Source: Thiobacillus denitrificans DSM 12475
Lineage (GTDB): Bacteria; Pseudomonadota; Gammaproteobacteria; Burkholderiales; Thiobacillaceae
Reading direction: 5' to 3'
NCBI RefSeq assembly: GCF_000376425.1
Contig: NZ_AQWL01000005.1
Coordinates: 218,166 to 282,165, forward strand
DNA length: 64,000 nt
Below the pieces are notes generated by a model. The model was not told where the DNA came from, searched no databases, and saw nothing but the letters and a program-made list of their open reading frames with translations. This document shows, piece after piece, positions 1-64,000 of this stretch (the stretch's first letter is position 1; each line of letters opens with the position of its first letter). Position numbers and translations under genes: made by a program.

Positions 1-233
1 TGATAGTAGTGCTGCAGCCGGTTGGGGTTGTCGCCGTAACGGCCATCCTTCGGCCGGCGGCTCGGCTGCACGTAGGCCGCTTTCCACGGCTCGGGACCGA
101 GCGAGCGCAGAAAGGTCGCGGTGTGCGAGGTGCCCGCACCGACTTCCATGTCGTAGGGCTGCAGCAGCGCACAGCCGCGCTCGGCCCAGTAGCGTTGCAG
201 GGTGAGGATGATGTCCTGGAAGGTGGGGTTCAC
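1..233 (-). CDS. glyQ: Glycyl-tRNA synthetase alpha subunit, N-terminal part (runs off the window)
   Basis: This is the start of the alpha subunit of the tetrameric bacterial glycyl-tRNA synthetase, which charges tRNA-Gly with glycine. Only the first 77 codons lie inside the window. They contain the family signatures [38 protein letters not shown] and [16 protein letters not shown], which line up with the start of Escherichia coli GlyQ. The start is a GTG at 233; an in-frame TGA lies only nine bases upstream, so no earlier start is possible. The gene is divergent from transketolase. glyS would be expected further to the left, outside the window. Confidence 0.95.
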
Positions 234-563
234 GGCGGGTCAGCGGCTTTTCGGCAAAGCGGCATTTTAGCGTGGTTGGCGGGGGTTTCGGCAGTGCCCG
301 ATGGGCGGGAGCCGGCTCGCCTCCCAGACCGCCAATCCCGGGTTAATCCGCATCCCGAATCCTTGCCGACAAGATTCTCGAACGGGTCCGGAGTTTCAAA
401 TACCGCCGGGATTGCAACGAATCCGGCGATGAAAGCCCGCCACAACGGAACGATCTGGCAGGTTTGAGGGAAACGAAATCGGCCAAATGCAAACTATCCT
501 GAAGAAACGCCAGGCGTCGTGGTCGTGACGTCCATCCATCCTTGATTGAATAGAGGGGTCTTC
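234..563. other. Intergenic region between glyQ and tkt
   Basis: These 330 bases separate two divergent genes. Short open frames exist on both strands but have no ribosome site and no recognisable protein character. I see no convincing -35/-10 pair and no strong hairpin. The promoters of glyQ and tkt must lie here by position, and a ribosome site (AGAGGGG, 551-557) precedes tkt. Confidence 0.5.
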
Positions 564-2615
564 ATGTCCGATCAGCTCGACTCGCTATGCATCGATACGC
601 TGCGCTTCCTCGCGGTGGACATGGTGCAGCACGCCAATAGCGGCCATCCGGGCCTGCCGCTCGGCGCCGCGCCGATGGCCTACGCGCTGTGGACGCGCCA
701 GCTCAAGCACCACCCGGCCAATCCGCTCTGGGCCGACCGCGACCGCTTCGTGCTGTCGGCCGGACACGGCTCCGCGCTCCTCTACAGCCTGCTGCATCTG
801 ACTGGCTACGACCTGTCGCTGGATGACATCCGGCAGTTTCGCCAATGGGGAAGCAAGGCGCCGGGGCACCCCGAGCGCGGCCACACGCCCGGCGTCGAGG
901 TGACCACCGGCCCACTCGGGCAAGGGTTGGCGAATGCAGTCGGCCTGGCGATCGGCGAAGCCCATCTGGCGGCGCGCTATAACCGCGACGGCCACACGGT
1001 GATCGACCACCATACCTGGGCCATCGTCAGCGACGGCGACCTGATGGAAGGGATCGCCTCCGAGGCCGCCTCGCTGGCCGGGCACCTGCAACTCGGCAAG
1101 CTGATCTGCCTCTACGACGACAACAGCGTCACGCTGTCGGCCGCTACCGACATCACGTTTTCGGAAGATTGCGCCCAACGCTTCGACGCCTATGGCTGGC
1201 AGATCCTCCACGTGGCCGACGGCAACGACGTCGCCGCGATCAATGCGGCGCTCGACACCGCCCGTGCCGACACCGCGCGGCCATCGCTGATCCTGGTACG
1301 CACCCACATCGGCTTCGGCTCGCCCGAGCAGGACAGCTACAAGGCCCACGGTTCGCCGCTCGGTGTCGAGGGCGTCAAAAAGACCAAGGAAAAGCTTGGC
1401 TGGCCGGTCGATCCGCCGTTTCGAGTGCCGCAACCGGCGCTGGCGCATTTTCGCGCGGCGCTGCAACGCGGTGCCCGGGCGGAAGCCGAATGGAATGGGC
1501 GGCTGGATGCCTATGCCCGGGCATTCCCCGATCTGGCCAGCGAACTGCAGAGCCGTCTGCGCGGCGAGCTGCCGGCCGGGTGGGACGCCGACATCCCGGT
1601 CTTCTCCGCCGACGCCAGAGGCATGGCTACGCGCGTCGCCAGCGGCAGGATCATGAATGCGTTCGCGCCGAAGCTGCCTGCTCTGGTCGGCGGCTCGGCC
1701 GATCTCGACCCGTCCACCCATACCGCGCTGACGGGGCTGGGCGACTTCAATCCGGCCCCGGCATCCGGCACGGGCCGCGAAGATTCCGACCGCGACGGCT
1801 GGAGTTACGCCGGCCGCAACCTGCATTTCGGCGTGCGCGAACATGCGATGGGTGCGATCGTCAATGGCCTCGCCGCACATGGCGGCTTCATCCCCTACGG
1901 CGCCACCTTCCTGATCTTCTCCGACTACCTGCGCCCGGCAATCCGCCTGGCCGCGCTGATGGGCGTGCACGTGGTGCACGTGTTCACCCACGACAGCATC
2001 GCCGTCGGCGAGGACGGCCCCACCCACCAGCCGGTGGAGCACCTGGCCAGCCTGCGCGCGATCCCCGGTGTCACCGTGATCCGCCCTGCCGACGCCAACG
2101 AAACCGCGGTGGCGTGGCAAGTGGCGGTGGAAACCCGCGATCGCCCGGTGCTGCTGGCGCTGACCCGGCAGGACGTGCCCACGCTCGACCGCAGCCGCTA
2201 TGCCGGTGCCGAAGGGCTGCGCCGCGGCGCGTATGTGCTGAGCGATTCAAAACAAACCCGGCCCGAGCTGATCCTGATTGCCAGCGGCTCCGAAGTCGCC
2301 CTCATCCTCGCCGCCGCCGAGCGCCTGCAGGACGAAGGCATCGCGGTGCGCTGCGTGTCGATGCCGAGCTGGGAACTGTTCGACGCCCAGCCGCAAAGCT
2401 ACCGCGACGAGGTGCTGCCGCCGCACGTGCCGGCGCGCCTGGTGGTCGAGCTGGGGGTGTCCCAGGGCTGGTGCCGCTACGTCGGCGCCCATGGCGACAT
2501 GCTCGGCGTCGAACGCTTCGGCGCCTCGGCCCCGGCCGGCGTCCTGCTGCGCGAATACGGCTTCAGCGTCGACCACGTGGCCGCGCGCGCGCGAGCGCTG
2601 CTGGCGCGCCGATAG
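564..2615 (+). CDS. tkt: Transketolase
   Basis: A 683-residue transketolase, the full normal length. It transfers two-carbon ketol units between sugar phosphates in the pentose phosphate and Calvin cycles, using thiamine diphosphate. The N-terminal domain shows SGHPG around residue 28, GPLGQG near 116-121 and the thiamine-diphosphate motif SDGDLMEG, followed about 25 residues later by DDN. The middle domain has [14 protein letters not shown], the catalytic Glu in FGVREHAMG and the substrate-binding [19 protein letters not shown]. The ATG at 564 is preferred over an in-frame TTG at 546 because AGAGGGG sits just ahead of it. It may serve carbon fixation if the host is autotrophic, but no other Calvin-cycle gene is in the window. 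Confidence 0.96.
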
Positions 2616-2665
2616 ACGGCCACGGCAGCGCGGCCCGCAACCTGTCATCAACGGAGAACACGAGC

Positions 2666-2878
2666 ATGAACCATCCATTCAAGGTCGGCGACCACGTACG
2701 CTGGAACTCGGAGGCCGGCCTGGTGAGCGGCACGATCGTCCGGGTGCATACGCGCGACACACTCTACAAGGGGCACACGCGTCATTGCAGCCCGGAAGAT
2801 CCGCAGTACGCGATCAAGAGCGACAAGACCGATCACATCGCGATGCACAAGGGCGCTGCGTTGCAGCGGATAGTCTGA
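2666..2878 (+). CDS. Small TUDOR-like protein (DUF2945 / hypervirulence-associated family)
   Basis: A 70-residue protein matching the DUF2945 family, a small barrel-like domain of unknown molecular function. The family look comes from the start FKVGDHVRWNSEAGLVSGTI, followed by VHTRDTLYKGHTRHCSPEDPQYAIKSDKT and an ending in HKGAALQRI. There is no signal peptide or membrane segment, so it should be cytoplasmic. The ATG at 2666 follows ACGGAGAA with good spacing. It lies 50 bases after tkt and is followed after three bases by the DUF488 gene, so these two are probably co-transcribed. Confidence 0.85.
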   Translation: MNHPFKVGDHVRWNSEAGLVSGTIVRVHTRDTLYKGHTRHCSPEDPQYAIKSDKTDHIAMHKGAALQRIV

Positions 2879-2881
2879 GCA

Positions 2882-3427
2882 ATGCCCGCTGGAATCGAAA
2901 CGATCTGGACGATCGGCCATTCGACCCGCACGCTGGAGGCGTTTCTCGACGTGCTGGCCGCCTATCGCATCGAGGCGGTCGCCGATGTCCGGCGTTTTCC
3001 CGGCTCGCGCCGTCATCCGCATTTCGCGAAGGATGCGCTGAGTGAATCATTGCCGTCGCACGGCATCGTGTATCGGTGGTTGCCCAAGCTCGGCGGACGC
3101 CGCCCGGTGCGGCCCGATTCACCGAACGACGGCTGGCGCAACGCCTCGTTCCGCGGCTACGCCGACCATCTCGCGAGCGCGGAGTTTGCCGAAGGCCTCG
3201 ACGCACTGCTGGCACTGGCCGCGCAGCGACGTACCGCCCTGATGTGCGCCGAGGCGGTGTGGTGGCGCTGCCATCGCGCGCTGATCGCCGACGTGTTGCG
3301 CGTGCGCGGCATCGAGGTGATCCATATCGTCGATGCCACGCACAGCACGGTGCATCCCTACACTTCGCCGGCGCGCATTGTAGAAGGGCGGTTGAGCTAC
3401 GCACTGGCGCTGGAACAGCCGCCTTGA
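2882..3427 (+). CDS. DUF488 family protein
   Basis: A 181-residue DUF488 protein. Diagnostic pieces are TIGHSTRTLEAFLDVL at the start, AVADVRRFPGSRRHPHF, and near the C-terminal third the motif MCAEAVWWRCHRALIADVL, where a Cys-Ala-Glu is followed by WRCHR. The family is widespread and usually annotated as uncharacterised. The conserved Cys and His suggest a metal site or a nucleic-acid enzyme, but this is not established. It follows the TUDOR-like gene by three bases, so the two are likely one transcript. A terminator-like hairpin lies downstream. Confidence 0.87.
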   Translation: MPAGIETIWTIGHSTRTLEAFLDVLAAYRIEAVADVRRFPGSRRHPHFAKDALSESLPSHGIVYRWLPKLGGRRPVRPDSPNDGWRNASFRGYADHLASAEFAEGLDALLALAAQRRTALMCAEAVWWRCHRALIADVLRVRGIEVIHIVDATHSTVHPYTSPARIVEGRLSYALALEQPP

Positions 3428-3481
3428 TGAGTCGTCAGAAACCGGATGCGAGAAACCATTATGCGCTGCGTTCACGCAGCA

Positions 3482-3506
3482 AATGAGCCGGAAGACCCGG
3501 CTCATT
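3482..3506. terminator. Hairpin between two convergent genes, possible bidirectional terminator
   Basis: AATGAGCCGG, a five-base loop, then CCGGCTCATT form a perfect ten-base-pair stem. It sits between the DUF488 gene (plus) and the ABC-F gene (minus), downstream of both. No long T run follows on either side, so efficient intrinsic termination is uncertain. Confidence 0.45.
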
Positions 3507-3606
3507 GTTCAGCTCGGCATCGACGCGCAGCGCAATATCTTCGCCTGCGCCCACTCAACCGCGGCAGGAACACGGATGGCCAAATGCCGTCCAATTTACA
3601 GGCTTA

Positions 3607-5568
3607 TTAGCAAGTGCTCGACGCCTCCAGCGCCTCGATTTCCTCCGACAACTCCAGCCACTCCCCCTCTTCGATCGCCAGTTCGTCAATGACGTGCTGA
3701 AGCTGCCTGCCGGTTTCGGCAATCGCTTCGACGGAAATCGTCCCGACCAGGCGTGCTTCAAGCGCATTTTTTTCGACTTGAAGTGCAGCCATGCTTTTGT
3801 CGAGCTTTTCCAGCTTCTGCTTCAACGCCTTGATCCTGCCCGATGACACCGGCGGTTTTTTCGCCGCCACTGGTGCAGGCTCCGGTTTTACTTTCGGCGC
3901 TTCGACCTTTTTGCCCGCCTGTTTGAGTTCTTCGCGCAGGCGCTTGCCCTCGTCCAGTAGATAGCGCTGGTAGTCGTCCAGGTCGCCATCGAAGGGCTCG
4001 ACCCCGCCACGGCTGACCAGCCAGAACTCGTCGCACACCGAACGCAGCAGGGCACGGTCGTGGCTGACCAGCATCACCGTGCCTTCGAATTCGTTCAATG
4101 CCATCGCCAGCGCCTCGCGCGTGGCGAGGTCGAGGTGGTTGGTCGGCTCATCGAGCAGCAGGAGATTGGGGCGCTGCCACACGATCATGCACAGCACCAG
4201 CCGCGCCTTTTCGCCGCCGCTCATGGTGCCGACGGCCTGCTTGACCATGTCGCCGCTGAAATTGAAGGTGCCGAGAAAATTGCGCAGATCCTGCTCGCGG
4301 CTGCTGAACTGGCCGGCGCCGCCGTTGGCGATGGTGTCGCGGGCGAGACGGATCATGTGCTCCAGCGGGGTGTCGGCCGGGCGCAGCACATCGAGTTCCT
4401 GCTGCGCGAAGTAGCCGATGTTGAGGCCCTTGCCCTCGGTAACGGCGCCGGCGACGACCGGCAGGGTGCGCGCGATGGTCTTCACCAGCGTCGACTTGCC
4501 CTGGCCGTTGGCGCCAAGGATGCCGATGCGCTGGCCGGCGAAGACCGACTTGCTGACCCCCCGCACGATCACCGTCGGCTCGCCTGCTCCGCCCGCCGGC
4601 GGATAGCCGAAGCTGGCGTCGTCGATCGTCAGCATGGGGTTGGGCAGGTTGAGTGGCTCCTTGAATTCGAAGGTGAAATCCGCACTCGCCAGCATCGGCG
4701 CCAGACGCTCCATGCGGTCGAGCGCCTTGACCCGGCTTTGCGCCTGTTTGGCCTTGCTGGCCTTGGCCTTGAAGCGGTTGATAAAAGCCTGCAGATGGGC
4801 GATCTTGTCCTGCTGGCGGGCGAACGCCGCCTGCTGCAGCGCCATCTGCTCGGCACGCATGTCCTCGAAGGTGCTGTAGTTGCCGCCGTAGCGGGTGAGC
4901 TGGCCGTTTTCGATATGGATGGTGACGTTGGTCACCGCGTCGAGAAATTCGCGGTCGTGGCTGATCACCAGCAGGGTGCCGGGGTACTTCTTGAGCCAGG
5001 CTTCCAGCCACACCAGGGCGTCCAGGTCGAGGTGGTTGGTGGGTTCGTCGAGCAGCAACAGTTCCGACGGACACATCAGTGCGCGCGCCAACTGTAATCG
5101 CATGCGCCAGCCGCCGGAGAAACTGTTGACCGGCTGATCCAGCTCGCGCACCTGGAATCCCAGGCCGAGAATCAGGGCCTGCGCGCGCGACTGTGCATCG
5201 TGCGCACCGGCGTCGTGCAGCGCCATGTAGGCGTGCGCCATGCGCTCACCGTCGTCGCTGGCCTCGGCGGCGGCCACTTCTGCCTGCGCCTCGGCCAACT
5301 GGGTGTCGCCGGCGATGACGAAGCCGGTCGCGGACTCGGCCGTTTCCGGCATGTCCTGCGCCACCTGCGCCATGCGCCACTGCGTCGGCATGGAAAAATC
5401 GCCGCGGTCCTCGTGCAGGGTGCCATTCAGCAGCGCGAACAGGCTGGACTTGCCAGCGCCGTTGCGCCCCACCAGGCCGACCTTTTCGCCGGGGTTGATC
5501 GACACCGAGGCATTGTCGAGCAGCACCTTGGCGCTGCGCCGCAGGCTGAGATTCTTGAGGATGATCAT
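3607..5568 (-). CDS. yheS: ABC-F family ATPase, YheS type
   Basis: A duplicated ATP-binding-cassette protein without membrane segments, 653 residues from the chosen start. ABC-F proteins act on the ribosome or in antibiotic tolerance rather than in transport. Each half has a Walker A (GRNGAGKSS; GANGQGKST), a signature (NSFSGGWRMRLQLARA; GTMSGGEKARLVL) and a Walker B ending in LLLDEPTNHLD. A charged linker joins the halves, and the C-terminal tail is a Lys/Glu-rich coiled coil typical of YheS/Uup. The ATG at 5568 (MIILKNLSLRRSAKVLLDN) matches the start of E. coli YheS; twelve extra in-frame upstream codons look unconserved. The ribosome site is weak. Confidence 0.9.
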   Translation of the reverse strand: MIILKNLSLRRSAKVLLDNASVSINPGEKVGLVGRNGAGKSSLFALLNGTLHEDRGDFSMPTQWRMAQVAQDMPETAESATGFVIAGDTQLAEAQAEVAAAEASDDGERMAHAYMALHDAGAHDAQSRAQALILGLGFQVRELDQPVNSFSGGWRMRLQLARALMCPSELLLLDEPTNHLDLDALVWLEAWLKKYPGTLLVISHDREFLDAVTNVTIHIENGQLTRYGGNYSTFEDMRAEQMALQQAAFARQQDKIAHLQAFINRFKAKASKAKQAQSRVKALDRMERLAPMLASADFTFEFKEPLNLPNPMLTIDDASFGYPPAGGAGEPTVIVRGVSKSVFAGQRIGILGANGQGKSTLVKTIARTLPVVAGAVTEGKGLNIGYFAQQELDVLRPADTPLEHMIRLARDTIANGGAGQFSSREQDLRNFLGTFNFSGDMVKQAVGTMSGGEKARLVLCMIVWQRPNLLLLDEPTNHLDLATREALAMALNEFEGTVMLVSHDRALLRSVCDEFWLVSRGGVEPFDGDLDDYQRYLLDEGKRLREELKQAGKKVEAPKVKPEPAPVAAKKPPVSSGRIKALKQKLEKLDKSMAALQVEKNALEARLVGTISVEAIAETGRQLQHVIDELAIEEGEWLELSEEIEALEASSTC

Positions 5569-5671
5569 GCAGAAGATGCGGCGCGCCTGAAACGCGCCGC
5601 CCAAATCGAAAGCCGGATTCTACCTTGACGCCGCCATCCGCCTGGCGGGCGTCGGCTGTTTGCCGTCTCGA

Positions 5672-5701
5672 CACGGATTGACGACTTTCCGTCAACCCGT
5701 G
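5672..5701. promoter_or_regulatory. Interrupted palindrome, candidate enhancer-binding site upstream of a sigma-54 promoter
   Basis: Twelve-base arms CACGGaTTGACG and CGTCAAcCCGTG flank a six-base centre with one mismatch per arm. The centre lies about 129 bases upstream of the transcription start predicted from the -24/-12 element at 5790-5805, the usual range for an activator of sigma-54 polymerase. The activator is not identifiable from the site. No T tract follows on either strand, so a terminator is less likely. Confidence 0.55.
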
Positions 5702-5750
5702 CCCTGCCGCCTCTCGGGGTTTGCGGGAAACGGCTTGCAAAATATTGTTT

Positions 5751-5763
5751 TATCTACAGTTTT
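5751..5763 (+). promoter_or_regulatory. Weak IHF-like site in an AT-rich segment
   Basis: TATCTACAGTTTT partly fits the IHF consensus WATCARNNNNTTR. It lies in the only AT-rich stretch (5736-5766) between the palindrome and the -24/-12 element, where DNA bending is often needed. The match is imperfect and the call is tentative. Confidence 0.3.
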
Positions 5764-5789
5764 CAACCTCTCACCGCAGCAGACCCAGG

Positions 5790-5805
5790 TGGCACAGGCA
5801 TTGCA
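5790..5805 (+). promoter_or_regulatory. Sigma-54 (-24/-12) promoter
   Basis: TGGCACAGGCATTGCA matches the sigma-54 consensus TGGCACGNNNNTTGCW at every defined position except the seventh. The GG and GC dinucleotides are spaced exactly as in -24/-12 promoters. The predicted start is near 5816, about 25 bases ahead of the first small gene and 13 bases ahead of its ribosome site. Confidence 0.7.
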
Positions 5806-5840
5806 CGTATTAAGGCAAATCTCTCACCAAGGAGTGCATC

Positions 5841-5993
5841 ATGAAACTGCAATTCGGCAAAAAACAACTGGTTCTCGAACTCAGCTCCACGCCTTTTTCC
5901 TGGTTCCACGGCCAGACCGAACGCATGAGCCTCACCAGCCTGTCGCTGCTGTTCGTACAGTTTTCCCTGTTTGCCCGCCAGCCGGCCGCCTGA
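5841..5993 (+). CDS. Small protein, first member of a tandem paralogous pair
   Basis: A 50-residue protein I do not recognise. The ribosome site AAGGAG (5829-5834) has ideal spacing to ATG 5841. The N-terminus is basic (MKLQFGKKQ); a core containing P-x-x-WF-x-G-x-T-x-RMS leads into the hydrophobic stretch SLTSLSLLFVQFSLFAR. Residues 12-50 align without gaps to residues 11-49 of the next gene, with 17 identities in 39 positions, which strongly supports both being translated. The stop overlaps the next start (TGATG). The short hydrophobic segment could be an amphipathic or membrane-surface helix, but it is too short and polar for a confident transmembrane call. A sigma-54-type promoter lies upstream. 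Confidence 0.72.
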   Translation: MKLQFGKKQLVLELSSTPFSWFHGQTERMSLTSLSLLFVQFSLFARQPAA

Positions 5994-6148
5994 TGCAACT
6001 GGGCAGAAGCACCCGCGTGAGCATCAGCCTGTCATGCTCGCCGCTGGGATTTTTCAGCGGCAGCACCCGCCGCATGTCGATGTTCAGCCTGACACTGCTG
6101 TTCATCGAATTCCGCATGCTGCGGCGCGCCGCCGCATCCTGCATCTGA
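5993..6148 (+). CDS. Small protein, second member of a tandem paralogous pair
   Basis: A 51-residue protein similar to its upstream neighbour: SP-x-x-FF-x-G-S-T-x-RMS then FSLTLLFIEFRMLRR. Its ATG overlaps the preceding TGA, so translation is probably coupled; no separate ribosome site is evident. It is more Arg-rich at the C-terminus (RMLRRAAAS) and carries Cys15 and Cys50, which the first protein lacks. It ends four bases before the stop codon of the convergent histidine kinase gene. The function is unknown. The pair probably arose by tandem duplication followed by divergence, and may form a hetero-complex, but that is inference. Confidence 0.7.
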   Translation: MQLGRSTRVSISLSCSPLGFFSGSTRRMSMFSLTLLFIEFRMLRRAAASCI

Positions 6149-6152
6149 CGCC

Positions 6153-7439
6153 CTAGCGGCGGATTTCCAGCGTCGCTTCCAGACCGCCCGTCGCACGGTT
6201 TTTGAGCGACACGGCCCATCCATTGGTTTCCGCCAGCTGCCGCACGATCGCCAGCCCCAGCCCGGTTCCGCCGGTAGCCTGCGAACGCGACGCATCGAGC
6301 CGGTAAAACGGCCTGAACACCTTTTCCAGCTGATCGTCGGGAATCCCCGCGCCGGCATCGCGCACGATCACCCGTGCCTGTTTGCCGGTGCACTCCAGCG
6401 CCAGCTCGACCGGCGTGCCGCCGCCATAACGCTGCGCATTCTGGACCAGGTTGGTGACGATTTGCCGCAGTGCAAGCCGGCCGGCCTCGATCTCGCACGG
6501 CACCGCACCCTGCCATGACAGGCCGGTATCGGCCGCGACCTCTTCCAGCAAACCCGCAAGGTCGAAACGCATTTTCATTTCGGCCTGCGTGGTGCGTGCC
6601 AGCTCCAGGTAGCCCGTAATCAGCCTGTTCATGTCGGCCAGATCGGCCACCGCCCGGTCAATGCGTGCCGCGCTGGGGGCATCGCGCAGCATTTCCAGGT
6701 TGAGCTGCAGCCGCGTCATCGGGGTGCGCAGGTCGTGCGAAATCCCCGCCAGCAAGGTGGTGCGGTTATCCAGCAAGTCGCGCACCTCGGCCGCCATCCG
6801 GTTGAAACGACGAGCCAGCTCGGCCAGCTCGGCCGGGCCGGTTTCCGGCAAGGGCTCGGGCAGCTCGCCCGCGCCAACCTGGCTGGCCGCCTGCGCCGCG
6901 CGCGCCAGCGGCACGGTGATGCGGCGCACCAGAAACAGGGCGGTCAGCAGACTGAGGAACGCACCCAACGCAATCACCGCGATTGCCGCCAGCGGCGGCT
7001 TGACGGCATAGCGATCGGGGAAGAATCCGGCGTGCAGGTCATGCCCGGCCACCGGAATATCCAGCCATGCCGCCGCCGTCTCCGGCACCCCGCGCAACAC
7101 GATGGATTCGCCTAACCGGCGGCTCAATGCAGTTTCGATCTGCGCGCGAAAGGCGAATTGCGGGGCATCCGCGGTGGCGCCGGTGACGCCGGTGGTCAGG
7201 CGCAGGCCATGACGTCGCGCCAGCTCGCGTTCGAACGCGGCACGCGTCGGCGGCGGCAGCTCCACCCAGGTCTGCGCCGACAGCACGATCAATCCGGCCA
7301 GGTCGTCCGCCGAGCGTTCCGCCACCGGGACGATCAGGGTGCGATACACCACCCAGAACGCCGCCGCCTGGAACACGATGAAGGCGAGCGCCAGCGTCAG
7401 CGCGGTGCGGGCGTACAACGAGCGGGCAATGCGCTTCAC
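6153..7439 (-). CDS. envZ: EnvZ-like sensor histidine kinase
   Basis: A 428-residue inner-membrane sensor kinase that should phosphorylate the adjacent OmpR-like regulator. Order of parts: a first membrane helix near residues 12-33, a periplasmic sensor region to about 150, a second helix near 151-173, a HAMP linker, the HisKA box AGISHDLRTPMTRL with phospho-acceptor His235, the N box (QIVTNLVQNAQRYGG), the G1 box (RDAGAGIP), FRPFYRLD, and the G2 box (GGTGLGLAIV). The periplasmic part is unlike a common named sensor fold, so the signal is unknown. Its start overlaps the end of the regulator gene by four bases (ATGA), showing one operon. Confidence 0.9.
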   Translation of the reverse strand: MKRIARSLYARTALTLALAFIVFQAAAFWVVYRTLIVPVAERSADDLAGLIVLSAQTWVELPPPTRAAFERELARRHGLRLTTGVTGATADAPQFAFRAQIETALSRRLGESIVLRGVPETAAAWLDIPVAGHDLHAGFFPDRYAVKPPLAAIAVIALGAFLSLLTALFLVRRITVPLARAAQAASQVGAGELPEPLPETGPAELAELARRFNRMAAEVRDLLDNRTTLLAGISHDLRTPMTRLQLNLEMLRDAPSAARIDRAVADLADMNRLITGYLELARTTQAEMKMRFDLAGLLEEVAADTGLSWQGAVPCEIEAGRLALRQIVTNLVQNAQRYGGGTPVELALECTGKQARVIVRDAGAGIPDDQLEKVFRPFYRLDASRSQATGGTGLGLAIVRQLAETNGWAVSLKNRATGGLEATLEIRR

Positions 7440-8149
7440 CCTTTCCCCTGCGGCACGAACAGATAGCCCTGCCCGCGCTGGGTACGGATATAGGCCGGGT
7501 TGGCGGGATCGTCCTCGATCTTCTTGCGCAGGCGGTTCACCCGCACGTCGATGCTGCGGTCGAACGGGTCGCGCTCGAAACCGCGCAGCTGGTCCATCAG
7601 CCAGTCGCGCGACAGCGCGCGGTTGGCATGGGTGACGAAGATTTCCAGCAGTGCGTACTCGCCGCCGGTCAACGTGATTTCGACGCCGTCGCGGCTGAGG
7701 GTGCGGGCGTCGAGGTTGATGCTGAACGGGCCGAAGCGCTCCAGCCTGGCCGCTTCAGCCGGTGCGGGCGCAGTCGCGCCGCCCTGCCGCCGCAACACCG
7801 CGCGGATACGCGCCAGCAGTTCGCGTGGGTTGAACGGCTTGGGCAGGTAATCGTCGGCGCCGACCTCGAGACCGATGATGCGGTCGATGTCCTCGCCCTT
7901 GGCCGACAGCATGATGATGGGCGGAAACCCCGGCTGCGCGCGCAGCCGTCGCGCCACCGACAGGCCATCCTCGCCCGGCATCATCCAGTCGAGCACCAGC
8001 AGCGCCGGCAGCCGGGCGTTCAACAGGCGGTCGAGCGAAACGGCGTCCTCCGCCGTCTCGACCGCGTAGCCCTGGCTGCTCAGGTATTCGGCCACCAGTT
8101 CGCGTATGCCGGGATCGTCGTCGGTGACATAAATGGTGTCTTTTTGCAT
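7436..8149 (-). CDS. ompR: OmpR-family response regulator
   Basis: A 237-residue DNA-binding response regulator. The receiver domain has the acidic pocket DDD at residues 10-12, phospho-acceptor Asp54 in LVLDWMMPGEDG, and the stretch SAKGEDIDRIIGLEVGADD followed by PKPFNPRELLARIRAVLRR, very close to E. coli OmpR. The C-terminal winged helix follows, with TLTGGEYALLEIF, RSIDVRVNRLRKKIEDDP and RGQGYLFVP. The ATG at 8149 is chosen because homology begins at MQKDTIYVTDDD. It lacks a clear ribosome site, and the 13 codons available upstream look unconserved. A GTTACA direct repeat lies upstream in the shared divergent region. Confidence 0.92.
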   Translation of the reverse strand: MQKDTIYVTDDDPGIRELVAEYLSSQGYAVETAEDAVSLDRLLNARLPALLVLDWMMPGEDGLSVARRLRAQPGFPPIIMLSAKGEDIDRIIGLEVGADDYLPKPFNPRELLARIRAVLRRQGGATAPAPAEAARLERFGPFSINLDARTLSRDGVEITLTGGEYALLEIFVTHANRALSRDWLMDQLRGFERDPFDRSIDVRVNRLRKKIEDDPANPAYIRTQRGQGYLFVPQGKG

Positions 8150-8192
8150 GCGGCAACTATAGCAGCGGGGATGGCGGGCTATTCCCATCCCG

Positions 8193-8208
8193 GTTACACA
8201 CTGTTACA
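8193..8208 (+). promoter_or_regulatory. GTTACA direct repeat, candidate OmpR-family operator
   Basis: GTTACACACTGTTACA holds two GTTACA hexamers with a ten-base period, the head-to-tail spacing used by OmpR/PhoB-family regulators. It resembles sites known for OmpR and RstA. It lies 43 bases upstream of the regulator gene and about 95 bases upstream of the divergent small secreted-protein gene, so it could serve either or both. No binding data exist here. Confidence 0.45.
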
Positions 8209-8302
8209 AAATCGCCCTGGCGTGAAACAGTGCGCTTACCTTCCCCAACCAAACTGCGAAGCGTGGAAGCGAAACAACGCGACCACGGATATGGAGATCA
8301 CG

Positions 8303-8587
8303 ATGGACACACGGCAAACCTGGATTATCGGACTGGCAGCACTGGGACTGGCCCTGGCCAGTCCGGTTCACGCGGCACCGGATTACATGGATGGCGCTTT
8401 CATCGTGGCCAAGCGCGACCGCGGCGACGAAGCCCGCCAGGACCGGCGCGACGCCAACAAGCCCGATCAGCGCCGCGCGACACGACGCGAGGCCGAACAC
8501 AACGAACCGCCAGGTTACGGTTACGGCTACGAGCGCCGCCAGCAGGAACGGCCCGAGCCGGACAGCCATCCCCGCGGCCGTCGCTGA
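8303..8587 (+). CDS. Small secreted Arg/Asp-rich protein
   Basis: A 94-residue protein with a clear signal peptide, RQTWIIGLAALGLALASPVHA, cut probably after VHA near residue 24. The mature part is very hydrophilic, with repeated DRRD/RRE/ERR patches and a GYGYGYE insert. No domain is recognised; it is probably a periplasmic, disordered protein. The ATG at 8303 is preferred over an in-frame ATG at 8291 because GGAG between them sits at ribosome-site distance. It is the first of three small exported-protein genes reading the same way, divergent from the OmpR-like regulator, which suggests regulation by that system (inference). Confidence 0.7.
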   Translation: MDTRQTWIIGLAALGLALASPVHAAPDYMDGAFIVAKRDRGDEARQDRRDANKPDQRRATRREAEHNEPPGYGYGYERRQQERPEPDSHPRGRR

Positions 8588-8625
8588 ATTTGCACTGAAC
8601 GCACTGTTGAACGAGGAGAGTCACG

Positions 8626-9222
8626 ATGAATGCACATTCCCTGAAGCGCAGCCAAGGACATCAGCGCATTCTGCTTGCCGCACTGCTTGCCGTCAGCGCC
8701 GCCGCGCAGGCCGGTCACGGCCGCGACGACGGCTTCACCACACGCGTCAAGGTCCTGGCCAGCACCCCGGTCTACGACACCATCAACGAGCCGCGCCGCG
8801 AATGCTGGACCGAAACCGTCGGCTATGACACGCGCAGCATCCGCGATGGCAGCAATACGGGAGGGGCCATGCTCGGCGCCATCGCCGGCGGCCTGCTCGG
8901 CTCAACGGTCGGCAAGGGCAACGGCAGGGTCGCTGCCGCCGCAGTCGGCGCAGCCACCGGCGCAGTGGTGGGCGACCGCTGGAACGACGGCGATCGCCGT
9001 TACGAATCGCACCCGCGCCAGGTAGAGCGCTGCCGCACCCACGACGACTACCGTCAGGTGATCAGCGGCTACGACGTGCGCTACCGATTCCAGGGCCGCG
9101 AATACAGCACCCGTCTGCCTTACGACCCGGGCAAATGGCTGACCCTGAACGGGAACTTTTCCGTGGCCGAGGACCGGCGCGACGAGCGCTGGAACGACCG
9201 CCGCGACGACTGGAACGATTGA
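8626..9222 (+). CDS. Glycine-zipper (2TM / 17-kDa antigen type) exported protein
   Basis: A 198-residue protein. An N-terminal signal (HQRILLAALLAVSAAAQAG) precedes a conserved region with YDTINEPRRECW, then the glycine zipper GGAMLGAIAGGLLGSTVG and VGAATGAVVGD, typical of the 2TM family found in outer-membrane-associated proteins. The C-terminal part (ERCRTHDDYRQVISGYDVRYRFQGREY) resembles the conserved tail of such proteins, followed by a charged end rich in DRRDE/WNDRRDDW. The ribosome site GAGGAG precedes ATG 8626. There is no lipobox, so it is probably periplasmic or loosely membrane-bound. It sits in a three-gene set of small exported proteins. Confidence 0.82.
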   Translation: MNAHSLKRSQGHQRILLAALLAVSAAAQAGHGRDDGFTTRVKVLASTPVYDTINEPRRECWTETVGYDTRSIRDGSNTGGAMLGAIAGGLLGSTVGKGNGRVAAAAVGAATGAVVGDRWNDGDRRYESHPRQVERCRTHDDYRQVISGYDVRYRFQGREYSTRLPYDPGKWLTLNGNFSVAEDRRDERWNDRRDDWND

Positions 9223-9273
9223 TGCACGCACCCCGTACAACCGCTGCATTCCAACCTTGAAAGGAGTAGAACC

Positions 9274-9666
9274 ATGCTACGCACCCTGCTGATTGCAACC
9301 GCCCTCCTGACCGCCTCCAGCGCCAGCTTCGCCCATGGCGGCAACGGTGGCTACGGCCGTGTGATAACGGTCGAACCCCAGTTCGTCATCTCGTTTGGCA
9401 GCCACCATCACGACGGCTTCCGCGTGTTGTACGAGTCCGGCGGCAGCCGCTACTGGACGCACACGTCCTACCGGCCCGGCCGCACCATCGTGCTGCCCCC
9501 GCGCCATCGCGTCCAGCATGTCCACCACTACCGTGATTACGGGCATCGCTGGGATGGGCGCCGCGACTGGAATCATCACCACAATGACTGGCGCCACGAT
9601 GACCGGCGCCATGACCGCGATGGACGCCGCGACCATCGCGAGCACCGCCGCCACGGCCGCAGCTGA
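9274..9666 (+). CDS. Secreted His/Arg/Asp-rich protein
   Basis: A 130-residue exported protein. The signal peptide LRTLLIATALLTASSASFA ends near residue 20. The mature N-terminal half (RVITVEPQFVISFG and RVLYESGGSRYWTHTSYRPG) looks folded; the C-terminal half is dominated by His, Arg, Asp and Trp (HRWDGRRDWNHHHNDWRH). Roughly every fourth residue there is His, so binding of metal ions or polyanions is plausible but unproven. The ribosome site AAAGGAG precedes ATG 9274. A strong terminator follows the stop, closing the three-gene unit. No family is recognised with confidence. Confidence 0.75.
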   Translation: MLRTLLIATALLTASSASFAHGGNGGYGRVITVEPQFVISFGSHHHDGFRVLYESGGSRYWTHTSYRPGRTIVLPPRHRVQHVHHYRDYGHRWDGRRDWNHHHNDWRHDDRRHDRDGRRDHREHRRHGRS

Positions 9667-9672
9667 ATCGTG

Positions 9673-9703
9673 ACCGGGTCCAGGCTTCGCTGGACCCGGT
9701 TTT
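9673..9703. terminator. Strong bidirectional intrinsic terminator
   Basis: ACCGGGTCCAG, the six-base loop GCTTCG, and CTGGACCCGGT form an 11-base-pair stem followed by TTTT on the plus strand. It closes the small secreted-protein unit and also overlaps the 3' end of the convergent pbpC gene. Confidence 0.88.
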
Positions 9704-11777
9704 AGTGTGTGGGCGCAGGCCCTGGCCCGCGCACCTGGAACTGCACACTGTCGAGCACCCGGTCTCCCGCATCCCCCACCAATTGCAGGGTATGCCTGCC
9801 CGCAACGGGTACCCAGGCCAGCGCGCCATCCGCCTTGCCCAGATGTTCCCCATCCAGCACCCACGCAGCATCGGCCGCGCCGGTCGCCGCAAGAAACACC
9901 CGCTGCATGGATGGCGGCATGTCGGGGTCAAGCGCCAGAATGGTGCCTGCGCCGGGATATTCGATACGCGCCTCGATCACCGCGCTGACTGCCGTCTGCT
10001 TCCCTGACGGAGCCGTACCTGCGATGAACCACTCGCCCTGCCGCCGCATCACACCGGGCGGCGCGGCAGGCGGCGCCCCCGGCGTGGCGTGCAGCGCCTG
10101 CATCAGTTCCAGCCACACCGGCGCCGCGCCGGTGACGCCGGATACGCCGCGCATCGGCTGGCCGTCGAAATTGCCCACCCACACGCCGACCGTGAAACGC
10201 TGCGAAAACCCGATGCACCAGTTGTCTCGCATGTCCTTGCTGGTACCGGTTTTGACGGCACTCCAGAACGGCGTGGCGAGCGGATTCTCAAAGCCGAAAG
10301 TGACGCTGCGCGCGGTGCGGTCGGCAAGAATGTCGGCCACGATGAAGGCCGCGGCGGGTTCGATCGCCGGTCTCGATGCTGCGTCCGGCCCCGGCAGCAG
10401 CCGCGCGGCACTGACGCGGCCGCCATTGGCCAGCGCACGATAGGCATTGGTGAGCGACCATAAATCCACTTCGGGCGCGCCCAGCGCCAGCGCATAGCCG
10501 TAAAAATCGGCCTCCTGCGCCAGCGGCAGGCCGAGTTGCAGCAGGCGCTGGTGAAACGGTTCGATCCCCGTCAGCAGCAAGCTGCGCACTGCCGGCACAT
10601 TGAGGCTGCCAGCCAGCGCAGTGCGCACGCTCACCCGTCCCCTGAACTGCCGGTCGTAGTTTTGCGGCACATATTGTCCGGCCGGCGTGGTAATCGCCAC
10701 CGGGCTGTCGTCCAGAGGCGAGGCCGCGGTCAGGATCTGCCGCTCGATCGCCAGCGCATACAGGAAGGGTTTCAGCGTCGAGCCCGCCTGGCGTTGCGCA
10801 CGCACGCCGTCGATCTGCTGCAGGGGCACGCCACGGCGGCTGCCGACATAGGCCAGCGTTTCGCCGCTGGCATTGTCGAGCACCAGCACCGCACCGTCTT
10901 CCACCTCCTGATCGGTCAATTGGGACAACTGCGATTCGAGCGCAGCTGCCGCATAGCGCTGCAGATCCAGATCGAGCGTGGTGCGAATGCGCGCCCCCGG
11001 CACCAGTTCCAGCCGGAGCGCCAGATGCGGCGCCGCACCGGCCTGTGCCCCAGTGGCTTGCCCAGGCTGCACCACTTGTTGCGCCAGGCGGCGCAGACGC
11101 ACGCACTCCGCGCTATCCGCCGGCTGCCCGGCATAGCGGCATGCGCGCGCGGCCAGCTGCGCCGGCAGCGCGCGCGGCGCCGGCAACAACGCGGCCAGCA
11201 GCAGGGCTTCATCCCGAGTCAGCGCCGACGCGCCCTTGCCGAACAGCATCGCCGACGCCGCCGCTGCCCCGCGCGCCTCGCCGCGGAACGGCGCCAGATT
11301 GAGATACGCCTCCAGAATCTGCGGCTTGCTGAGGCGGCGTTCGAGTCGCCACGCCGCCGCCATCTGCCGGAGTTTGCCCACCACGCCCTTACGCGCGCCC
11401 GAGGCGAGCCCGGGCTGCAGGAATCCCGCCAGCTGCATCGTCAGCGTGCTGGCGCCGCGTCGCTTTTCGCCTTTGAGGTTTTGCCACAACGCATGGGCCA
11501 GCGCGCGCAGATCCACGCCGCTATGGTCGGCGAACCGCTTGTCCTCGAATTTCACCACGGCCTGCTGCAAGGCTGGCGAGATGGCGGCCAGTGCCTGCCA
11601 CTCACCCTGCCGGCGATGGAAATCGACGCGCACCTCCTGCATCACCGCGCCATGGCGATCCAGCAGCCAGGCCGACGACGGCGGATGCTGGCGCTGAATC
11701 TGCGCCAGGTCCGGCGCCGTACCGCAGGCAGTCAGAACCGCACAGGCGCCCGCAGCCGTCCAGGTGCGCAGCCTCAC
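9702..11777 (-). CDS. pbpC: Penicillin-binding protein 1C (bifunctional peptidoglycan synthase)
   Basis: A 691-residue class A penicillin-binding protein of the PbpC type. The glycosyltransferase domain shows VKFEDKRFADHSGVD with the catalytic Glu, then RGASTLTMQLA and the RRLSKPQILEAYLNLAPF segment. The transpeptidase domain has the serine box AGSTLKPFLYALA, SLN, and KTGTSKDMRDNW. The C-terminal PbpC tail follows. The start is GTG 11777, overlapping the stop of the alpha-2-macroglobulin gene (GTGA); the longer open frame upstream is only an out-of-frame extension. The N-terminus RTWTAAGACAVLTACG contains a possible lipobox (LTAC), so it may be lipid-anchored rather than held by a signal anchor. 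Confidence 0.92.
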   Translation of the reverse strand: MRLRTWTAAGACAVLTACGTAPDLAQIQRQHPPSSAWLLDRHGAVMQEVRVDFHRRQGEWQALAAISPALQQAVVKFEDKRFADHSGVDLRALAHALWQNLKGEKRRGASTLTMQLAGFLQPGLASGARKGVVGKLRQMAAAWRLERRLSKPQILEAYLNLAPFRGEARGAAAASAMLFGKGASALTRDEALLLAALLPAPRALPAQLAARACRYAGQPADSAECVRLRRLAQQVVQPGQATGAQAGAAPHLALRLELVPGARIRTTLDLDLQRYAAAALESQLSQLTDQEVEDGAVLVLDNASGETLAYVGSRRGVPLQQIDGVRAQRQAGSTLKPFLYALAIERQILTAASPLDDSPVAITTPAGQYVPQNYDRQFRGRVSVRTALAGSLNVPAVRSLLLTGIEPFHQRLLQLGLPLAQEADFYGYALALGAPEVDLWSLTNAYRALANGGRVSAARLLPGPDAASRPAIEPAAAFIVADILADRTARSVTFGFENPLATPFWSAVKTGTSKDMRDNWCIGFSQRFTVGVWVGNFDGQPMRGVSGVTGAAPVWLELMQALHATPGAPPAAPPGVMRRQGEWFIAGTAPSGKQTAVSAVIEARIEYPGAGTILALDPDMPPSMQRVFLAATGAADAAWVLDGEHLGKADGALAWVPVAGRHTLQLVGDAGDRVLDSVQFQVRGPGPAPTH

Positions 11778-14700
11778 GGCATCACGTCCCAATCGGCGTT
11801 GGGCAGTTCGCCGAACTGCCCAGGCTGGTACATGGCCTCGACCCGCGTCGGCGGCAGCTTGAAGCGGCCTGGATTGTCCAGTCGCAGCGTGTAGCCGAGC
11901 GTGAAGCTGCCCCTGGGGACCCAGGCGTAATACGCGCGATAGCGCTCGAACGGGCGCTCCTCGAACGCCAGCCAGGCGGTGCCCGTGCTGCGGTTGCCGC
12001 GATCCAGCAGCGCCGATTCGCCCGCGAGACCGCTGCCCAGCACGCTCGCCCCGGCAGGCACCGGCGCGTCGACCACCACCCAGCTCATGTCGGCCTGGGC
12101 CTCGATCGTCAGCGTCACCCGCGCGAGGTCGCCACGCGACCATTTGCCGGCGACTGCCTGCTGCAGCGGCACCACGCTCTGCCTGATGGCGTAGCCGGCG
12201 TTCATCGCCGTTTTCAACGGCACCGCCGCGTGGCTCATCACCGTGACCCATGGCTTGCCGCTGCCGTGGTGCATCAGGCGCAGCTCGCCGCCAGCGGCCG
12301 GCCACGGCAATGCGATGTCCTGCGGTTTCGGCCAGTTCATTGTGCGGCTCGCCGCGGCGAGTTCGACGCGCGTCTGGCCGCTCACCGGCGCAGCTTCGAA
12401 CTGCCGCGAAAAGCGATCCAGCGCGATGCGCGCCCAGGCATTTGCCGTGGTCAGATCCCAGCGCCCCTGTTTTTGCCGTGCCATCAGGCCGCGCGCGAGC
12501 CGCGGAAGCTCGGCCTGCATCTCGGGCACCGTCTGCAGTACCGCCAGCGCACGCGCGGCGTTGAGGTCGGGCGACACCATCAGCCACCACAGATCGTCGC
12601 GGGTGCCGCCCGCCCAGTTGAACGTGGTGCCGCGCAAGTCCATGCGCGCGCGCAGCAGCGCCACGGTCTGTTTCAGTCGGGCCTCACGTCCGGGCACGCT
12701 AGCGAGCTGCTGCAGGATCGACAGGTAATCGATCAGCGCGGAGGTCGGCCATCGATCCGGCACCATCTGGTCCGCCCCCAGCGGCAGTGCCTCCAGCATG
12801 TCCGGCGTGGCCTGGTCGTAGCGCGCCAGCGCTTCGATGGCGGCGAGCTTGCGCAGATGGCCATCGGCAAAGCCGATACCCTCGTCCGGCAGCCGGCCGG
12901 CGACAAATGCCTGCAGGCCATTCAGCATGGCATCGCGCGCCGCATCCGGCAGCGCCTGCCGCGCGGCATGCGCAGTGGCGAGCACGTACGCGGTGAGCAC
13001 GGCATCGCCAGACAGGGCCTCGCTGGCAAACGCCCTCAGCAGACCATTGCCGTCGAGATGTGCCGGCAGGCGGCTCATCGTATCCGCCCACATGGCGGCG
13101 TCGTCGAGCGCCAGTGCGCGCGACACGCGCTGCTCGATGCAGGTGTAGGGATAGGCGCGCATGTAGTCGCGCATGGCGGCAAGATTGCCCGCCAGCGTGG
13201 GGGCGGCGCTGACTGCCACGCCGCCGTGCCCGGCCAGCGCCCCGGCGGGACGCGCGACGTTCAGGCTATGGCTGCCGTCGAGCTGCAGCAGCGTCGCCTG
13301 CATCACCCGCACCGGCACGGCGGGCAGCACCAGCTGGCTCGCGCTGAGCACATCGCTGCCGCCTGCGCTGCGGGCTTCGAGCCGCCAGTTCAGCGTTCCC
13401 GCATGCGCCGGCACGGTCACTGGCCAGCTCACGCTGCGCGCCTCGCCCGGCGCCAGCTCGACCGTCTGCGGCGACACCGCGAGCAGCCCGTCATCTGCCG
13501 TGAGGGTGGGGGTCAGTGCCACCGTTTGCGGCTTGTCGCTGCCGTTGCGCACGGTGAATCCCGCCGCGAACGCATCGCCTTCACGCACCACCGGCGGCAG
13601 GCCGGCCAGCAGCATCACGTCCTGGCGCGTCTGGATGCGGGTGCCGCCATCGCCGAAGAAGCCGGTGCCCGCATGCGCCACCGCAGCGATGCGGAAGCTG
13701 GTCAGGCTGTCGTTCAGCGGCACCTTCACCTGCGCGCGACCGCTGCGGTCGAGCTTCACCCGCGCCTGCCACAGCACGCGCGTGTCGAACAGTTCGCGCG
13801 TCGGCAGCTTGCCGCCGCCACCGCCCGGCGGCAGGCTCTTGCGGCCATAGTGGCGCTTGCCGACCACCTGCATCTGCGCGGTGGCGGTGGCGACTTCCCA
13901 CGGGCGCGTCGCCATCATGGCGTCGAGCAGCTTCCAGCTCGGGTTGGGCGCCAGCTCCAGCAAGCCCTCGTCCACCACCGCCAGCGCGACTTCGGCACCC
14001 GCCGGCAGCTTGCCGCCGTCGGCGCGCGTCACCCTGAGCGTCACCGGCACGTGCTCGCGCACCCGGTAAACCGGCCGCGGCGTAGTGACGCTGACATTCA
14101 ACGCATGGCCGCGTTCGCCGACGCGCAGGCTCGCCGCCCCCAGCTTGTAGGCGGGCTTGCCGAGATCGACCAGCGCGGTGGGGGCAGGCTCGCCCACCCG
14201 GCCGCGCACCGCCAGCACCGAGACGACCACGTTGGGCGCGTAGCTCGGCTTGACCGGCAGCCGCACCGTAGGCGATTGCGCGGAAAGCGGCACGACGAAG
14301 CTGTCGAGCACGCCTTCGCGTTCCACCGTGACCAGCGCGGTGGCGGAGCGGAACGGCAGCTTCACCTGCAGTTCGGCAAGCTGTCCCGGCTCGTATTGCG
14401 GCCGTTCGGGCAGTACGTCCATGCGGTCGGAATCATGGCCGGGAAACCAGGCGTCGTCGCTGCCTGCCACCCACATTTCGCGGTGGGCGTGGACGCTGCG
14501 GCCGGCCGCATCGGTGGTCTTGACGCGCACGCTCAGATTGCCGCGCATCGGCGGCCTGATATCGCAGGCGAGCTGGCCGCCGGCATCGGTCACGCCGGCA
14601 CAGCCCGCCGCCACGCGTTTCACCTCGCGCGTGTTTTCGTACGCATAGAAGCCGCCGATCAGGCGCTTGCGGTGACTGTAGGTGCGCACCGAAAAAATGT

Positions 14701-17416
14701 CCGATTCGACGCGCGCTCCCGCCACCGCCTTGCCATCGGGGTCGATCACCGCCAGCGTGTAGCGCAGCGTGTCGCGCGCGTTCCAGTCGGCAATGGCGAT
14801 ACCCGGAATGCGCTGCCCCGGCCACAGCAGCGTGCGGCGCGACACGGTCTGGGTGGCCCCGCTGGCGTCCCGATAGTCGAGTTCCAGACGCAGCGCCTGC
14901 AGCGTTTCGGCTTGCGGCAAGCCGCCCACCGTCAGCCGCGCCGCACCCGCCGCATCAAGCGTGGCTGCCTGCGTGCGTGCCAGGGGCTGCCGCGCGGCCG
15001 GGGCGGCCGGATCGGCGCCGTCTTCCAGTTCATAAAAGCTGTCGTCCACCGCCGTCTCGCGACTGATCCCTTCCCTGACGTTGCCGTTGGCAAAGAGGGT
15101 GCCGGGGAACGCCGCACTGGCATAAGCGGCCGGTTCGACGAGGCTGCGCAGCTTGACCGGCTGCAGGCTGGCGCCGCCACCCGACAGGTACTGCACTCCG
15201 ACATCGACGCTGACGGCCGGCGCACCCACCAGCGCGGCTTGCGGCAGGCCGATCTGCGCGCGCATCGTCGGCAAGCGGAACGCCGCCACGGTGAACCGGC
15301 CCGACTGCCGCGCCCGCTCGCCCTCGCCCAGAGTAATGTCGTACGCGCCCAGCCGGGCCTCGCGCGGAATGGCCCACTGCGTTTCGGCGATGCCCTGCGG
15401 GTCGAATTTCACCGGCAGGGTATAGGCCTGCCCGCTGCCGGCATGGGTGAGGGTGAGTTTTTTCGGCAGATTCTTTTGCGCCACCCGTGCGAAACCGCTG
15501 CCCGAGCGCAGCCGGATGAAATGTTTCATCGCCACCGTATCGCCCGCCCGGAACAGGCTGCGGTCGAGCACGCTGTGCGCGATCTCCGGCGTCCACACCT
15601 CGCTCGCGGGCAGGTTGAAGCGCCACGATTCGATGCCGTTGTCCCATGACGACAGGGTGAAGCTGCGATCCTGGCCGACCCGCGCCGAAACGAACCAGCC
15701 GCCTGGCCAGTTCCGGCAGCGCGGGGCCTCGCCCAGAGCCTGTGCGATGCGGGCGCGTCCCTGTGCGTCGGTCGCCCCCTGCCATTTCAGCGTGCCCTTG
15801 CAGTCGCTCACTGCCACCTGCGCGCCGGCCACCGGCTGGCCGGAATCCAGCGCCGTCACCCACGCCAGCGAGGACTCGCGCCCGACCTTGAAATGCGCGA
15901 CCAGATTGGTGACCAGCGCTGCGGTGTGGGTGTGATACGCGCCCTGGCCGTCGAGATAGGCCGCGCCAAGTTTCGGACTGGCGAGTTCGACCACATAAAA
16001 CCCCGGTCCCGGCAGCGGAATGCCGACGACCTCGAAAGCCTGGCCGCCGCCCGGCTTGGGTACGCTCAACCCGGCCACCGGGCTGACCTTTTCCAGCACC
16101 GAAAAGCTGCCCGCGGGCTGACGCACGGGTGGCTTCTCCGGACGGGCTCCGGGTGTCGGACGGCCGTAGCGCACGCTTTCCAGATGCCGCAACCAGTTGA
16201 TCACCATGCTGTCGGCGCCATCGCGTACCGCTGCCAGCTTGCCCGGCAGCGCCAGGGTGCGGCCGCCGGCAGCGGTTTCCAGGTTGCGCAGCGTGACCGG
16301 CAACACCGGATGCGCCGCTTCGAGCACGCCGAATGCGTCGGGGAATTTGGCCAGCGGCGGGTAGGCATCGGTGCGGAGCGCCAGCGGAAACTGCGCGGCA
16401 TTGGCCAGCGCGCGGCCATCCTCGTCACGCAGCGCGGCGGGCAGACTCAGCGTGAGCACCGTCTTTTCCGGAAAGGGGCCGGCAAAACGCAGCTGCTCCA
16501 GCCACGGGGAAGCCGCCGCGCCGTCATCCGGCAGCGCCGTCCAGCTGCGCCCTGCGGCGTCGCTGAGGCGCACCCGGCGTGCGTCTTCGCGCCTGATCGC
16601 GCCACCGAAGTCGACCCGGATCGGCGTGAGCGGATTGCACGCCGCGCGCGGGTTGACCTTGCCGCACGTCGCGCGTGCATAAAACCCCGGGCGCACACGG
16701 AACGCAAACGTCTGCGCGCCCCGGCTCGCCAGCCCGTTGCCCGCTTCGACACCGACGTCCAGCACCAGGCTGACCCGGCTCTCGTTCGGCAACGGGCGCC
16801 GGCAGCGGAGCACCTCGGTGGTCTCGGCATTGGGCGCAAAGCGCCGGCGGAACAACGGGTCGTTGCCGTCTTTCAATGGCCGCAGGGCCGCCTCACGCGC
16901 CGCCCCCTGCAGCACCTCCACCTCGATGCGCTCGGCCAGTCCCGTTACCTGGCACGACGCCCGGCTCGCCAGGGTGCCGGGCTTTACCCGCGTATCGAAT
17001 GTCAGCACGAAGGTCTGCCGCTCGTCGATATCACTGCTGCCATCGACGGGGCGTAAGGCCATCACCTGCGGGCCGCCGGTGTCGAAGCGGAAATTTTCCG
17101 CTTTCACCGGTTGCCCGGCCGCATCCTTCAGCCCCGCGCGAACCGTGAACGCGCAGCGCACAGCGCCCGGCAGGCCGCGCTCGAAGTCGTAGATCCAAGT
17201 GCGGTCGTCGAGCCACTTGCCGCTGCCCGCCACTGGGCAATCCACCTCGAACGGATCGGCTGCGCGCGGGTCGCCCAGCGCCACCACCGGCTGGTCGAAT
17301 CTTGCCGCTGCCTGTCGCACGTCCTTGACGCTGCCCTGCGGCGAAAAATCCGCCACCTGGGCAGCCAGCGCCAGCGCCGTCCACATGCCTCCCGCCAGCC
17401 CGATCCAGATACGCAT
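11774..17416 (-). CDS. Bacterial alpha-2-macroglobulin (YfhM-like) with thioester motif
   Basis: A very large 1880-residue exported protein. Bacterial alpha-2-macroglobulins trap proteases in the periplasm and are encoded beside pbpC, as here. The signal peptide is WIGLAGGMWTALALAAQ, without a lipobox Cys. MG-type beta domains fill the N-terminal two thirds; ARGRVG- and GVLDSFVV-type segments are typical of the family. The thioester motif YTCIEQ lies at Cys1426, inside the alpha-helical thioester domain (RAYPYTCIEQRVSRALALD, YDQATPDMLEALPLGADQ), so this is a covalent-trap version. The last residues overlap the start of pbpC. A long antisense frame over its 3' half is a codon-bias shadow. Confidence 0.93.
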   Translation of the reverse strand: MRIWIGLAGGMWTALALAAQVADFSPQGSVKDVRQAAARFDQPVVALGDPRAADPFEVDCPVAGSGKWLDDRTWIYDFERGLPGAVRCAFTVRAGLKDAAGQPVKAENFRFDTGGPQVMALRPVDGSSDIDERQTFVLTFDTRVKPGTLASRASCQVTGLAERIEVEVLQGAAREAALRPLKDGNDPLFRRRFAPNAETTEVLRCRRPLPNESRVSLVLDVGVEAGNGLASRGAQTFAFRVRPGFYARATCGKVNPRAACNPLTPIRVDFGGAIRREDARRVRLSDAAGRSWTALPDDGAAASPWLEQLRFAGPFPEKTVLTLSLPAALRDEDGRALANAAQFPLALRTDAYPPLAKFPDAFGVLEAAHPVLPVTLRNLETAAGGRTLALPGKLAAVRDGADSMVINWLRHLESVRYGRPTPGARPEKPPVRQPAGSFSVLEKVSPVAGLSVPKPGGGQAFEVVGIPLPGPGFYVVELASPKLGAAYLDGQGAYHTHTAALVTNLVAHFKVGRESSLAWVTALDSGQPVAGAQVAVSDCKGTLKWQGATDAQGRARIAQALGEAPRCRNWPGGWFVSARVGQDRSFTLSSWDNGIESWRFNLPASEVWTPEIAHSVLDRSLFRAGDTVAMKHFIRLRSGSGFARVAQKNLPKKLTLTHAGSGQAYTLPVKFDPQGIAETQWAIPREARLGAYDITLGEGERARQSGRFTVAAFRLPTMRAQIGLPQAALVGAPAVSVDVGVQYLSGGGASLQPVKLRSLVEPAAYASAAFPGTLFANGNVREGISRETAVDDSFYELEDGADPAAPAARQPLARTQAATLDAAGAARLTVGGLPQAETLQALRLELDYRDASGATQTVSRRTLLWPGQRIPGIAIADWNARDTLRYTLAVIDPDGKAVAGARVESDIFSVRTYSHRKRLIGGFYAYENTREVKRVAAGCAGVTDAGGQLACDIRPPMRGNLSVRVKTTDAAGRSVHAHREMWVAGSDDAWFPGHDSDRMDVLPERPQYEPGQLAELQVKLPFRSATALVTVEREGVLDSFVVPLSAQSPTVRLPVKPSYAPNVVVSVLAVRGRVGEPAPTALVDLGKPAYKLGAASLRVGERGHALNVSVTTPRPVYRVREHVPVTLRVTRADGGKLPAGAEVALAVVDEGLLELAPNPSWKLLDAMMATRPWEVATATAQMQVVGKRHYGRKSLPPGGGGGKLPTRELFDTRVLWQARVKLDRSGRAQVKVPLNDSLTSFRIAAVAHAGTGFFGDGGTRIQTRQDVMLLAGLPPVVREGDAFAAGFTVRNGSDKPQTVALTPTLTADDGLLAVSPQTVELAPGEARSVSWPVTVPAHAGTLNWRLEARSAGGSDVLSASQLVLPAVPVRVMQATLLQLDGSHSLNVARPAGALAGHGGVAVSAAPTLAGNLAAMRDYMRAYPYTCIEQRVSRALALDDAAMWADTMSRLPAHLDGNGLLRAFASEALSGDAVLTAYVLATAHAARQALPDAARDAMLNGLQAFVAGRLPDEGIGFADGHLRKLAAIEALARYDQATPDMLEALPLGADQMVPDRWPTSALIDYLSILQQLASVPGREARLKQTVALLRARMDLRGTTFNWAGGTRDDLWWLMVSPDLNAARALAVLQTVPEMQAELPRLARGLMARQKQGRWDLTTANAWARIALDRFSRQFEAAPVSGQTRVELAAASRTMNWPKPQDIALPWPAAGGELRLMHHGSGKPWVTVMSHAAVPLKTAMNAGYAIRQSVVPLQQAVAGKWSRGDLARVTLTIEAQADMSWVVVDAPVPAGASVLGSGLAGESALLDRGNRSTGTAWLAFEERPFERYRAYYAWVPRGSFTLGYTLRLDNPGRFKLPPTRVEAMYQPGQFGELPNADWDVMP

Positions 17417-17633
17417 GGGGTTCCCTCCCGTGTTCGGGCCATTGTGACAAGGCGTGCGGGTTTTTCAAACCGCAGGGCAGCGGGGCTTTGCCGCCATGCG
17501 ATGGCTTATGGGCGGCAGTGAACCGTTTTCCGCAGCCCGGTTCCCATTCCGTATGTCCGGCTGGAGCGCCGTGCCGACTTGGCATACCATCACTGCCCCG
17601 ACGCCTCATCCTGGCAGGAACCGGCCCACGCCC

Positions 17634-19670
17634 ATGTCGAACGCATCCCCCCCGCAGCGCCTGCTTCCTGCTTTCGCCCTCGCCCTGACCCTGATCGTGT
17701 TTGCCATGGCGACCCGTCTTGTCCTGATGACGCGGCCGGAAGTGAACATTCCACCGGGCATCGCTTCCTATGTACAGATTTTCGGCTTCGGTCTGCTGTT
17801 CGATCTGGCGGCGGCCGTGTATTTCACGGCACCGGTGGTCCTGCTGCTGGCGCTGATGCCGGACCGCTTCGCGCGCTGGCATGTGATACGCGCAGCCGGC
17901 ATGGTGCTGCTGATCGCGCTGACGTTCGTGTTGCTGCTGACCGCAGTGGCGGAATGGTTCTTCTGGGAAGAATTCGGCGCCCGTTTCAATTTCATCGCCG
18001 TCGATTATCTGCTCTATTCGCATGAGGTCATCGGCAACATCCGCGAGAGCTATCCGGTCGGGAAAGTGCTTGCCGGACTCGCGATCCTGGCGATGTTGTG
18101 GTGGCTGCCCTTCATGCGCCGCATCTATGCCGCAGCCCGCGCGCCCTGGCCCTGGCGTTCCCGTCTGCTCTGGCTCGGCGCCTGGGCGGCCGTCGTGGCG
18201 GGGCTGGCCGCTGGCCTCGATGGCGATCTCAAGAACCGCAGCAGCAGCGATCATGTCAACGAACTGGCCGGCAATGGCATTTATTCCTTCTTCGCCGCCA
18301 ACCGCCGCAACGAGCTGGATTTCGAACGCTTCTATACCGCGCTGCCGCCGCAGCAGGCTTTCTCCATCGTGCACCGCACGCTGGCGCAGGACGGCGGCAC
18401 GTGGCTGGAGAAGCAGCCTGTCGGTGGAGTGGAACGGCTGATCCCGTCGGCCACGGCGCCGCAGCGCCTCAACGTCGTGCTGATCAGCATCGAAAGCATG
18501 GGGGCGGAATTTCTCGGCGCCTATGGCGACCGGCGCGGCCTGACGCCGAACCTGGACCGGCTGGCGCGGGAAGGCCTGTGGTTCTCGAACGTTTACGCCA
18601 CCGGCAACCGCACCGTGCGCGGCCTGGAGGCGCTGGCGCTGGCGCTGCCGCCGACGCCCGGCCAGTCGATCGTGCGGCGCCCAAGGAATGAGGAACTGTT
18701 CTCGCTCGGCAGCGTGCTCGAGGATTTCAACTACGACGTGCGCTTCGCCTACGGCGGCTTCGGCTACTTCGACAACATGAATGCCTTCTTCGACCGTAAC
18801 GACTACCGCACCATCGATCGCACCGACATTCCCACCGAACGCATCGGCTTCGCCAATATCTGGGGCGTGGCGGACGAGTTCCTATTCGACCACGTGCTCG
18901 ACAGCCTCGGCCATATCCATCGTTCGGCACAGCGCGGCGAGGGCTCGCGGCCGTTTTTCGTGCACATCATGACCACCAGCAATCATCGTCCCTACACCTA
19001 CCCGGCGGGCCGTATCGACATCCCCTCCGGCAGCGGGCGCGAGGGCGCGGTGAAGTATGCCGACTACGCCATCGGCCACCTGCTCGCCGAGGCACGCAAG
19101 CAGGACTGGTTCGACGACACCCTATTCATCGTCACCGCAGACCATGGCGCCAATGCGCGCGGCACGGTGAACATCCCGGTGGACAAGTACCGGATTCCGC
19201 TGTTTTTCTATGCGCCCAAGCACCTCAAGCCGCAGCGGGTGGACCGACTCATGTCGCAGATCGACATTGCGCCCACGCTGCTGGGCATGCTCGGGATGCG
19301 CTACTACAGCAAGTTCTTCGGGCGGGATATCCTGCACGCCCCGCCATCGGGCGACCGCGCCTTCGTCGCCAACTACCAGACGCTGGGCTATCTGAAAAAC
19401 GGCCGCCTGGCCGTGTTGCGGCCCCGGCACGAAGCGGAAGTCTTCGCCGTCGATGCGCAGAACCTGCCGCTGGCGCCGCGTGCCGACCCGGCGCTGCAGC
19501 AGGAGGCGACCGCGTTCTACCAGCATGCGGCGTACGTGTTCCGCCATGGCCTGTATCGCGACGAAGAACAGCTTCCGCCGTCACAGCGAACGCCCGGCAT
19601 CCCCGCTTCGACCCAGACCGAGCTACAGGAGCAGACCGGCAGCCACCAAGCGCCCCGCGACGGTTTCTGA
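17634..19670 (+). CDS. LtaS/sulfatase-fold inner-membrane phosphotransferase or hydrolase
   Basis: A 678-residue membrane protein with four to five N-terminal helices (about residues 10-180) and a periplasmic alkaline-phosphatase/sulfatase-fold domain. Family marks are LISIESMGAEFLGAYGDRRGLTPNLDRLAREGLWF with a metal-ligand Glu, the likely nucleophile Thr in YATGNRTVRGLEAL, HIMTTSNHRPYTYP, and TADHGANARG as later metal ligands. It resembles LtaS-like proteins that transfer phosphoglycerol or phosphoethanolamine to envelope glycans; the substrate is unknown. The ATG at 17634 is used because the 60 codons upstream lack conservation-like character. It is divergent from the alpha-2-macroglobulin. 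Confidence 0.86.
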   Translation: MSNASPPQRLLPAFALALTLIVFAMATRLVLMTRPEVNIPPGIASYVQIFGFGLLFDLAAAVYFTAPVVLLLALMPDRFARWHVIRAAGMVLLIALTFVLLLTAVAEWFFWEEFGARFNFIAVDYLLYSHEVIGNIRESYPVGKVLAGLAILAMLWWLPFMRRIYAAARAPWPWRSRLLWLGAWAAVVAGLAAGLDGDLKNRSSSDHVNELAGNGIYSFFAANRRNELDFERFYTALPPQQAFSIVHRTLAQDGGTWLEKQPVGGVERLIPSATAPQRLNVVLISIESMGAEFLGAYGDRRGLTPNLDRLAREGLWFSNVYATGNRTVRGLEALALALPPTPGQSIVRRPRNEELFSLGSVLEDFNYDVRFAYGGFGYFDNMNAFFDRNDYRTIDRTDIPTERIGFANIWGVADEFLFDHVLDSLGHIHRSAQRGEGSRPFFVHIMTTSNHRPYTYPAGRIDIPSGSGREGAVKYADYAIGHLLAEARKQDWFDDTLFIVTADHGANARGTVNIPVDKYRIPLFFYAPKHLKPQRVDRLMSQIDIAPTLLGMLGMRYYSKFFGRDILHAPPSGDRAFVANYQTLGYLKNGRLAVLRPRHEAEVFAVDAQNLPLAPRADPALQQEATAFYQHAAYVFRHGLYRDEEQLPPSQRTPGIPASTQTELQEQTGSHQAPRDGF

Positions 19671-19833
19671 AATCCGTCGGGCAAGGGTGCCGGCTAGGGG
19701 TGGTGAATGACGAACGCAGGTTCGGGGGTGAGGCTGCCGATCCCGCGGTGACGGGTCGGCGTCAAGCCTGTCGGCCGGGGCAGGAGCGACGCCGCGCCTC
19801 CCGTACCGGCCAGGTACGGAAAATGTTGCCGAC

Positions 19834-21054
19834 CTAGTCTTTCGCGCGCGCGCGCCAGGCTGCCACCGCCTGGGTTCGTGCCTGAAAGATCGCGTCCCGG
19901 ATCCGCGCAGGGTCGGCCTGGCGCGCCACCCCGGCGGCATCGATGGTCTGCGCCGCCTGCAGCGCCTGCCGCAGATACTCCGGTGCGGGAAACGCTTTGT
20001 CCTCGTAGCCGGGCCGGCCACGGAAATCGCATTCGCAGGCGCGCAGAAATTCCTCGAAGCGCTCCGGACGGCGGAAGGCATCGACGCGCTCCAGCAGTTC
20101 GACGACCGTGCCGGCACGCAATTCCAGCGCACGCTGGACATTGCCGTGTTCGCGCGCCACCGCGACGGCGAGTTCGCGGCAGTCGGCCGGCACACGGATG
20201 CGCTCGCTCAACGCACGCACCAGGTCTGCGCTTCGGGCTTCATGGCCATGATGCCTGGGCCACTGCTCGGGCGGCGTCGTGCCCTTGCCGAGATCGTGGG
20301 TCAATGCCGCGAAGCGCACCGGCAGACTGAAGCCCTGCCGCGCCGCCCAGTCGACCACCCGCATGACGTGCACGCCGGTATCCACTTCGGGATGATGTTC
20401 GGGCGGCTGCGGCACCCCGAACAGGCGGTCGATTTCGGGGAAGAGTCGGACCAGCGCGCCGCAGTCGCGCAGCACCTGGAACATGCGCGACGGCTGTGCT
20501 TCCATCAGGCCGCGCGCGACTTCCTGCCACACCCGCTCGGGCACCAGCGCATCGACTTCGCCGTTGTCCACCATCTGCCGCATCAACACGTTGGTTTCCG
20601 GCGCTACGGCAAAGTCGGTGAAACGGGCGGCGAAGCGCGCCACCCGCAGGATGCGCACCGGATCTTCGGCAAACGTCCCGCTCACATGGCGAAAGACGCG
20701 CGCGGCCAGATCGTCCTGCCCGCCATAGGGATCGACCAGCGTGCCGGCCGCGTCCTCGGCCATCGCGTTGATGGTGAGGTCGCGGCGGCGCAGATCCTCT
20801 TCCAGGGTGACATCCGGTGCGGCGTACACCTTGAATCCCTTGTAGCCACGCCCGGATTTGCGCTCGGTGCGCGCCAGGGCGTATTCCTCGTGCGTTTGCG
20901 GATGCAGGAAGACGGGGAAATCCTTGCCGACCGGCTGGTAGCCCAGCGCGATCATGTCGTCGGGCGTGGCGCCGACGACGACGTAGTCACGGTCGGCCAG
21001 CGGCAGGCCCAGCAACCGGTCACGCACTGCGCCGCCGACGATGTAGGCTTTCAT
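19834..21054 (-). CDS. cca: CCA-adding tRNA nucleotidyltransferase (with HD domain)
   Basis: A 406-residue enzyme that builds or repairs the 3'-CCA end of tRNA. The nucleotidyltransferase head shows [13 protein letters not shown] and the catalytic acidic pair in DRDYVVVG, followed by [12 protein letters not shown] and DPYGGQDDL (flexible loop and NTP site). The C-terminal HD phosphohydrolase domain is present: [12 protein letters not shown] and HHGHE. This is the gammaproteobacterial/betaproteobacterial bifunctional arrangement and the normal length. It lies 15 bases downstream of the NDUFA9-like gene, so the two probably share a transcript. Confidence 0.94.
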
Positions 21055-21069
21055 GGCGGCGCGTCGGGC

Positions 21070-22107
21070 CTAGCGGCGGGCGTTTTCGCGGTACCCATCG
21101 TAGCGCGCGCGCGGCGTGTCGGCCCGCAGGTATTCGGGGGCAATGGCTTCGAGCGCCGCCGGTGGGAACGCGAAGACGGATGGCCAGCCGCCGCTGCAGA
21201 CGTTGTCCGTGGTCATGGCGTAGTAATTGTCGCGCGTCATCAGCTTTTTGCCGGGTTTGAATTCGAGTGCCCAGGCCTGGAAATACGACGCCCATTTACC
21301 CAGTGGAATGATGCTGCGCCGTTTGCCGATCACTTCGCCGACATAATTCACCAGCTCCTGCAGGGTGTAGACCCTGGGGCCGCACAAATCGTAGGTCTGG
21401 CCGTAGGTCGCCGGATTGTCGAGGCTGTCGGCATAGGCGCGCGCGACGTCCTCGACATGGACCGGGGCGAAGCGTGCCTCCGCGTTGGCGAGTGGCAGCA
21501 GCGGAAATGCCTTCAACAGCCCGGCAAACATCGACAGGAAGGAATCGCCGCGGCCGAAGATCACCGATGGCCGGAAAATCGTGACGTCGAGGCCGTGGCC
21601 GTGGATGAACTTGGGGCCGTTCAAATACCAGTTTTCGTGTTCAACATGGTGTCGCCCGGCCTCGCGCACCAGCGCTTCGGCAATGCCCTTGGAACGCTGG
21701 TAGGCCGAGCGCGAGTTCGGGTTGGCGCCGAGCGCGCTCATGTGCAGCAGGCGGCGCACGCCCGATGCGCCGCAGGCGTGGATGACCTTGCGCGGCAGCT
21801 CGATGTGGACGCGCTGGAAATCGCCGCGGCGCGCGCTCGGCAGATCGACGCGGCCAACCTTGTTTTCGTGCAGGATGCCGACCAGGTTGATGACGGCATC
21901 CATGCCGCGGAAGTGGCGGATGAGCTCCTGCTGATCGTGCACGTCGGCTTCGACCACCTCCACCGTCGGCAGCAGAATCAGATCCTTGGCCATTTCGCGG
22001 CGACGACTCAGCACGCGCACCGTCAGGCCGCGCGCGGCGAGCTGACTGACGAGATGGGTGCCGACAAAGCCGGACCCGCCGAGGATGCAGATGCGTTCAA
22101 TCTTCAT
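21070..22107 (-). CDS. NDUFA9-like NAD(P)-binding atypical short-chain dehydrogenase
   Basis: A 345-residue Rossmann-fold protein. The dinucleotide loop ICILGGSGFVGTHLVSQL is at the N-terminus, followed by DVHDQQEL, AVINLVGILHE, and SAYQRSK near the family's YxxxK position. The overall pattern fits the complex I NDUFA9 subfamily of atypical epimerase/reductase proteins common in betaproteobacteria, which are thought to be stabilising or assembly factors rather than true epimerases. It has no signal or membrane helix. It lies between slt and cca in the same direction, 37 bases after slt. Confidence 0.86.
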   Translation of the reverse strand: MKIERICILGGSGFVGTHLVSQLAARGLTVRVLSRRREMAKDLILLPTVEVVEADVHDQQELIRHFRGMDAVINLVGILHENKVGRVDLPSARRGDFQRVHIELPRKVIHACGASGVRRLLHMSALGANPNSRSAYQRSKGIAEALVREAGRHHVEHENWYLNGPKFIHGHGLDVTIFRPSVIFGRGDSFLSMFAGLLKAFPLLPLANAEARFAPVHVEDVARAYADSLDNPATYGQTYDLCGPRVYTLQELVNYVGEVIGKRRSIIPLGKWASYFQAWALEFKPGKKLMTRDNYYAMTTDNVCSGGWPSVFAFPPAALEAIAPEYLRADTPRARYDGYRENARR

Positions 22108-22144
22108 GATGAGAACCGTTTCAGTATATAAGTCGACGCTGATT

Positions 22145-24103
22145 CTAATCGCCCGTCTGTTCGACTTCCAGCAGGGCGTCCGGATCGGCGGCGGTCACCG
22201 GGATCTTGCGCGGCGGCACCGTGCCCAGCCGTTCTTTCAGCAGCACCGAAGGCTGGCCGAAACGTTCCGCATAATAGATGGCGTTGCTCATCACTTTTTT
22301 GACGTAATCGCGGGTTTCGGCAAACGGGATGGATTCGATATAGACCGCAGCTTCCATCGGCCGGGAGTCGCGCCAGCGCTGCGCGCGGCTCGGGCCGGCA
22401 TTGTAGGCCGCGGTGGCGAGCACTGGCGAACCGTCCAGGCTGGTTTGCACGTGCTTCAGGTAGTACGCGCCGAACTGAATGTTTTTCGCCGGGTTCTGCA
22501 TCTCGTCCGGATGAAAGCGCCTGATCCCGAGACGCTGAGCAATCCAGCGCGCCGTGGCCGGCATGATCTGCATCAGGCCGGCAGCACCGACGCTGGAGCG
22601 TGCGACGTTGACGAAGCGGCTTTCCTGCCGCATCAGGCCGAATACCCAGGCTTCGTCGATCTGGTTCTCGCGCGCGGCCTGCTGTGCCAGTTCACGGTAA
22701 GGCGCGAGAAAACGTAGTTCGAAATCGTGCAGTTCGCGGGTGCGCTCGGCTGTGTTGATCGCCTGGTCGTACCACTCCATGCGGCGCGCCAGCTCGGCCG
22801 CCGCCAGCAACTGCGCGTCGGAAAATTCGCGGATCGACCAGTTCCATTCCTGGCTGGCATCGCTGCGCAGACCCAGTTCCTTCAGGGCCAGCGCACGCGC
22901 GATGCCAGGCTGACGGCCAACCGTGGCAACGTCATCCCCGCTCGTCTTGACATTGTTGACGACCCGCGCCTGCATCACCGGCCCGAGCTCTTCCTGCGCC
23001 AGTTGGCCGTAGTAGTGAAATTCGCGCGACAACTCCAGGAAAACCGGGGTTGCCGCCGCGCGCTGACCGCTGGCCTGCAAGGCGCGCGCGTACCAGTAGC
23101 GCCAGATGGGCTGCGTACGGGTGGCCTCGCCCATGCTGTCGATCGCGCGCAGCACGGCCTGCCAGTCTGCCGCGCGCAATGCGGCACGTGCCCACCATTC
23201 GCGCTGGAAATCGTTGACCGCCATGGCGCCCGCCTGCTGAAACCAGGGCAGCGCGCTTGTCTCGTGGCGACGCGCAGCCCAGGTGGCGAGGCGTGCCCAG
23301 GCGGTGCGCTGTGCCTCCTCGCCAAGGCGCGGCGCCAGCTTGCGCAACGCCTGTTCCGCCTGCCCGGTACTGCGTTTGGCCACCTGGTCGAGCGCGTAAA
23401 GCGCGATTTCGCGGTCACCCCGCCGGCTGAAATCGAGCTTGCCGGCATCGAGCAAACGCGCGGGGTCGCGGCTGGCCAGGTCGAACAGCGCGACAGCCGG
23501 ACGCCGGGCTTCGGGCAAGGCGTCGGCCACAACCCGGGCGACGCTCGGGTTGCCGGCTTCCAGCGCCAGCCGCAGGCGGCGCCAGACGTCTTCCTCGCGG
23601 ATCAGTCCGGCCTCGATCAGTTGCTCGAACAAGGGCGTGCACACCGACGGCATGTCGCGTCCGGTGAACCACAGGGTCACCGCCTCGCGCGGGTGACTGC
23701 GATTACCCTGCACGCCTTCGGCACGGTAGGCATAACACTGATGCGCGATGTCGGGCTTGACGAGACGCGGGTATTCGGCGAGATACAGCGGCCACGCCGC
23801 GCGCGCGCCAAGCGATTTCAGCCAGTCGGCACGCAGTGCTTCGGCCATGCGGCTGCCCGGATAGCGCGCCAGGAAATCGGCGATGCGCGCATCGTCGGCA
23901 CGGCTCGTCAGCATCAGGCGCCAGTATTCGACATAAGGCGCCAGTACATGATCGGCCGGCACGTCGCGCGCGGCCTGCTCCAGATTCGCCAGCTTGCGCG
24001 CGGCAAATGCCTGCTGCGCCTTCAGCACGGCGGCGTCGCCCGGCGCGGCCCAGGCGGACACCGCGGACAACGCCAGCAGCAGAAAAACCCCGTTCCGAAT
24101 CAT
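22145..24103 (-). CDS. slt: Soluble lytic murein transglycosylase (Slt70-like)
   Basis: A 652-residue periplasmic enzyme that cleaves the glycan strand of peptidoglycan with 1,6-anhydro product formation. The signal peptide is IRNGVFLLLALSAVSAWAA. A long superhelical ring of alpha hairpins follows, as in E. coli Slt70. The C-terminal lysozyme-like domain has the catalytic Glu in LMRQESRFVNVARSSVGAAG and the motifs LMQIMPATARWIA and ATAAYNAGPSRAQRW. Length and domain order are normal. It begins a minus-strand run with the NDUFA9-like gene and cca. Confidence 0.93.
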   Translation of the reverse strand: MIRNGVFLLLALSAVSAWAAPGDAAVLKAQQAFAARKLANLEQAARDVPADHVLAPYVEYWRLMLTSRADDARIADFLARYPGSRMAEALRADWLKSLGARAAWPLYLAEYPRLVKPDIAHQCYAYRAEGVQGNRSHPREAVTLWFTGRDMPSVCTPLFEQLIEAGLIREEDVWRRLRLALEAGNPSVARVVADALPEARRPAVALFDLASRDPARLLDAGKLDFSRRGDREIALYALDQVAKRSTGQAEQALRKLAPRLGEEAQRTAWARLATWAARRHETSALPWFQQAGAMAVNDFQREWWARAALRAADWQAVLRAIDSMGEATRTQPIWRYWYARALQASGQRAAATPVFLELSREFHYYGQLAQEELGPVMQARVVNNVKTSGDDVATVGRQPGIARALALKELGLRSDASQEWNWSIREFSDAQLLAAAELARRMEWYDQAINTAERTRELHDFELRFLAPYRELAQQAARENQIDEAWVFGLMRQESRFVNVARSSVGAAGLMQIMPATARWIAQRLGIRRFHPDEMQNPAKNIQFGAYYLKHVQTSLDGSPVLATAAYNAGPSRAQRWRDSRPMEAAVYIESIPFAETRDYVKKVMSNAIYYAERFGQPSVLLKERLGTVPPRKIPVTAADPDALLEVEQTGD

Positions 24104-24240
24104 GCTGCGAGGGTAACATGCAGCCGCCGCGCATCGCCTGGGATGAATTCACCATGGAGCGGCCCGGCGCGCTGCATTACCCCCGACGCTGAGTGCGCGC
24201 TATAGTGAAGGCCTCGTATCCACTTCCCAAGGAAACCACC

Positions 24241-24429
24241 ATGACAGCCAACGTCGGCAATATCGACCGCATCATCCGCATTCTTGTTGGCATCGCCCTC
24301 ATCGCCTGGGCGCTCATGGGCGGCCCGGTATGGGCCTGGATTGGCGTGCTGCCGCTGGCGACCGGACTCTTCAGGTTCTGTCCGGCCTACCGCCTGCTCG
24401 GCATCAACAGCTGCGGCCTGAAGAAATAA
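24241..24429 (+). CDS. DUF2892 (YgaP-type) small membrane protein
   Basis: A 62-residue inner-membrane protein of the DUF2892 family: NVGNIDRIIRILVGIALIAWAL forms the first helix, VWAWIGVLPLATGLFRFCPAYRLLG the second. The same fold occurs as the membrane tail of YgaP sulfurtransferases. The Cys in FRFCPAY and the one in INSCG are family-typical. The start at 24241 follows CAAGGAAACC. It stands alone between slt and ilvA, unlike the second DUF2892 protein of this window, which lies in the rhodanese cluster near 60 kb. Confidence 0.85.
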   Translation: MTANVGNIDRIIRILVGIALIAWALMGGPVWAWIGVLPLATGLFRFCPAYRLLGINSCGLKK

Positions 24430-24432
24430 GCT

Positions 24433-25950
24433 TCAGGCAAGAAACAGTTTGTAGGCCGGGTTGCGGGACTCGTCCCAGTAGCGGTAACCCAGCCTGTCCA
24501 GAAACTTCTGGAAGCCGGGTTTTTCCTTTTCCGGAACCTGGATACCGACCAGTACGCGGCCGTAGTCGGCACCGTGGTTGCGGTAATGGAACAGGCTGAT
24601 GTTCCAGCCGCGGCTCATGCTCTGCAGAAACTGCATCAGCGCGCCGGGGCGCTCGGGGAATTCGAAGCGGTACAGCACTTCGTTGACGGCCTCGGGGGCA
24701 CGCCCGCCGACCAGGTGGCGGATGTGCAGCTTGGCCATTTCATTGTCGGTCAGGTCGATCGCCTCCAGTCCATGACGCTGCAGCAGTTCGACCACGCGCG
24801 CGCCCTCGCCCGCCCCCGGCACCGACAGCCCGACGAATACGCGCGCCGTCCTGGGGTCGGAATAACGATAGTTGAATTCGGTGATGTTGCGCGCGCCCAG
24901 CAGGCCGCAAAACGTCTTGAAGCTGCCCGGCGTTTCGGGGATGGTGACCGCCAGCACCGCCTCGCGTTTTTCGCCCAATTCGGCGCGCTCGGCGATATGG
25001 CGCAGGCGATCGAAGTTCATGTTGGCGCCGGAGGCCACCGCGACCAGCGTTTTGCCCTTGAGCTTATCGCCCGCAATCGCGGCTTTCAGCCCGGCAACAG
25101 ACAGGGCGCCGGCCGGTTCCAGAATCGAGCGGGTGTCTTCGAAGACGTCCTTGATCGCAGCACAGATGGCGTCGTTGTTGACACGGATGATTTCGTCGAC
25201 ATACAGCTGCGACAGCCGGAAGGTTTCCTTGCCGACCCTCTTTACCGCCACGCCGTCGGCAAAAATACCCACGCGCGGCAGCGTGATGCGCTTGCCCTTG
25301 CACAGCGAGCGCGCCATCGCGTCGGCGTCTTCAGGTTCGACGCCGACGATCCTGATTTCCGGCCGCAGCCGCTTGATGTACGCTGCCATGCCGGCAATCA
25401 GGCCACCGCCGCCGACCGGAATGTAGACCGAATGGATCGGGCCGGGATGCTGGCGCAGCAGTTCCATCGCCACCGTGCCCTGCCCGGCGATCACATCCGG
25501 ATCGTCGTAGGGATGGACAAAGGTGGCCTTGGCCTCCTTGGCAAGGAGGATGGCGTGATCGCAGGCCTCGTCATAATTGTCGCCGTGCAGAATCACCTGC
25601 GCGCCGCGCGCCGCCACCGCATCGACCTTGATCTTGGGCGTGGTCGCCGGCATCACGATGGTCGCCGTCACGCCAAGCTTTTGCGCCGCCAACGCCACCC
25701 CCTGCGCGTGGTTGCCGGCCGATGCCGCCACCACGCCGAGCACCAGCTGGGCCTGCGTAAGCTTCGCCATCTTGTTGTAGGCGCCGCGACACTTGAAAGA
25801 GAACACCGGCTGCAGGTCTTCCCGCTTCAACAGGATCTGGTTGTTGAGGCGGTGCGACAGGTTGTGGGCCACCTCGAGCGGCGACTCCACCGACACGTCG
25901 TAGACGCGCGAGGTCAGGATGCGTTCGAGGTAATCGACGGGTTGGCTCAT
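24433..25950 (-). CDS. ilvA: Threonine ammonia-lyase, biosynthetic
   Basis: A 505-residue pyridoxal-phosphate enzyme converting threonine to 2-oxobutanoate for isoleucine synthesis. The PLP-binding Lys is Lys53 in [11 protein letters not shown]; the glycine loop for the cofactor phosphate is in [10 protein letters not shown]. Two C-terminal ACT-like regulatory domains follow (roughly residues 330-500; [17 protein letters not shown] and [16 protein letters not shown]), which mark the feedback-inhibited biosynthetic form. It is divergent from rpiA and converges on the DUF2892 gene, ending three bases from it. Confidence 0.95.
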
Positions 25951-26026
25951 GGCGGCGGGTGCGAGGTTTGAAAAAATGGGGGGATGCCGCTATCTTAGCG
26001 GGCTGCGACCAAATGACGAAAACATC

Positions 26027-26683
26027 ATGACACAAGACGAAATGAAGCAAGCCGTGGCGCGTGCCGCGGTGGAGTATGCCCGCGGCGGCATCATCGGGGT
26101 GGGGACCGGATCGACCGCCAACTATTTCATCGACGCGCTGGCCAGCGTCAAGGGCCGCATCGACGGCGCGGTGGCCAGTTCGGAAGCGACGGCCGCACGC
26201 CTGAAAAGCCACGGCATCCAGGTGCTCGACCTCAACAGCGTCGGTGAACTCGAAATCTACGTCGACGGCGCCGACGAAATCACCGAGCATTTCGCCATGA
26301 TCAAGGGCGGCGGCGGCGCGCTGACGCGCGAAAAAATCGTCGCCGCCTGCAGCAAGCAGTTCATCTGCATCGCCGACGAAAGCAAGCTGGTCGGGGTGCT
26401 CGGCAAGTTCCCGCTGCCGGTCGAAGTGATCCCGATGGCGCGCTCGTATGTGGCACGCGAGCTGGTGAAACTCGGCGGCCAGCCACGCCTGCGCGAAGGC
26501 TTCACGACCGACAACGGCAACCTCATTCTCGACGTGCACGGCATGTCGATCGTCGATCCGGTATCGCTGGAAGCGGCACTCAACCACATCGTCGGCGTGG
26601 TCACCAACGGCCTGTTTGCGCGGCGCGGCGCGGACGTACTGCTGTTGGGAACGGAATCCGGCGTCAAGACTTACAAGAAATGA
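26027..26683 (+). CDS. rpiA: Ribose-5-phosphate isomerase A
   Basis: A 218-residue isomerase interconverting ribose 5-phosphate and ribulose 5-phosphate. Motifs include [58 protein letters not shown] with catalytic acidic residues and Lys, and [18 protein letters not shown]-like sequence near the end. The length is exactly as expected. The ATG at 26027 is used; upstream in-frame codons overlap the ilvA promoter area. It shares pentose metabolism with the transketolase 24 kb away but is not linked to it. Its stop lies 18 bases from that of the convergent yacG. Confidence 0.95.
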
Positions 26684-26701
26684 TCGCAACGGGAGGATCC
26701 G

Positions 26702-26899
26702 TTACTGTGTTGGCGACGTCCCTTCCTCCGGTTCCTGCTCCTCGGCGGGCACCCGGTATTTTTCGGTTGCCCACTGCCCCAGGTCGATCAGCTTGCAGCG
26801 TTCGCTGCAGAATGGTTTCCAGCGACTCGCCGCCGTCCAGCTGACGGCGACGCCGCAGGTCGGACAGGTCACGACCGGTGTCTTGGAAGGCTGCTTCAC
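26702..26899 (-). CDS. yacG: YacG, zinc-binding DNA gyrase inhibitor
   Basis: A 65-residue protein of the YacG family, which in E. coli binds gyrase and blocks its DNA interaction. The zinc site is formed by CPTCG and CSERCK, with the conserved W-x-x-ER-like [13 protein letters not shown] following. The start is GTG 26899, overlapping the zapD stop (GTGA), so it is translationally coupled as the last gene of the pilB-pilC-pilD-coaE-zapD-yacG run. The acidic tail EEQEPEEG is typical of the family. Confidence 0.92.
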
Positions 26900-27651
26900 A
26901 GGGTGCAGAAAGTCAGGTCGAAGTCGATCGGCTGATCGGTGCAGGTGCGCATCTGCCCGGCCCCGGCATGCACGAAGCGGATGTTGAGCATGTATTTGTT
27001 GGCCGAAATCTCGGGTACGCACGGCAGGGTGTCGATCAGGGTGACACGGATCAGCTGCGGGTTGCGCGATTCCAGCATGCGCTGATAATGTCCGTGCTCG
27101 ACGTGCTGCAGCTCGGGCTGACCGCTGTCGCGCAGCAAACCAAGCACGATGTCGACCGCCGCGCGAATGGACGAGAACGGCGCCAGCCAGCGTTGCAAAT
27201 GACCTGCCCGCTCCGCGGCCGGCTGGTGCAGCCAGTGATGGTAGGACGGCAGATCGAATTCGCACATCCCGCCCGGGATGGCCGCACGCTGCTTGACGGT
27301 CATCAGCCAGTCGTCTTCGCGCAAATGCTGGCCCACCTTGCCAGGCAATTGATACATGCCATGGTGGGTGGCCTCGATCGCCGCCAGCACGGTTTCCAGA
27401 GTGCGGCCCTGGACGCGGGGATTGCCGCGCAGCGCGGTCAGCACGGCTTTTTGCCGGTCCAGCTCCTGCAACAGGTCGGACTTGAGGTCGGCGCGCGCCG
27501 CCACTTCCGCCATTTCAAACAGCGTCAGCAGGGCCGCATGATGCGCGTGCCGGTCGGACGATGCGGCATAGGCATCGAAGCGGTCGAACAAATCTTCCAG
27601 CCGCAGCAGGGTGCGGATGCGTTCGCTCAGGGGATATTCGTAATGGATCAC
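26896..27651 (-). CDS. zapD: Cell division protein ZapD
   Basis: A 251-residue FtsZ-binding protein that bundles FtsZ filaments at the Z ring. Family marks are the N-terminal [40 protein letters not shown] and the C-terminal beta region [11 protein letters not shown] with DFDLTFC. It is located between coaE and yacG, the order conserved across Beta- and Gammaproteobacteria, and it overlaps yacG by four bases. Confidence 0.94.
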
Positions 27652-27702
27652 GCCGCACGCGTTGGTTTCAATCGGCCGATTGTCGCCGATCCGGACGGAA
27701 AA

Positions 27703-28311
27703 TCAAGGCGACGGCACACTTGCGAGCGTTTGATAACGCCGGTGCAGCGCCGCCACCGGGCTGCGCAATGCCTCGGGCGAGGCCGTGTTGACGATCACAT
27801 CGTCCGCCGCCGCCAGGCGCTGGACGCGCCCTGCCTGCGCCGCGAGCATGGCCACCACCTCGTCACGGGCGAGCCCGCTGCGCGCCATCACCCGTGCAAT
27901 CTGCAGTTCTTCGGGACAATCGACCACCAGCACGCGGTTCAGCAGGTCGCGGTAACCGTCGGTTTCCACCAGCAGGGGGATCACGATCAGGACGTAGGAG
28001 GCGGTGAGTGCCGCACGCGCCTGCTCCACCGCCCGCCGAATGCGCGGGTGCAGAATGGCTTCGAGCCGGCGCCGCTCGCCGGTGTCGGCGAAGACGCGTC
28101 GACGCAGGGCAGCGCGATCCAGGGTGCCGTCCGCCCGCATCACCGTTTCGCCGAAAACCGCACGGATCGCCTCCAGTGCCGCGCCGCCAGGCGCGGTCAG
28201 ATCGCGTGCAATGACGTCCGTATCGATCACCGGCACGCCATGAGCGGCGAAGCAATCGGCAACGGTCGATTTTCCCGAACCGATGCCGCCGGTGAGGCCA
28301 ACCGTGAACAT
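27703..28311 (-). CDS. coaE: Dephospho-CoA kinase
   Basis: A 202-residue kinase catalysing the last step of coenzyme A synthesis, phosphorylation of the ribose 3'-OH of dephospho-CoA. The P-loop is GLTGGIGSGKSTVAD at the N-terminus; DTDVIARDLTAPGG, ILHPRIRR and IPLLVETDGY follow as in the family. Its ATG overlaps the pilD stop (TGATG), indicating coupled translation in the type IV pilus run. Confidence 0.95.
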   Translation of the reverse strand: MFTVGLTGGIGSGKSTVADCFAAHGVPVIDTDVIARDLTAPGGAALEAIRAVFGETVMRADGTLDRAALRRRVFADTGERRRLEAILHPRIRRAVEQARAALTASYVLIVIPLLVETDGYRDLLNRVLVVDCPEELQIARVMARSGLARDEVVAMLAAQAGRVQRLAAADDVIVNTASPEALRSPVAALHRRYQTLASVPSP

Positions 28312-29162
28312 CAGAATTGCCCGAGGTAGGCCTGCGTCAAGTCTGCGCCGAAAAACAGCGCCACCAGCCCGCCTCCGGCCAGATACGGGCCGAACGGAAT
28401 CGGCACGCGCCGGTCATGCTTCACCAGCACGATCATCGCGATGCCGACCGTCGCGCCGACGACGGAAGACAGCAACAGCGTGACCGGCAGCATCTGCCAC
28501 CCCAGCCAGGCGCCGATGGCCGCCAGCAGCTTGAAATCGCCGTAGCCCATCCCGTCCTTGCCGGTGGCGAGCTTGAACAGCCAGTACACCAGCCACAGCA
28601 CCAGATAGCCAGCCATGGCGCCGACGACCGCATCCGGCAGGCTGCTGAAATACCCGCCCAGATTGAACAGCAGCCCCAGCCACAGCAGCGGCAGGGTGAG
28701 GCTGTCGGGCAGCAGGGTCGTATCGAGGTCGATGAAAGCCAGCGTGATCAGCGTCCAAACCATGAGCAGCGCACCCGCGGTTTGCACGCTCACGCCCCAT
28801 TTCCAGGCGACGGCCGCCGACAGCAGCGCGGTGAGCAGTTCCACCAGCGGGTAGCGCGCGCCGATCGGCGCGCGGCAGGCCGAGCAGCGGCCGCGCAGCC
28901 ACAGCCACGACAGCAGCGGAATGTTTTCCAGCGCCGTGATCCGATGGCCGCACTGCGGGCAGGCCGAACGCGGCAGCCACAAGTTGTAGCGCGGCGCATC
29001 GGGCAAGGCCTCGCCGCGCAGTTCGGCGCACTGCGCATGCCAGTCCGCTTGCATCATTCTGGGCAGCCGATGGATGACGACGTTGAGAAAGCTGCCGACC
29101 AGCAGGCCGAATAAAAAAACCAGCCCGGCGAACAGGGCTGGTTCGGCGTGCAGCAACGCCAT
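28311..29162 (-). CDS. pilD: Prepilin peptidase / N-methyltransferase
   Basis: A 283-residue inner-membrane protease that cleaves and methylates type IV prepilins. The N-terminal methylase region carries the two CxxC pairs, Cys68/Cys71 and Cys93/Cys96. The catalytic aspartates are in FIDLDTTLLPD and in GMGYGDFKLLAAIGAW. About eight membrane helices are visible. The start overlaps the pilC stop (TGATG). No pilin gene lies in this window, so substrates are elsewhere. Confidence 0.95.
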   Translation of the reverse strand: MALLHAEPALFAGLVFLFGLLVGSFLNVVIHRLPRMMQADWHAQCAELRGEALPDAPRYNLWLPRSACPQCGHRITALENIPLLSWLWLRGRCSACRAPIGARYPLVELLTALLSAAVAWKWGVSVQTAGALLMVWTLITLAFIDLDTTLLPDSLTLPLLWLGLLFNLGGYFSSLPDAVVGAMAGYLVLWLVYWLFKLATGKDGMGYGDFKLLAAIGAWLGWQMLPVTLLLSSVVGATVGIAMIVLVKHDRRVPIPFGPYLAGGGLVALFFGADLTQAYLGQF

Positions 29163-30382
29163 CAGACGACCGAGCCCATCTTGAAGATCGGCAGGTACAT
29201 GGCGATGACCATACCGCCGATCAGCGTGCCCAGCACCACCATGATGATGGGCTCCATCAGGCTGGACAGCGCTTCGACCGCGTCATCCACTTCGGCCTCG
29301 TAGAAGTCGGCTACCTTGCCCAGCATGGAATCGAGCGCTCCGGACTCTTCGCCGATGGCGGCCATCTGCAGCACCATATTGGGAAACCGGCCGGAGTTCT
29401 GCATCGCCATTGTCAGTGCCGTACCGGTCGATACTTCACCACGGATTTTATTGGTCGCCTCGACGAAGACCTGGTTGCCCGACGCCCCACCCACCGATTC
29501 CAGCGCTTCGACCAGCGGCACACCGGCGGCGAACATGGTGGCCAGGGTGCGCGTCCAGCGCGCGATGGTGGCTTTTTCGATCACCGCACCAAAAATCGGC
29601 AATTTGAGCATCACCCGGTCCATGAACATCTGCACCTTGCGCGAGCGTTTCCATGCCTGCAGCAAGGCATAGATGCCGCCGCCGATGACACCGAAAATCG
29701 CCCACCACCACTGGACGAAGAAATCCGAGATCGCCATCACCACCAGGGTCGGCCCCGGCAGGTCGGCACCAAAGCTGCTGAACAAGTCCTTGAACGCCGG
29801 AATCACGAAAACCATGATCACGGCGGTGATGACAAACGCCACCACGATAATGGAAACGGGATAGAACAGCGCCGACTTGATCTTGCTCTTGATGGCGAGG
29901 ATTTTTTCCTTGTAGACCGACAGCCGTTCGAGCACCCCATCCAGAATACCCGCCGATTCACCGGCCCCCACCAGGTTGCAGAACAGCGCATCGAAGTACA
30001 GCGGGTGACGGCCGAATGCCTGGGTGAGACTGCTGCCCTTTTCGATATCCGCCTTGATTTCCAGCAGCAGGCGCTGCATCGATGGATTGGAATGCCCGCG
30101 CGCCACGATTTCGAACGATTGCAGCAATGGCACCCCGGCTTTCATCATGGTCGCCAGTTGGCGGGTGAACAGCGTGACATCTTTGTCGGTGATGCGCTTG
30201 CTGCTGGAAAACAGGCTGCTCTGCTTCTTGACCTTGGTAACGGTGATTCCCTGCTTGCGCAGCACGGAATTGACCGTGGCTTCACCGCCGGCCTGCAACT
30301 GGCCTTTGACTTTTTTGCCGCGCTTGTCCATGCCCTCCCACAGGAAGGTGGCGTCCTTGATTGCCTTTGCCGCTGTTGCCAT
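29162..30382 (-). CDS. pilC: Type IV pilus inner-membrane platform protein PilC
   Basis: A 406-residue GspF/PilC platform protein with two repeated cytoplasmic domains and three membrane helices. Signatures are FTRQLATMMKAGVPLLQSFEIVARG in the first repeat, and WTRTLATMFAAGVPLVEALESVGGA with the closing EPIIMVVLGTLIGGMVIAMYLPIF in the second. AGGA-type sequence (AAGGAAT) precedes ATG 30382. It transmits ATPase motion from PilB to pilin assembly and lies 12 bases after pilB. Confidence 0.95.
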   Translation of the reverse strand: MATAAKAIKDATFLWEGMDKRGKKVKGQLQAGGEATVNSVLRKQGITVTKVKKQSSLFSSSKRITDKDVTLFTRQLATMMKAGVPLLQSFEIVARGHSNPSMQRLLLEIKADIEKGSSLTQAFGRHPLYFDALFCNLVGAGESAGILDGVLERLSVYKEKILAIKSKIKSALFYPVSIIVVAFVITAVIMVFVIPAFKDLFSSFGADLPGPTLVVMAISDFFVQWWWAIFGVIGGGIYALLQAWKRSRKVQMFMDRVMLKLPIFGAVIEKATIARWTRTLATMFAAGVPLVEALESVGGASGNQVFVEATNKIRGEVSTGTALTMAMQNSGRFPNMVLQMAAIGEESGALDSMLGKVADFYEAEVDDAVEALSSLMEPIIMVVLGTLIGGMVIAMYLPIFKMGSVV

Positions 30383-30394
30383 AGAGGAGATTCC

Positions 30395-32110
30395 TTAGAT
30401 ATTGGTGACGGCCTCGACCTCTTCCAGCGAGGTGAGGCCGGCTTTCACTTTCAACAACCCGGCCTGGCGCAGGTCGAGCACACCTTCACGTCGGGCCTGG
30501 TCGGCAATGTCGGTTTCATCACCGCCCTTGAGAATGATGCGGGTCATGGCGTCGGTGATCGGCATCACCTGATAGATGCCCAGCCGCCCCTTGTAACCGG
30601 TACCACCGCAGATATCGCAGCCCACCGGTTTGTAGGGTTTCCAGCTGCCGTCCAGCTGTTCTTCGGTGAACCCGGCTGTCAGCATGGCTTCCTGCGGAAT
30701 GTCGACGGGCTGTTTGCACGCGCACAAACGTCGTGCCAGCCGCTGGGCGGTGATCAGGATCACCGAGGAGGCGACGTTGAATGGCGCCACCCCCATGTTC
30801 AGCAAACGGGTCAGCGTGCCGGGGGCGTCATTGGTGTGCAGCGTGGACATCACCATGTGACCGGTTTGCGCAGCCTTGATGGCGATGTCGGCCGTTTCCA
30901 GATCGCGGATTTCACCGACCATGATGACGTCGGGATCCTGCCGCAGGAAGGATTTCAGCGCGGCCGAGAAAGTCAGCCCGGCCTTGTCGTTGACGTTAAC
31001 CTGATTGATGCCGGGCAACTGGATTTCCGCCGGATCTTCCGCGGTCGAAATGTTGACGTCGGGCTTGTTGAGAATGTTCAGGCAGGTGTAGAGCGACACG
31101 GTCTTACCTGAACCGGTCGGACCGGTCACCAGCACCATGCCGTAGGGGCGTTGCACCGCGTCCAGCAGGATTTCTTTCTGCCACGGTTCGTAGCCCAGCG
31201 CATCCACGCCCAGCTGGGCGCTGGTGGGGTCGAGAATACGCATGACGATTTTTTCGCCATACAGCGTCGGCAGGGTGCTGACCCGGAAATCGATGGCGCG
31301 GTTTCTCGACAGCACCATTTTCATGCGCCCGTCCTGCGGCACGCGCTTTTCCGAAATATCCAGCCGCGACAACACCTTGATGCGCGACGCCACCTTGTCC
31401 TTGATCGCCATCGGCGGCTGCGCCACCTCGGACAGCACGCCGTCACGCCGGTAGCGAATGCGGTAATACTTTTCGTAAGGCTCGAAATGGATGTCGGATG
31501 CGCCCAGGTTGATCGCATCGAGCATGATTTTCTGCAGGTAGCGCACCACCGGCGCATCGTCGATTTCGATGCCGCCGGTGTCCTGCTGGGCGGCAGCGCT
31601 TTCCTCATCGGCAAAGTCGAGGTTGAGGTCTTCCGCATTCAGCACGGCCAGCGTGTTGTCGGCGGCTTCGCTCGCTTTCTCGATCAGCTTGCCGAGCTTG
31701 TCGTCATCCACCACCACCGGCTCTACCGCCTGCCCGGTCTGGAACTTCACCTCGTCCAGTGCCTGCAGATGGGTGGGGTCGGACGTCGCCACATACAGTT
31801 TGTTGCCACGCTGATACAGCGCGACCACGCGCCGTTTCTGTACCAGCTTGGGATCGAGCAGCCCCTGCGGCAAGCTGTCGGCATCCATGGCATTCAAATC
31901 CAGATAAGGAAAGCCGAATGAGCCGGCGGCAAATTCGGCCACCTGATCGGCTTTGAAACGCCTCCCCTTGATGAGTTCGGTCACGAACGATTCGCCGGAT
32001 TGGCTCGCGCGTTTCCACACGCCCTCGGCGTCGTCCTCGGACAGCCAGCCATGGTTGACCATGGCACGCGCCAGCCCGGTTAAATTGTTGGTGTTTGTCA
32101 CAGCTGCCAT
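30395..32110 (-). CDS. pilB: Type IV pilus assembly ATPase PilB
   Basis: A 571-residue hexameric ATPase powering pilus extension. The N-terminal GspE/MshEN-type domain is followed by the ATPase core with Walker A GPTGSGKTVSLYTCLN, the Asp box TAEDPAEIQLPG, Walker B MVGEIRDLETADIAIKAAQTGH and the His box STLHTNDAPGT. The zinc-binding pair of CxC/CxxC motifs (RLCACKQ, CDICGGTGYKGR) typical of PilB is present. It heads the pilB-pilC-pilD-coaE-zapD-yacG unit. Confidence 0.96.
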   Translation of the reverse strand: MAAVTNTNNLTGLARAMVNHGWLSEDDAEGVWKRASQSGESFVTELIKGRRFKADQVAEFAAGSFGFPYLDLNAMDADSLPQGLLDPKLVQKRRVVALYQRGNKLYVATSDPTHLQALDEVKFQTGQAVEPVVVDDDKLGKLIEKASEAADNTLAVLNAEDLNLDFADEESAAAQQDTGGIEIDDAPVVRYLQKIMLDAINLGASDIHFEPYEKYYRIRYRRDGVLSEVAQPPMAIKDKVASRIKVLSRLDISEKRVPQDGRMKMVLSRNRAIDFRVSTLPTLYGEKIVMRILDPTSAQLGVDALGYEPWQKEILLDAVQRPYGMVLVTGPTGSGKTVSLYTCLNILNKPDVNISTAEDPAEIQLPGINQVNVNDKAGLTFSAALKSFLRQDPDVIMVGEIRDLETADIAIKAAQTGHMVMSTLHTNDAPGTLTRLLNMGVAPFNVASSVILITAQRLARRLCACKQPVDIPQEAMLTAGFTEEQLDGSWKPYKPVGCDICGGTGYKGRLGIYQVMPITDAMTRIILKGGDETDIADQARREGVLDLRQAGLLKVKAGLTSLEEVEAVTNI

Positions 32111-32210
32111 AGCTCGGTTCCTGACAAGTCCAGCGTCAAAATATTGCCCGCATCGACGCGCCGGCCAGGCGGCGGATGGGGAATCACAGGCCTTAACGGC
32201 GATTTTTCAG

Positions 32211-33509
32211 CTAAGTTGAGGTATTTTCGGACAAAACCTCACCCGAATCCGGTAGGTAGATACGCGCCATTTTCACCGCGCGGTCCTGGGTCTGGACAAT
32301 TTCCACCGGCACATCGCCCAGCTTGATGCTCACCCCCGCCTCGGGAATGTCCTCGAACTGCTCTAGCAGCAGGCCGTTCAGCGTCTTCGGGCCGTCCAGC
32401 GGCAACGACAAGCCCAGCTTGCGGTTCAGATGGCGCAGCAGCACGCTACCTTCGGCCAGCCAGCAGCCGTCTCCCTCCTGTCGCAGATACCCCATATCCG
32501 ATGGCGCCTGCGTGGTGAATTCGCCGACCATTTCCTCCAGCAGGTCTTCCAGCGTTACCAGCCCCTGCAGTTCGCCGTATTCGTCGACTACCAGCGCCAG
32601 CCGGCGACGCCCGCTCTGGAAATTGCGCAACTGGGTGAACAGGGGGGTGCCCGCCGGAACGAAGTAAGGCGCTTCCAGGTTTTCCTTCAGCGTATCGGGA
32701 TCAAGCTCGGCGCCGGTCAGCGCATGCAGTACCCGGCGCACATGCAGCACGCCGAGCAGATTGTCGGGCGAACCCTGCTGCACCACCAGCCGCGTGTGAT
32801 GGCTGGTGGAAATCTGCTGGCGCAGCCGCTCGGGGTCGTCTTCGATGTCGATCGCCTCGATCTGGCTGCGCGGCGTCATCACGTCATCCACCGTGATGTC
32901 TTCCAGCTCCAGCAGGTTCATCAGGATCCGGTGGTGCTCGCGCGGCAATCTGCCGGACGACTCCAGCACGATGGTGCGCAGTTCCTGCAGCCCCAGGCTG
33001 TTACCCTGCCCCGGGTCGGGTTGCTTGATATGCAACAGCTTCAGGATGCCCTGCACGAACAGGTTGACGAACCACACCACTGGATACGCCAGCGTCAACA
33101 GCGGCGTGAGCAGCAGCGTCGCCGGATAGGCGACGCGTTCGGGGAAGGACGCGCCGATGACCTTCGGCGTGACTTCGCTGAACACCAGAATCAGGAAGGT
33201 GAGCAGCAGTGTCGCCACGAACAGCACCATTTCGCCGTCGCCGAACAGGCGAATGGCCAGCACGGCAGACAGCGTGCCCGAAGCGGAATTGACCAGATTG
33301 TTACCCAGCAGGATCACGCCCAGGAGCTTGTCGGTCTGGTCCAGCAGCGCCTGTGCCCGCATCGCGCCGCGGACGCCGGATTCGGCAGCGTGGCGCAGGC
33401 GATAGCGGTTGATCGCCATCATCGCCGTCTCGGACGTGGAAAAAAATGCCGAGGTGAGCAGCAGAACGGCAAGCACGACAAAAAGCGTGCCGGTGGAAAT
33501 ACTATCCAA
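32211..33509 (-). CDS. CNNM/CorC-type membrane protein with CBS and CorC-HlyC domains
   Basis: A 432-residue protein with a DUF21/CNNM transmembrane domain (about residues 1-170; SAFFSTSETAMMAINRYRLRHAAESG, LLGNNLVNSASGTLSAVLA), a CBS pair (DVMTPRSQIEAIDIEDD, PLFTQLRNFQSGRRRLALVVDEYGELQGLVTLEDLLEEMVGE) and a C-terminal CorC_HlyC domain. Relatives are implicated in magnesium/cobalt efflux. The start is TTG 33509, just after GAGGCGAGG. It lies 11 bases after the CcsA-like gene. Confidence 0.88.
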   Translation of the reverse strand: MDSISTGTLFVVLAVLLLTSAFFSTSETAMMAINRYRLRHAAESGVRGAMRAQALLDQTDKLLGVILLGNNLVNSASGTLSAVLAIRLFGDGEMVLFVATLLLTFLILVFSEVTPKVIGASFPERVAYPATLLLTPLLTLAYPVVWFVNLFVQGILKLLHIKQPDPGQGNSLGLQELRTIVLESSGRLPREHHRILMNLLELEDITVDDVMTPRSQIEAIDIEDDPERLRQQISTSHHTRLVVQQGSPDNLLGVLHVRRVLHALTGAELDPDTLKENLEAPYFVPAGTPLFTQLRNFQSGRRRLALVVDEYGELQGLVTLEDLLEEMVGEFTTQAPSDMGYLRQEGDGCWLAEGSVLLRHLNRKLGLSLPLDGPKTLNGLLLEQFEDIPEAGVSIKLGDVPVEIVQTQDRAVKMARIYLPDSGEVLSENTST

Positions 33510-33520
33510 TCAACCTCGCC

Positions 33521-34303
33521 TCAACGCCGGAGCACCACTTCCAGCACGAACTGGGTGCCCAGGTAGGCCAGCAGCAACAGGGTGAAACCGGTGATCGTCC
33601 AGACCAGGGCGGTACGCCCGCGCCAACCGCGGAAATGCCGCCCCAGCAGCAGGCCGCCGAACACCAGCCACGACAGGATGGCGAACACGGTCTTGTGCGA
33701 AAACTGCAAAGCCGTGCCAAACAGCTCTTCCGAAAAAAACACCCCACTGAACAGCGCCAGGGTCAGCAGCACAAACCCGGCGCCGATGGTTCTGAACAAC
33801 ATGGCTTCCAGCGTCAGCAGGGGCGGCGCGCCGTTTTGCAGCGAGCCGCGATGCAGCTGCTTTTCCAGCATGGTCATCAGCACCGCATGCAATGCGGCCA
33901 CGGCCAGCAAGCCATAGGCGAGGAAAGACACCACCAGGTGTGCGCGCAAAGCCAGCGTCTGCGAGTTGGGAATGGCGTGGGTGGCGGTGAAAAGCGCCAT
34001 AATCAGCACAGACGCCGCCGCCAGCCCGCTGACCCAGGACTGCAGGCGCGCCAGCGGCGCACCCTGGCTAGCCAGCCAGTAGGCCAGCGCAGTCAGCCAC
34101 AAAATCGTCGACAGGGAGTTGCCGAACCCCAGCCGGATATCGCCCTGCCCCAGCACCGAATGATAAATCAGCGCACCGTGAGCCAGCAGGGCCAGCGGCA
34201 GCAGCCAGCGCACCGATGCGGCGCGCGGCGTGCGCTGCAGGCGCCAGGCGACCCAGCCGTACAGCGCGCTCACACATAAGGTAACCAGCAATAGCGGGGA
34301 CAT
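33521..34303 (-). CDS. CcsA/YpjD-like cytochrome c assembly family membrane protein
   Basis: A 260-residue protein with about eight membrane helices. The fold of the cytochrome c assembly/HemX family is suggested by conserved histidines between helices (LLAHGALIYHSVLG, LRAHLVVSFLAYGLLAVAALHAVLM) and by FSHKTVFAILSWLVFGGLLLGRHFRGW. Members in Proteobacteria (YpjD) sit beside ffh, as here, and their role is not settled. It is divergent from ffh and precedes the CorC-type gene. Confidence 0.85.
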   Translation of the reverse strand: MSPLLLVTLCVSALYGWVAWRLQRTPRAASVRWLLPLALLAHGALIYHSVLGQGDIRLGFGNSLSTILWLTALAYWLASQGAPLARLQSWVSGLAAASVLIMALFTATHAIPNSQTLALRAHLVVSFLAYGLLAVAALHAVLMTMLEKQLHRGSLQNGAPPLLTLEAMLFRTIGAGFVLLTLALFSGVFFSEELFGTALQFSHKTVFAILSWLVFGGLLLGRHFRGWRGRTALVWTITGFTLLLLAYLGTQFVLEVVLRR

Positions 34304-34370
34304 TCGTTAAAATGAATATGATTCAGCCAGCCCCATTATCCATGCCGTCCATAACGGCAACAAGGAAGCC

Positions 34371-35714
34371 ATGTTAGAAAATCTCAGCGGACGCCTCGCC
34401 GGCGTCGTCAAAAACCTGCGTGGACAGGCGCGCATCACCGAAGCCAACGTGCAGGATACGCTGCGCCAGGTGCGCCTGGCCCTGCTCGAGGCCGACGTCG
34501 CGCTGCCGGTGGTCAAGGACTTCATCGAAGCGGTCAAAACCCGCGCCCTGGGCCAGGAAGTGCTTGCCAGCCTGTCGCCGGGCCAGGCGCTGATCGGCAT
34601 CGTCCACGAAGAACTCACCCGCCTGATGGGCGGTGAAAACGCCGAGCTGAATCTGGCCGCGGCACCACCCGCGGTGATTCTGATGGCCGGCCTGCAGGGC
34701 TCGGGCAAGACCACCACCAGCGGCAAGCTCGCGCTGCTGCTGAAAAACCGCAAGAAAAAGGTGCTGCTCGCCTCCGCCGACGTCTACCGCCCCGCCGCCA
34801 TCGACCAGTTGCGCCAGCTCGCCACCCAACTCGACGTCAGCTTTTTCGAGGCCGGCGACGAACGCGATCCGCTGAGAATCGCACAGGCCGCACAGGATCA
34901 TGCGCGCAAGCAATTCTATGACGTGCTGATCGTCGACACCGCCGGCCGCCTGGCGATCGACGAAGCGATGATGGCCGAAATCAAGGCCCTGCACGCCGCG
35001 GTCAAGCCGGTCGAAACGCTGTTCGTGGTCGACGCCATGCAGGGCCAGGACGCGGTCAACGTCGCCAAGGCCTTCAACGAAGCATTGCCGCTCACCGGCG
35101 TGGTGCTCACCAAGCTCGACGGCGACGCCCGCGGTGGCGCGGCGCTGTCGGTGCGGCAGATCACCGGCAAGCCGCTCAAGTTCATCGGCGTCGGCGAAAA
35201 GCCCACCGGGCTGGAAGCCTTCCACCCCGAACGCATGGCGCAGCGCATCCTCGGCATGGGCGACGTCCTCTCGCTGATCGAACAGGCGCAAGGCTCTGTC
35301 GATCTGGCCGAAGCCAAAAAACTCGCCGATAAGGTCAAGAAGGGCAAGGATTTCGATCTCGAGGACTTCAAGGCGCAAATCCAGCAGATGCGCAAGATGG
35401 GCGGACTGTCTGCTCTGATGGACAAGCTGCCCGGTGCCGGACAGATGTCGGTCCCCGCCGGCGCCGACGACAAGGCCGTCAACCGGGTCGAAGGCATCAT
35501 CAACAGCATGACCCCGCTGGAGCGCCGCAAGCCCGACATCATCAAGGCCAGCCGCAAGCGCCGCATCGCAGCGGGCGCTGGGGTGCAGGTGCAGGACGTC
35601 AACAAGCTGCTGAACCAGTTCGAGCAGGCGCAGAAAATGATGAAAATGATGGGCAAGGGCGGCCTGTCCAAGATGATGCGCGGCATGAAGGGCATGCTGC
35701 CCGGAATGCGGTAG
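34371..35714 (+). CDS. ffh: Signal recognition particle GTPase Ffh
   Basis: A 447-residue protein binding signal sequences and 4.5S RNA. The N domain (LSGRLAGVVKNLRGQARITEANVQDTLRQVR) leads into the GTPase domain with GLQGSGKTTTSGKLA, DTAGR and TKLDGDARGGA, then a Met-rich M domain (KMMKMMGKGGLSKMMRGMKGMLPG) that forms the signal-peptide groove. The CAAGGAAGCC ribosome site precedes ATG 34371. The position just before rpsP-rimM-trmD-rplS is conserved in proteobacteria. Confidence 0.97.
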   Translation: MLENLSGRLAGVVKNLRGQARITEANVQDTLRQVRLALLEADVALPVVKDFIEAVKTRALGQEVLASLSPGQALIGIVHEELTRLMGGENAELNLAAAPPAVILMAGLQGSGKTTTSGKLALLLKNRKKKVLLASADVYRPAAIDQLRQLATQLDVSFFEAGDERDPLRIAQAAQDHARKQFYDVLIVDTAGRLAIDEAMMAEIKALHAAVKPVETLFVVDAMQGQDAVNVAKAFNEALPLTGVVLTKLDGDARGGAALSVRQITGKPLKFIGVGEKPTGLEAFHPERMAQRILGMGDVLSLIEQAQGSVDLAEAKKLADKVKKGKDFDLEDFKAQIQQMRKMGGLSALMDKLPGAGQMSVPAGADDKAVNRVEGIINSMTPLERRKPDIIKASRKRRIAAGAGVQVQDVNKLLNQFEQAQKMMKMMGKGGLSKMMRGMKGMLPGMR

Positions 35715-35724
35715 AGCCTGCCCA

Positions 35725-35753
35725 CTGGCAAGCCCGGAGTTTTTGAGTATAAT
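35725..35753 (+). promoter_or_regulatory. Sigma-70 promoter of the rpsP operon
   Basis: CTGGCA (35725-35730), a 17-base spacer and a perfect TATAAT (35748-35753) lie 35 bases before rpsP. The -35 box matches four of six consensus bases. This would drive rpsP-rimM-trmD-rplS independently of ffh. Confidence 0.65.
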
Positions 35754-35788
35754 TCGCGGTTTTCTCCGTTTACCCGGTGGGTTGAATC

Positions 35789-36043
35789 ATGGTCGTTATT
35801 CGTCTTTCGCGCGGCGGCGCCAAAAACCGTCCTTTCTACAACGTGGTGGTGGCCGATTCGCGCTGCCGCCGTGATGGCCGCTTCATCGAGCGCGTCGGTT
35901 TCTACAACCCGGTGGCCGCCGCGGGCGCCGAGGCCGTTCGCCTGGACCAGGAACGCATCGGCTACTGGGTGAGCAACGGCGCTCAGATGTCCGACACCGT
36001 CGCCCGCCTGGTCAAGCAGAACAAGCCCGCTGCCGCTGCCTGA
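35789..36043 (+). CDS. rpsP: Ribosomal protein S16
   Basis: An 84-residue S16 of the small ribosomal subunit. [41 protein letters not shown] is the unmistakable family start. It is first in the rpsP-rimM-trmD-rplS operon. Confidence 0.98.
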
Positions 36044-36079
36044 TCTGGCTGAACGACAAGCCTGGGTCGGCTGTCCGCA

Positions 36080-36580
36080 TTGAATAACGACTGGGTCGTT
36101 ATGGGGCGCATCGCCGCCCCGTTCGGCGTCAAGGGCTGGGTCAAGGTCCAGCCCTACAGTGAAGACCCGGGCGCGCTGATGGATTTTGAATCCTGGCGCG
36201 TCGGCCGCGGCGAGCAGCAGACGCGATACAGCGTCGAAGCCATCCAGGACCACGGCAAGGCCCTGGTCGCCAAACTGGACGGCATCGACGACCGCGACGC
36301 GGCGTATGCCCTGCGCGGACAGGAAATCTCGGTGGCGAAACGCGATCTTCCGCCACCGGAAGAAAACGAGTTCTACTGGTCCGACCTGATCGGCCTGACC
36401 GTGGTCAACCGCGAAGGCATCGAGCTGGGCAAGGTCGACAGCCTGATGGAAAGCGGGGCGAATGACCTGCTGGTCGTCAAAGGCGCGCGCGAGCATCTGA
36501 TTCCGTTCGTTGCGGCGTTTGTCGGCAAGGTGGATCTAGCAGGCGGAACGATAGAGGTGGACTGGGGCGAAGACTACTGA
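36080..36580 (+). CDS. rimM: Ribosome maturation factor RimM
   Basis: A 166-residue protein binding S19 during 30S maturation. The N-terminal domain has [26 protein letters not shown]; the C-terminal PRC barrel has [16 protein letters not shown]-like and [15 protein letters not shown]. The start is probably TTG 36080; the internal ATG at 36101 would remove the conserved first strand. Its stop overlaps the trmD ATG (TGATG). Confidence 0.93.
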
Positions 36581-37281
36581 TGCGCTTCGATGCGGTCACG
36601 CTCTTCCCCGAGATGTTCGATGCCGTACTGGATTACGGCATCACCCGACGGGCGCTGGATCGCGGTCTGTACCGGTTCAGGGCGTGGAATCCGCGCGATT
36701 TCACCGATGATCCGCACCGCACGGTGGACGACCGGCCTTACGGCGGCGGTCCGGGAATGCTGATGCTGGCCGAGCCACTGGACCGGGCACTGGATGCGGT
36801 GCAGCAGGATCTGACCAGCGAGAACCTGACGCCCTGGGTGGTGCATTTTTCCCCCCGCGGCCGTCCACTAAGTCACCCGCGGGTGATGGAACTGAAAGAC
36901 AAGCCCGCGCTGGTGTTGCTGTGTGGGCGCTACGAAGGCATCGACGAGCGGCTGCTCGCGCACCGCGTGGACGAGGAAATATCGCTCGGCGACTTCGTGC
37001 TGTCGGGCGGCGAACTGCCTGCGCTGGCATTGATGGACGCGATCATCCGGCAACTGCCGGGCGCGCTGAACGACGCCGAATCGGCCGCGCAGGACTCGTT
37101 CAGCCACGGGCTGCTCGACTGCCCGCATTACACGCGGCCCGAGGTATGGCGAGGCATGGCAGTGCCCGAAGTACTGAAAAGCGGCAATCACGCGGCGATT
37201 GCCAGGTGGCGACACGAAGAAAGCGTGCGGCTCACCGCGGCCCTGCGGCCCGACCTGTTGCCTTCGCGACGGGACGAATAG
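36580..37281 (+). CDS. trmD: tRNA (guanine-37-N1) methyltransferase TrmD
   Basis: A 233-residue SPOUT methyltransferase modifying G37 of tRNAs reading CNN/CGG codons. The start [23 protein letters not shown], the knot region [35 protein letters not shown] (AdoMet binding) and YTRPEVWRG are diagnostic. Translation is coupled to rimM. Confidence 0.97.
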
Positions 37282-37287
37282 ATTAAT

Positions 37288-37315
37288 CCGGCCTGCCTGA
37301 CAACAGGCAGGCCGG
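37288..37315 (+). other. Perfect 12-base-pair hairpin between trmD and rplS
   Basis: CCGGCCTGCCTG, loop ACAA, CAGGCAGGCCGG. It begins seven bases after the trmD stop and is not followed by a T run, so it is not a simple terminator. It could be an mRNA-stability element, a processing site or a leader structure for L19. Confidence 0.55.
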
Positions 37316-37418
37316 AAACGAGCGGGTTCCGCATGGGGCCCATGTAAAACGGCGTGACGTTCGCCCCGAGTCTGACCCGACCCGGTGGCGCACCTCTCCG
37401 CCAGAGTAAGGAAACATC

Positions 37419-37802
37419 ATGAACATCATCGAGCAACTCGAACAGGAAGAAATCGCCCGTCTGGGCAAAACCCTTCCCGACTTTGCCCCCGGCGACACCG
37501 TCGTCGTCCAGGTGAAAGTGAAGGAAGGCAACCGCGAGCGTCTACAGGCCTACGAAGGCGTGGTCATCGCCAAACGCAACCGCGGCCTCAACTCCGCCTT
37601 CACCGTGCGCAAGATCTCTGCGGGCGAAGGCGTCGAGCGCACCTTCCAGACCTATTCGCCCTTGGTCGCCAATATCGAAGTCAAGCGCCGCGGCGACGTG
37701 CGACGTGCCAAGTTGTACTACCTGCGCGAGCGTTCCGGCAAATCCGCACGCATCAAGGAAAAGCTGCCCAGCCGCAAGGCCGCAGCCACGGCCGCCGAAT
37801 AA
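37419..37802 (+). CDS. rplS: Ribosomal protein L19
   Basis: A 127-residue L19 at the interface of the ribosomal subunits. [46 protein letters not shown] and [36 protein letters not shown] are diagnostic. GTAAGGAAAC precedes the start. The gene ends the ribosomal operon at a good terminator. Confidence 0.98.
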
Positions 37803-37826
37803 GCCGTCGTCTCCCTGGCGCAGCAC

Positions 37827-37853
37827 AAAACGCCCGCATGATGCGGGCGTTTT
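37827..37853 (+). terminator. Intrinsic terminator after rplS
   Basis: AAAACGCCCGCA, loop TGA, TGCGGGCGTTTT: a perfect 12-base-pair stem whose 3' side ends in TTTT, typical of a strong terminator. The A tract on the other side would make it work from the other direction too. Confidence 0.9.
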
Positions 37854-37899
37854 GCTTTGCTGTCCCGGCGGTTTAAGCTGCGCGGCACTCCGCACGCAT

Positions 37900-38142
37900 G
37901 TGAAGACCCATGTCATCCCCCCTAACGGGACAACCGAAGACCCTTGTTCCAACTGCGTGTACTACCCGCCCAATTTGCCGTCCCGCGCCTGTCCCGGGGC
38001 TGACCGAGGCCTGCTTCAGGCACCTGCGTGCGCGTTTGAACCCACACCGGACACGGCAGACTGCCTGGCAATCCGCAAGACCCGCTGCAGCCTGGTCGAT
38101 CTTGCCGCTACCTGCCCCTCGCGCAGCGGTGCGTGCGAATAG
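37900..38142 (+). CDS. Possible small cysteine-rich protein
   Basis: This otherwise empty 400-base gap holds an open frame of 80 codons from GTG 37900, with eight cysteines, including CSNC and later CAF, DC, RC, TC and AC. Codon third positions are fairly GC-rich, in line with genes here. No ribosome site is visible, the true start could be further upstream (the frame is open), and no family is recognised. There is no signal peptide. It may be a zinc or iron-sulfur mini-protein, or a chance frame; I give it low-to-moderate weight. Confidence 0.35.
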   Translation: MKTHVIPPNGTTEDPCSNCVYYPPNLPSRACPGADRGLLQAPACAFEPTPDTADCLAIRKTRCSLVDLAATCPSRSGACE

Positions 38143-38197
38143 CGCTAAACGTTGCGCCGCTCTGACAGGTCGCGTGACCTCGGCTTAGAATGCGGTC

Positions 38198-38668
38198 ATG
38201 CCTGCCTACGATGTCATCCTTGCCGCACCGATGTGTCGCCTTGGCGCCGGTTTCACCGGTGACGCGCTGACGCGGCTGGATTTTTTGCCGGCGGATACGC
38301 ACGCCTCTGCGCAACAGGACAGCCGCGCCCGGCGGCTGGCCCGCGAACTGGATGCCTACTGGAACGACCCCGCCCACGCTTTCGATCTGCTCTTCGTGCC
38401 GCAGGGCACGCCGTTCCAGCTGCGGGTGTGGCACGCGCTGATGAGGATTCCGGCCGGGCAGCCGGCCACCTATGGGACACTGGCGAAACAGCTCGGCACC
38501 GCCGCTCGCGCGGTGGGTCAGGCGTGCGGCTCCAATCCATTGCCCATCCTCATCCCTTGCCATCGCGTGGTGGCGGCACACGGGCTGGGGGGCTTCATGC
38601 ATTCGTCCAGCGGCGCGCCGCTGGACGTGAAAACCTGGCTGCTGGCGCATGAGCGACGTGCTGATTGA
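38198..38668 (+). CDS. ogt: Methylated-DNA--protein-cysteine methyltransferase
   Basis: A 156-residue suicide enzyme that removes O6-alkyl groups from guanine. The C-terminal active-site motif PILIPCHRVV holds acceptor Cys121; FQLRVWHALMRIPAGQPATYGTLA and RAVGQACGSNP form the helix-turn-helix and Asn hinge of the family. The Ada N-terminal zinc domain is absent, so this is the Ogt type. It overlaps the start of xerD by 20 bases. Confidence 0.92.
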   Translation: MPAYDVILAAPMCRLGAGFTGDALTRLDFLPADTHASAQQDSRARRLARELDAYWNDPAHAFDLLFVPQGTPFQLRVWHALMRIPAGQPATYGTLAKQLGTAARAVGQACGSNPLPILIPCHRVVAAHGLGGFMHSSSGAPLDVKTWLLAHERRAD

Positions 38669-39539
38669 CCGCTTTTGCGATCATCTGTGGCTGGAAGACG
38701 GGCTGGCGAACCTGACGCTGTCAGCCTACCGGCGCGATCTGAAAACCTTTTCCGCCTGGCTGGAGAAGGAGCGCGCCCGTGGACTCGATGCCGCCGCGAC
38801 AGGCGATCTCGAAGCCTATCTGGCGTGGCGTTTCGCCCGCCGCACCCAGCCGCGCAGCGCGGCACGTTACACCTCGACGCTGAAGCGATTTTATCGTTAC
38901 CTGTTGCGCGAGCGCCTGATCGTCGCCGACCCCACGCTCAATCTGGACAGCCCCAAGCTGCCGCGCGCGTTGCCCAAGACGCTGACCGAGGCCGATGTGG
39001 AGCGCCTGCTCGACAGCGCCGCTCCCGACACGCCACTGGGACTGCGCGACCGTGCGATGCTGGAAACCCTGTATGCCACCGGCTTGCGGGTGTCGGAGCT
39101 GGTGGGGCTGAAACTGGCCGCGGTCAATCTCGGCGACGGCGTACTGCGCGTGACCGGCAAGGGCAACAAGGACCGGCTGGTGCCGCTGGGCGAAGAAGCG
39201 GTACTGTGGCTGCGGCGCTATCTGTCTGAGGCCCGCCCGCTCTTGCAGGGGAAACAGCCGAGCGATGCGATGTTCATCACCGCGCGTGGTGGCGGCATGA
39301 CGCGGCAGGCATTCTGGTACCTCATCAAGCGCCGCGCCCGCCTTGCCGGAATCACGCGCCCGCTGTCGCCGCACACGCTGCGCCATGCATTTGCCACCCA
39401 TCTGCTGAACCACGGCGCCGACCTGCGGATAGTGCAGATGCTGCTCGGACACAGCGACATTTCCACCACGCAGATCTACACTCACGTGGCGCGCGAGCGG
39501 CTGAAACAGCTGCATGCGCAGCATCATCCGCGCGGCTGA
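38649..39539 (+). CDS. xerD: Tyrosine recombinase XerD
   Basis: A 296-residue site-specific recombinase resolving chromosome dimers at dif together with XerC. The N-terminal SAM-like domain (LTLSAYRRDLKTFSAWL) precedes the catalytic domain with Arg147, Lys171, His242, Arg245, His268 and nucleophile Tyr277, all present. Length and residue order match XerD rather than a phage integrase. There is no nearby attachment site or mobile DNA, and it overlaps ogt. Confidence 0.95.
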   Translation: MSDVLIDRFCDHLWLEDGLANLTLSAYRRDLKTFSAWLEKERARGLDAAATGDLEAYLAWRFARRTQPRSAARYTSTLKRFYRYLLRERLIVADPTLNLDSPKLPRALPKTLTEADVERLLDSAAPDTPLGLRDRAMLETLYATGLRVSELVGLKLAAVNLGDGVLRVTGKGNKDRLVPLGEEAVLWLRRYLSEARPLLQGKQPSDAMFITARGGGMTRQAFWYLIKRRARLAGITRPLSPHTLRHAFATHLLNHGADLRIVQMLLGHSDISTTQIYTHVARERLKQLHAQHHPRG

Positions 39540-39542
39540 CCC

Positions 39543-40499
39543 TTACACCCGCGTGCTCGGGCTCGCCAGATAAAACCACTCCTGCCCCGGCAGCGCGCCG
39601 GGGTTGGGAAACACGATGCAACCGTCGCGATCCGCCGTCACCGGCGTGCCATCGTGGCGCGTGCCGATCATTTCGCCGGCATGCACGTGGTCGAAACTCG
39701 ACCAGCCACGCGCAAAGGTGTCGTCGGGATGGCTGCGGTCGATGACCTGATACAGGCGCAACGCCTCGGTGGCCATCACTGGCGCCGGATCCTCCACCGC
39801 CGTCAGGCCCAGGTGCGCCAGCGTGTTGTGCAGCGCACGATAGGCCACCGCGGGCGCAGCGGGATCGTCGTGCTGGCCGCACTCGAGCGTGAGCGCGATG
39901 CCGCCCTGGGCCCGCATGTATTCGGTGGTTCCGACGCCGTAATGCACGTCGGCTTCACGCGCCGACACCCCCGCCGCCAGACGGCGCGCGACACCTGCCG
40001 CGTAGGTATCGAGCCAGCCATCGACGAAGCGGCGCACCCCCAGACGCAACGCCAGGGCCGTTTCCTCGGCCGCGCGCGCAAACGGTTCCAGCGTGCCGTT
40101 GTTGTCTTGCGGCCCCAGCATGACGAAGGGCTCGCCCGCCGTGTGGAACGAATGCAGGTCGAGCAGCGCGTCGTGCTGCGCCAGCAGGGGGCACAGCCAG
40201 TTGGCGATGTGGTCCTCGAACTCAAGCGGCGTAGCGGTGGGCGCAAGATTGCGGTTGAGATTGCGGTCGCCCATGCGCTGATGGCGGGCATAGGCCAGCG
40301 GATTGGTGACCGGCACGAACGTCACGCTGCCATTGGCAATACCCAGCCGGCCGGACTCGATCTCCGCGATCACCCGGCGGACCGCCTGCGTGCCGCAGGT
40401 TTCGTTGCCGTGCACCGCGCCCAGCACGATGAGGCGCACGCCCGGCGCCAGACCGGTGAACGAAACGGATTGAAAGTGCAGCAATTCAGTTCCACTCAT
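39543..40499 (-). CDS. M14-type zinc amidohydrolase, succinylglutamate desuccinylase/aspartoacylase family
   Basis: A 318-residue enzyme of the AstE/aspartoacylase group. Zinc ligands and active-site pieces are visible in VLGAVHGNETCG, in NRNLNRNLAPT and in LDLHSFHTAGEPF, with a late catalytic Glu in ALTLECGQHDD. The C-terminal part (HVHAGEMIGTRHDGTPVTADRDGCIVFPNP) is the usual beta barrel. The substrate is unknown; N-acyl amino acids are the family norm. The start ATG 40499 overlaps the stop of the TauE-like gene (ATGA). Confidence 0.87.
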   Translation of the reverse strand: MSGTELLHFQSVSFTGLAPGVRLIVLGAVHGNETCGTQAVRRVIAEIESGRLGIANGSVTFVPVTNPLAYARHQRMGDRNLNRNLAPTATPLEFEDHIANWLCPLLAQHDALLDLHSFHTAGEPFVMLGPQDNNGTLEPFARAAEETALALRLGVRRFVDGWLDTYAAGVARRLAAGVSAREADVHYGVGTTEYMRAQGGIALTLECGQHDDPAAPAVAYRALHNTLAHLGLTAVEDPAPVMATEALRLYQVIDRSHPDDTFARGWSSFDHVHAGEMIGTRHDGTPVTADRDGCIVFPNPGALPGQEWFYLASPSTRV

Positions 40500-41227
40500 G
40501 CATGCAGGGCCTTGAATAACAGCGATACGCTCGACGCCAGCAACAGCACGCCGACCAGTCGCGCCATCTGCGCCTGGCCCACATGCACGCGTCCCCCCAT
40601 ATACAATGCACCCAGCACCAGCGGCAGCGCGGTCAAATACGCGGTCCATACCTTGGCCGTCATCAATAGTCCGGCAACCAGAAAGCTGACGATGCGCGTC
40701 AGTCCTTCGGTAAAGAACAGTGCCGAAAAAGTCGCGCGCAAATCGCTTTTATCGCGGATACGGTGGGTCAGGTACATCACATACGGCGGCCCGCCTGTGC
40801 CGAACAGCGCGCCCACGGTGCCGCCGGTGAGCGAGGCCGGAATGGCCCACCCGCGCGAAGCCGGTTTGTCGCCGTGGAGATTGAGCATGCTGCGCACCGC
40901 GAACACCAGGATGAACGCGGCCAGAGCCAGCAGCATGGGTTCCGTCGGCAGCTTGACCAGCAGGCTGGTACCCAGCACCACGCCAACGATGCCGAACGGA
41001 ATCAAAATGCCGATTTCATCCCACTGCACACGCTTGAAATGCAGGCCCCCGATAAGGATCGACGCAGTGAAGTCCAGCAACAGGATCAGCGGCACGACGA
41101 ATTGCAGCGGCAGAAACAACGCCAGCAAGGGCACCGAAATCAGCCCCGAGCCAAAGCCGGTGATGCCACGGACAAGGTACGCCATCAGCAGGATGGCCGC
41201 CATCGCGGCCATGTGCTCCAAGCTCAC
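40496..41227 (-). CDS. TauE/SafE-family membrane permease
   Basis: A 243-residue protein with about eight membrane helices and the family motifs VRGITGFGSGLISVPLLALFLPLQ and ALFGTGGPPYVMYL. Family members export sulfite, sulfoacetate or other small anions; the substrate here is unknown. The start is GTG 41227, overlapping the folB stop (GTGA); ATG codons at 41212 and 41203 are alternatives. It lies between folB and the M14 amidohydrolase, all three overlapping by four bases. Confidence 0.86.
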   Translation of the reverse strand: MSLEHMAAMAAILLMAYLVRGITGFGSGLISVPLLALFLPLQFVVPLILLLDFTASILIGGLHFKRVQWDEIGILIPFGIVGVVLGTSLLVKLPTEPMLLALAAFILVFAVRSMLNLHGDKPASRGWAIPASLTGGTVGALFGTGGPPYVMYLTHRIRDKSDLRATFSALFFTEGLTRIVSFLVAGLLMTAKVWTAYLTALPLVLGALYMGGRVHVGQAQMARLVGVLLLASSVSLLFKALHA

Positions 41228-41586
41228 AGACGCGTACCGCGCTCGATGGTGATGCCGAGTTCCTTGATCCCCGGCACGACGGCAAGCTTGGTCACCGACA
41301 CCTTCACCCACGGCGCACCGAATTCATCGCGCACGATGGCGGCGACGTGCTCGGCGATCGATTCGACCAGGGTGATGGGCTGCGACGCGTTGTGTAGGAA
41401 TTCCTTCACCCGCTTGGCTACCGCGCCGTAATCGATGGTGTCGGCCACGTTGTCGGTACCGCCAGCCTTGCTGTGGGGCAGACCGATCTCCAGATCGAGC
41501 CGCACCGGCTGCGGCACTTTGCGTTCCCACTCGTATATGCCGATAATCAGTTCGAGACGGAAGTCCCGCAAAAATAGAATATCCAT
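41224..41586 (-). CDS. folB: Dihydroneopterin aldolase
   Basis: A 120-residue enzyme of folate synthesis. MDILFLRDFRLELIIGIYEWERKVPQPVRLDLEIGL and YGAVAKRVKEFLHN are diagnostic; ESIAEHVAAIV holds conserved Glu and His. The ATG at 41586 is chosen; ten codons further upstream are not family-like. It leads a three-gene minus-strand operon with TauE-like and M14 genes and is divergent from plsY, an order common in proteobacteria. Confidence 0.93.
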   Translation of the reverse strand: MDILFLRDFRLELIIGIYEWERKVPQPVRLDLEIGLPHSKAGGTDNVADTIDYGAVAKRVKEFLHNASQPITLVESIAEHVAAIVRDEFGAPWVKVSVTKLAVVPGIKELGITIERGTRL

Positions 41587-41654
41587 TGCCTTGATTGTCC
41601 GCGGCGCGCCCGCCAACGGACTCGCCTAAAGCTTGCCATTTTACTGACTTGTTT

Positions 41655-42257
41655 ATGACCACGCTGTTGTTTATTGCCGCTGCCTATCTGCTGGGTTCAC
41701 TGTCATTTGCAGTGATCGTCAGTCGCGCCATGGGCCTGCCCGACCCGCGCAGCTTCGGATCGGGCAACCCCGGCGCCACCAACGTGCTGCGAACCGGACG
41801 CAAAACCGCTGCAGTGCTGACATTGCTTGGCGACGCGCTGAAAGGCTGGGTGGCGGTGGTGCTGGCGCGAATGCTGGCGCCGCAGTTCGGCCTCGGCGAG
41901 GACATTGCCCTGCTGTGCGCGTTGGCGGTGTTCAGCGGCCACCTGTTTCCGGTGTTTTTCCGTTTTCGGGGCGGCAAGGGCGTGGCCACCGCGCTCGGCG
42001 TACTCATCGGGCTCAATCCCTGGCTCGGGCTGGCATGCCTTGCCACCTGGCTGTTCATGGCTGGAGTGTTTCGCATTTCCTCGCTCGCCGCGCTGACCAC
42101 CGCCGTGCTCGCTCCAGTCTATGCGGGTCTGCTGATGGGCTGGGGCGACGTGGCCATGACCGTGCTGGTGATCGCGCTGCTGCTGGTCTATCGTCACAAG
42201 AGCAACCTCGTCAAGCTGATGACCGGCCGGGAAGCCCGCATCGGCGCCGGCAAATAG
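41655..42257 (+). CDS. plsY: Acyl-phosphate:glycerol-3-phosphate acyltransferase
   Basis: A 200-residue inner-membrane enzyme starting phospholipid synthesis from acyl phosphate. Motifs DPRSFGSGNPGATNVLR, FSGHLFPVFFRFRGGKGVATALG and YRHKSNLVKLMTGRE are all present. The start at 41655 gives the usual length. It is divergent from folB. Confidence 0.95.
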   Translation: MTTLLFIAAAYLLGSLSFAVIVSRAMGLPDPRSFGSGNPGATNVLRTGRKTAAVLTLLGDALKGWVAVVLARMLAPQFGLGEDIALLCALAVFSGHLFPVFFRFRGGKGVATALGVLIGLNPWLGLACLATWLFMAGVFRISSLAALTTAVLAPVYAGLLMGWGDVAMTVLVIALLLVYRHKSNLVKLMTGREARIGAGK

Positions 42258-42273
42258 ACCCATCTCACCCGAC

Positions 42274-43074
42274 ATGGCCCTGTTCGACAAAACCATCGAC
42301 CACGCAAAGGAGAGCCTCGCCGAAGTGTCGCGCGAGGCGATCGACCACGCCGGCGAGCGCCTGGCCGATGTGGTGAAAGTCGGCGTCTCGCAGGCCGGCA
42401 CCGAACTCAAGGATGTCATCTGGCAGGCCAGCCAGGAAATCGACGCCAAGCTCGACAAGATTTCCGACGAACTCCACGAGCAGCGGCAGTTCACCAAGGA
42501 CGATGTGCGCGAACTGGTCGACTATGCCGGCGAAAAGCTCGGCACGCTGATGGACGAGCGCATCATCCGCGCCAAAACAGAAATCTCCGCACTGGTGCAG
42601 GAAAAAGTCGAATACTTCAAGCACGAGGTCGACGGCTTCTTCATCGAGCGGCAGCGCGACCTTGCACGCGAGCGGCGACGCTTGTTCATTAACGTCGCCA
42701 TCGCGATTCTGGCCTCGCTGTCGCTGGGCTTTGTGTCCTGGCTGTATCACCAGTATCTCGGCGGCGGGCTCGACGTGTTCGCCCTGTTCCGCATCGTGTT
42801 TGCCTCGCTGGCCGGGGGCTATGCGGCCTATCTCGCGATCAAGTTGCTGCGCCGCTGGGTGTCGATGTCGGAACACAGAAAAGACACGCTGTTCCTGGTC
42901 AGTCGCTACTGGGGCGTATTGCGGCCGGAAAGCATTTTCGGCACAGTGATTCTGGTGTGCCTGATGGCGGCGCTGGTGGGCTTTTTACTGTTTCCCGAGC
43001 AGATCGCGCAGCTCACCGGCAGCGAACAATGGCTGAAGACCCTGCGTGAGGCCTATCCCATGTTCCAGCAATAG
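42274..43074 (+). CDS. Unknown coiled-coil membrane protein
   Basis: A 266-residue protein I do not recognise. Residues 1-125 are a long charged amphipathic helix region with a heptad-like repeat and no proline (HAKESLAEVSREAIDHAGERL, EIDAKLDKISDELHEQ). Membrane segments follow near 130-150 (LFINVAIAILASLSLGFVSWL), 165-190 (FALFRIVFASLAGGYAAYLAIKLL) and 225-245 (FGTVILVCLMAALVGFLLF). The shape resembles proteins linking a cytoplasmic coiled coil to the inner membrane. It follows plsY after 16 bases and converges on tsaD. Confidence 0.75.
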   Translation: MALFDKTIDHAKESLAEVSREAIDHAGERLADVVKVGVSQAGTELKDVIWQASQEIDAKLDKISDELHEQRQFTKDDVRELVDYAGEKLGTLMDERIIRAKTEISALVQEKVEYFKHEVDGFFIERQRDLARERRRLFINVAIAILASLSLGFVSWLYHQYLGGGLDVFALFRIVFASLAGGYAAYLAIKLLRRWVSMSEHRKDTLFLVSRYWGVLRPESIFGTVILVCLMAALVGFLLFPEQIAQLTGSEQWLKTLREAYPMFQQ

Positions 43075-43075
43075 C

Positions 43076-44083
43076 TCACACCGCGTCGAGCGTCGCTAGA
43101 TCCCAGCGCGGCTTGACCGCAAACGTCAGATCGGCGCTACTTGCGTGCGCCAGCCGCTGCGCACCGGCGAAGGCGATCATCGCGCCGTTGTCGGTACAGA
43201 ACTCCAGTTTCGGGTAGAACACGACGATGCCGCGTGCGGCCGCCTCGCGCGTGAGCCGTTCGCGCAGGCGCGTGTTGGCGCCCACGCCCCCCGCCACCAC
43301 CAACCGCGTCACGCCACTGTGCGCGCAGGCGGCCAGGCTCTTGCTGACCAGCACCTCCACCGCCGCGGCCTGGAATGCAGCCGCGATATCCGCCGCCTGT
43401 TCCAGTCCCTGCCTGCGCACCAGCGTCAGCACCGCCGTCTTCAGGCCGGAAAAACTGAAATCGAAATCACCCGAATTGAGCATCGGTCGCGGCAGGCTGA
43501 AATGGCCGGCATCGCCCGTTGCCGCCAGCTTCGACAGTGCCGGCCCGCCGGGATAGCCCAGGCCGAGCAGTTGGGCCGTCTTGTCGAAGGCCTCGCCCGC
43601 CGCATCGTCCAGCGTTTCGCCCAGCAGGGTATAGCACCCGACGCCGGATACCCGCATCAGCTGCGTGTGTCCGCCCGACACCAGCAACGCGACGAACGGG
43701 AATTCGGGCGGGGTATCGGAGATCAGCGGCGACAGCATGTGGCCTTCCAGATGGTGTACGCCGACCGCGGGAATATCCAGCGCGAATGCCAGCGCGCGTG
43801 CCATCCCCGCACCCACTAGCAAGGCGCCCGCCAGTCCAGGCCCCTGAGTGTAGGCAATGCCATCGAGGTCGGTCAGCGTACATCCGCTCTCCGCCAGCAC
43901 CTGGCGGGTCAGCGGCAGCACGCGCCGGATATGGTCGCGCGACGCCAGCTCAGGCACCACCCCGCCGTATTCGTTGTGCATCGCGATCTGCGAATACAAC
44001 GCATGTGCAAGCAGGCCGCGCGCGCTGTCGTAGAGCGCAACACCGGTTTCATCGCAGGAGGATTCGACGCCAAGCACCAGCAT
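43076..44083 (-). CDS. tsaD: tRNA threonylcarbamoyladenosine transferase TsaD
   Basis: A 335-residue iron-binding enzyme adding threonylcarbamoyl to A37 of ANN-decoding tRNAs. The start [19 protein letters not shown] is the family's. The metal-binding histidines are His111 and His115 in VHHLEGH; GGVGAN and the final [12 protein letters not shown] are also conserved. Upstream in-frame codons lie in the leader of the divergent rpsU and are not used. It ends two bases after the convergent coiled-coil gene. Confidence 0.95.
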
Positions 44084-44180
44084 GAGGGGAGTAAAGCGGG
44101 GGACTGGAAAAAAGCTCGTGGGCTTGTTATTATTCTCGTTTTTCCCGTTCACAGGAAGCTTCTCCGGAAGCCCACTTCAG

Positions 44181-44393
44181 ATGCCCCACGTCAAAGTCAA
44201 AGAAAACGAGCCGTTTGATGTCGCCCTGCGCCGCTTCAAGCGTTCCATCGAAAAAGTCGGTCTGTTGACCGAACTGCGCGCTCGCGAGTTCTACGAGAAG
44301 CCCACCGCCGAGCGCAAGCGCAAGCTCGCCGCTGCCGTCAAACGCCAGAGCAAGCGCCTGCGCGGCCAGCAACTTCCCCCCAAGATGTACTGA
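44181..44393 (+). CDS. rpsU: Ribosomal protein S21
   Basis: A 70-residue S21. [28 protein letters not shown] and [21 protein letters not shown] are diagnostic. It is first in the macromolecular-synthesis block rpsU-yqeY-dnaG-rpoD. A ten-base-pair hairpin overlaps its stop codon. Confidence 0.97.
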
Positions 44394-44414
44394 TTCTGCG
44401 TTCACGCAGAATCA
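44391..44414 (+). other. Hairpin overlapping the rpsU stop codon
   Basis: TGATTCTGCG, loop TTCA, CGCAGAATCA form a ten-base-pair stem that includes the TGA of rpsU. No T run follows. In E. coli a terminator and an RNase E cut separate rpsU from dnaG; this hairpin is in the equivalent place and may tune expression of the downstream genes. Confidence 0.55.
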
Positions 44415-44423
44415 CGTCCCGCC

Positions 44424-44870
44424 ATGTCGCTCAAGGCACGCATTACTGACGACATGAAAGCAGCCATGCGCGCCCGGGAAGCGGCGCGCCTCGGTACGAT
44501 TCGCCTGCTGCTCGCTGCGATCAAGCAGAAAGAAGTCGACGAACGCATCGAACTGGACGATGCGCAGGTCAGCAGCATCGTCGAAAAACTCATCAAGCAG
44601 CGCAAGGATTCGATCGCCCAGTTTCAGGCTGCCGGCCGGGACGACCTGGTGGCGGCTGAACAGGCCGAACTCGTTGTCCTGCAAGACTACTTGCCCGAGC
44701 AGCTCTCGGCCGCCGAGGTCGAGGCCGAAGTTGCGGCCGCCATTGCCGAATCCGGCGCAGCCAGCGCCAAGGATATGGGCAAGGTCATGGGCCTGCTGAA
44801 ATCCCGCCTCGCCGGCCGTGCCGACATGGGGCGGGTTTCCGCGCTGATCAAGGCCCGCCTCGCTGGCTGA
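44424..44870 (+). CDS. yqeY: GatB/YqeY domain protein
   Basis: A 148-residue protein of the YqeY family: SLKARITDDMKAAMRAREAARLGTIRLLLAAIKQKEVDER, then the three-helix GatB/YqeY domain (EQLSAAEVEAEVAAAIAESGAASAKDMGKVMGLLK). The family resembles the tRNA-binding tail of the amidotransferase subunit GatB. Its role is not settled. It is placed between rpsU and dnaG, as in many betaproteobacteria. Confidence 0.93.
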   Translation: MSLKARITDDMKAAMRAREAARLGTIRLLLAAIKQKEVDERIELDDAQVSSIVEKLIKQRKDSIAQFQAAGRDDLVAAEQAELVVLQDYLPEQLSAAEVEAEVAAAIAESGAASAKDMGKVMGLLKSRLAGRADMGRVSALIKARLAG

Positions 44871-44909
44871 GCGCCCCCGGCGCCCGTCCGGGTCTATCAT
44901 GCGGCAACC

Positions 44910-46607
44910 ATGATCCCGCGCGATTTCATCGACACCCTGCTTGCCCGCGTCGACATCGTCGACGTCATCGATCGGCGCGTGCCGCTGAAGAAAGCCGGAC
45001 AGAACTACCAGGCCTGCTGTCCCTTTCACAGCGAAAAGACCCCGTCTTTCACGGTCAGCCCAACCAAGCAGTTCTACCACTGCTTCGGCTGCGGCGCACA
45101 CGGCACCGCGCTCGGCTTCCTGATGGAATACGAGCACATGAGCTTTCCCGACGCCGTCGGGGCGCTGGCCCAGGACGTGGGCCTGCCGGTGCCCGAATCC
45201 GGCGAACCCGACCGGCCCAAGCCGCCGCCGGCGCTGTGGGACGCGCTGGAGCAAGCCGCGCAGTTCTATAAAAAACAGCTGAAGCAGACGCCGCATGCCA
45301 TCGACTATCTGAAACAACGCGGGCTGACCGGCAGTATCGCCGCCCGCTACGGCATCGGTTACGCGCCGGATGGATGGTCCCCGCTGAAGCAGGTTTTCGC
45401 CGATTACACGGCGAACGCCCTCGCGGCCTCCGGCCTGGTTATTGATGGCGACAATCGACGCTACGATCGCTTCCGCGATCGCATCATGTTCCCCATCAAG
45501 AACATCAAGGGCCAGATCGTCGGCTTCGGCGGCCGGGTACTCGGCCAGGGGGAGCCGAAATACCTCAATTCGCCGGAAACCCCGCTGTTCCATAAAGGCT
45601 CCGAGCTTTACGGACTGTTCGAAGCGCGCGCCGCAATCAAGGCTGCCGGCCGCGCCATCGTCGTCGAAGGCTACATGGACGTCGTCGCGCTGGCGCAACA
45701 CGGCGTGGAGTACGCCGTGGCCGCGCTGGGCACCGCCACCACGCCGATTCATGTGCGCACCCTGCTACGCCATACCGATCGCCTGATCTATGCCTTCGAT
45801 GGCGACAAGGCCGGGCGCAAGGCCGCCTGGCGTGCACTGGAAAACTCGCTGGAAGCGCTGCAGGACGGCAAGGAAGTCAGCTTCCTGTTCCTGTCCGAAG
45901 GCGAAGACCCCGACAGCTATATCCGCACCCGCGGCCAGGCCGCCTTTCTGCAATTACTCGACGCCGACACCCTGCCGCTCTCGGCGTTTCTGGTGCGCGA
46001 ACTTTCGCGTGACCGCAAGCTCGACAGCCAGGAAGGCCGGGCCGCACTCATCAAGGACGCCAAGCCGCTACTGGATAAAATTGCCGCGCCCCTGCTGGCC
46101 AGCCTGATTCGGCGACAAATTGCCGAACTGGCGCATTTGCAGGCCGACGACCTCGGCCTCATGGGGATCAGACCCGGCGTTCCCCAGCGTATCTTGCAGC
46201 GCCCGCAACGCCGCCCGGCACCCTCGCGTGTACGCAGCCTGGCTCGTACGCTGCTGATGAACCCGCAGCGTGCGGCCGAAGTCGACCCCTGCTGGCTGGA
46301 TGCGAACGACCCGCTAAGCAGCCGCATGAGCGAATTGATGGCGTGGCTCCACGAGGTCGGCCCACTCAAACCGCAGACGCTCTGCGAAACCGCTAAAGGC
46401 AGCGCGCTGGAACCTCTCGTCGATGAACTGATGACGGATTTGCTCGACAAAGATGATAGCTGGGACTGGAACGCGGAGTTCGACGGCGCGGTCAAACAGC
46501 TGCGTGATGACTGGCGTCGCCGCCGCTGGCAGGAGCTTGCCGCGCGGCCATTGAGCAGTTTAAGCGCCGGAGAACGGCAGGAACTGACCGAACTGGCACG
46601 ATACTAG
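44910..46607 (+). CDS. dnaG: DNA primase
   Basis: A 565-residue primase making RNA primers at the replication fork. The CHC2 zinc finger has Cys37, His40, Cys58 and Cys61. The RNA polymerase/Toprim core shows IMFPIKNIKGQIVGFGGR, VVEGYMDVVALAQ and FDGDKAGRKAA. The C-terminal DnaB-interacting domain is recognisable but rather short (about 120 residues), so the protein is at the small end for the family. It lies between yqeY and rpoD. Confidence 0.95.
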   Translation: MIPRDFIDTLLARVDIVDVIDRRVPLKKAGQNYQACCPFHSEKTPSFTVSPTKQFYHCFGCGAHGTALGFLMEYEHMSFPDAVGALAQDVGLPVPESGEPDRPKPPPALWDALEQAAQFYKKQLKQTPHAIDYLKQRGLTGSIAARYGIGYAPDGWSPLKQVFADYTANALAASGLVIDGDNRRYDRFRDRIMFPIKNIKGQIVGFGGRVLGQGEPKYLNSPETPLFHKGSELYGLFEARAAIKAAGRAIVVEGYMDVVALAQHGVEYAVAALGTATTPIHVRTLLRHTDRLIYAFDGDKAGRKAAWRALENSLEALQDGKEVSFLFLSEGEDPDSYIRTRGQAAFLQLLDADTLPLSAFLVRELSRDRKLDSQEGRAALIKDAKPLLDKIAAPLLASLIRRQIAELAHLQADDLGLMGIRPGVPQRILQRPQRRPAPSRVRSLARTLLMNPQRAAEVDPCWLDANDPLSSRMSELMAWLHEVGPLKPQTLCETAKGSALEPLVDELMTDLLDKDDSWDWNAEFDGAVKQLRDDWRRRRWQELAARPLSSLSAGERQELTELARY

Positions 46608-46622
46608 CTTGACAAAAACGTC

Positions 46623-46650
46623 AAGACAAGGTCCCGGTTTACGGTATAAT
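46623..46650 (+). promoter_or_regulatory. Promoter of rpoD
   Basis: AAGACA (46623-46628), a 16-base spacer and a perfect TATAAT (46645-46650) lie about 70 bases before the rpoD start and just after the dnaG stop. The -35 box matches four of six bases. It would give rpoD its own transcript in addition to read-through from the rpsU block. Confidence 0.6.
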
Positions 46651-46721
46651 TGCCGGTTTTTTAAACGATTTTTTTCTGCGTGCGCGTTTTGCGCGGGCAG
46701 AACCTGAGCGGAGACAAGCCT

Positions 46722-48638
<1,917 letters not shown>

Positions 48639-48672
48639 GCCCTGCCCCGTCCGTGCGTGGATTTACGTTTTC

Positions 48673-48749
<77 letters not shown>

Positions 48750-48802
48750 TTCAACCCAACATCAGCGATAATCACCCCCTAATAAAAACAGCGGAGTGCC
48801 TG

Positions 48803-49387
48803 ATGGAAGGGGAAGTCAGAAAACCCGGCGAGCGCCGCGTGCAGATTCTGCAAACGCTGGCCGCGATGCTGCAGGAACCGCAGCCCGAGAAAATCACCAC
48901 GGCCGCTCTCGCCGCACGCGTCGGCGTGTCGGAGGCGGCGCTATACCGCCACTTCTCCAGCAAGGCGCAGATGTACGAAGGTCTGATCGAGTTCATCGAA
49001 CAGACCCTGTTCGGGCTGATCGCGCGCATCACTGCCGACACCCCCTCGCCGTCCGCGCAGATCAGGGCCATCCTCGGCATGCTGCTGAATTTTGCGGCGA
49101 AAAATCCCGGCATGACGCGGGTACTGATCGGTGAAGCACTGGTGCACGAAAACGAGCGCCTGCAAAAACGCATCAATCAACTGCATGATCGTATTGAAGC
49201 CCAGTTGCGGCAATGCCTGCGTTTTGCCGGCGACAATCAGGCCGAACTCAGCGCGCCGCTGGCCAATCTGTTGCAATGCGTGGTGGTGGGGCGCTGGCAC
49301 CAGTTTGCCAAGAGCGGGTTTACCCGCGCGCCGGACAGCGACATCGACCTGCTGCTGTCACGCCTGCTCGACGCTCACCCTGCCTGA
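48803..49387 (+). CDS. slmA: Nucleoid occlusion factor SlmA (TetR fold)
   Basis: A 194-residue TetR-like DNA-binding protein that blocks FtsZ ring formation over the nucleoid. The helix-turn-helix is ITTAALAARVGVSEAALYRHFSSKAQMYEGLIEFIEQ, nearly as in E. coli SlmA; RINQLHDRIEAQLRQCLR also matches. The ATG at 48803 is used; reading further upstream would run into the tRNA. Its last 30 bases overlap the 3' end of moeB on the other strand. Confidence 0.9.
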   Translation: MEGEVRKPGERRVQILQTLAAMLQEPQPEKITTAALAARVGVSEAALYRHFSSKAQMYEGLIEFIEQTLFGLIARITADTPSPSAQIRAILGMLLNFAAKNPGMTRVLIGEALVHENERLQKRINQLHDRIEAQLRQCLRFAGDNQAELSAPLANLLQCVVVGRWHQFAKSGFTRAPDSDIDLLLSRLLDAHPA

Positions 49388-50146
49388 ACTGCTGTCGGGA
49401 CCGCACACCGGGCAGGCCGGGTCGCGCGGTACCTTCATCACGCGGGCGTCGGTGCGCAGGCCGTCCCACAACAGCAGCCTGCCCACCAGCAGCTCGCCCA
49501 CCCGGGCCAGATATTTCAGCGCCTCCAGCGCCTGCATCGCCCCGATCACGCCGACCAGCGGCGAAAACACCCCTGCCTCGGCACAGCGTAATTCGGGCTC
49601 ACCCGCCTGATCGGGAAACAGGCAGTGATAACAGGGGCTGCTGGCATGGCGCGGATCGAAGGTGGCCAGTTGTCCCGAGAATCCGATCGCGGCGCCCGAC
49701 ACCAACGGCTTGCCGAGCAGCACACAGGCACGGTTGACGGCATGCCGGGTAGCAAAGTTGTCCGATGCGTCGACCACCAGATCCACCGCCGCCACCGCCT
49801 CGTGCAGGGCATTGCCGACGAGCGTTTGACGAATCGGCTGCACTTCGATTTCGGGATTGATGGCCCGCACGCTGCGGGCGAGCGAATCGGCCTTGTTCTG
49901 CCCGATTGCTGCGCTAACGTGGCCGATCTGGCGCTGCAGGTTGGTGAGATCGACGCTGTCGCCATCGGCCAGCAGCAACCTGCCGACACCGGATGCGCCC
50001 AGATAGAGCGCCACCGGGCACCCCAACCCCCCGGCACCGACGATCAGCACCGCGGCTGCGGAGATGCGCGCCTGCCCGTCCACGCCGACTTGCGGCAACA
50101 GAATATGCCGGCTGTAGCGCAGCAGTTGGTCGTCATTCATGTCCAT
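49358..50146 (-). CDS. moeB: MoeB/ThiF-type adenylyltransferase
   Basis: A 262-residue E1-like enzyme that activates the C-terminal Gly of a ubiquitin-like sulfur carrier (MoaD or ThiS). It has RYSRHILLPQVGVDGQ, the ATP loop VLIVGAGGLGCPVALYL, DLTNLQRQIGH, and zinc pairs CYHC and CPVC. It has no rhodanese domain. Molybdopterin and thiamine routes cannot be told apart from sequence alone; no carrier gene is close. It is the last gene of the gpmI-envC-ctpA-unknown-moeB run. Confidence 0.9.
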   Translation of the reverse strand: MDMNDDQLLRYSRHILLPQVGVDGQARISAAAVLIVGAGGLGCPVALYLGASGVGRLLLADGDSVDLTNLQRQIGHVSAAIGQNKADSLARSVRAINPEIEVQPIRQTLVGNALHEAVAAVDLVVDASDNFATRHAVNRACVLLGKPLVSGAAIGFSGQLATFDPRHASSPCYHCLFPDQAGEPELRCAEAGVFSPLVGVIGAMQALEALKYLARVGELLVGRLLLWDGLRTDARVMKVPRDPACPVCGPDSSSGRVSVEQA

Positions 50147-50160
50147 ACACGGCGGTGCGG

Positions 50161-50556
50161 CTATTTATAGCCGCGCCATTCCTCGGGGGTCTCGTCGCAA
50201 TCGCCATGCAGATGGCGTTCGTAGACCTTCATGAAAGCCTGCTGTGATTTGATGTCCGGTTCGTCGGCCGCGACATTGCGCCGTTGCACGCTCTCGCAGA
50301 AATAGGCCAGCGCGCGCTTGAGCTTGCTGAGCAGGCTGTTGTCGAGATGGAATCCTTGACTCGCCAGTGCGGTTTCGAGCCCTTCCAGGGTGTACTCGCA
50401 GATGTGGTAGCTCACCAGCAGGCGGTCGGCCTCCGCCCCCAGCGTCACCTGCAAGCCCTCCAGGCCTTCCAGCAAGGAAAGGGCGCGTTCCACTTGGCCC
50501 GCGGGCAAGGAATGGAAAACGATTTCGCGGTTTTTCTCGAGGTCACACGGACGCAT
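50161..50556 (-). CDS. Conserved-looking protein of unknown function
   Basis: A 131-residue soluble protein I do not recognise. The N-terminal half is compatible with a ferredoxin-like/HMA-sized alpha-beta fold (IVFHSLPAGQVERALSLLEGLEGL, DRLLVSYHICEYTLEGLETALASQGFHLD). The C-terminal half is helical and charged (SLLSKLKRALAYFCESVQRR, MKVYERHLHGDCDETPEEWRGYK). There is no CxxC metal motif. It lies between ctpA and moeB, 14 bases ahead of moeB. Confidence 0.7.
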   Translation of the reverse strand: MRPCDLEKNREIVFHSLPAGQVERALSLLEGLEGLQVTLGAEADRLLVSYHICEYTLEGLETALASQGFHLDNSLLSKLKRALAYFCESVQRRNVAADEPDIKSQQAFMKVYERHLHGDCDETPEEWRGYK

Positions 50557-50640
50557 GGCACCCCCGACAGGCTAGATAAGCACAGTATATACCGCGTCGT
50601 CTGCGCTGTAGCTGCCGGGGCAGCGCCAGCGCATTCTTGC

Positions 50641-52047
50641 TCAGCGTCCCTGCAGTATCTGCAGACCTTTCAGCAGATTGAGCGCCTGATTCACCTGAAA
50701 ATCGTTCTTCGACACGATCTCGCCCGGCTCCAGCGTCAGCGGTTTCTTATCCTTGCCCGGCTGCTCGGCCGGCGGCGTCTTGATGCTGTCGACCGGCTTG
50801 CTCGCCGGGGCCGTCTCCCCGCCGTTTGGATTGCTCAGGTGCCTGTCGAGATCGGCCTCGCGAATTCCCAGTCCGTCGTCCGCTTCCGGCATCGCCGGAT
50901 CGTCCACCACGATATCCGGCTCGATGCCCATGGCCTGGATGGAACGCCCGTTCGGCGTGAAGTAGCGCGCGGTGGTGAGCTTGATCGCGGTGCCATTGCC
51001 GATCGGCAGGATGGTCTGCACCGAGCCCTTGCCGAAGGTACGGGTGCCCATGACGACGGCGCGCTTGTGGTCCTGCAGGGCGCCCGCCACGATTTCGGAT
51101 GCCGAGGCTGACCCGCTGTTCACCAGCACCACCATCGGTACCTGCTTCACGCCGTCCGGCAGGTTTTTCAGATAATCGACCTGCATCGGACGCAGATAAT
51201 TTTCACGGTTGGCGGTCAGCCGCATTTTGGCGTCGTCGGTGCGGCCCTCGGTATACACCACCAGGCTGTCGGGCTTGACGAAAGCCGCCGTCACCGCCAC
51301 CGCGCCATTGAGCAAACCGCCCGGGTCGTTGCGCAGATCGAGAATCAGCCCCTTGAGCGGCGCCTTGTTGTCCTTGTACAGCTTGCCCAGGGCCTCGGCC
51401 AGCAACTCGCCGGTGTGCTCCTGGAACTGCGTCACGCGCACATAGCCGTAGCCGTTTTCCAGCAGCTTGGACTTGACGCTGCGAATCTTGATGACCGCTC
51501 GCGTGAGTGTCAGCACGATGGGCTTGTCGACGCCCTTGCGCGCGATGGTGAGCTTGATGGTCGCCCCCGGCTTGCCGCGCATGCGCTTGACCGCATCGTT
51601 GAGCGTCATGCCCTTCACCGGGGTATCGTCGAGCTTGACGATCAGGTCGCCGGGCTTGACCCCGGCCTTGAACGCGGGCGTGTCCTCGATCGGCGAAACG
51701 ACCTTGACGAAGCCGTCTTCCATGCCGACTTCGATGCCCAAGCCACCGAATTCGCCCTGCGTGCCCACCTGCAGATCCTTGAAGCCTTCGGCGTCCAGAT
51801 AGGCGGAATGCGGATCCAGCCCGGTCAGCATGCCGTTGATCGCCTCCGTGATCAGTTTCTTGTCTTCCACCGGCTCGACGTAATCGCTCTTGATACGGGC
51901 GAACACATCGGTAAAGGCACGCAGCTCCTCGACCGGCAGCGCCGTCTCCGCGTCCTTGTTGGCGATCGCCGACAGGTTGACCGTCAGCGCCGCGCCCGCC
52001 AGTACGCCGACCAGTCCGACGAGTACGAATTTTGCCTTGTGCGTCAT
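50641..52047 (-). CDS. ctpA: C-terminal processing peptidase (S41 family)
   Basis: A 468-residue periplasmic serine protease. An N-terminal signal or anchor (FVLVGLVGVLAGAALTVNL) precedes the PDZ domain (FGGLGIEVGMEDGFVKVVSPIEDTPAFKAGVKPGDLIVKLDD) and the S41 core with the catalytic Ser in NSGSASASEIVAGALQD and Lys in GTRTFGKGSVQT. The C-terminal extension (SNPNGGETAPASKP and beyond) is poorly conserved. It follows envC by one base, an arrangement common in proteobacteria. Confidence 0.94.
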   Translation of the reverse strand: MTHKAKFVLVGLVGVLAGAALTVNLSAIANKDAETALPVEELRAFTDVFARIKSDYVEPVEDKKLITEAINGMLTGLDPHSAYLDAEGFKDLQVGTQGEFGGLGIEVGMEDGFVKVVSPIEDTPAFKAGVKPGDLIVKLDDTPVKGMTLNDAVKRMRGKPGATIKLTIARKGVDKPIVLTLTRAVIKIRSVKSKLLENGYGYVRVTQFQEHTGELLAEALGKLYKDNKAPLKGLILDLRNDPGGLLNGAVAVTAAFVKPDSLVVYTEGRTDDAKMRLTANRENYLRPMQVDYLKNLPDGVKQVPMVVLVNSGSASASEIVAGALQDHKRAVVMGTRTFGKGSVQTILPIGNGTAIKLTTARYFTPNGRSIQAMGIEPDIVVDDPAMPEADDGLGIREADLDRHLSNPNGGETAPASKPVDSIKTPPAEQPGKDKKPLTLEPGEIVSKNDFQVNQALNLLKGLQILQGR

Positions 52048-52048
52048 C

Positions 52049-53299
52049 TCACTTCATCCACAGGAGGGGATTAACAGGGCGGCTTTGATGCCGCATTTCG
52101 AAATACAGACCGGAGTCGGGCTGGCCACCGCTGTTGCCGACCGCGGCGATCGCGTCGCCGGGCTGAACCCGCTCGCCAACCTGCTTATACAGACTTTCAT
52201 TATTGCTGTACAGGCTCATATAGCCCTCGCCGTGGTCGACAATAATGAGGTTGCCGAAGCCGCGCAGCCACTCGGCAAACACCACCTGTCCGGCAGCGAT
52301 CGCCTTCACCGCCGACCCTTGCGCAGCACGGATGAACAGGCCTTTCCAACTCACTCCGCCCTCCTCTCTCGGAGCCCCGAAACGATTCATGAGTTCCCCC
52401 GCAACCGGCAAACGCAGCAAACCTTTCAGCTTCGAAAAAGGCCGTTCCGAGCGAAACGCCACCGGCGTTTCGGTATTCACGGCCACTGCACGGCGCGGCT
52501 GGCCGGCCACGTTCGTCTCGGCCTTCGGGGATTTCTGCGCCTGCTGTGCAGCACGGGCGCGCGCCGCCTCGCGTGCTGCCTGCTGCGCCATCAGGCGGCT
52601 GAGGCGCTCCACCAATTGGGTCAGGCTGCGCTCGTCGCGTTTCAGGTTGGATATTTCACGCCGCTGCTGCTGGATTTGCGCCGACAGATTCTGCAGTACC
52701 GCCTCGCGGGCACGCTTATCGGCCAGCAGCTTTTTTTGCTCGGCCTCGTGCGCCGCCTGCAACTGCGTCAACTCGGTCGTTTTTTGCGCGGTCTGCTGCT
52801 GCAATGCCGCCAGGTGGGCGAGATCGGCGCGCAGCGTCTCGATCTGGGCATGCCGGGCACGCGACAGGTGCGCCAGATAGCGCAGGTCGCGCGCGGACTG
52901 ATTGGGATCGCTGCCATTGAGGATGAGTTTGAACGCATCGCCCTGCCCGCGCTGGTAGGCGGCCTTGAGTGCCTGTCCCAGGCTCGCCTGTTGCTGGCGA
53001 ATACGTGCCGCAACGGCTTCAGCCTGCTGCATCAGCGTCTGCAGATCGCTATCGGTGCGCTGGCGCTCGCCGTCCAGCTCGCGCAGCTGACGCACTGCGC
53101 TGCTGATGGCGCGCTCGGATTGACGCAGTTCGTCGGCCGCTTCCTGGCGGTGCGCCTGCGTGTTGCGAAACTCCGTCTGCAGGGTTTGCAGACGCTGCTT
53201 GAGCGCGTCGAGCTCGGATTGCCTGCGTTCGACCTGGTTGGCGCCGACCCCCAGAGGTCCCAGCAGCGCCAGCAGGAGGAGAAATTGTTTGAAGTTCAC
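52049..53299 (-). CDS. envC: EnvC-like murein hydrolase activator
   Basis: A 416-residue exported protein. After a signal peptide, a long coiled coil (about residues 22-260, Gln- and Arg-rich) leads to a C-terminal LytM/M23 domain. In that domain the usual zinc-ligand motif HxxxD is replaced (GVSWKGLFIRAAQGS) and the HxH site reads LYSNN, so it is probably catalytically dead like E. coli EnvC, which activates amidases at the septum. It lies between gpmI and ctpA. Confidence 0.9.
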   Translation of the reverse strand: MNFKQFLLLLALLGPLGVGANQVERRQSELDALKQRLQTLQTEFRNTQAHRQEAADELRQSERAISSAVRQLRELDGERQRTDSDLQTLMQQAEAVAARIRQQQASLGQALKAAYQRGQGDAFKLILNGSDPNQSARDLRYLAHLSRARHAQIETLRADLAHLAALQQQTAQKTTELTQLQAAHEAEQKKLLADKRAREAVLQNLSAQIQQQRREISNLKRDERSLTQLVERLSRLMAQQAAREAARARAAQQAQKSPKAETNVAGQPRRAVAVNTETPVAFRSERPFSKLKGLLRLPVAGELMNRFGAPREEGGVSWKGLFIRAAQGSAVKAIAAGQVVFAEWLRGFGNLIIVDHGEGYMSLYSNNESLYKQVGERVQPGDAIAAVGNSGGQPDSGLYFEMRHQSRPVNPLLWMK

Positions 53300-53328
53300 C
53301 CTGCCGAGCTTACCCGAAGCGGACGGGC

Positions 53329-54870
53329 TTACTCAAATTGAAGCAGGGCTTCACCGGTCATTTCAGGGGGTTGCGGCAATCCCATCATTTTCAGCAGGGT
53401 CGGGCTGATATCTTCGAGCGCGCCGGTTTTGGCCAGCGTGGCGTGACGCCGGCCGATGTAGATGAGCGGCACCAGATTCAGGGTATGCGCGGTATATGGC
53501 TGTCCGGTTTCGGCGTCGCGCATCAGTTCGGCGTTGCCGTGGTCGGCCGTCACCAGCACTTCGCCACCGCGCGCCAGTTGCGCCTCCACCACTCGGCCCA
53601 GGCAGATGTCGACGGTTTCGATTGCCTTGATCGCCGCCTGCAGATCACCGGTATGCCCCACCATGTCCGGGTTGGCGTAGTTGCAGACGATGACGTCGTA
53701 CTGTTTGCCGTTGATTGCCGCGAGCAGTTTGTCGGTGACCTCGAAAGCGCTCATTTCGGGCTTGAGATCGTAGGTTGCGACATCGGGCGACGGCACCAGC
53801 ACGCGATCTTCGCCAGGAAAGGAGATTTCCTCGCCACCGTTGAAAAAGAAAGTGACGTGCGGATACTTTTCGGTTTCGGCAATGCGCAGCTGGCGCAAGC
53901 CGAGGTTGGCGACGTATTCGCCAAGGCCATTCTTGATGCGCTCGGGCGGAAACGCGACCGACACGTCAAAATCGTCGCTGTAGCCGGTCAACGTGCAATA
54001 AGTGGCCAGTCGCGGCGTGACTTCGCGTTCGAATTCGCTGAAATCGAGTTCGATGAACGGCCGCGACAGTTGCCGTGCACGGTCGGAGCGGAAGTTGAGA
54101 AAGATCACCGCGTCACCGTCTTCCATCCTTACCGGCTTGGCGTCCGGCGCCAGGATCGCGGTGGCCTTGATGAACTCATCGGTCTCGCCGCGAGCATAAG
54201 CGGCCTCCAGCCCGGCCAACGGGTTGTCCGCGCGGAACTCGGCGCGTCCCTGCGTCAGCAAATCATACGCCGACTTGACCCGTTGCCAGCGGCGGTCGCG
54301 GTCCATCGCATAGTAGCGGCCGATCATCGACGCGATGTGGCCGACGCCAGTCTGTTCGATTTTTTCGGCCAGGCGGCGCAAGTAGATCTCGGCGCTTTTC
54401 GGCGGCGTGTCGCGGCCATCCAGAAACACGTGCAGACACACTTTGTGCAGCCCTTCGCGTGCCGCCAGTTCAAGCAAGGCATGGAAGTGCGATTCGTGGC
54501 TGTGCACACCGCCGTCCGACAGCAGGCCCAGAACATGCAGGGTCCGGTCCTGGTCGCGCACCCGATGCACCGCATTCAGCAGCGCCGGATTGCTGTAGAA
54601 ATAACCGGATTCGATGGCGTGGTCGATGCGGGTGAACTCCTGATACACCACGCGTCCCGCGCCGATGTTGAGATGCCCCACCTCGGAATTCCCCATTTGC
54701 CCCTTGGGCAGCCCCACTTCGGACTCGGAGGCGTGGATCAGGGTGTGTGGGTTATGCTTCCAGAGACGATCCCAGTTGGGTTTTTCGGCTTGTGCGATCG
54801 CGTTGTCCGCGTGCTCCGCACGGCAACCGAAACCGTCAAGTATGAGAAGGAGAACCGGCGAGGTCTTCAT
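53329..54870 (-). CDS. gpmI: 2,3-bisphosphoglycerate-independent phosphoglycerate mutase
   Basis: A 513-residue two-manganese glycolytic enzyme. The nucleophile is Ser62 in QMGNSEVGHLNIGAGR; metal ligands are seen in LLILDGFG, DGGVHSHESH, NFRSDRARQLSRPF, NYANPDMVGHTGD and VTADHGNAE. The length is normal. It is divergent from the ArsR-family gene and heads the gpmI-envC-ctpA run. Confidence 0.96.
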   Translation of the reverse strand: MKTSPVLLLILDGFGCRAEHADNAIAQAEKPNWDRLWKHNPHTLIHASESEVGLPKGQMGNSEVGHLNIGAGRVVYQEFTRIDHAIESGYFYSNPALLNAVHRVRDQDRTLHVLGLLSDGGVHSHESHFHALLELAAREGLHKVCLHVFLDGRDTPPKSAEIYLRRLAEKIEQTGVGHIASMIGRYYAMDRDRRWQRVKSAYDLLTQGRAEFRADNPLAGLEAAYARGETDEFIKATAILAPDAKPVRMEDGDAVIFLNFRSDRARQLSRPFIELDFSEFEREVTPRLATYCTLTGYSDDFDVSVAFPPERIKNGLGEYVANLGLRQLRIAETEKYPHVTFFFNGGEEISFPGEDRVLVPSPDVATYDLKPEMSAFEVTDKLLAAINGKQYDVIVCNYANPDMVGHTGDLQAAIKAIETVDICLGRVVEAQLARGGEVLVTADHGNAELMRDAETGQPYTAHTLNLVPLIYIGRRHATLAKTGALEDISPTLLKMMGLPQPPEMTGEALLQFE

Positions 54871-54904
54871 GAAAAAATTTATATAACCTGACTCGTTTTC
54901 ATGG

Positions 54905-54916
54905 GATTATTTTAAT
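54905..54916. promoter_or_regulatory. AT-rich element shared with the efflux-operon promoter
   Basis: GATTATTTTAAT differs in one base from GATTATTCTAAT at 55564-55575, the right side of the palindrome over the -10 box of the efflux operon. It lies between gpmI and the ArsR-family gene, a plausible auto-regulatory position. Confidence 0.4.
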
Positions 54917-54945
54917 ATATGCATGATTGCTAATCTATACATAAC

Positions 54946-54957
54946 GCAACATGTTGC
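54946..54957. promoter_or_regulatory. 12-base palindrome upstream of the ArsR-family gene
   Basis: GCAACATGTTGC is a perfect palindrome in the 160-base gpmI-arsR gap. It may be an operator for the regulator itself or for another dimeric protein. Confidence 0.35.
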
Positions 54958-55032
54958 TTAAACATGCAGCATCACGCGGATCACGGCAAAAAACCGCGCT
55001 GCGTAGAGTACTACACGAACAGGATCGAGGTA

Positions 55033-55362
55033 ATGAATATGGCAGCTGATTGGGATGAAGTGGACCTCATGGACAAGGACGAGCACATCGAACAGGCTTC
55101 GCGTGCGATGAAAGCCATGTCGCATCCGCTGCGGCTGAAAATCCTTTGTGTTCTGGGCGACAAGGAAGTCAGCGTGCAGGACATCGTCGACCATGTCGGC
55201 ACGTCGCAAAGCAATATCTCGCAACACCTGGCCATCCTGCGCGACAAGGGCGTGCTGCGTACCCGCAAGGAGGCCAACCGCGTGTTTTATCGTGTCGGCG
55301 ACACCCGCACGTTGAAGCTCCTGGGAATGATGCGCGACGTTTTCTGCGGTTTCACCAAGTAA
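55033..55362 (+). CDS. ArsR-family repressor, SqrR/BigR-like persulfide sensor candidate
   Basis: A 109-residue winged-helix regulator from ATG 55033, which follows GAGG; earlier in-frame codons from 54964 are less likely. The helix-turn-helix is SVQDIVDHVGTSQSNISQHLAILRDKGVLRTRKEANRVFYRV. It lacks the CxC metal site of ArsR and the SmtB metal set, but has exactly two cysteines, Cys39 in LKILCVLG and Cys105 in RDVFCGF. Their 66-residue spacing equals that of the sensing pair in SqrR (41/107) and BigR (42/108), which form a sulfur bridge under persulfide stress. The downstream rhodanese, glutaredoxin and thioredoxin fit this. Regulation is inferred. Confidence 0.82.
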   Translation: MNMAADWDEVDLMDKDEHIEQASRAMKAMSHPLRLKILCVLGDKEVSVQDIVDHVGTSQSNISQHLAILRDKGVLRTRKEANRVFYRVGDTRTLKLLGMMRDVFCGFTK

Positions 55363-55381
55363 CAAGCCAGCGACATCCCAG

Positions 55382-55417
55382 GCCCGGCCACGCGCAAACG
55401 TGCCGGGCTTTGTTTTT
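55382..55417 (+). terminator. Intrinsic terminator after the ArsR-family gene
   Basis: GCCCGG with CACG pairs with CGTG and CCGGGC across a CGCAAA loop, with one bulged C, followed by TTTGTTTTT. It separates the regulator transcript from the efflux operon, which therefore needs its own promoter. Confidence 0.82.
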
Positions 55418-55543
55418 ACGGTGCGATAGCTGCGTACGGTTCTCCGCGCGCATCTGCGGGTACAGTGGATCAGCACCCCTAGGTGGGGCATACTTGAAAC
55501 TGTCGCAACGCTAGCACCCGGGTTGAAAACACATCCCAAATAA

Positions 55544-55572
55544 TTGAATTAAATGATAAATTAGATTATTCT
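55544..55572 (+). promoter_or_regulatory. Sigma-70 promoter of the efflux-thiol operon
   Basis: TTGAAT (55544-55549), a 17-base spacer and TATTCT (55567-55572) lie about 28 bases before the membrane fusion protein gene. Both boxes match four to five of six consensus bases. A palindrome overlaps the -10 box. Confidence 0.6.
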
Positions 55573-55575
55573 AAT
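55560..55575. promoter_or_regulatory. Palindromic operator candidate over the -10 box
   Basis: ATTAGATTATTCTAAT is a perfect six-base inverted repeat around TTAT. ArsR-family repressors bind AT-rich palindromes of this kind, and its place on the -10 box suits repression by the regulator encoded just upstream. Confidence 0.55.
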
Positions 55576-55599
55576 GGATCGTTTTACGGAGTCGCATCT

Positions 55600-56640
55600 G
55601 TGCTGAACCCCGCCCGCCTACTTGCCTGCGTCATCCTTGCCTCTCCTTCCGCCTGGGCCGCCCTGCCTTTCGCCGTTGCCCCGGTGCAATACCAGATGAC
55701 CGACAGCGGCTACTCCACCGAAGCCACGGTTGAAGCCGTCAAGCAATCGACCGTCGCCGCCCAGGTATCGGGACGCGTGGCGACGGTCAATTTCGATGCC
55801 GGCGATTACGTCAAGGCGGGCTCGGTGATCGTGCGGCTGTCGGCGCAGGAACTGTCCTCCGCCGTGGCGGGCAGCCAGGCGCAGGTGGCGCAGGCCACCG
55901 CCACGCTGGCCAACGCACGTGCCCATTACGAGCGCCAGCAGCAGCTGTTCCAGCAGAAATTCATCAGCCAGGCCGCACTCGACCGCGCCACCGCCGAATT
56001 CCGCGCGGCCGAAGCGGCCGCTCGCGCGGCCCGTGCCGGGGCAGGGCAATCCGCAGCAGTAAGCGGCTACACCGTGATTACCGCGCCATTTTCCGGGGTG
56101 GTCGCCGCCCGTCACGTCGAGGTGGGGGAAACCGTGACGCCCGGAAAACCCCTGATGACCGGTTTCGACCCCAAGGACATGCGGGTGATCGCCAACATTC
56201 CCCAATACAAGCTGGCCGAGGTGAAAACCGCGCCGCGTGTCGCGATTGAAATTCCTTCGCTCGACAAATGGATCGATGCCACCGGCGTCACCGTGCTGCC
56301 GTCGGCGGATGCCGCCACCCACACCGTCAAGGTGCGCATCGACCTGCCGGCCAATCTAGAAGGCGTCATCCCCGGCATGTTCGCGCGGGCGCATTTTTCG
56401 GTGGCCAGCGCGCGCAAGCTCAGCATCCCGGTCAGCGCCGTGGTGCGCCGTTCCGAAATCACCGCGGTCTATGTGGTGAAACAGAACAAGGTGAGCCTGC
56501 GGCAGATTCGCCTGGGCACCCCCAATGCGCGCGGACAGGTGGAGGTGCTGGCCGGCCTCAACCCGGGCGACGTCATTGCGCTCGAACCGGTCAAGGCCGG
56601 GATTTATGCCAAAAGCGCCGCCAACCGGTCCGTCCAGTAA
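55600..56640 (+). CDS. RND efflux membrane fusion protein (HlyD/AcrA family)
   Basis: A 346-residue periplasmic adaptor. A signal peptide (LLACVILASPSAWA) is followed by the lipoyl/barrel-sandwich half (AAQVSGRVATVNFDAGDYVKAGSVIVRL), a short alpha hairpin (QAQVAQATATLANARAHYERQQQLFQQKFIS), the second half (VITAPFSGVVAARHVEVGETVTPGKPL) and the beta barrel. There is no lipobox. The start is GTG 55600 after ACGGAG. It lies 12 bases before the RND pump. No outer-membrane factor gene is present, so a housekeeping TolC-like channel would be needed. Confidence 0.9.
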   Translation: MLNPARLLACVILASPSAWAALPFAVAPVQYQMTDSGYSTEATVEAVKQSTVAAQVSGRVATVNFDAGDYVKAGSVIVRLSAQELSSAVAGSQAQVAQATATLANARAHYERQQQLFQQKFISQAALDRATAEFRAAEAAARAARAGAGQSAAVSGYTVITAPFSGVVAARHVEVGETVTPGKPLMTGFDPKDMRVIANIPQYKLAEVKTAPRVAIEIPSLDKWIDATGVTVLPSADAATHTVKVRIDLPANLEGVIPGMFARAHFSVASARKLSIPVSAVVRRSEITAVYVVKQNKVSLRQIRLGTPNARGQVEVLAGLNPGDVIALEPVKAGIYAKSAANRSVQ

Positions 56641-56652
56641 GCGGGGATACGC

Positions 56653-59600
56653 ATGGGACTCTCCGGACGCGTCGCCCGTTTCTTCCTCACGTCCCAGCTC
56701 ACCCCGCTGATCGCGTTGATCGCGGCCCTGCTGGGACTGTTCGCCATTCTGGTCACGCCGCGCGAGGAAGAGCCGCAGATCAACGTGACCATGGCCAACG
56801 TGTTCATCCCCTTCCCCGGCGCCTCGGCGAAGGACGTGGAGGCACTGGTCGCCACGCCCGCCGAGCAGGTGCTGTCGCAGATCGCCGGCATCGAACACAT
56901 CTATTCCGTCTCGAAGCCCGGCATGGCGGTGCTGACCGTGCAATACCTGGTCGGCCAGGACCGTACCCAGGCGCTGGTGCGGCTGTACGACGCCGTCCAG
57001 GCCAACCGCGACTGGGTCTCGCCCGAACTCGGCGTCGGCGAGCCCATCATCAAGCCGCTCGGCATCGACGACGTGCCGATCGTCACCGTCACCTTGTGGA
57101 CACGCGATGAGACGCGCGGCGCCTACGAACTAGAGCAGGCGGCGCACGCAGCGGAAATCGAGCTGAAACGCATCGTCGGTACCCGCGAAGTCACCACCGT
57201 CGGCGGCCCCGGCCGCGCGGTACGGGTGATGATGGATCCCGACCGCATGGCGGCATTCAATATCTCCGCGCAGGACATCCGCGACGCCCTGCAGGTGTCC
57301 AACGCAGCGCAGCCGTCGGGCACCCTGGTAGCCAACAACCAGGAAATCCTGGTGCAGACCGGCACCTTTCTCACCGGTGTCGACGACGTCAAACAACTGG
57401 TCGTCGGCGTCACGCAGGGCCGCCCGGTCTACATGAACGATATCGCCAGCGTCGTCGGCGGCCCCGATCAGCCGACGCGTTACGTCTGGCACGGCTCCGG
57501 CGCGGGCGGCGCACACCAGTCCGACTTTGGCCAGACCTATCCGGCGGTGACGCTCGCCATTTCCAAAAAGCCAGGCGAAAACGCGGTCGACGTCGCGGAA
57601 AAGGTGATTGCCCGCGTCGGCGCCCTGCAGAACAGCGTACTGCCCGAAGGTATCGAAACCAGCATCACCCGCAACTACGGCGCCACCGCCGACGACAAGG
57701 CCAAGAAGCTGATCCAGAAGCTGATTTTCGCCACCGCCTCGGTGGTGCTGCTGGTACTGTTCGCCATCGGCCGCCGCGAGGCGCTGATCGTCGGCGCAGC
57801 GGTGCTGCTGACCCTCGCCGCCACGCTGTTCGCCTCGTGGGCATGGGGCTTCACGCTCAACCGGGTGTCGCTGTTCGCGCTGATTTTCTCGATCGGCATC
57901 CTGGTCGACGACGCCATCGTGGTGGTGGAAAACATCCACCGCCGCATGGGGCTCGACCACGACGGCATGGAGGCGATCATCCCGCGCGCCGTCGACGAGG
58001 TGGGTGGCCCCACCATCCTCGCCACCCTGACCGTCATCGCCGCACTGCTGCCGATGGCCTTCGTCTCCGGCCTGATGGGGCCGTACATGAGTCCGATCCC
58101 GATCAACGCCTCGATCGGCATGCTGATCTCGCTGGCGATCGCCTTCGTCGTCACCCCCTGGCTGGCGCTCAAGCTCATCCGGCAGGAAGCGCACGCCAGC
58201 CACGGCGGTGAAACCAGGCTGCTCGGGCTGTTCCGCTCCCGGCTGACTCCCTTCCTGCGCGGCATCGAAGGCCGTGGCGCGCGCCGCAAGCTGTGGCTGG
58301 GCATCGGCCTCGCCATCCTGCTGTCGGTCGCGCTGCCGGCGGTGCAGCTGGTGATCCTGAAAATGCTGCCGTTCGACAACAAATCGGAATTCCAGATCAT
58401 CGTCGACATGCCGGTCGGCACGCCGCTGGAGAAAACCGCGCAGGTGCTGAGCGAGATGGGCACGGTCGTCGCGCAGGTGCCCGAAGTCACCGACTACCAG
58501 GCCTATGCCGGCGCCGCGGCGCCGATCAACTTCAACGGCCTGGTGCGGCAGTATTACCTGCGCTCCGGCCCCGAGGTCGGCGACCTGCAGGTCAACCTGG
58601 TCGACAAGCACGCGCGCGACCGCAAGAGCCACGAGATCGCGCAGGCGATCCGTCCGGCGGTCGAGGCGGTCGCCAGAAAGCACGGCGCCGATGTCAAGGT
58701 GGTCGAAGTGCCGCCCGGCCCGCCGGTGATGTCGCCGATCGTCGCCGAAATCTACGGCCCCGATTACGACGCGCAGATCCAGGTCGCCAAGCAGGTGCGC
58801 AGGGTATTCGAGCAGTCCGAAGGCATCGTGGCGATCGACGACACGGTGGAGGACGATGCCCAGCGCTTCGTGCTGCGTGTCATGCAGAACAAGGCGGCGA
58901 TGGCGGGAGTGGCGCAGAAGGACATCGTCGCGGCGATGCGGATGGGGTTGGCGGGCGAGAACGTCACCCCCATCCACGGCAGCGGCGCCAAGTACGAGAT
59001 CCCGGTGCGCATCACGCTGCCGCCGGAACGCCTGAGCGGCATCGACGAACTGTTGAAATTGACCGTGCGCGGCAACGACGGCCAGTTGATCCCGCTGTCC
59101 GAACTGGTGGAAGTGATGCCGAGCGAGCGCGAAAAGACCATCTACCACAAGGATCTGCTGCCGGTGGTATTCGTGTTCGGCGACACCGGCGGCAAACTGG
59201 ATTCGCCGCTGTACGGCCTGTTCGGCATGCGTGACGCGCTGAAAGACAGGCCGCTGGAGCCAGGCGGCACACTGGCCGAATATTTCATCCGCCAGCCGGC
59301 CGACCCCTACACCGGATTCAGCCTGAAATGGGACGGCGAATGGCAGGTGACGTACGAGACCTTCCGCGACATGGGCATCGCCTACGCCGTCGGACTGATC
59401 CTGATCTACATCCTGGTGGTGGCACAGTTCAAGAGTTATCTGACGCCGCTCGTCATCATGGCACCGATCCCGCTCACGATCATCGGCGTGATGCCCGGCC
59501 ACGCCCTGCTCGGCGCGCAGTTCACCGCCACCTCGATGATCGGTATGATCGCGCTGGCCGGCATCATCGTGCGCAACTCCATTCTGCTGGTCGATTTCGT

Positions 59601-59874
59601 CAACGAGCAGGTGCGGGGCGGAATGGATTTCCAGGAAGCAGTCATCCAGGCCGGTGCCACCCGTGCCAAGCCGATCGTGCTGACCGGGCTGGCGGCCATG
59701 ATGGGGGCCTTCTTCATCCTCGACGACCCGATTTTCAGCGGCCTCGCGGTGTCCTTGATTTTCGGCATCTTCGTCTCCACCCTGCTTACGCTGGTGGTGA
59801 TTCCGGTGCTGTATTACGCCGCCAATTACCGCAAACTTTCTTCTTCGAACCAGGAGTTATCCCATGACCGTTGA
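56653..59874 (+). CDS. RND family efflux permease (AcrB-like)
   Basis: A 1073-residue inner-membrane proton-driven pump with twelve helices in two repeats. The first helix contains TPLIALIAALLGLFAIL; the TM4 proton-relay acids are in SIGILVDDAIVVVENIHRRMG. Two large periplasmic loops carry the porter and docking parts (FIPFPGASAKDVEALVATPAEQVLSQIAGIEHI). It lacks the DFGxxxDGxxV-like metal motif I would expect of CusA, so a hydrophobe or small-molecule pump is likelier; the substrate is unknown. Its end overlaps the DUF2892 gene by 11 bases, so pump and redox genes share one transcript. Confidence 0.93.
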   Translation: MGLSGRVARFFLTSQLTPLIALIAALLGLFAILVTPREEEPQINVTMANVFIPFPGASAKDVEALVATPAEQVLSQIAGIEHIYSVSKPGMAVLTVQYLVGQDRTQALVRLYDAVQANRDWVSPELGVGEPIIKPLGIDDVPIVTVTLWTRDETRGAYELEQAAHAAEIELKRIVGTREVTTVGGPGRAVRVMMDPDRMAAFNISAQDIRDALQVSNAAQPSGTLVANNQEILVQTGTFLTGVDDVKQLVVGVTQGRPVYMNDIASVVGGPDQPTRYVWHGSGAGGAHQSDFGQTYPAVTLAISKKPGENAVDVAEKVIARVGALQNSVLPEGIETSITRNYGATADDKAKKLIQKLIFATASVVLLVLFAIGRREALIVGAAVLLTLAATLFASWAWGFTLNRVSLFALIFSIGILVDDAIVVVENIHRRMGLDHDGMEAIIPRAVDEVGGPTILATLTVIAALLPMAFVSGLMGPYMSPIPINASIGMLISLAIAFVVTPWLALKLIRQEAHASHGGETRLLGLFRSRLTPFLRGIEGRGARRKLWLGIGLAILLSVALPAVQLVILKMLPFDNKSEFQIIVDMPVGTPLEKTAQVLSEMGTVVAQVPEVTDYQAYAGAAAPINFNGLVRQYYLRSGPEVGDLQVNLVDKHARDRKSHEIAQAIRPAVEAVARKHGADVKVVEVPPGPPVMSPIVAEIYGPDYDAQIQVAKQVRRVFEQSEGIVAIDDTVEDDAQRFVLRVMQNKAAMAGVAQKDIVAAMRMGLAGENVTPIHGSGAKYEIPVRITLPPERLSGIDELLKLTVRGNDGQLIPLSELVEVMPSEREKTIYHKDLLPVVFVFGDTGGKLDSPLYGLFGMRDALKDRPLEPGGTLAEYFIRQPADPYTGFSLKWDGEWQVTYETFRDMGIAYAVGLILIYILVVAQFKSYLTPLVIMAPIPLTIIGVMPGHALLGAQFTATSMIGMIALAGIIVRNSILLVDFVNEQVRGGMDFQEAVIQAGATRAKPIVLTGLAAMMGAFFILDDPIFSGLAVSLIFGIFVSTLLTLVVIPVLYYAANYRKLSSSNQELSHDR

Positions 59875-60082
59875 ACGTATGGTCCGCATCATTGCCGGAT
59901 TTTTCATCATGCTGTCGCTGGCGCTGGCCCATTTTTCCGGCAGCGTCGACATGACCCGGCTGTCGTGGCTGTGGTTCACCGCCTTCGTCGGCTTCAACCT
60001 GTTCCAGTCCGGCTTCACCCGTTTCTGCCCGATGGACATCATGCTTAAAAAAGCCGGGCTCAAACCGGGCTGCGGCCTGTAA
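59864..60082 (+). CDS. DUF2892 (YgaP-type) small membrane protein
   Basis: A 72-residue inner-membrane protein: TVERMVRIIAGFFIMLSLALAHF is the first helix, WLWFTAFVGFNLFQSGFTRFCPMDIMLKKAG the second. This is the domain that anchors YgaP rhodaneses, here separate and placed just before one. The Cys in TRFCPMD and CGL near the end are conserved in type. Overlap with the pump gene and 12 bases to the rhodanese show tight co-expression. Confidence 0.88.
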   Translation: MTVERMVRIIAGFFIMLSLALAHFSGSVDMTRLSWLWFTAFVGFNLFQSGFTRFCPMDIMLKKAGLKPGCGL

Positions 60083-60094
60083 GCGGAGACATCC

Positions 60095-60511
60095 ATGGAT
60101 ACGCAATTCCTGCAGGACAACTGGATGCTGCTGGCGCTGGCGCTGGCATCGGGCGCCATGCTGGCCTGGAACTTCATCGGCGGCTCCCTCTCCGGCGTGG
60201 AACAGGCCGACACCCTGAAGGCCACCCGGCTATACAACGACGACGCGCTGGTGCTCGACGTGCGCGAGGACAAGGAATATACGGCCGGCCACATTCCGAA
60301 AGCCAGACACATTCCGCTCGGCCAGCTGGCCGGCCGCCTGCAGGAACTTGACAAGTTCAAGGGCAAGCCGATCCTGGTCGCCTGCCGCAGCGGCCAACGC
60401 TCGGCGCGCGCCTGCGGCATGCTGAAAAAAGCCGGCTTCGAGACCGTGTACAACCTGGCGGGCGGCATCATCGCGTGGGAACGCGCCAACCTGCCCGTCA
60501 CCAAAAAGTAA
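60095..60511 (+). CDS. Membrane-anchored rhodanese-like sulfurtransferase
   Basis: A 138-residue protein. An N-terminal helix (NWMLLALALASGAMLAWNFIGG) anchors a single rhodanese domain: LVLDVREDKEYTAGHIPKARHIPLGQL, then the active loop CRSGQRS with Cys97, and NLAGGIIAWERANLP. It can carry a persulfide on Cys97 and pass sulfur to thiol acceptors, or strip it. It resembles E. coli YibN in layout. It lies between DUF2892 and glutaredoxin genes. Confidence 0.92.
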   Translation: MDTQFLQDNWMLLALALASGAMLAWNFIGGSLSGVEQADTLKATRLYNDDALVLDVREDKEYTAGHIPKARHIPLGQLAGRLQELDKFKGKPILVACRSGQRSARACGMLKKAGFETVYNLAGGIIAWERANLPVTKK

Positions 60512-60520
60512 GGAGCCCTC

Positions 60521-60784
60521 ATGGCCAAAGTCGTAATGTATTGCACCGCAGTCTGTCCCTATTGCGTGGCCGCCGAGCGCCTGCTCAAAAGCCGTGGCGT
60601 GACTGAAATCGAGAAGATCCGCATCGACATCGATCCGGCCAGGCAGGACGAAATGATCGCCCGCTCCGGCGGCCGTCGCACCGTGCCGCAGGTGTTCATC
60701 GGCGACACCCACGTCGGCGGCTTCGACGACACCTCGGCGCTGGACGCGGCGGGCGAACTGGCGCCCCTGCTCGCCCGTGCCTGA
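60521..60784 (+). CDS. grxC: Glutaredoxin 3-like protein
   Basis: An 87-residue dithiol glutaredoxin with the active site CPYC (Cys12/Cys15), the cis-Pro loop TVPQVFIGDTHVGGFDD, and a normal length. It reduces glutathione-mixed or persulfidated thiols. In E. coli grxC also follows yibN, the rhodanese, just upstream of secB, the same order as here; so part of this cluster is an old conserved block. The ribosome site AAGGAGCCC precedes the ATG. Confidence 0.95.
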   Translation: MAKVVMYCTAVCPYCVAAERLLKSRGVTEIEKIRIDIDPARQDEMIARSGGRRTVPQVFIGDTHVGGFDDTSALDAAGELAPLLARA

Positions 60785-60819
60785 CGCGCACGCTTGAGTT
60801 TCCAGCGCACGCCCCCACC

Positions 60820-60844
60820 TTGAAGCGAAGACCCTTCGCTTCAA
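60820..60844 (+). other. Hairpin abutting the thioredoxin ribosome site
   Basis: TTGAAGCGAA, loop GACCC, TTCGCTTCAA: a perfect ten-base-pair stem. Its 3' arm ends in the AA of AAGGAA, the ribosome site of the thioredoxin gene whose ATG starts ten bases later. It could modulate translation or protect the mRNA end. Confidence 0.6.
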
Positions 60845-60853
60845 GGAATCCCG

Positions 60854-61282
60854 ATGGAACTCGCCTGCCCCCACTGCCTCGCCGTCAACCGCGTGCCGGA
60901 CGACCGCTTGGCCGACGCGCCCAAATGCGGCCAGTGCGGCGCGCCGCTGCTGCCCGGCAAGCCGATCGACCTGACCACCGACAGTTTCGACCGCTTCATC
61001 GCCCGCGCCGGCCTGCCGGTATTGGTCGATTTCTGGGCCGACTGGTGCGGCCCCTGCAAGATGATGGCGCCGGTCTTCCAGCAGGTCGCGGCCGAGATGG
61101 GCACACGCGTGCGTTTTGCCAAGGTCGACACCGAGGCCCACCCGCAGGTGTCGATGCGCCACCACATCCGCGGCATTCCCAGCCTGATCCTGTTCAGAAA
61201 TGGCGCCGAGGCGGCGCGCACCTCGGGTGCGATGGACGCGTTCGCATTGAAACGCTGGCTGGCTTCACAAGGCATTCAATAA
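60854..61282 (+). CDS. trxC: Thioredoxin 2 with N-terminal zinc finger
   Basis: A 142-residue TrxC-type thioredoxin. The N-terminal zinc finger has Cys5, Cys8, Cys25 and Cys28; the thioredoxin fold follows with active site WCGPC (Cys65/Cys68), FAKVDTEAHPQVSMRHHIRGIPSLILF and a C-terminal helix. It reduces disulfides and persulfides in the cytoplasm, and in E. coli trxC answers to oxidative stress. It ends the efflux-thiol run and is followed by a terminator ahead of secB. Confidence 0.94.
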   Translation: MELACPHCLAVNRVPDDRLADAPKCGQCGAPLLPGKPIDLTTDSFDRFIARAGLPVLVDFWADWCGPCKMMAPVFQQVAAEMGTRVRFAKVDTEAHPQVSMRHHIRGIPSLILFRNGAEAARTSGAMDAFALKRWLASQGIQ

Positions 61283-61289
61283 GCGCGTG

Positions 61290-61328
61290 TAAAATGCGCA
61301 GCATCCCCGGAGCGCAGGCTCCGGTTTT
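61290..61328 (+). terminator. Intrinsic terminator before secB, with a TAAAAT box just upstream
   Basis: CCGGAGC (61307-61313), loop GCAG, GCTCCGG (61318-61324) and TTTT (61325-61328) form a terminator. An extended -10-like TGTAAAAT (TAAAAT at 61290-61295) lies just ahead; a transcript starting there would meet the hairpin in its first bases, so either secB is attenuated or its promoter lies elsewhere. Confidence 0.7.
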
Positions 61329-61346
61329 CTTATCCAGGGAGACTTC

Positions 61347-61799
61347 ATGGCCGACGAACAACAACCCGTATTCAATATCGAAAAGCTCTTCGTCAAGGAT
61401 CTGTCGGTGGAAGTACCCAACGCCCCCGCCATTTACCTGGAACGCGAAGCGCCGCAGATCGACATCAACATGTCGACCGAAAGCCATGCGCTGGGCGAAG
61501 ACCTGTACCACACCGGCATCACCGTCACCGTCACCGCCAAGATCGGCGACAAGACCATGTTCCTGGTCGAATGTTGCCAGGGCGGCATCTTCCGCATCCA
61601 GAATGTGCCTCAGGATCAGCTGCCGATGGTGCTCGGCATCGGCTGCCCCAACATCGTCTTCCCCTATCTGCGCGAGACCGTGTCCGACGTGGTGATCCGC
61701 GCCGGTTTCCCGCCACTGCTGCTGAATCCGGTCAACTTCGAAGCGCTGTACCTGCAGCAACAGCAACAGCAACCGGCTGCCCCCGCGCAGACGCATTGA
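61347..61799 (+). CDS. secB: Protein-export chaperone SecB
   Basis: A 150-residue tetrameric chaperone delivering precursors to SecA. FNIEKLFVKDLSVEVPNAPAIYLERE, VTVTAKIGDKTMFLVECCQGGIFRI and GCPNIVFPYLRETVSDVVIRAGFPPLLLNPVNFEALY are diagnostic. The Gln-rich tail QQQQQQ near the end is a small oddity. It ends in a TTGA overlap with the SH3 gene. Confidence 0.97.
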   Translation: MADEQQPVFNIEKLFVKDLSVEVPNAPAIYLEREAPQIDINMSTESHALGEDLYHTGITVTVTAKIGDKTMFLVECCQGGIFRIQNVPQDQLPMVLGIGCPNIVFPYLRETVSDVVIRAGFPPLLLNPVNFEALYLQQQQQQPAAPAQTH

Positions 61800-62254
61800 A
61801 ATTGCGACTGCGCCCCTCCGGCTGGCTGCCGGCAACCGGCCTGCTGCTGGCCCTGGCGCATCCCGCCGCGGCACTGGAATACCGCAGCACCGGGCGCGCC
61901 GCCCTGCTGTACGACGCGCCTTCGACTGCTGCCGGCAAAATCGCCATCGCCGGCAGCGGCCTGCCGCTTGAAGTCATCGTCGACATCGAGGCCTGGGCCA
62001 AGGTGCGCGACCATACTGGCCGGCTGGCGTGGATCGAGAAAGCCGCCCTCGGCAGTGCAAGAACCGTCATGGTCAAGGCCGAATCCAGCATCGTCCGGCA
62101 ACAGCCGCGCGCCGACGCCGAGGTCGTGTTTCGCGCCGCGCACGGCGTCCTGCTCGAAGTCACCGGCGAAATGGACAGCTACGGCTGGCTTCCGGTGAAG
62201 CATGCCGACGGACTCAGCGGCTGGCTGCCCGTGCACGAGGTATGGGGCCGATGA
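61796..62254 (+). CDS. Exported SH3-domain protein
   Basis: A 152-residue protein with a signal peptide ([18 protein letters not shown]) and two bacterial SH3-like repeats ([105 protein letters not shown]). It likely binds peptidoglycan or another cell-wall ligand. The start is TTG 61796, overlapping the secB stop; TTG 61802 is an alternative. Its stop overlaps the gpsA ATG (ATGA). Confidence 0.85.
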
Positions 62255-63237
62255 AGCTGTCGGTCCTCGGTGCGGGCGCCTGGGGCACTGCGCTGGCGGC
62301 CAGTTGGGCACCGCACCACAGCGTCACCCTGTGGGGGCGCAACGCGGCCGAACTCGATGCCATGCAGGCGAGTCGCGTCAATGCGCGCTATCTGCCCGGC
62401 TGTCCGCTGCCCGACACGCTGCGCTTCAGCCCGGATTTCAGCGCCGCCGTCGGCAGCGCCGAACTCCTCGTCATCGCCGTCCCCAGCGGCGGCCTGCGCC
62501 CCACGCTGAGCGCGCTCGCCCGGTACCCCGGCCTGCCGCCGCTGGTCTGGATATGCAAGGGATTCGAACCCGGCAGCCGCAAGCTGCCGCACCAGCTCAT
62601 CGCCGAACTGCTGCCCGGGCACACGCAAACCGCCGTGCTGTCCGGCCCCAGCTTCGCCCAGGAAGTCGCGCAAGGTCATCCCACCGCACTGACGCTGGCC
62701 GCCCACGACACCGCGCTGGCGCAACGCCTGTCCGCAATGCTGTCCAGCCATTGCCTGCGGCTCTATGCGCATGACGACGTCATCGGCGTCGAAATCGGCG
62801 GCGCCTTGAAAAACGTCATGGCGATTGCCGCCGGCATCTGCGACGGCCTGCAGCTCGGGCACAACGCCCGCGCCGCCCTTATCACCCGCGGGCTGGCCGA
62901 AATGACCCGGCTCGGCGTCAGACTCGGCGGCCGCTTCGAAACCTTCATGGGGCTGTCCGGCCTCGGCGATCTCATCCTCACCGCCACCGGCGACCTCTCG
63001 CGCAACCGCCAGGTCGGCCTGCAGCTCGCGCGCGGCCAGCCACTCGCCGCCATCCTCGCCGAACTCGGCCACGTCGCCGAGGGCGTCACCACCGCCCGCG
63101 AGGCCGACGCGCTCGCAACCGAACACGGCGTCGACATGCCGATCACCCGCGCCGTCTGCCGGATGCTGTTCGACGGCCTGCCTGCCGCGCAGGCGGTCGA
63201 TGCCCTGCTGAACCGGGAAATCAAGGCCGAGTTCTGA
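62251..63237 (+). CDS. gpsA: Glycerol-3-phosphate dehydrogenase [NAD(P)+]
   Basis: A 328-residue enzyme making glycerol 3-phosphate for phospholipids. The NAD loop [11 protein letters not shown] is at residues 6-16; [20 protein letters not shown], the catalytic Lys in [14 protein letters not shown] and [20 protein letters not shown] are diagnostic. secB-SH3-gpsA overlap by four bases each. It converges on the VirJ-like gene. Confidence 0.96.
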
Positions 63238-63291
63238 GGCACAGCCAGGCGGCAGCCACGGCTTGAATCGCGCTCAAAGATAGCGGAAGCA

Positions 63292-64000
63292 TCATTCCTG
63301 GATCAGCCTGGCCAGGCCTGCATAGTCCCCATCAAAATGGTGGCCGCCTGGCAGCGTCACGCTTCTGGCCAGCCCGGCATCGAGTTGGGTGCACAGGCTG
63401 TCACGCTCTTCCGCGCCATGCACGCACAGCACGGATAAGCCGCCAAGTCGGGCAATTTCGCCGTAGACCTCCTGGCCGCCCGCTGCGCCGCCCAGCCAGT
63501 CGGCGAGCTTGAATTCAAAATGCGCCCGGGCACCCGGCCCCAGCAGGACAACTTTCTCGATATGCGCCTTCAGCTCCGCCGGCAAGCGGCTTGCCAGGAA
63601 CGGCAGCACCTCCGCCCCGAAGGAATAGCCGACAAGAACAATCCGCTGCCGCTTCAGCGTGGCCCGGTAATATTCCAGCACGTCGGCCAGATCCCTGGCC
63701 GCCGTATCCGGCGTGCGAGGGGTCCAGTAATACCGCAAAGAGTCCCAGCCGATCACCGCCACACCCCTTTCCGCCAGGGCGGCTGCGAGCCCCCGGTCCA
63801 GGCCCGCCCAGCCGCCATCGCCGCTGAGCAGAATCGCCAGCACGTCGCCGGGCTGGCGGGCGGCGACTTCCACCAGCGGCAAATAATCCACCTTTTTCGC
63901 TGCCCGGAAAGGCACTGCGGGCAGTGGCGGCGAGAAGGCCGCGAACGCGGCCTTGAACTGAGGCATCCAGTTGCGCGGCGCGGAGAAACCGTGGCCCACC
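63292..64000 (-). CDS. AcvB/VirJ-type alpha/beta hydrolase (5' end outside the window)
   Basis: The last 235 codons of an exported hydrolase-like protein. LAILLSGDGGWAGLDRGLAAALAERGVAVIGWDSLRYYW is the VirJ start; the nucleophile elbow VLVGYSFGAEVLPF holds the catalytic Ser, and a late His is in LPGGHHFDGDYAGLARLI. Sequence at the very edge (VGHGFSAPRNWMPQFKAAF) belongs to the first domain of AcvB, so the gene extends beyond the window. In Agrobacterium relatives the protein degrades lysyl-phosphatidylglycerol or supports virulence; its role here is unknown. Confidence 0.85.
   Translation of the reverse strand, partial: VGHGFSAPRNWMPQFKAAFAAFSPPLPAVPFRAAKKVDYLPLVEVAARQPGDVLAILLSGDGGWAGLDRGLAAALAERGVAVIGWDSLRYYWTPRTPDTAARDLADVLEYYRATLKRQRIVLVGYSFGAEVLPFLASRLPAELKAHIEKVVLLGPGARAHFEFKLADWLGGAAGGQEVYGEIARLGGLSVLCVHGAEERDSLCTQLDAGLARSVTLPGGHHFDGDYAGLARLIQE

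Follow-up and report, generated by a model that had tools for sequence, protein, structure and literature searches.

Between an ABC-F-type ATPase gene and an EnvZ-like sensor kinase gene of the sulfur oxidiser Thiobacillus denitrificans DSM 12475 lie two very short open reading frames, orfA (miniA) and orfB (miniB), and the locus raises the question of whether these are genuine genes, how they are controlled and what their products may do. The window, that is the whole 64,000-nucleotide stretch of DNA, was analysed together with related genomes, and the features are summarized in Table 1. The sequence-only reading had described two overlapping genes of 50 and 51 codons encoding tandem paralogues. 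Coordinates and translations agreed with this, the ATG of orfB beginning on the A of the orfA stop codon (TGATG). The 17 identities over 39 gapless residues that it had counted were reproduced at an offset of 1, all of them inside A11-A49. The ungapped local score of the two proteins was 90, a value reached by none of 5000 shuffles (maximum 47), and a search of the own genome with orfA retrieved orfB (E 8e-7, 40% identity); similarity beyond chance, and with it the tandem paralogy, was thereby borne out. The GGAG of the Shine-Dalgarno-like site of orfA is kept in the genus upstream alignment (46 rows). Translation of orfA and orfB is probably coupled, and on these comparisons the two reading frames form a genuine operon that encodes paralogous mini-proteins.

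Table 1. Positions of the mini-gene pair, its control region and its neighbours in the window.
Feature	Position	Strand	Basis
ABC-F-type ATPase gene, divergent from orfA	3607-5604	-	name from sequence
Second enhancer-like element TGTTTGCCGTCTCGACA (site I)	5657..5673		genus alignment; resemblance to the 17-nt element of a PEP-CTERM-like gene
Enhancer-like palindrome TTGACGACTTTCCGTCAA (site II)	5678..5695		exact TTGNCGN6CGNCAA; conserved block in 46-row alignment
IHF-like core CAAN4TTG	5738..5747		position between palindrome and promoter; 46-row alignment
Sigma-54 (-24/-12) promoter TGGCACAGGCATTGCA	5790..5805	+	exact TGGCACN5TTGCW; conservation in family upstream regions
Shine-Dalgarno-like AAGGAG of orfA	5829..5834	+	read off the sequence
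orfA (miniA), 50-aa mini-protein, predicted all-beta	5841..5993	+	translation, genus presence, pN/pS, AlphaFold
orfB (miniB), 51-aa paralogue of orfA	5993..6148	+	translation, genus presence, overlap, pN/pS
EnvZ-like sensor kinase gene (HAMP, HisKA, HATPase_c), convergent; candidate partner	6153..7439	-	Pfam
OmpR-type response regulator gene, next to the EnvZ-like kinase	7436..8188	-	Pfam

The coding nature of the pair was analysed within the genus. orfA was present in 49 of the 57 genomes and in all 28 with a completeness of 90% or more and a contamination of 5% or less; orfB was likewise matched in 49 of the 57, with E values no worse than 5.2e-13. No internal stop was found in the 98 matches to orfA and orfB. 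Among the 45 distinct genus sequences, which were those picked out by a motif pattern, the length of orfA was 50 codons in every case and the orfB ATG lay on the final base of the orfA stop codon in 42. The pN/pS ratio was 0.195 for orfA (45 sequences) and 0.286 for orfB (36 sequences, compared over a 42-codon anchored segment cut by motif, with the other 9 rows dropped). The other two forward frames gave 0.74-4.7 and two of the reverse frames 0.81 or more; the third reverse frame gave 0.285 and 0.375, which provides no independent control because its third positions coincide with those of the reading frame. The homologous pairs under purifying selection that were named beforehand as supporting evidence are thus present in relatives, and these ratios indicate that orfA and orfB are held at the protein level and kept as a pair in the genus.

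The family was found in seven lineages of the order, namely the genera g1 (own), g4, g7 and g12 and the families f29, f35 and f50; profile searches gave the relatives in g4, g7 and g12 within the own family and in f29, f35 and f50 within the own order. Of the 44 loci retrieved when species genomes were searched with the orfA protein, 36 were from Thiobacillus or Hydrogenophilales. Of the 399 genomes in the order sample, 22 gave a match at E 0.02 and 17 were accepted as members (G000, G030, G042, G056, G068, G077, G087, G145, G249, G286, G318, G347, G376, G396, G404, G432 and G458); the five weak matches G205, G216, G319, G393 and G504 were rejected. Weak in-order matches at L220-L224 and profile rows at E 9.9e-4 or worse, some of which were inspected, were left out. 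A member was present in 8 of 10 f50 genomes and in 4 of 18 f35 genomes. The own genome was the sole accepted carrier in the class sample of 369 genomes; six others gave weak matches, and the inspection, which covered the loci L211, L212, L214 and L215 and left out L213 and L216, accepted none and found the strict sigma-54 pattern at none of the four.

Genomes of f50, f35, f29 and g7 showed the gene once, and those of g1, g4 and g12 showed the pair. In a tree of 25 members, in which 11 of the 22 inner branches are open and long branches meet, the seven A rows (g1, g4, g12) fell on one side of a branch with support of 95/100, suggesting that the gene was duplicated before these three genera diverged; the B rows were scattered among the single-copy relatives. 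The only invariant columns over the 25 rows were the T and R of a T-x-R motif, beyond which the g7 protein keeps little. The f50 members L123, L124 and L125 bear long C-terminal extensions past the 50-aa core, with 82-102 aa in total. The sequence-only reading had not recognised the family, and in accordance with this no NCBIfam match and no credible Pfam match was obtained for orfA, orfB or any of the 25 members; one member against one restriction-enzyme Pfam model (E 0.05) was taken as chance. The family profile gave no sequence match among solved structures, and the literature searched, with most subscription journals outside its scope, held nothing recognisable on the pair. A phage or plasmid origin was rejected, since orfA had no plasmid match, an f50 member had no phage match and PHROGs matches were no better than E 0.11.

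Upstream of the pair, the window holds one exact match to TGGCACN5TTGCW, and with one mismatch allowed two were found against 2.9 expected, so the promoter site alone proves nothing and the evidence lies in its conservation. A sigma-54-type site, with -24 GG and -12 GC elements at the correct spacing near the gene as expected of a sigma-54 operon, was found by a loose pattern in 66 of 67 family upstream regions and in all seven lineages, roughly 38-57 nt before the start codon; the exception, L118, carries a degenerate version. Of random 130-bp windows, 4.8% contained the loose pattern and 0.5% a stricter one. Confined to a narrower zone, the strict pattern was found in 62 of the 67 regions against 0.15% of random 50-bp windows, and the misses were one f50 region and the four f35 regions, whose sites are nearer to the start codon than the zone extends. 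The 67 regions comprise 46 from genus g1 and 21 from the six other lineages and are hence not independent; all seven lineages agree nonetheless. The site is kept in g7 despite strong divergence of the protein, and in f50 and f29 despite different neighbours. It is almost certain that the pair is coding and that it stands under a sigma-54-type promoter.

The palindrome of site II is likewise the sole exact match to its pattern in the window (six with one mismatch allowed, 4.9 expected). Located about 95 nt ahead of the promoter, it begins some 162 nt ahead of orfA; enhancer sites of sigma-54 promoters lie roughly 80-200 bp upstream, and the candidate site falls within this range. The conserved form in 46 genus sequences is TTGACGG-N4-CCGTCAA, from which the window differs by one base. 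The palindrome pattern was present in 46 of 51 distinct upstream regions and, with the other lineages added, in 50 of 67, and it was not met in those of f50, f29 and g7. Palindrome and promoter at the given spacing were found in 42 of the 57 genus genomes, against 0 of 57 for a reversed control pattern, and once per genome except for two occurrences in G030. In that genome (L188, on G030:C32) an insert of four genes occupies 2287-4734 between the ABC-F gene and orfA, with c-type-cytochrome-like, NapC/NirT-like and putative exported proteins among the products (names from sequence); the palindrome and sigma-54 region stands there both before orfA and before the insert, one promoter copy being near 4843-4969. 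An ungapped search of five genomes with one mismatch revealed no other palindrome sites as a regulon, the matches to the palindrome and to the reversed control being 13/11, 8/3, 9/9, 8/8 and 7/3.

A second conserved block of the 46-row alignment, site I, ends in TTCGACA. Between palindrome and promoter there is a CAAN4TTG core as in the IHF consensus, which was found in 33 of 66 upstream regions against 3.5 expected from mononucleotide shuffles and is absent from the other 33. Enhancer, bend and promoter in this order are the usual plan of a sigma-54 operon. A terminator-like hairpin with a T run at 5720-5741, also between palindrome and promoter, overlaps the IHF-like core; one such site is expected by chance. 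Sequence comparison thus shows the mini-genes to be preceded by a conserved sigma-54-type promoter with an enhancer-like palindrome, and this control region, including the IHF-like core, is absent from the sequence-only reading.

The possible activator was sought among genes with the PF00158 domain, which were listed for 17 genomes; 100 were fetched and grouped by reciprocal best hits. The sets of the carriers G000 (10/10) and G249 (8/8) were complete and those of G114 (5/6), G145 (11/12), G087 (6/9), G060 (8/9) and G396 (12/13) incomplete; G318, which gave one activator only, was excluded from the count. Five non-carriers were fetched in full (G102, G103, G210, G166 and G338), a non-carrier being a genome with no match at the search thresholds, which a strongly diverged copy could escape. 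The comparison left out G274, G505, G007 and G077, which were listed and not fetched. Among the fetched activators, only PrsR and an NtrC-like group, which we take to be such from its C-terminal sequence, occurred in all seven carriers; the NtrC-like group was also present in all five non-carriers, and PrsR was present in two of these and absent from three. A third group (L264 and relatives) occurred in six of the seven carriers and in three of the five non-carriers; the carrier without it is G087, whose incomplete set may explain the gap. The assignment of PrsR is by TIGR02915 (607.8 bits in G000 and 589.7 in G060; cut-off 502.6). On this distribution PrsR, the regulator of the exosortase/PEP-CTERM and exopolysaccharide system, is tentatively favoured as the activator, at somewhat short of an even chance, and NtrC and one further activator group remain candidates. 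PilR was rejected, as the 10 activators of the own genome include no member of the PilR-like group, a name based on its C-terminal sequence. Sigma-54 needs an activator with an AAA+ domain, and the OmpR-type neighbour was rejected as its Pfam hits do not include one.

According to the published description, the PrsR element is 17 nt long, ends in TTTACA and lies 32-92 nt (mean 62.8) before the promoter (PMC1569441). No such element was found at that distance before the orfA promoter, whose palindrome differs in having 16-18 nt, no TTTACA and a spacing of about 95 nt. A custom pattern, used in place of a family model on 1.26 Mb of the own genome, recognised one PEP-CTERM-like gene (in L366; G000:C2:267369-268307), near the PrsR gene; two other candidates were judged false. 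Its upstream region holds a 17-nt TGTCG...TTTACA element with a sigma-54-like site following at 63 nt, and both length and spacing agree with the element as given in PMC1569441. Site I before orfA resembles the reverse of this element. A joint pattern for the two elements was written after both sites had been seen, and what it gives is a lead only and not a test: accompanied by a sigma-54 site it occurred nowhere else in the 1.26 Mb, and by itself it was found in 31 of the 67 family upstream regions against 0.115% of random 200-bp windows.

AlphaFold predicts orfA as five beta strands with no helix at all (mean pLDDT 86.7), and a five-stranded all-beta meander is its likely fold. The core hydrophobic/basic helix at the membrane surface, which had been suggested from the sequence, finds no support in this prediction. 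The sheet is clearly two-faced only in the strands 2-5, 8-14 and 39-46, three of the five; from this one-sided hydrophobic pattern the complex formation suggested in the same note is plausible, and dimerisation of the mini-proteins could equally be true or false. The hydrophobic C-terminal stretch of orfA, SLTSLSLLFVQFSLFA, would suit peptides at or in the membrane, for example of a toxin-like or MgrB-like kind. Such a role is improbable, as the all-beta prediction is of high confidence, an E stands within the equivalent stretch in orfB and the other non-A rows, the chromosomal position is conserved in the genus and the plasmid search with orfA and the phage search with an f50 member were both empty. 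The best reading is that orfA and orfB are soluble, probably dimerising beta adaptors, enhancer-activated and acting in trans.

The neighbours bear on the partner of these putative adaptors. In Thiobacillus the ABC-F gene was found in 44 of 44 loci (L062-L105) and the EnvZ-like kinase beside the pair in 38 of the 42 testable ones, L062 and L083 ending within about 150 bp after orfB. The kinase also adjoins the mini-gene or pair in all five g4/g12 loci, all three g7 loci and three of four f35 loci, with glyQ on the other side in g4, g12 and the kinase-bearing f35 genomes L190 and L194. Adjoining in five of seven lineages, it is the best single candidate partner, albeit an unlikely one. It is conceivable that the pair is a dedicated connector, the mini-proteins binding the kinase and raising or lowering its activity once the sigma-54 activator fires; this would join two signalling routes by analogy with MgrB and PhoQ or DUF1127 proteins and PhoR. 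Small kinase-binding proteins are known (PMC12501420; PMC8404706) and fit such a connector along with the adjacency, yet it is quite unlikely, as the linkage to a kinase, whose constancy is a non-strict mark of kinase-binding connectors, was found not to be constant. Four of the 42 Thiobacillus loci (L070, L073, L074 and L096) have the pair and no such kinase within the following 4.8 kb or so, and the kinase was not matched at the fourth f35 genome (L154, L189), where a transposase-like reading frame (named from sequence) is present. The f50 gene mostly stands against a glycerate-kinase-like gene, which overlaps or adjoins its 3' end in 7 of 8 loci (L118-L121, L123, L125 and L193), with a dehydrogenase-like gene there in the eighth, L124 (both named from sequence); the f29 gene lies elsewhere, and the fetched f50 and f29 loci gave no match to the EnvZ-like kinase. 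Convergent overlaps of about 30 bp with the glycerate-kinase-like gene were seen at L119:1450-1480, L120:1453-1483, L121:1450-1480 and L118:827-857.

A gap of 4 nt, with no terminator-like site found in it, separates the stop codon of orfB from that of the kinase gene in the window, so an action in cis was also considered, in which sigma-54 transcription through orfAB into the convergent kinase gene would yield antisense RNA with the proteins as by-products. This is very improbable in view of the purifying selection on the protein frame, the GC-rich hairpin with a T run after the mini-gene in 4 of 4 f35 loci (L154-L157) and the keeping of the gene where the neighbour differs. Since what accompanies the gene in every lineage is the promoter and not a neighbour, an action in trans is favoured.

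As an overall explanation, an enhancer-activated operon of paired mini-protein adaptors acting in trans is an evenly balanced proposition. An enhancer-binding protein responding to some signal would bind the palindrome, IHF would bend the DNA between palindrome and promoter, and sigma-54 polymerase would then make a short transcript from which both proteins would be produced in coupled fashion. Pairing may take place over the hydrophobic faces of the sheets, either as A-B dimers or as homodimers of each, and the product would serve as a small adaptor, binding a partner protein and adjusting it; the likely contact or turn is the invariant T-x-R motif. The dependence of sigma-54 control on an activator suggests that the product is needed only under a specific signal. 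The pair adds a family of very small proteins outside the Pfam and NCBIfam models with an unusually well-defined control region, by which the condition of expression should be traceable, with one sigma factor and some ten activators to follow. Should the proteins turn out to adjust a kinase or a function in exopolysaccharide formation, regulatory systems of these bacteria would be connected by a small-protein link that is new. It is a long shot that the pair represents an undescribed class of enhancer-activated heterodimeric beta-sheet adaptors relaying the state of PrsR to a separate EnvZ/OmpR-type system; this would be a cross-talk route built from two 50-residue proteins.

Compared with known systems, the likeness to the C-terminal part of RseB/MucB is in fold only. 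DUF1127 is a Pfam entry, to which no match was obtained at E up to 10 for orfA and orfB or at E up to 1 for the 25 members. DUF1127 small proteins (YjiS and relatives) are often shorter than 50 aa and have been shown to bind the sensor kinase PhoR (PMC12501420); the mini-proteins resemble them in very small size and differ in the missing Pfam match, the all-beta prediction and the sigma-54-type promoter. MgrB, described in PMC8404706 as a 47-aa membrane protein that inhibits PhoQ, is alike in size and is a small regulator of a two-component system, but it resides in the membrane whereas orfA is predicted to be all-beta, the comparison of sequences being by family libraries only. The PEP-CTERM tail (PEP motif, hydrophobic span and basic tail) is absent from orfA and orfB. 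In their control regions the mini-genes resemble the PEP-CTERM genes governed by PrsR and sigma-54, with a long upstream region, an enhancer element and a sigma-54 site; the orfA palindrome differs in its right arm and longer spacing, and the left arm TGTCG of the PEP-CTERM-like gene of the own genome recurs in the palindromes of some mini-gene lineages.
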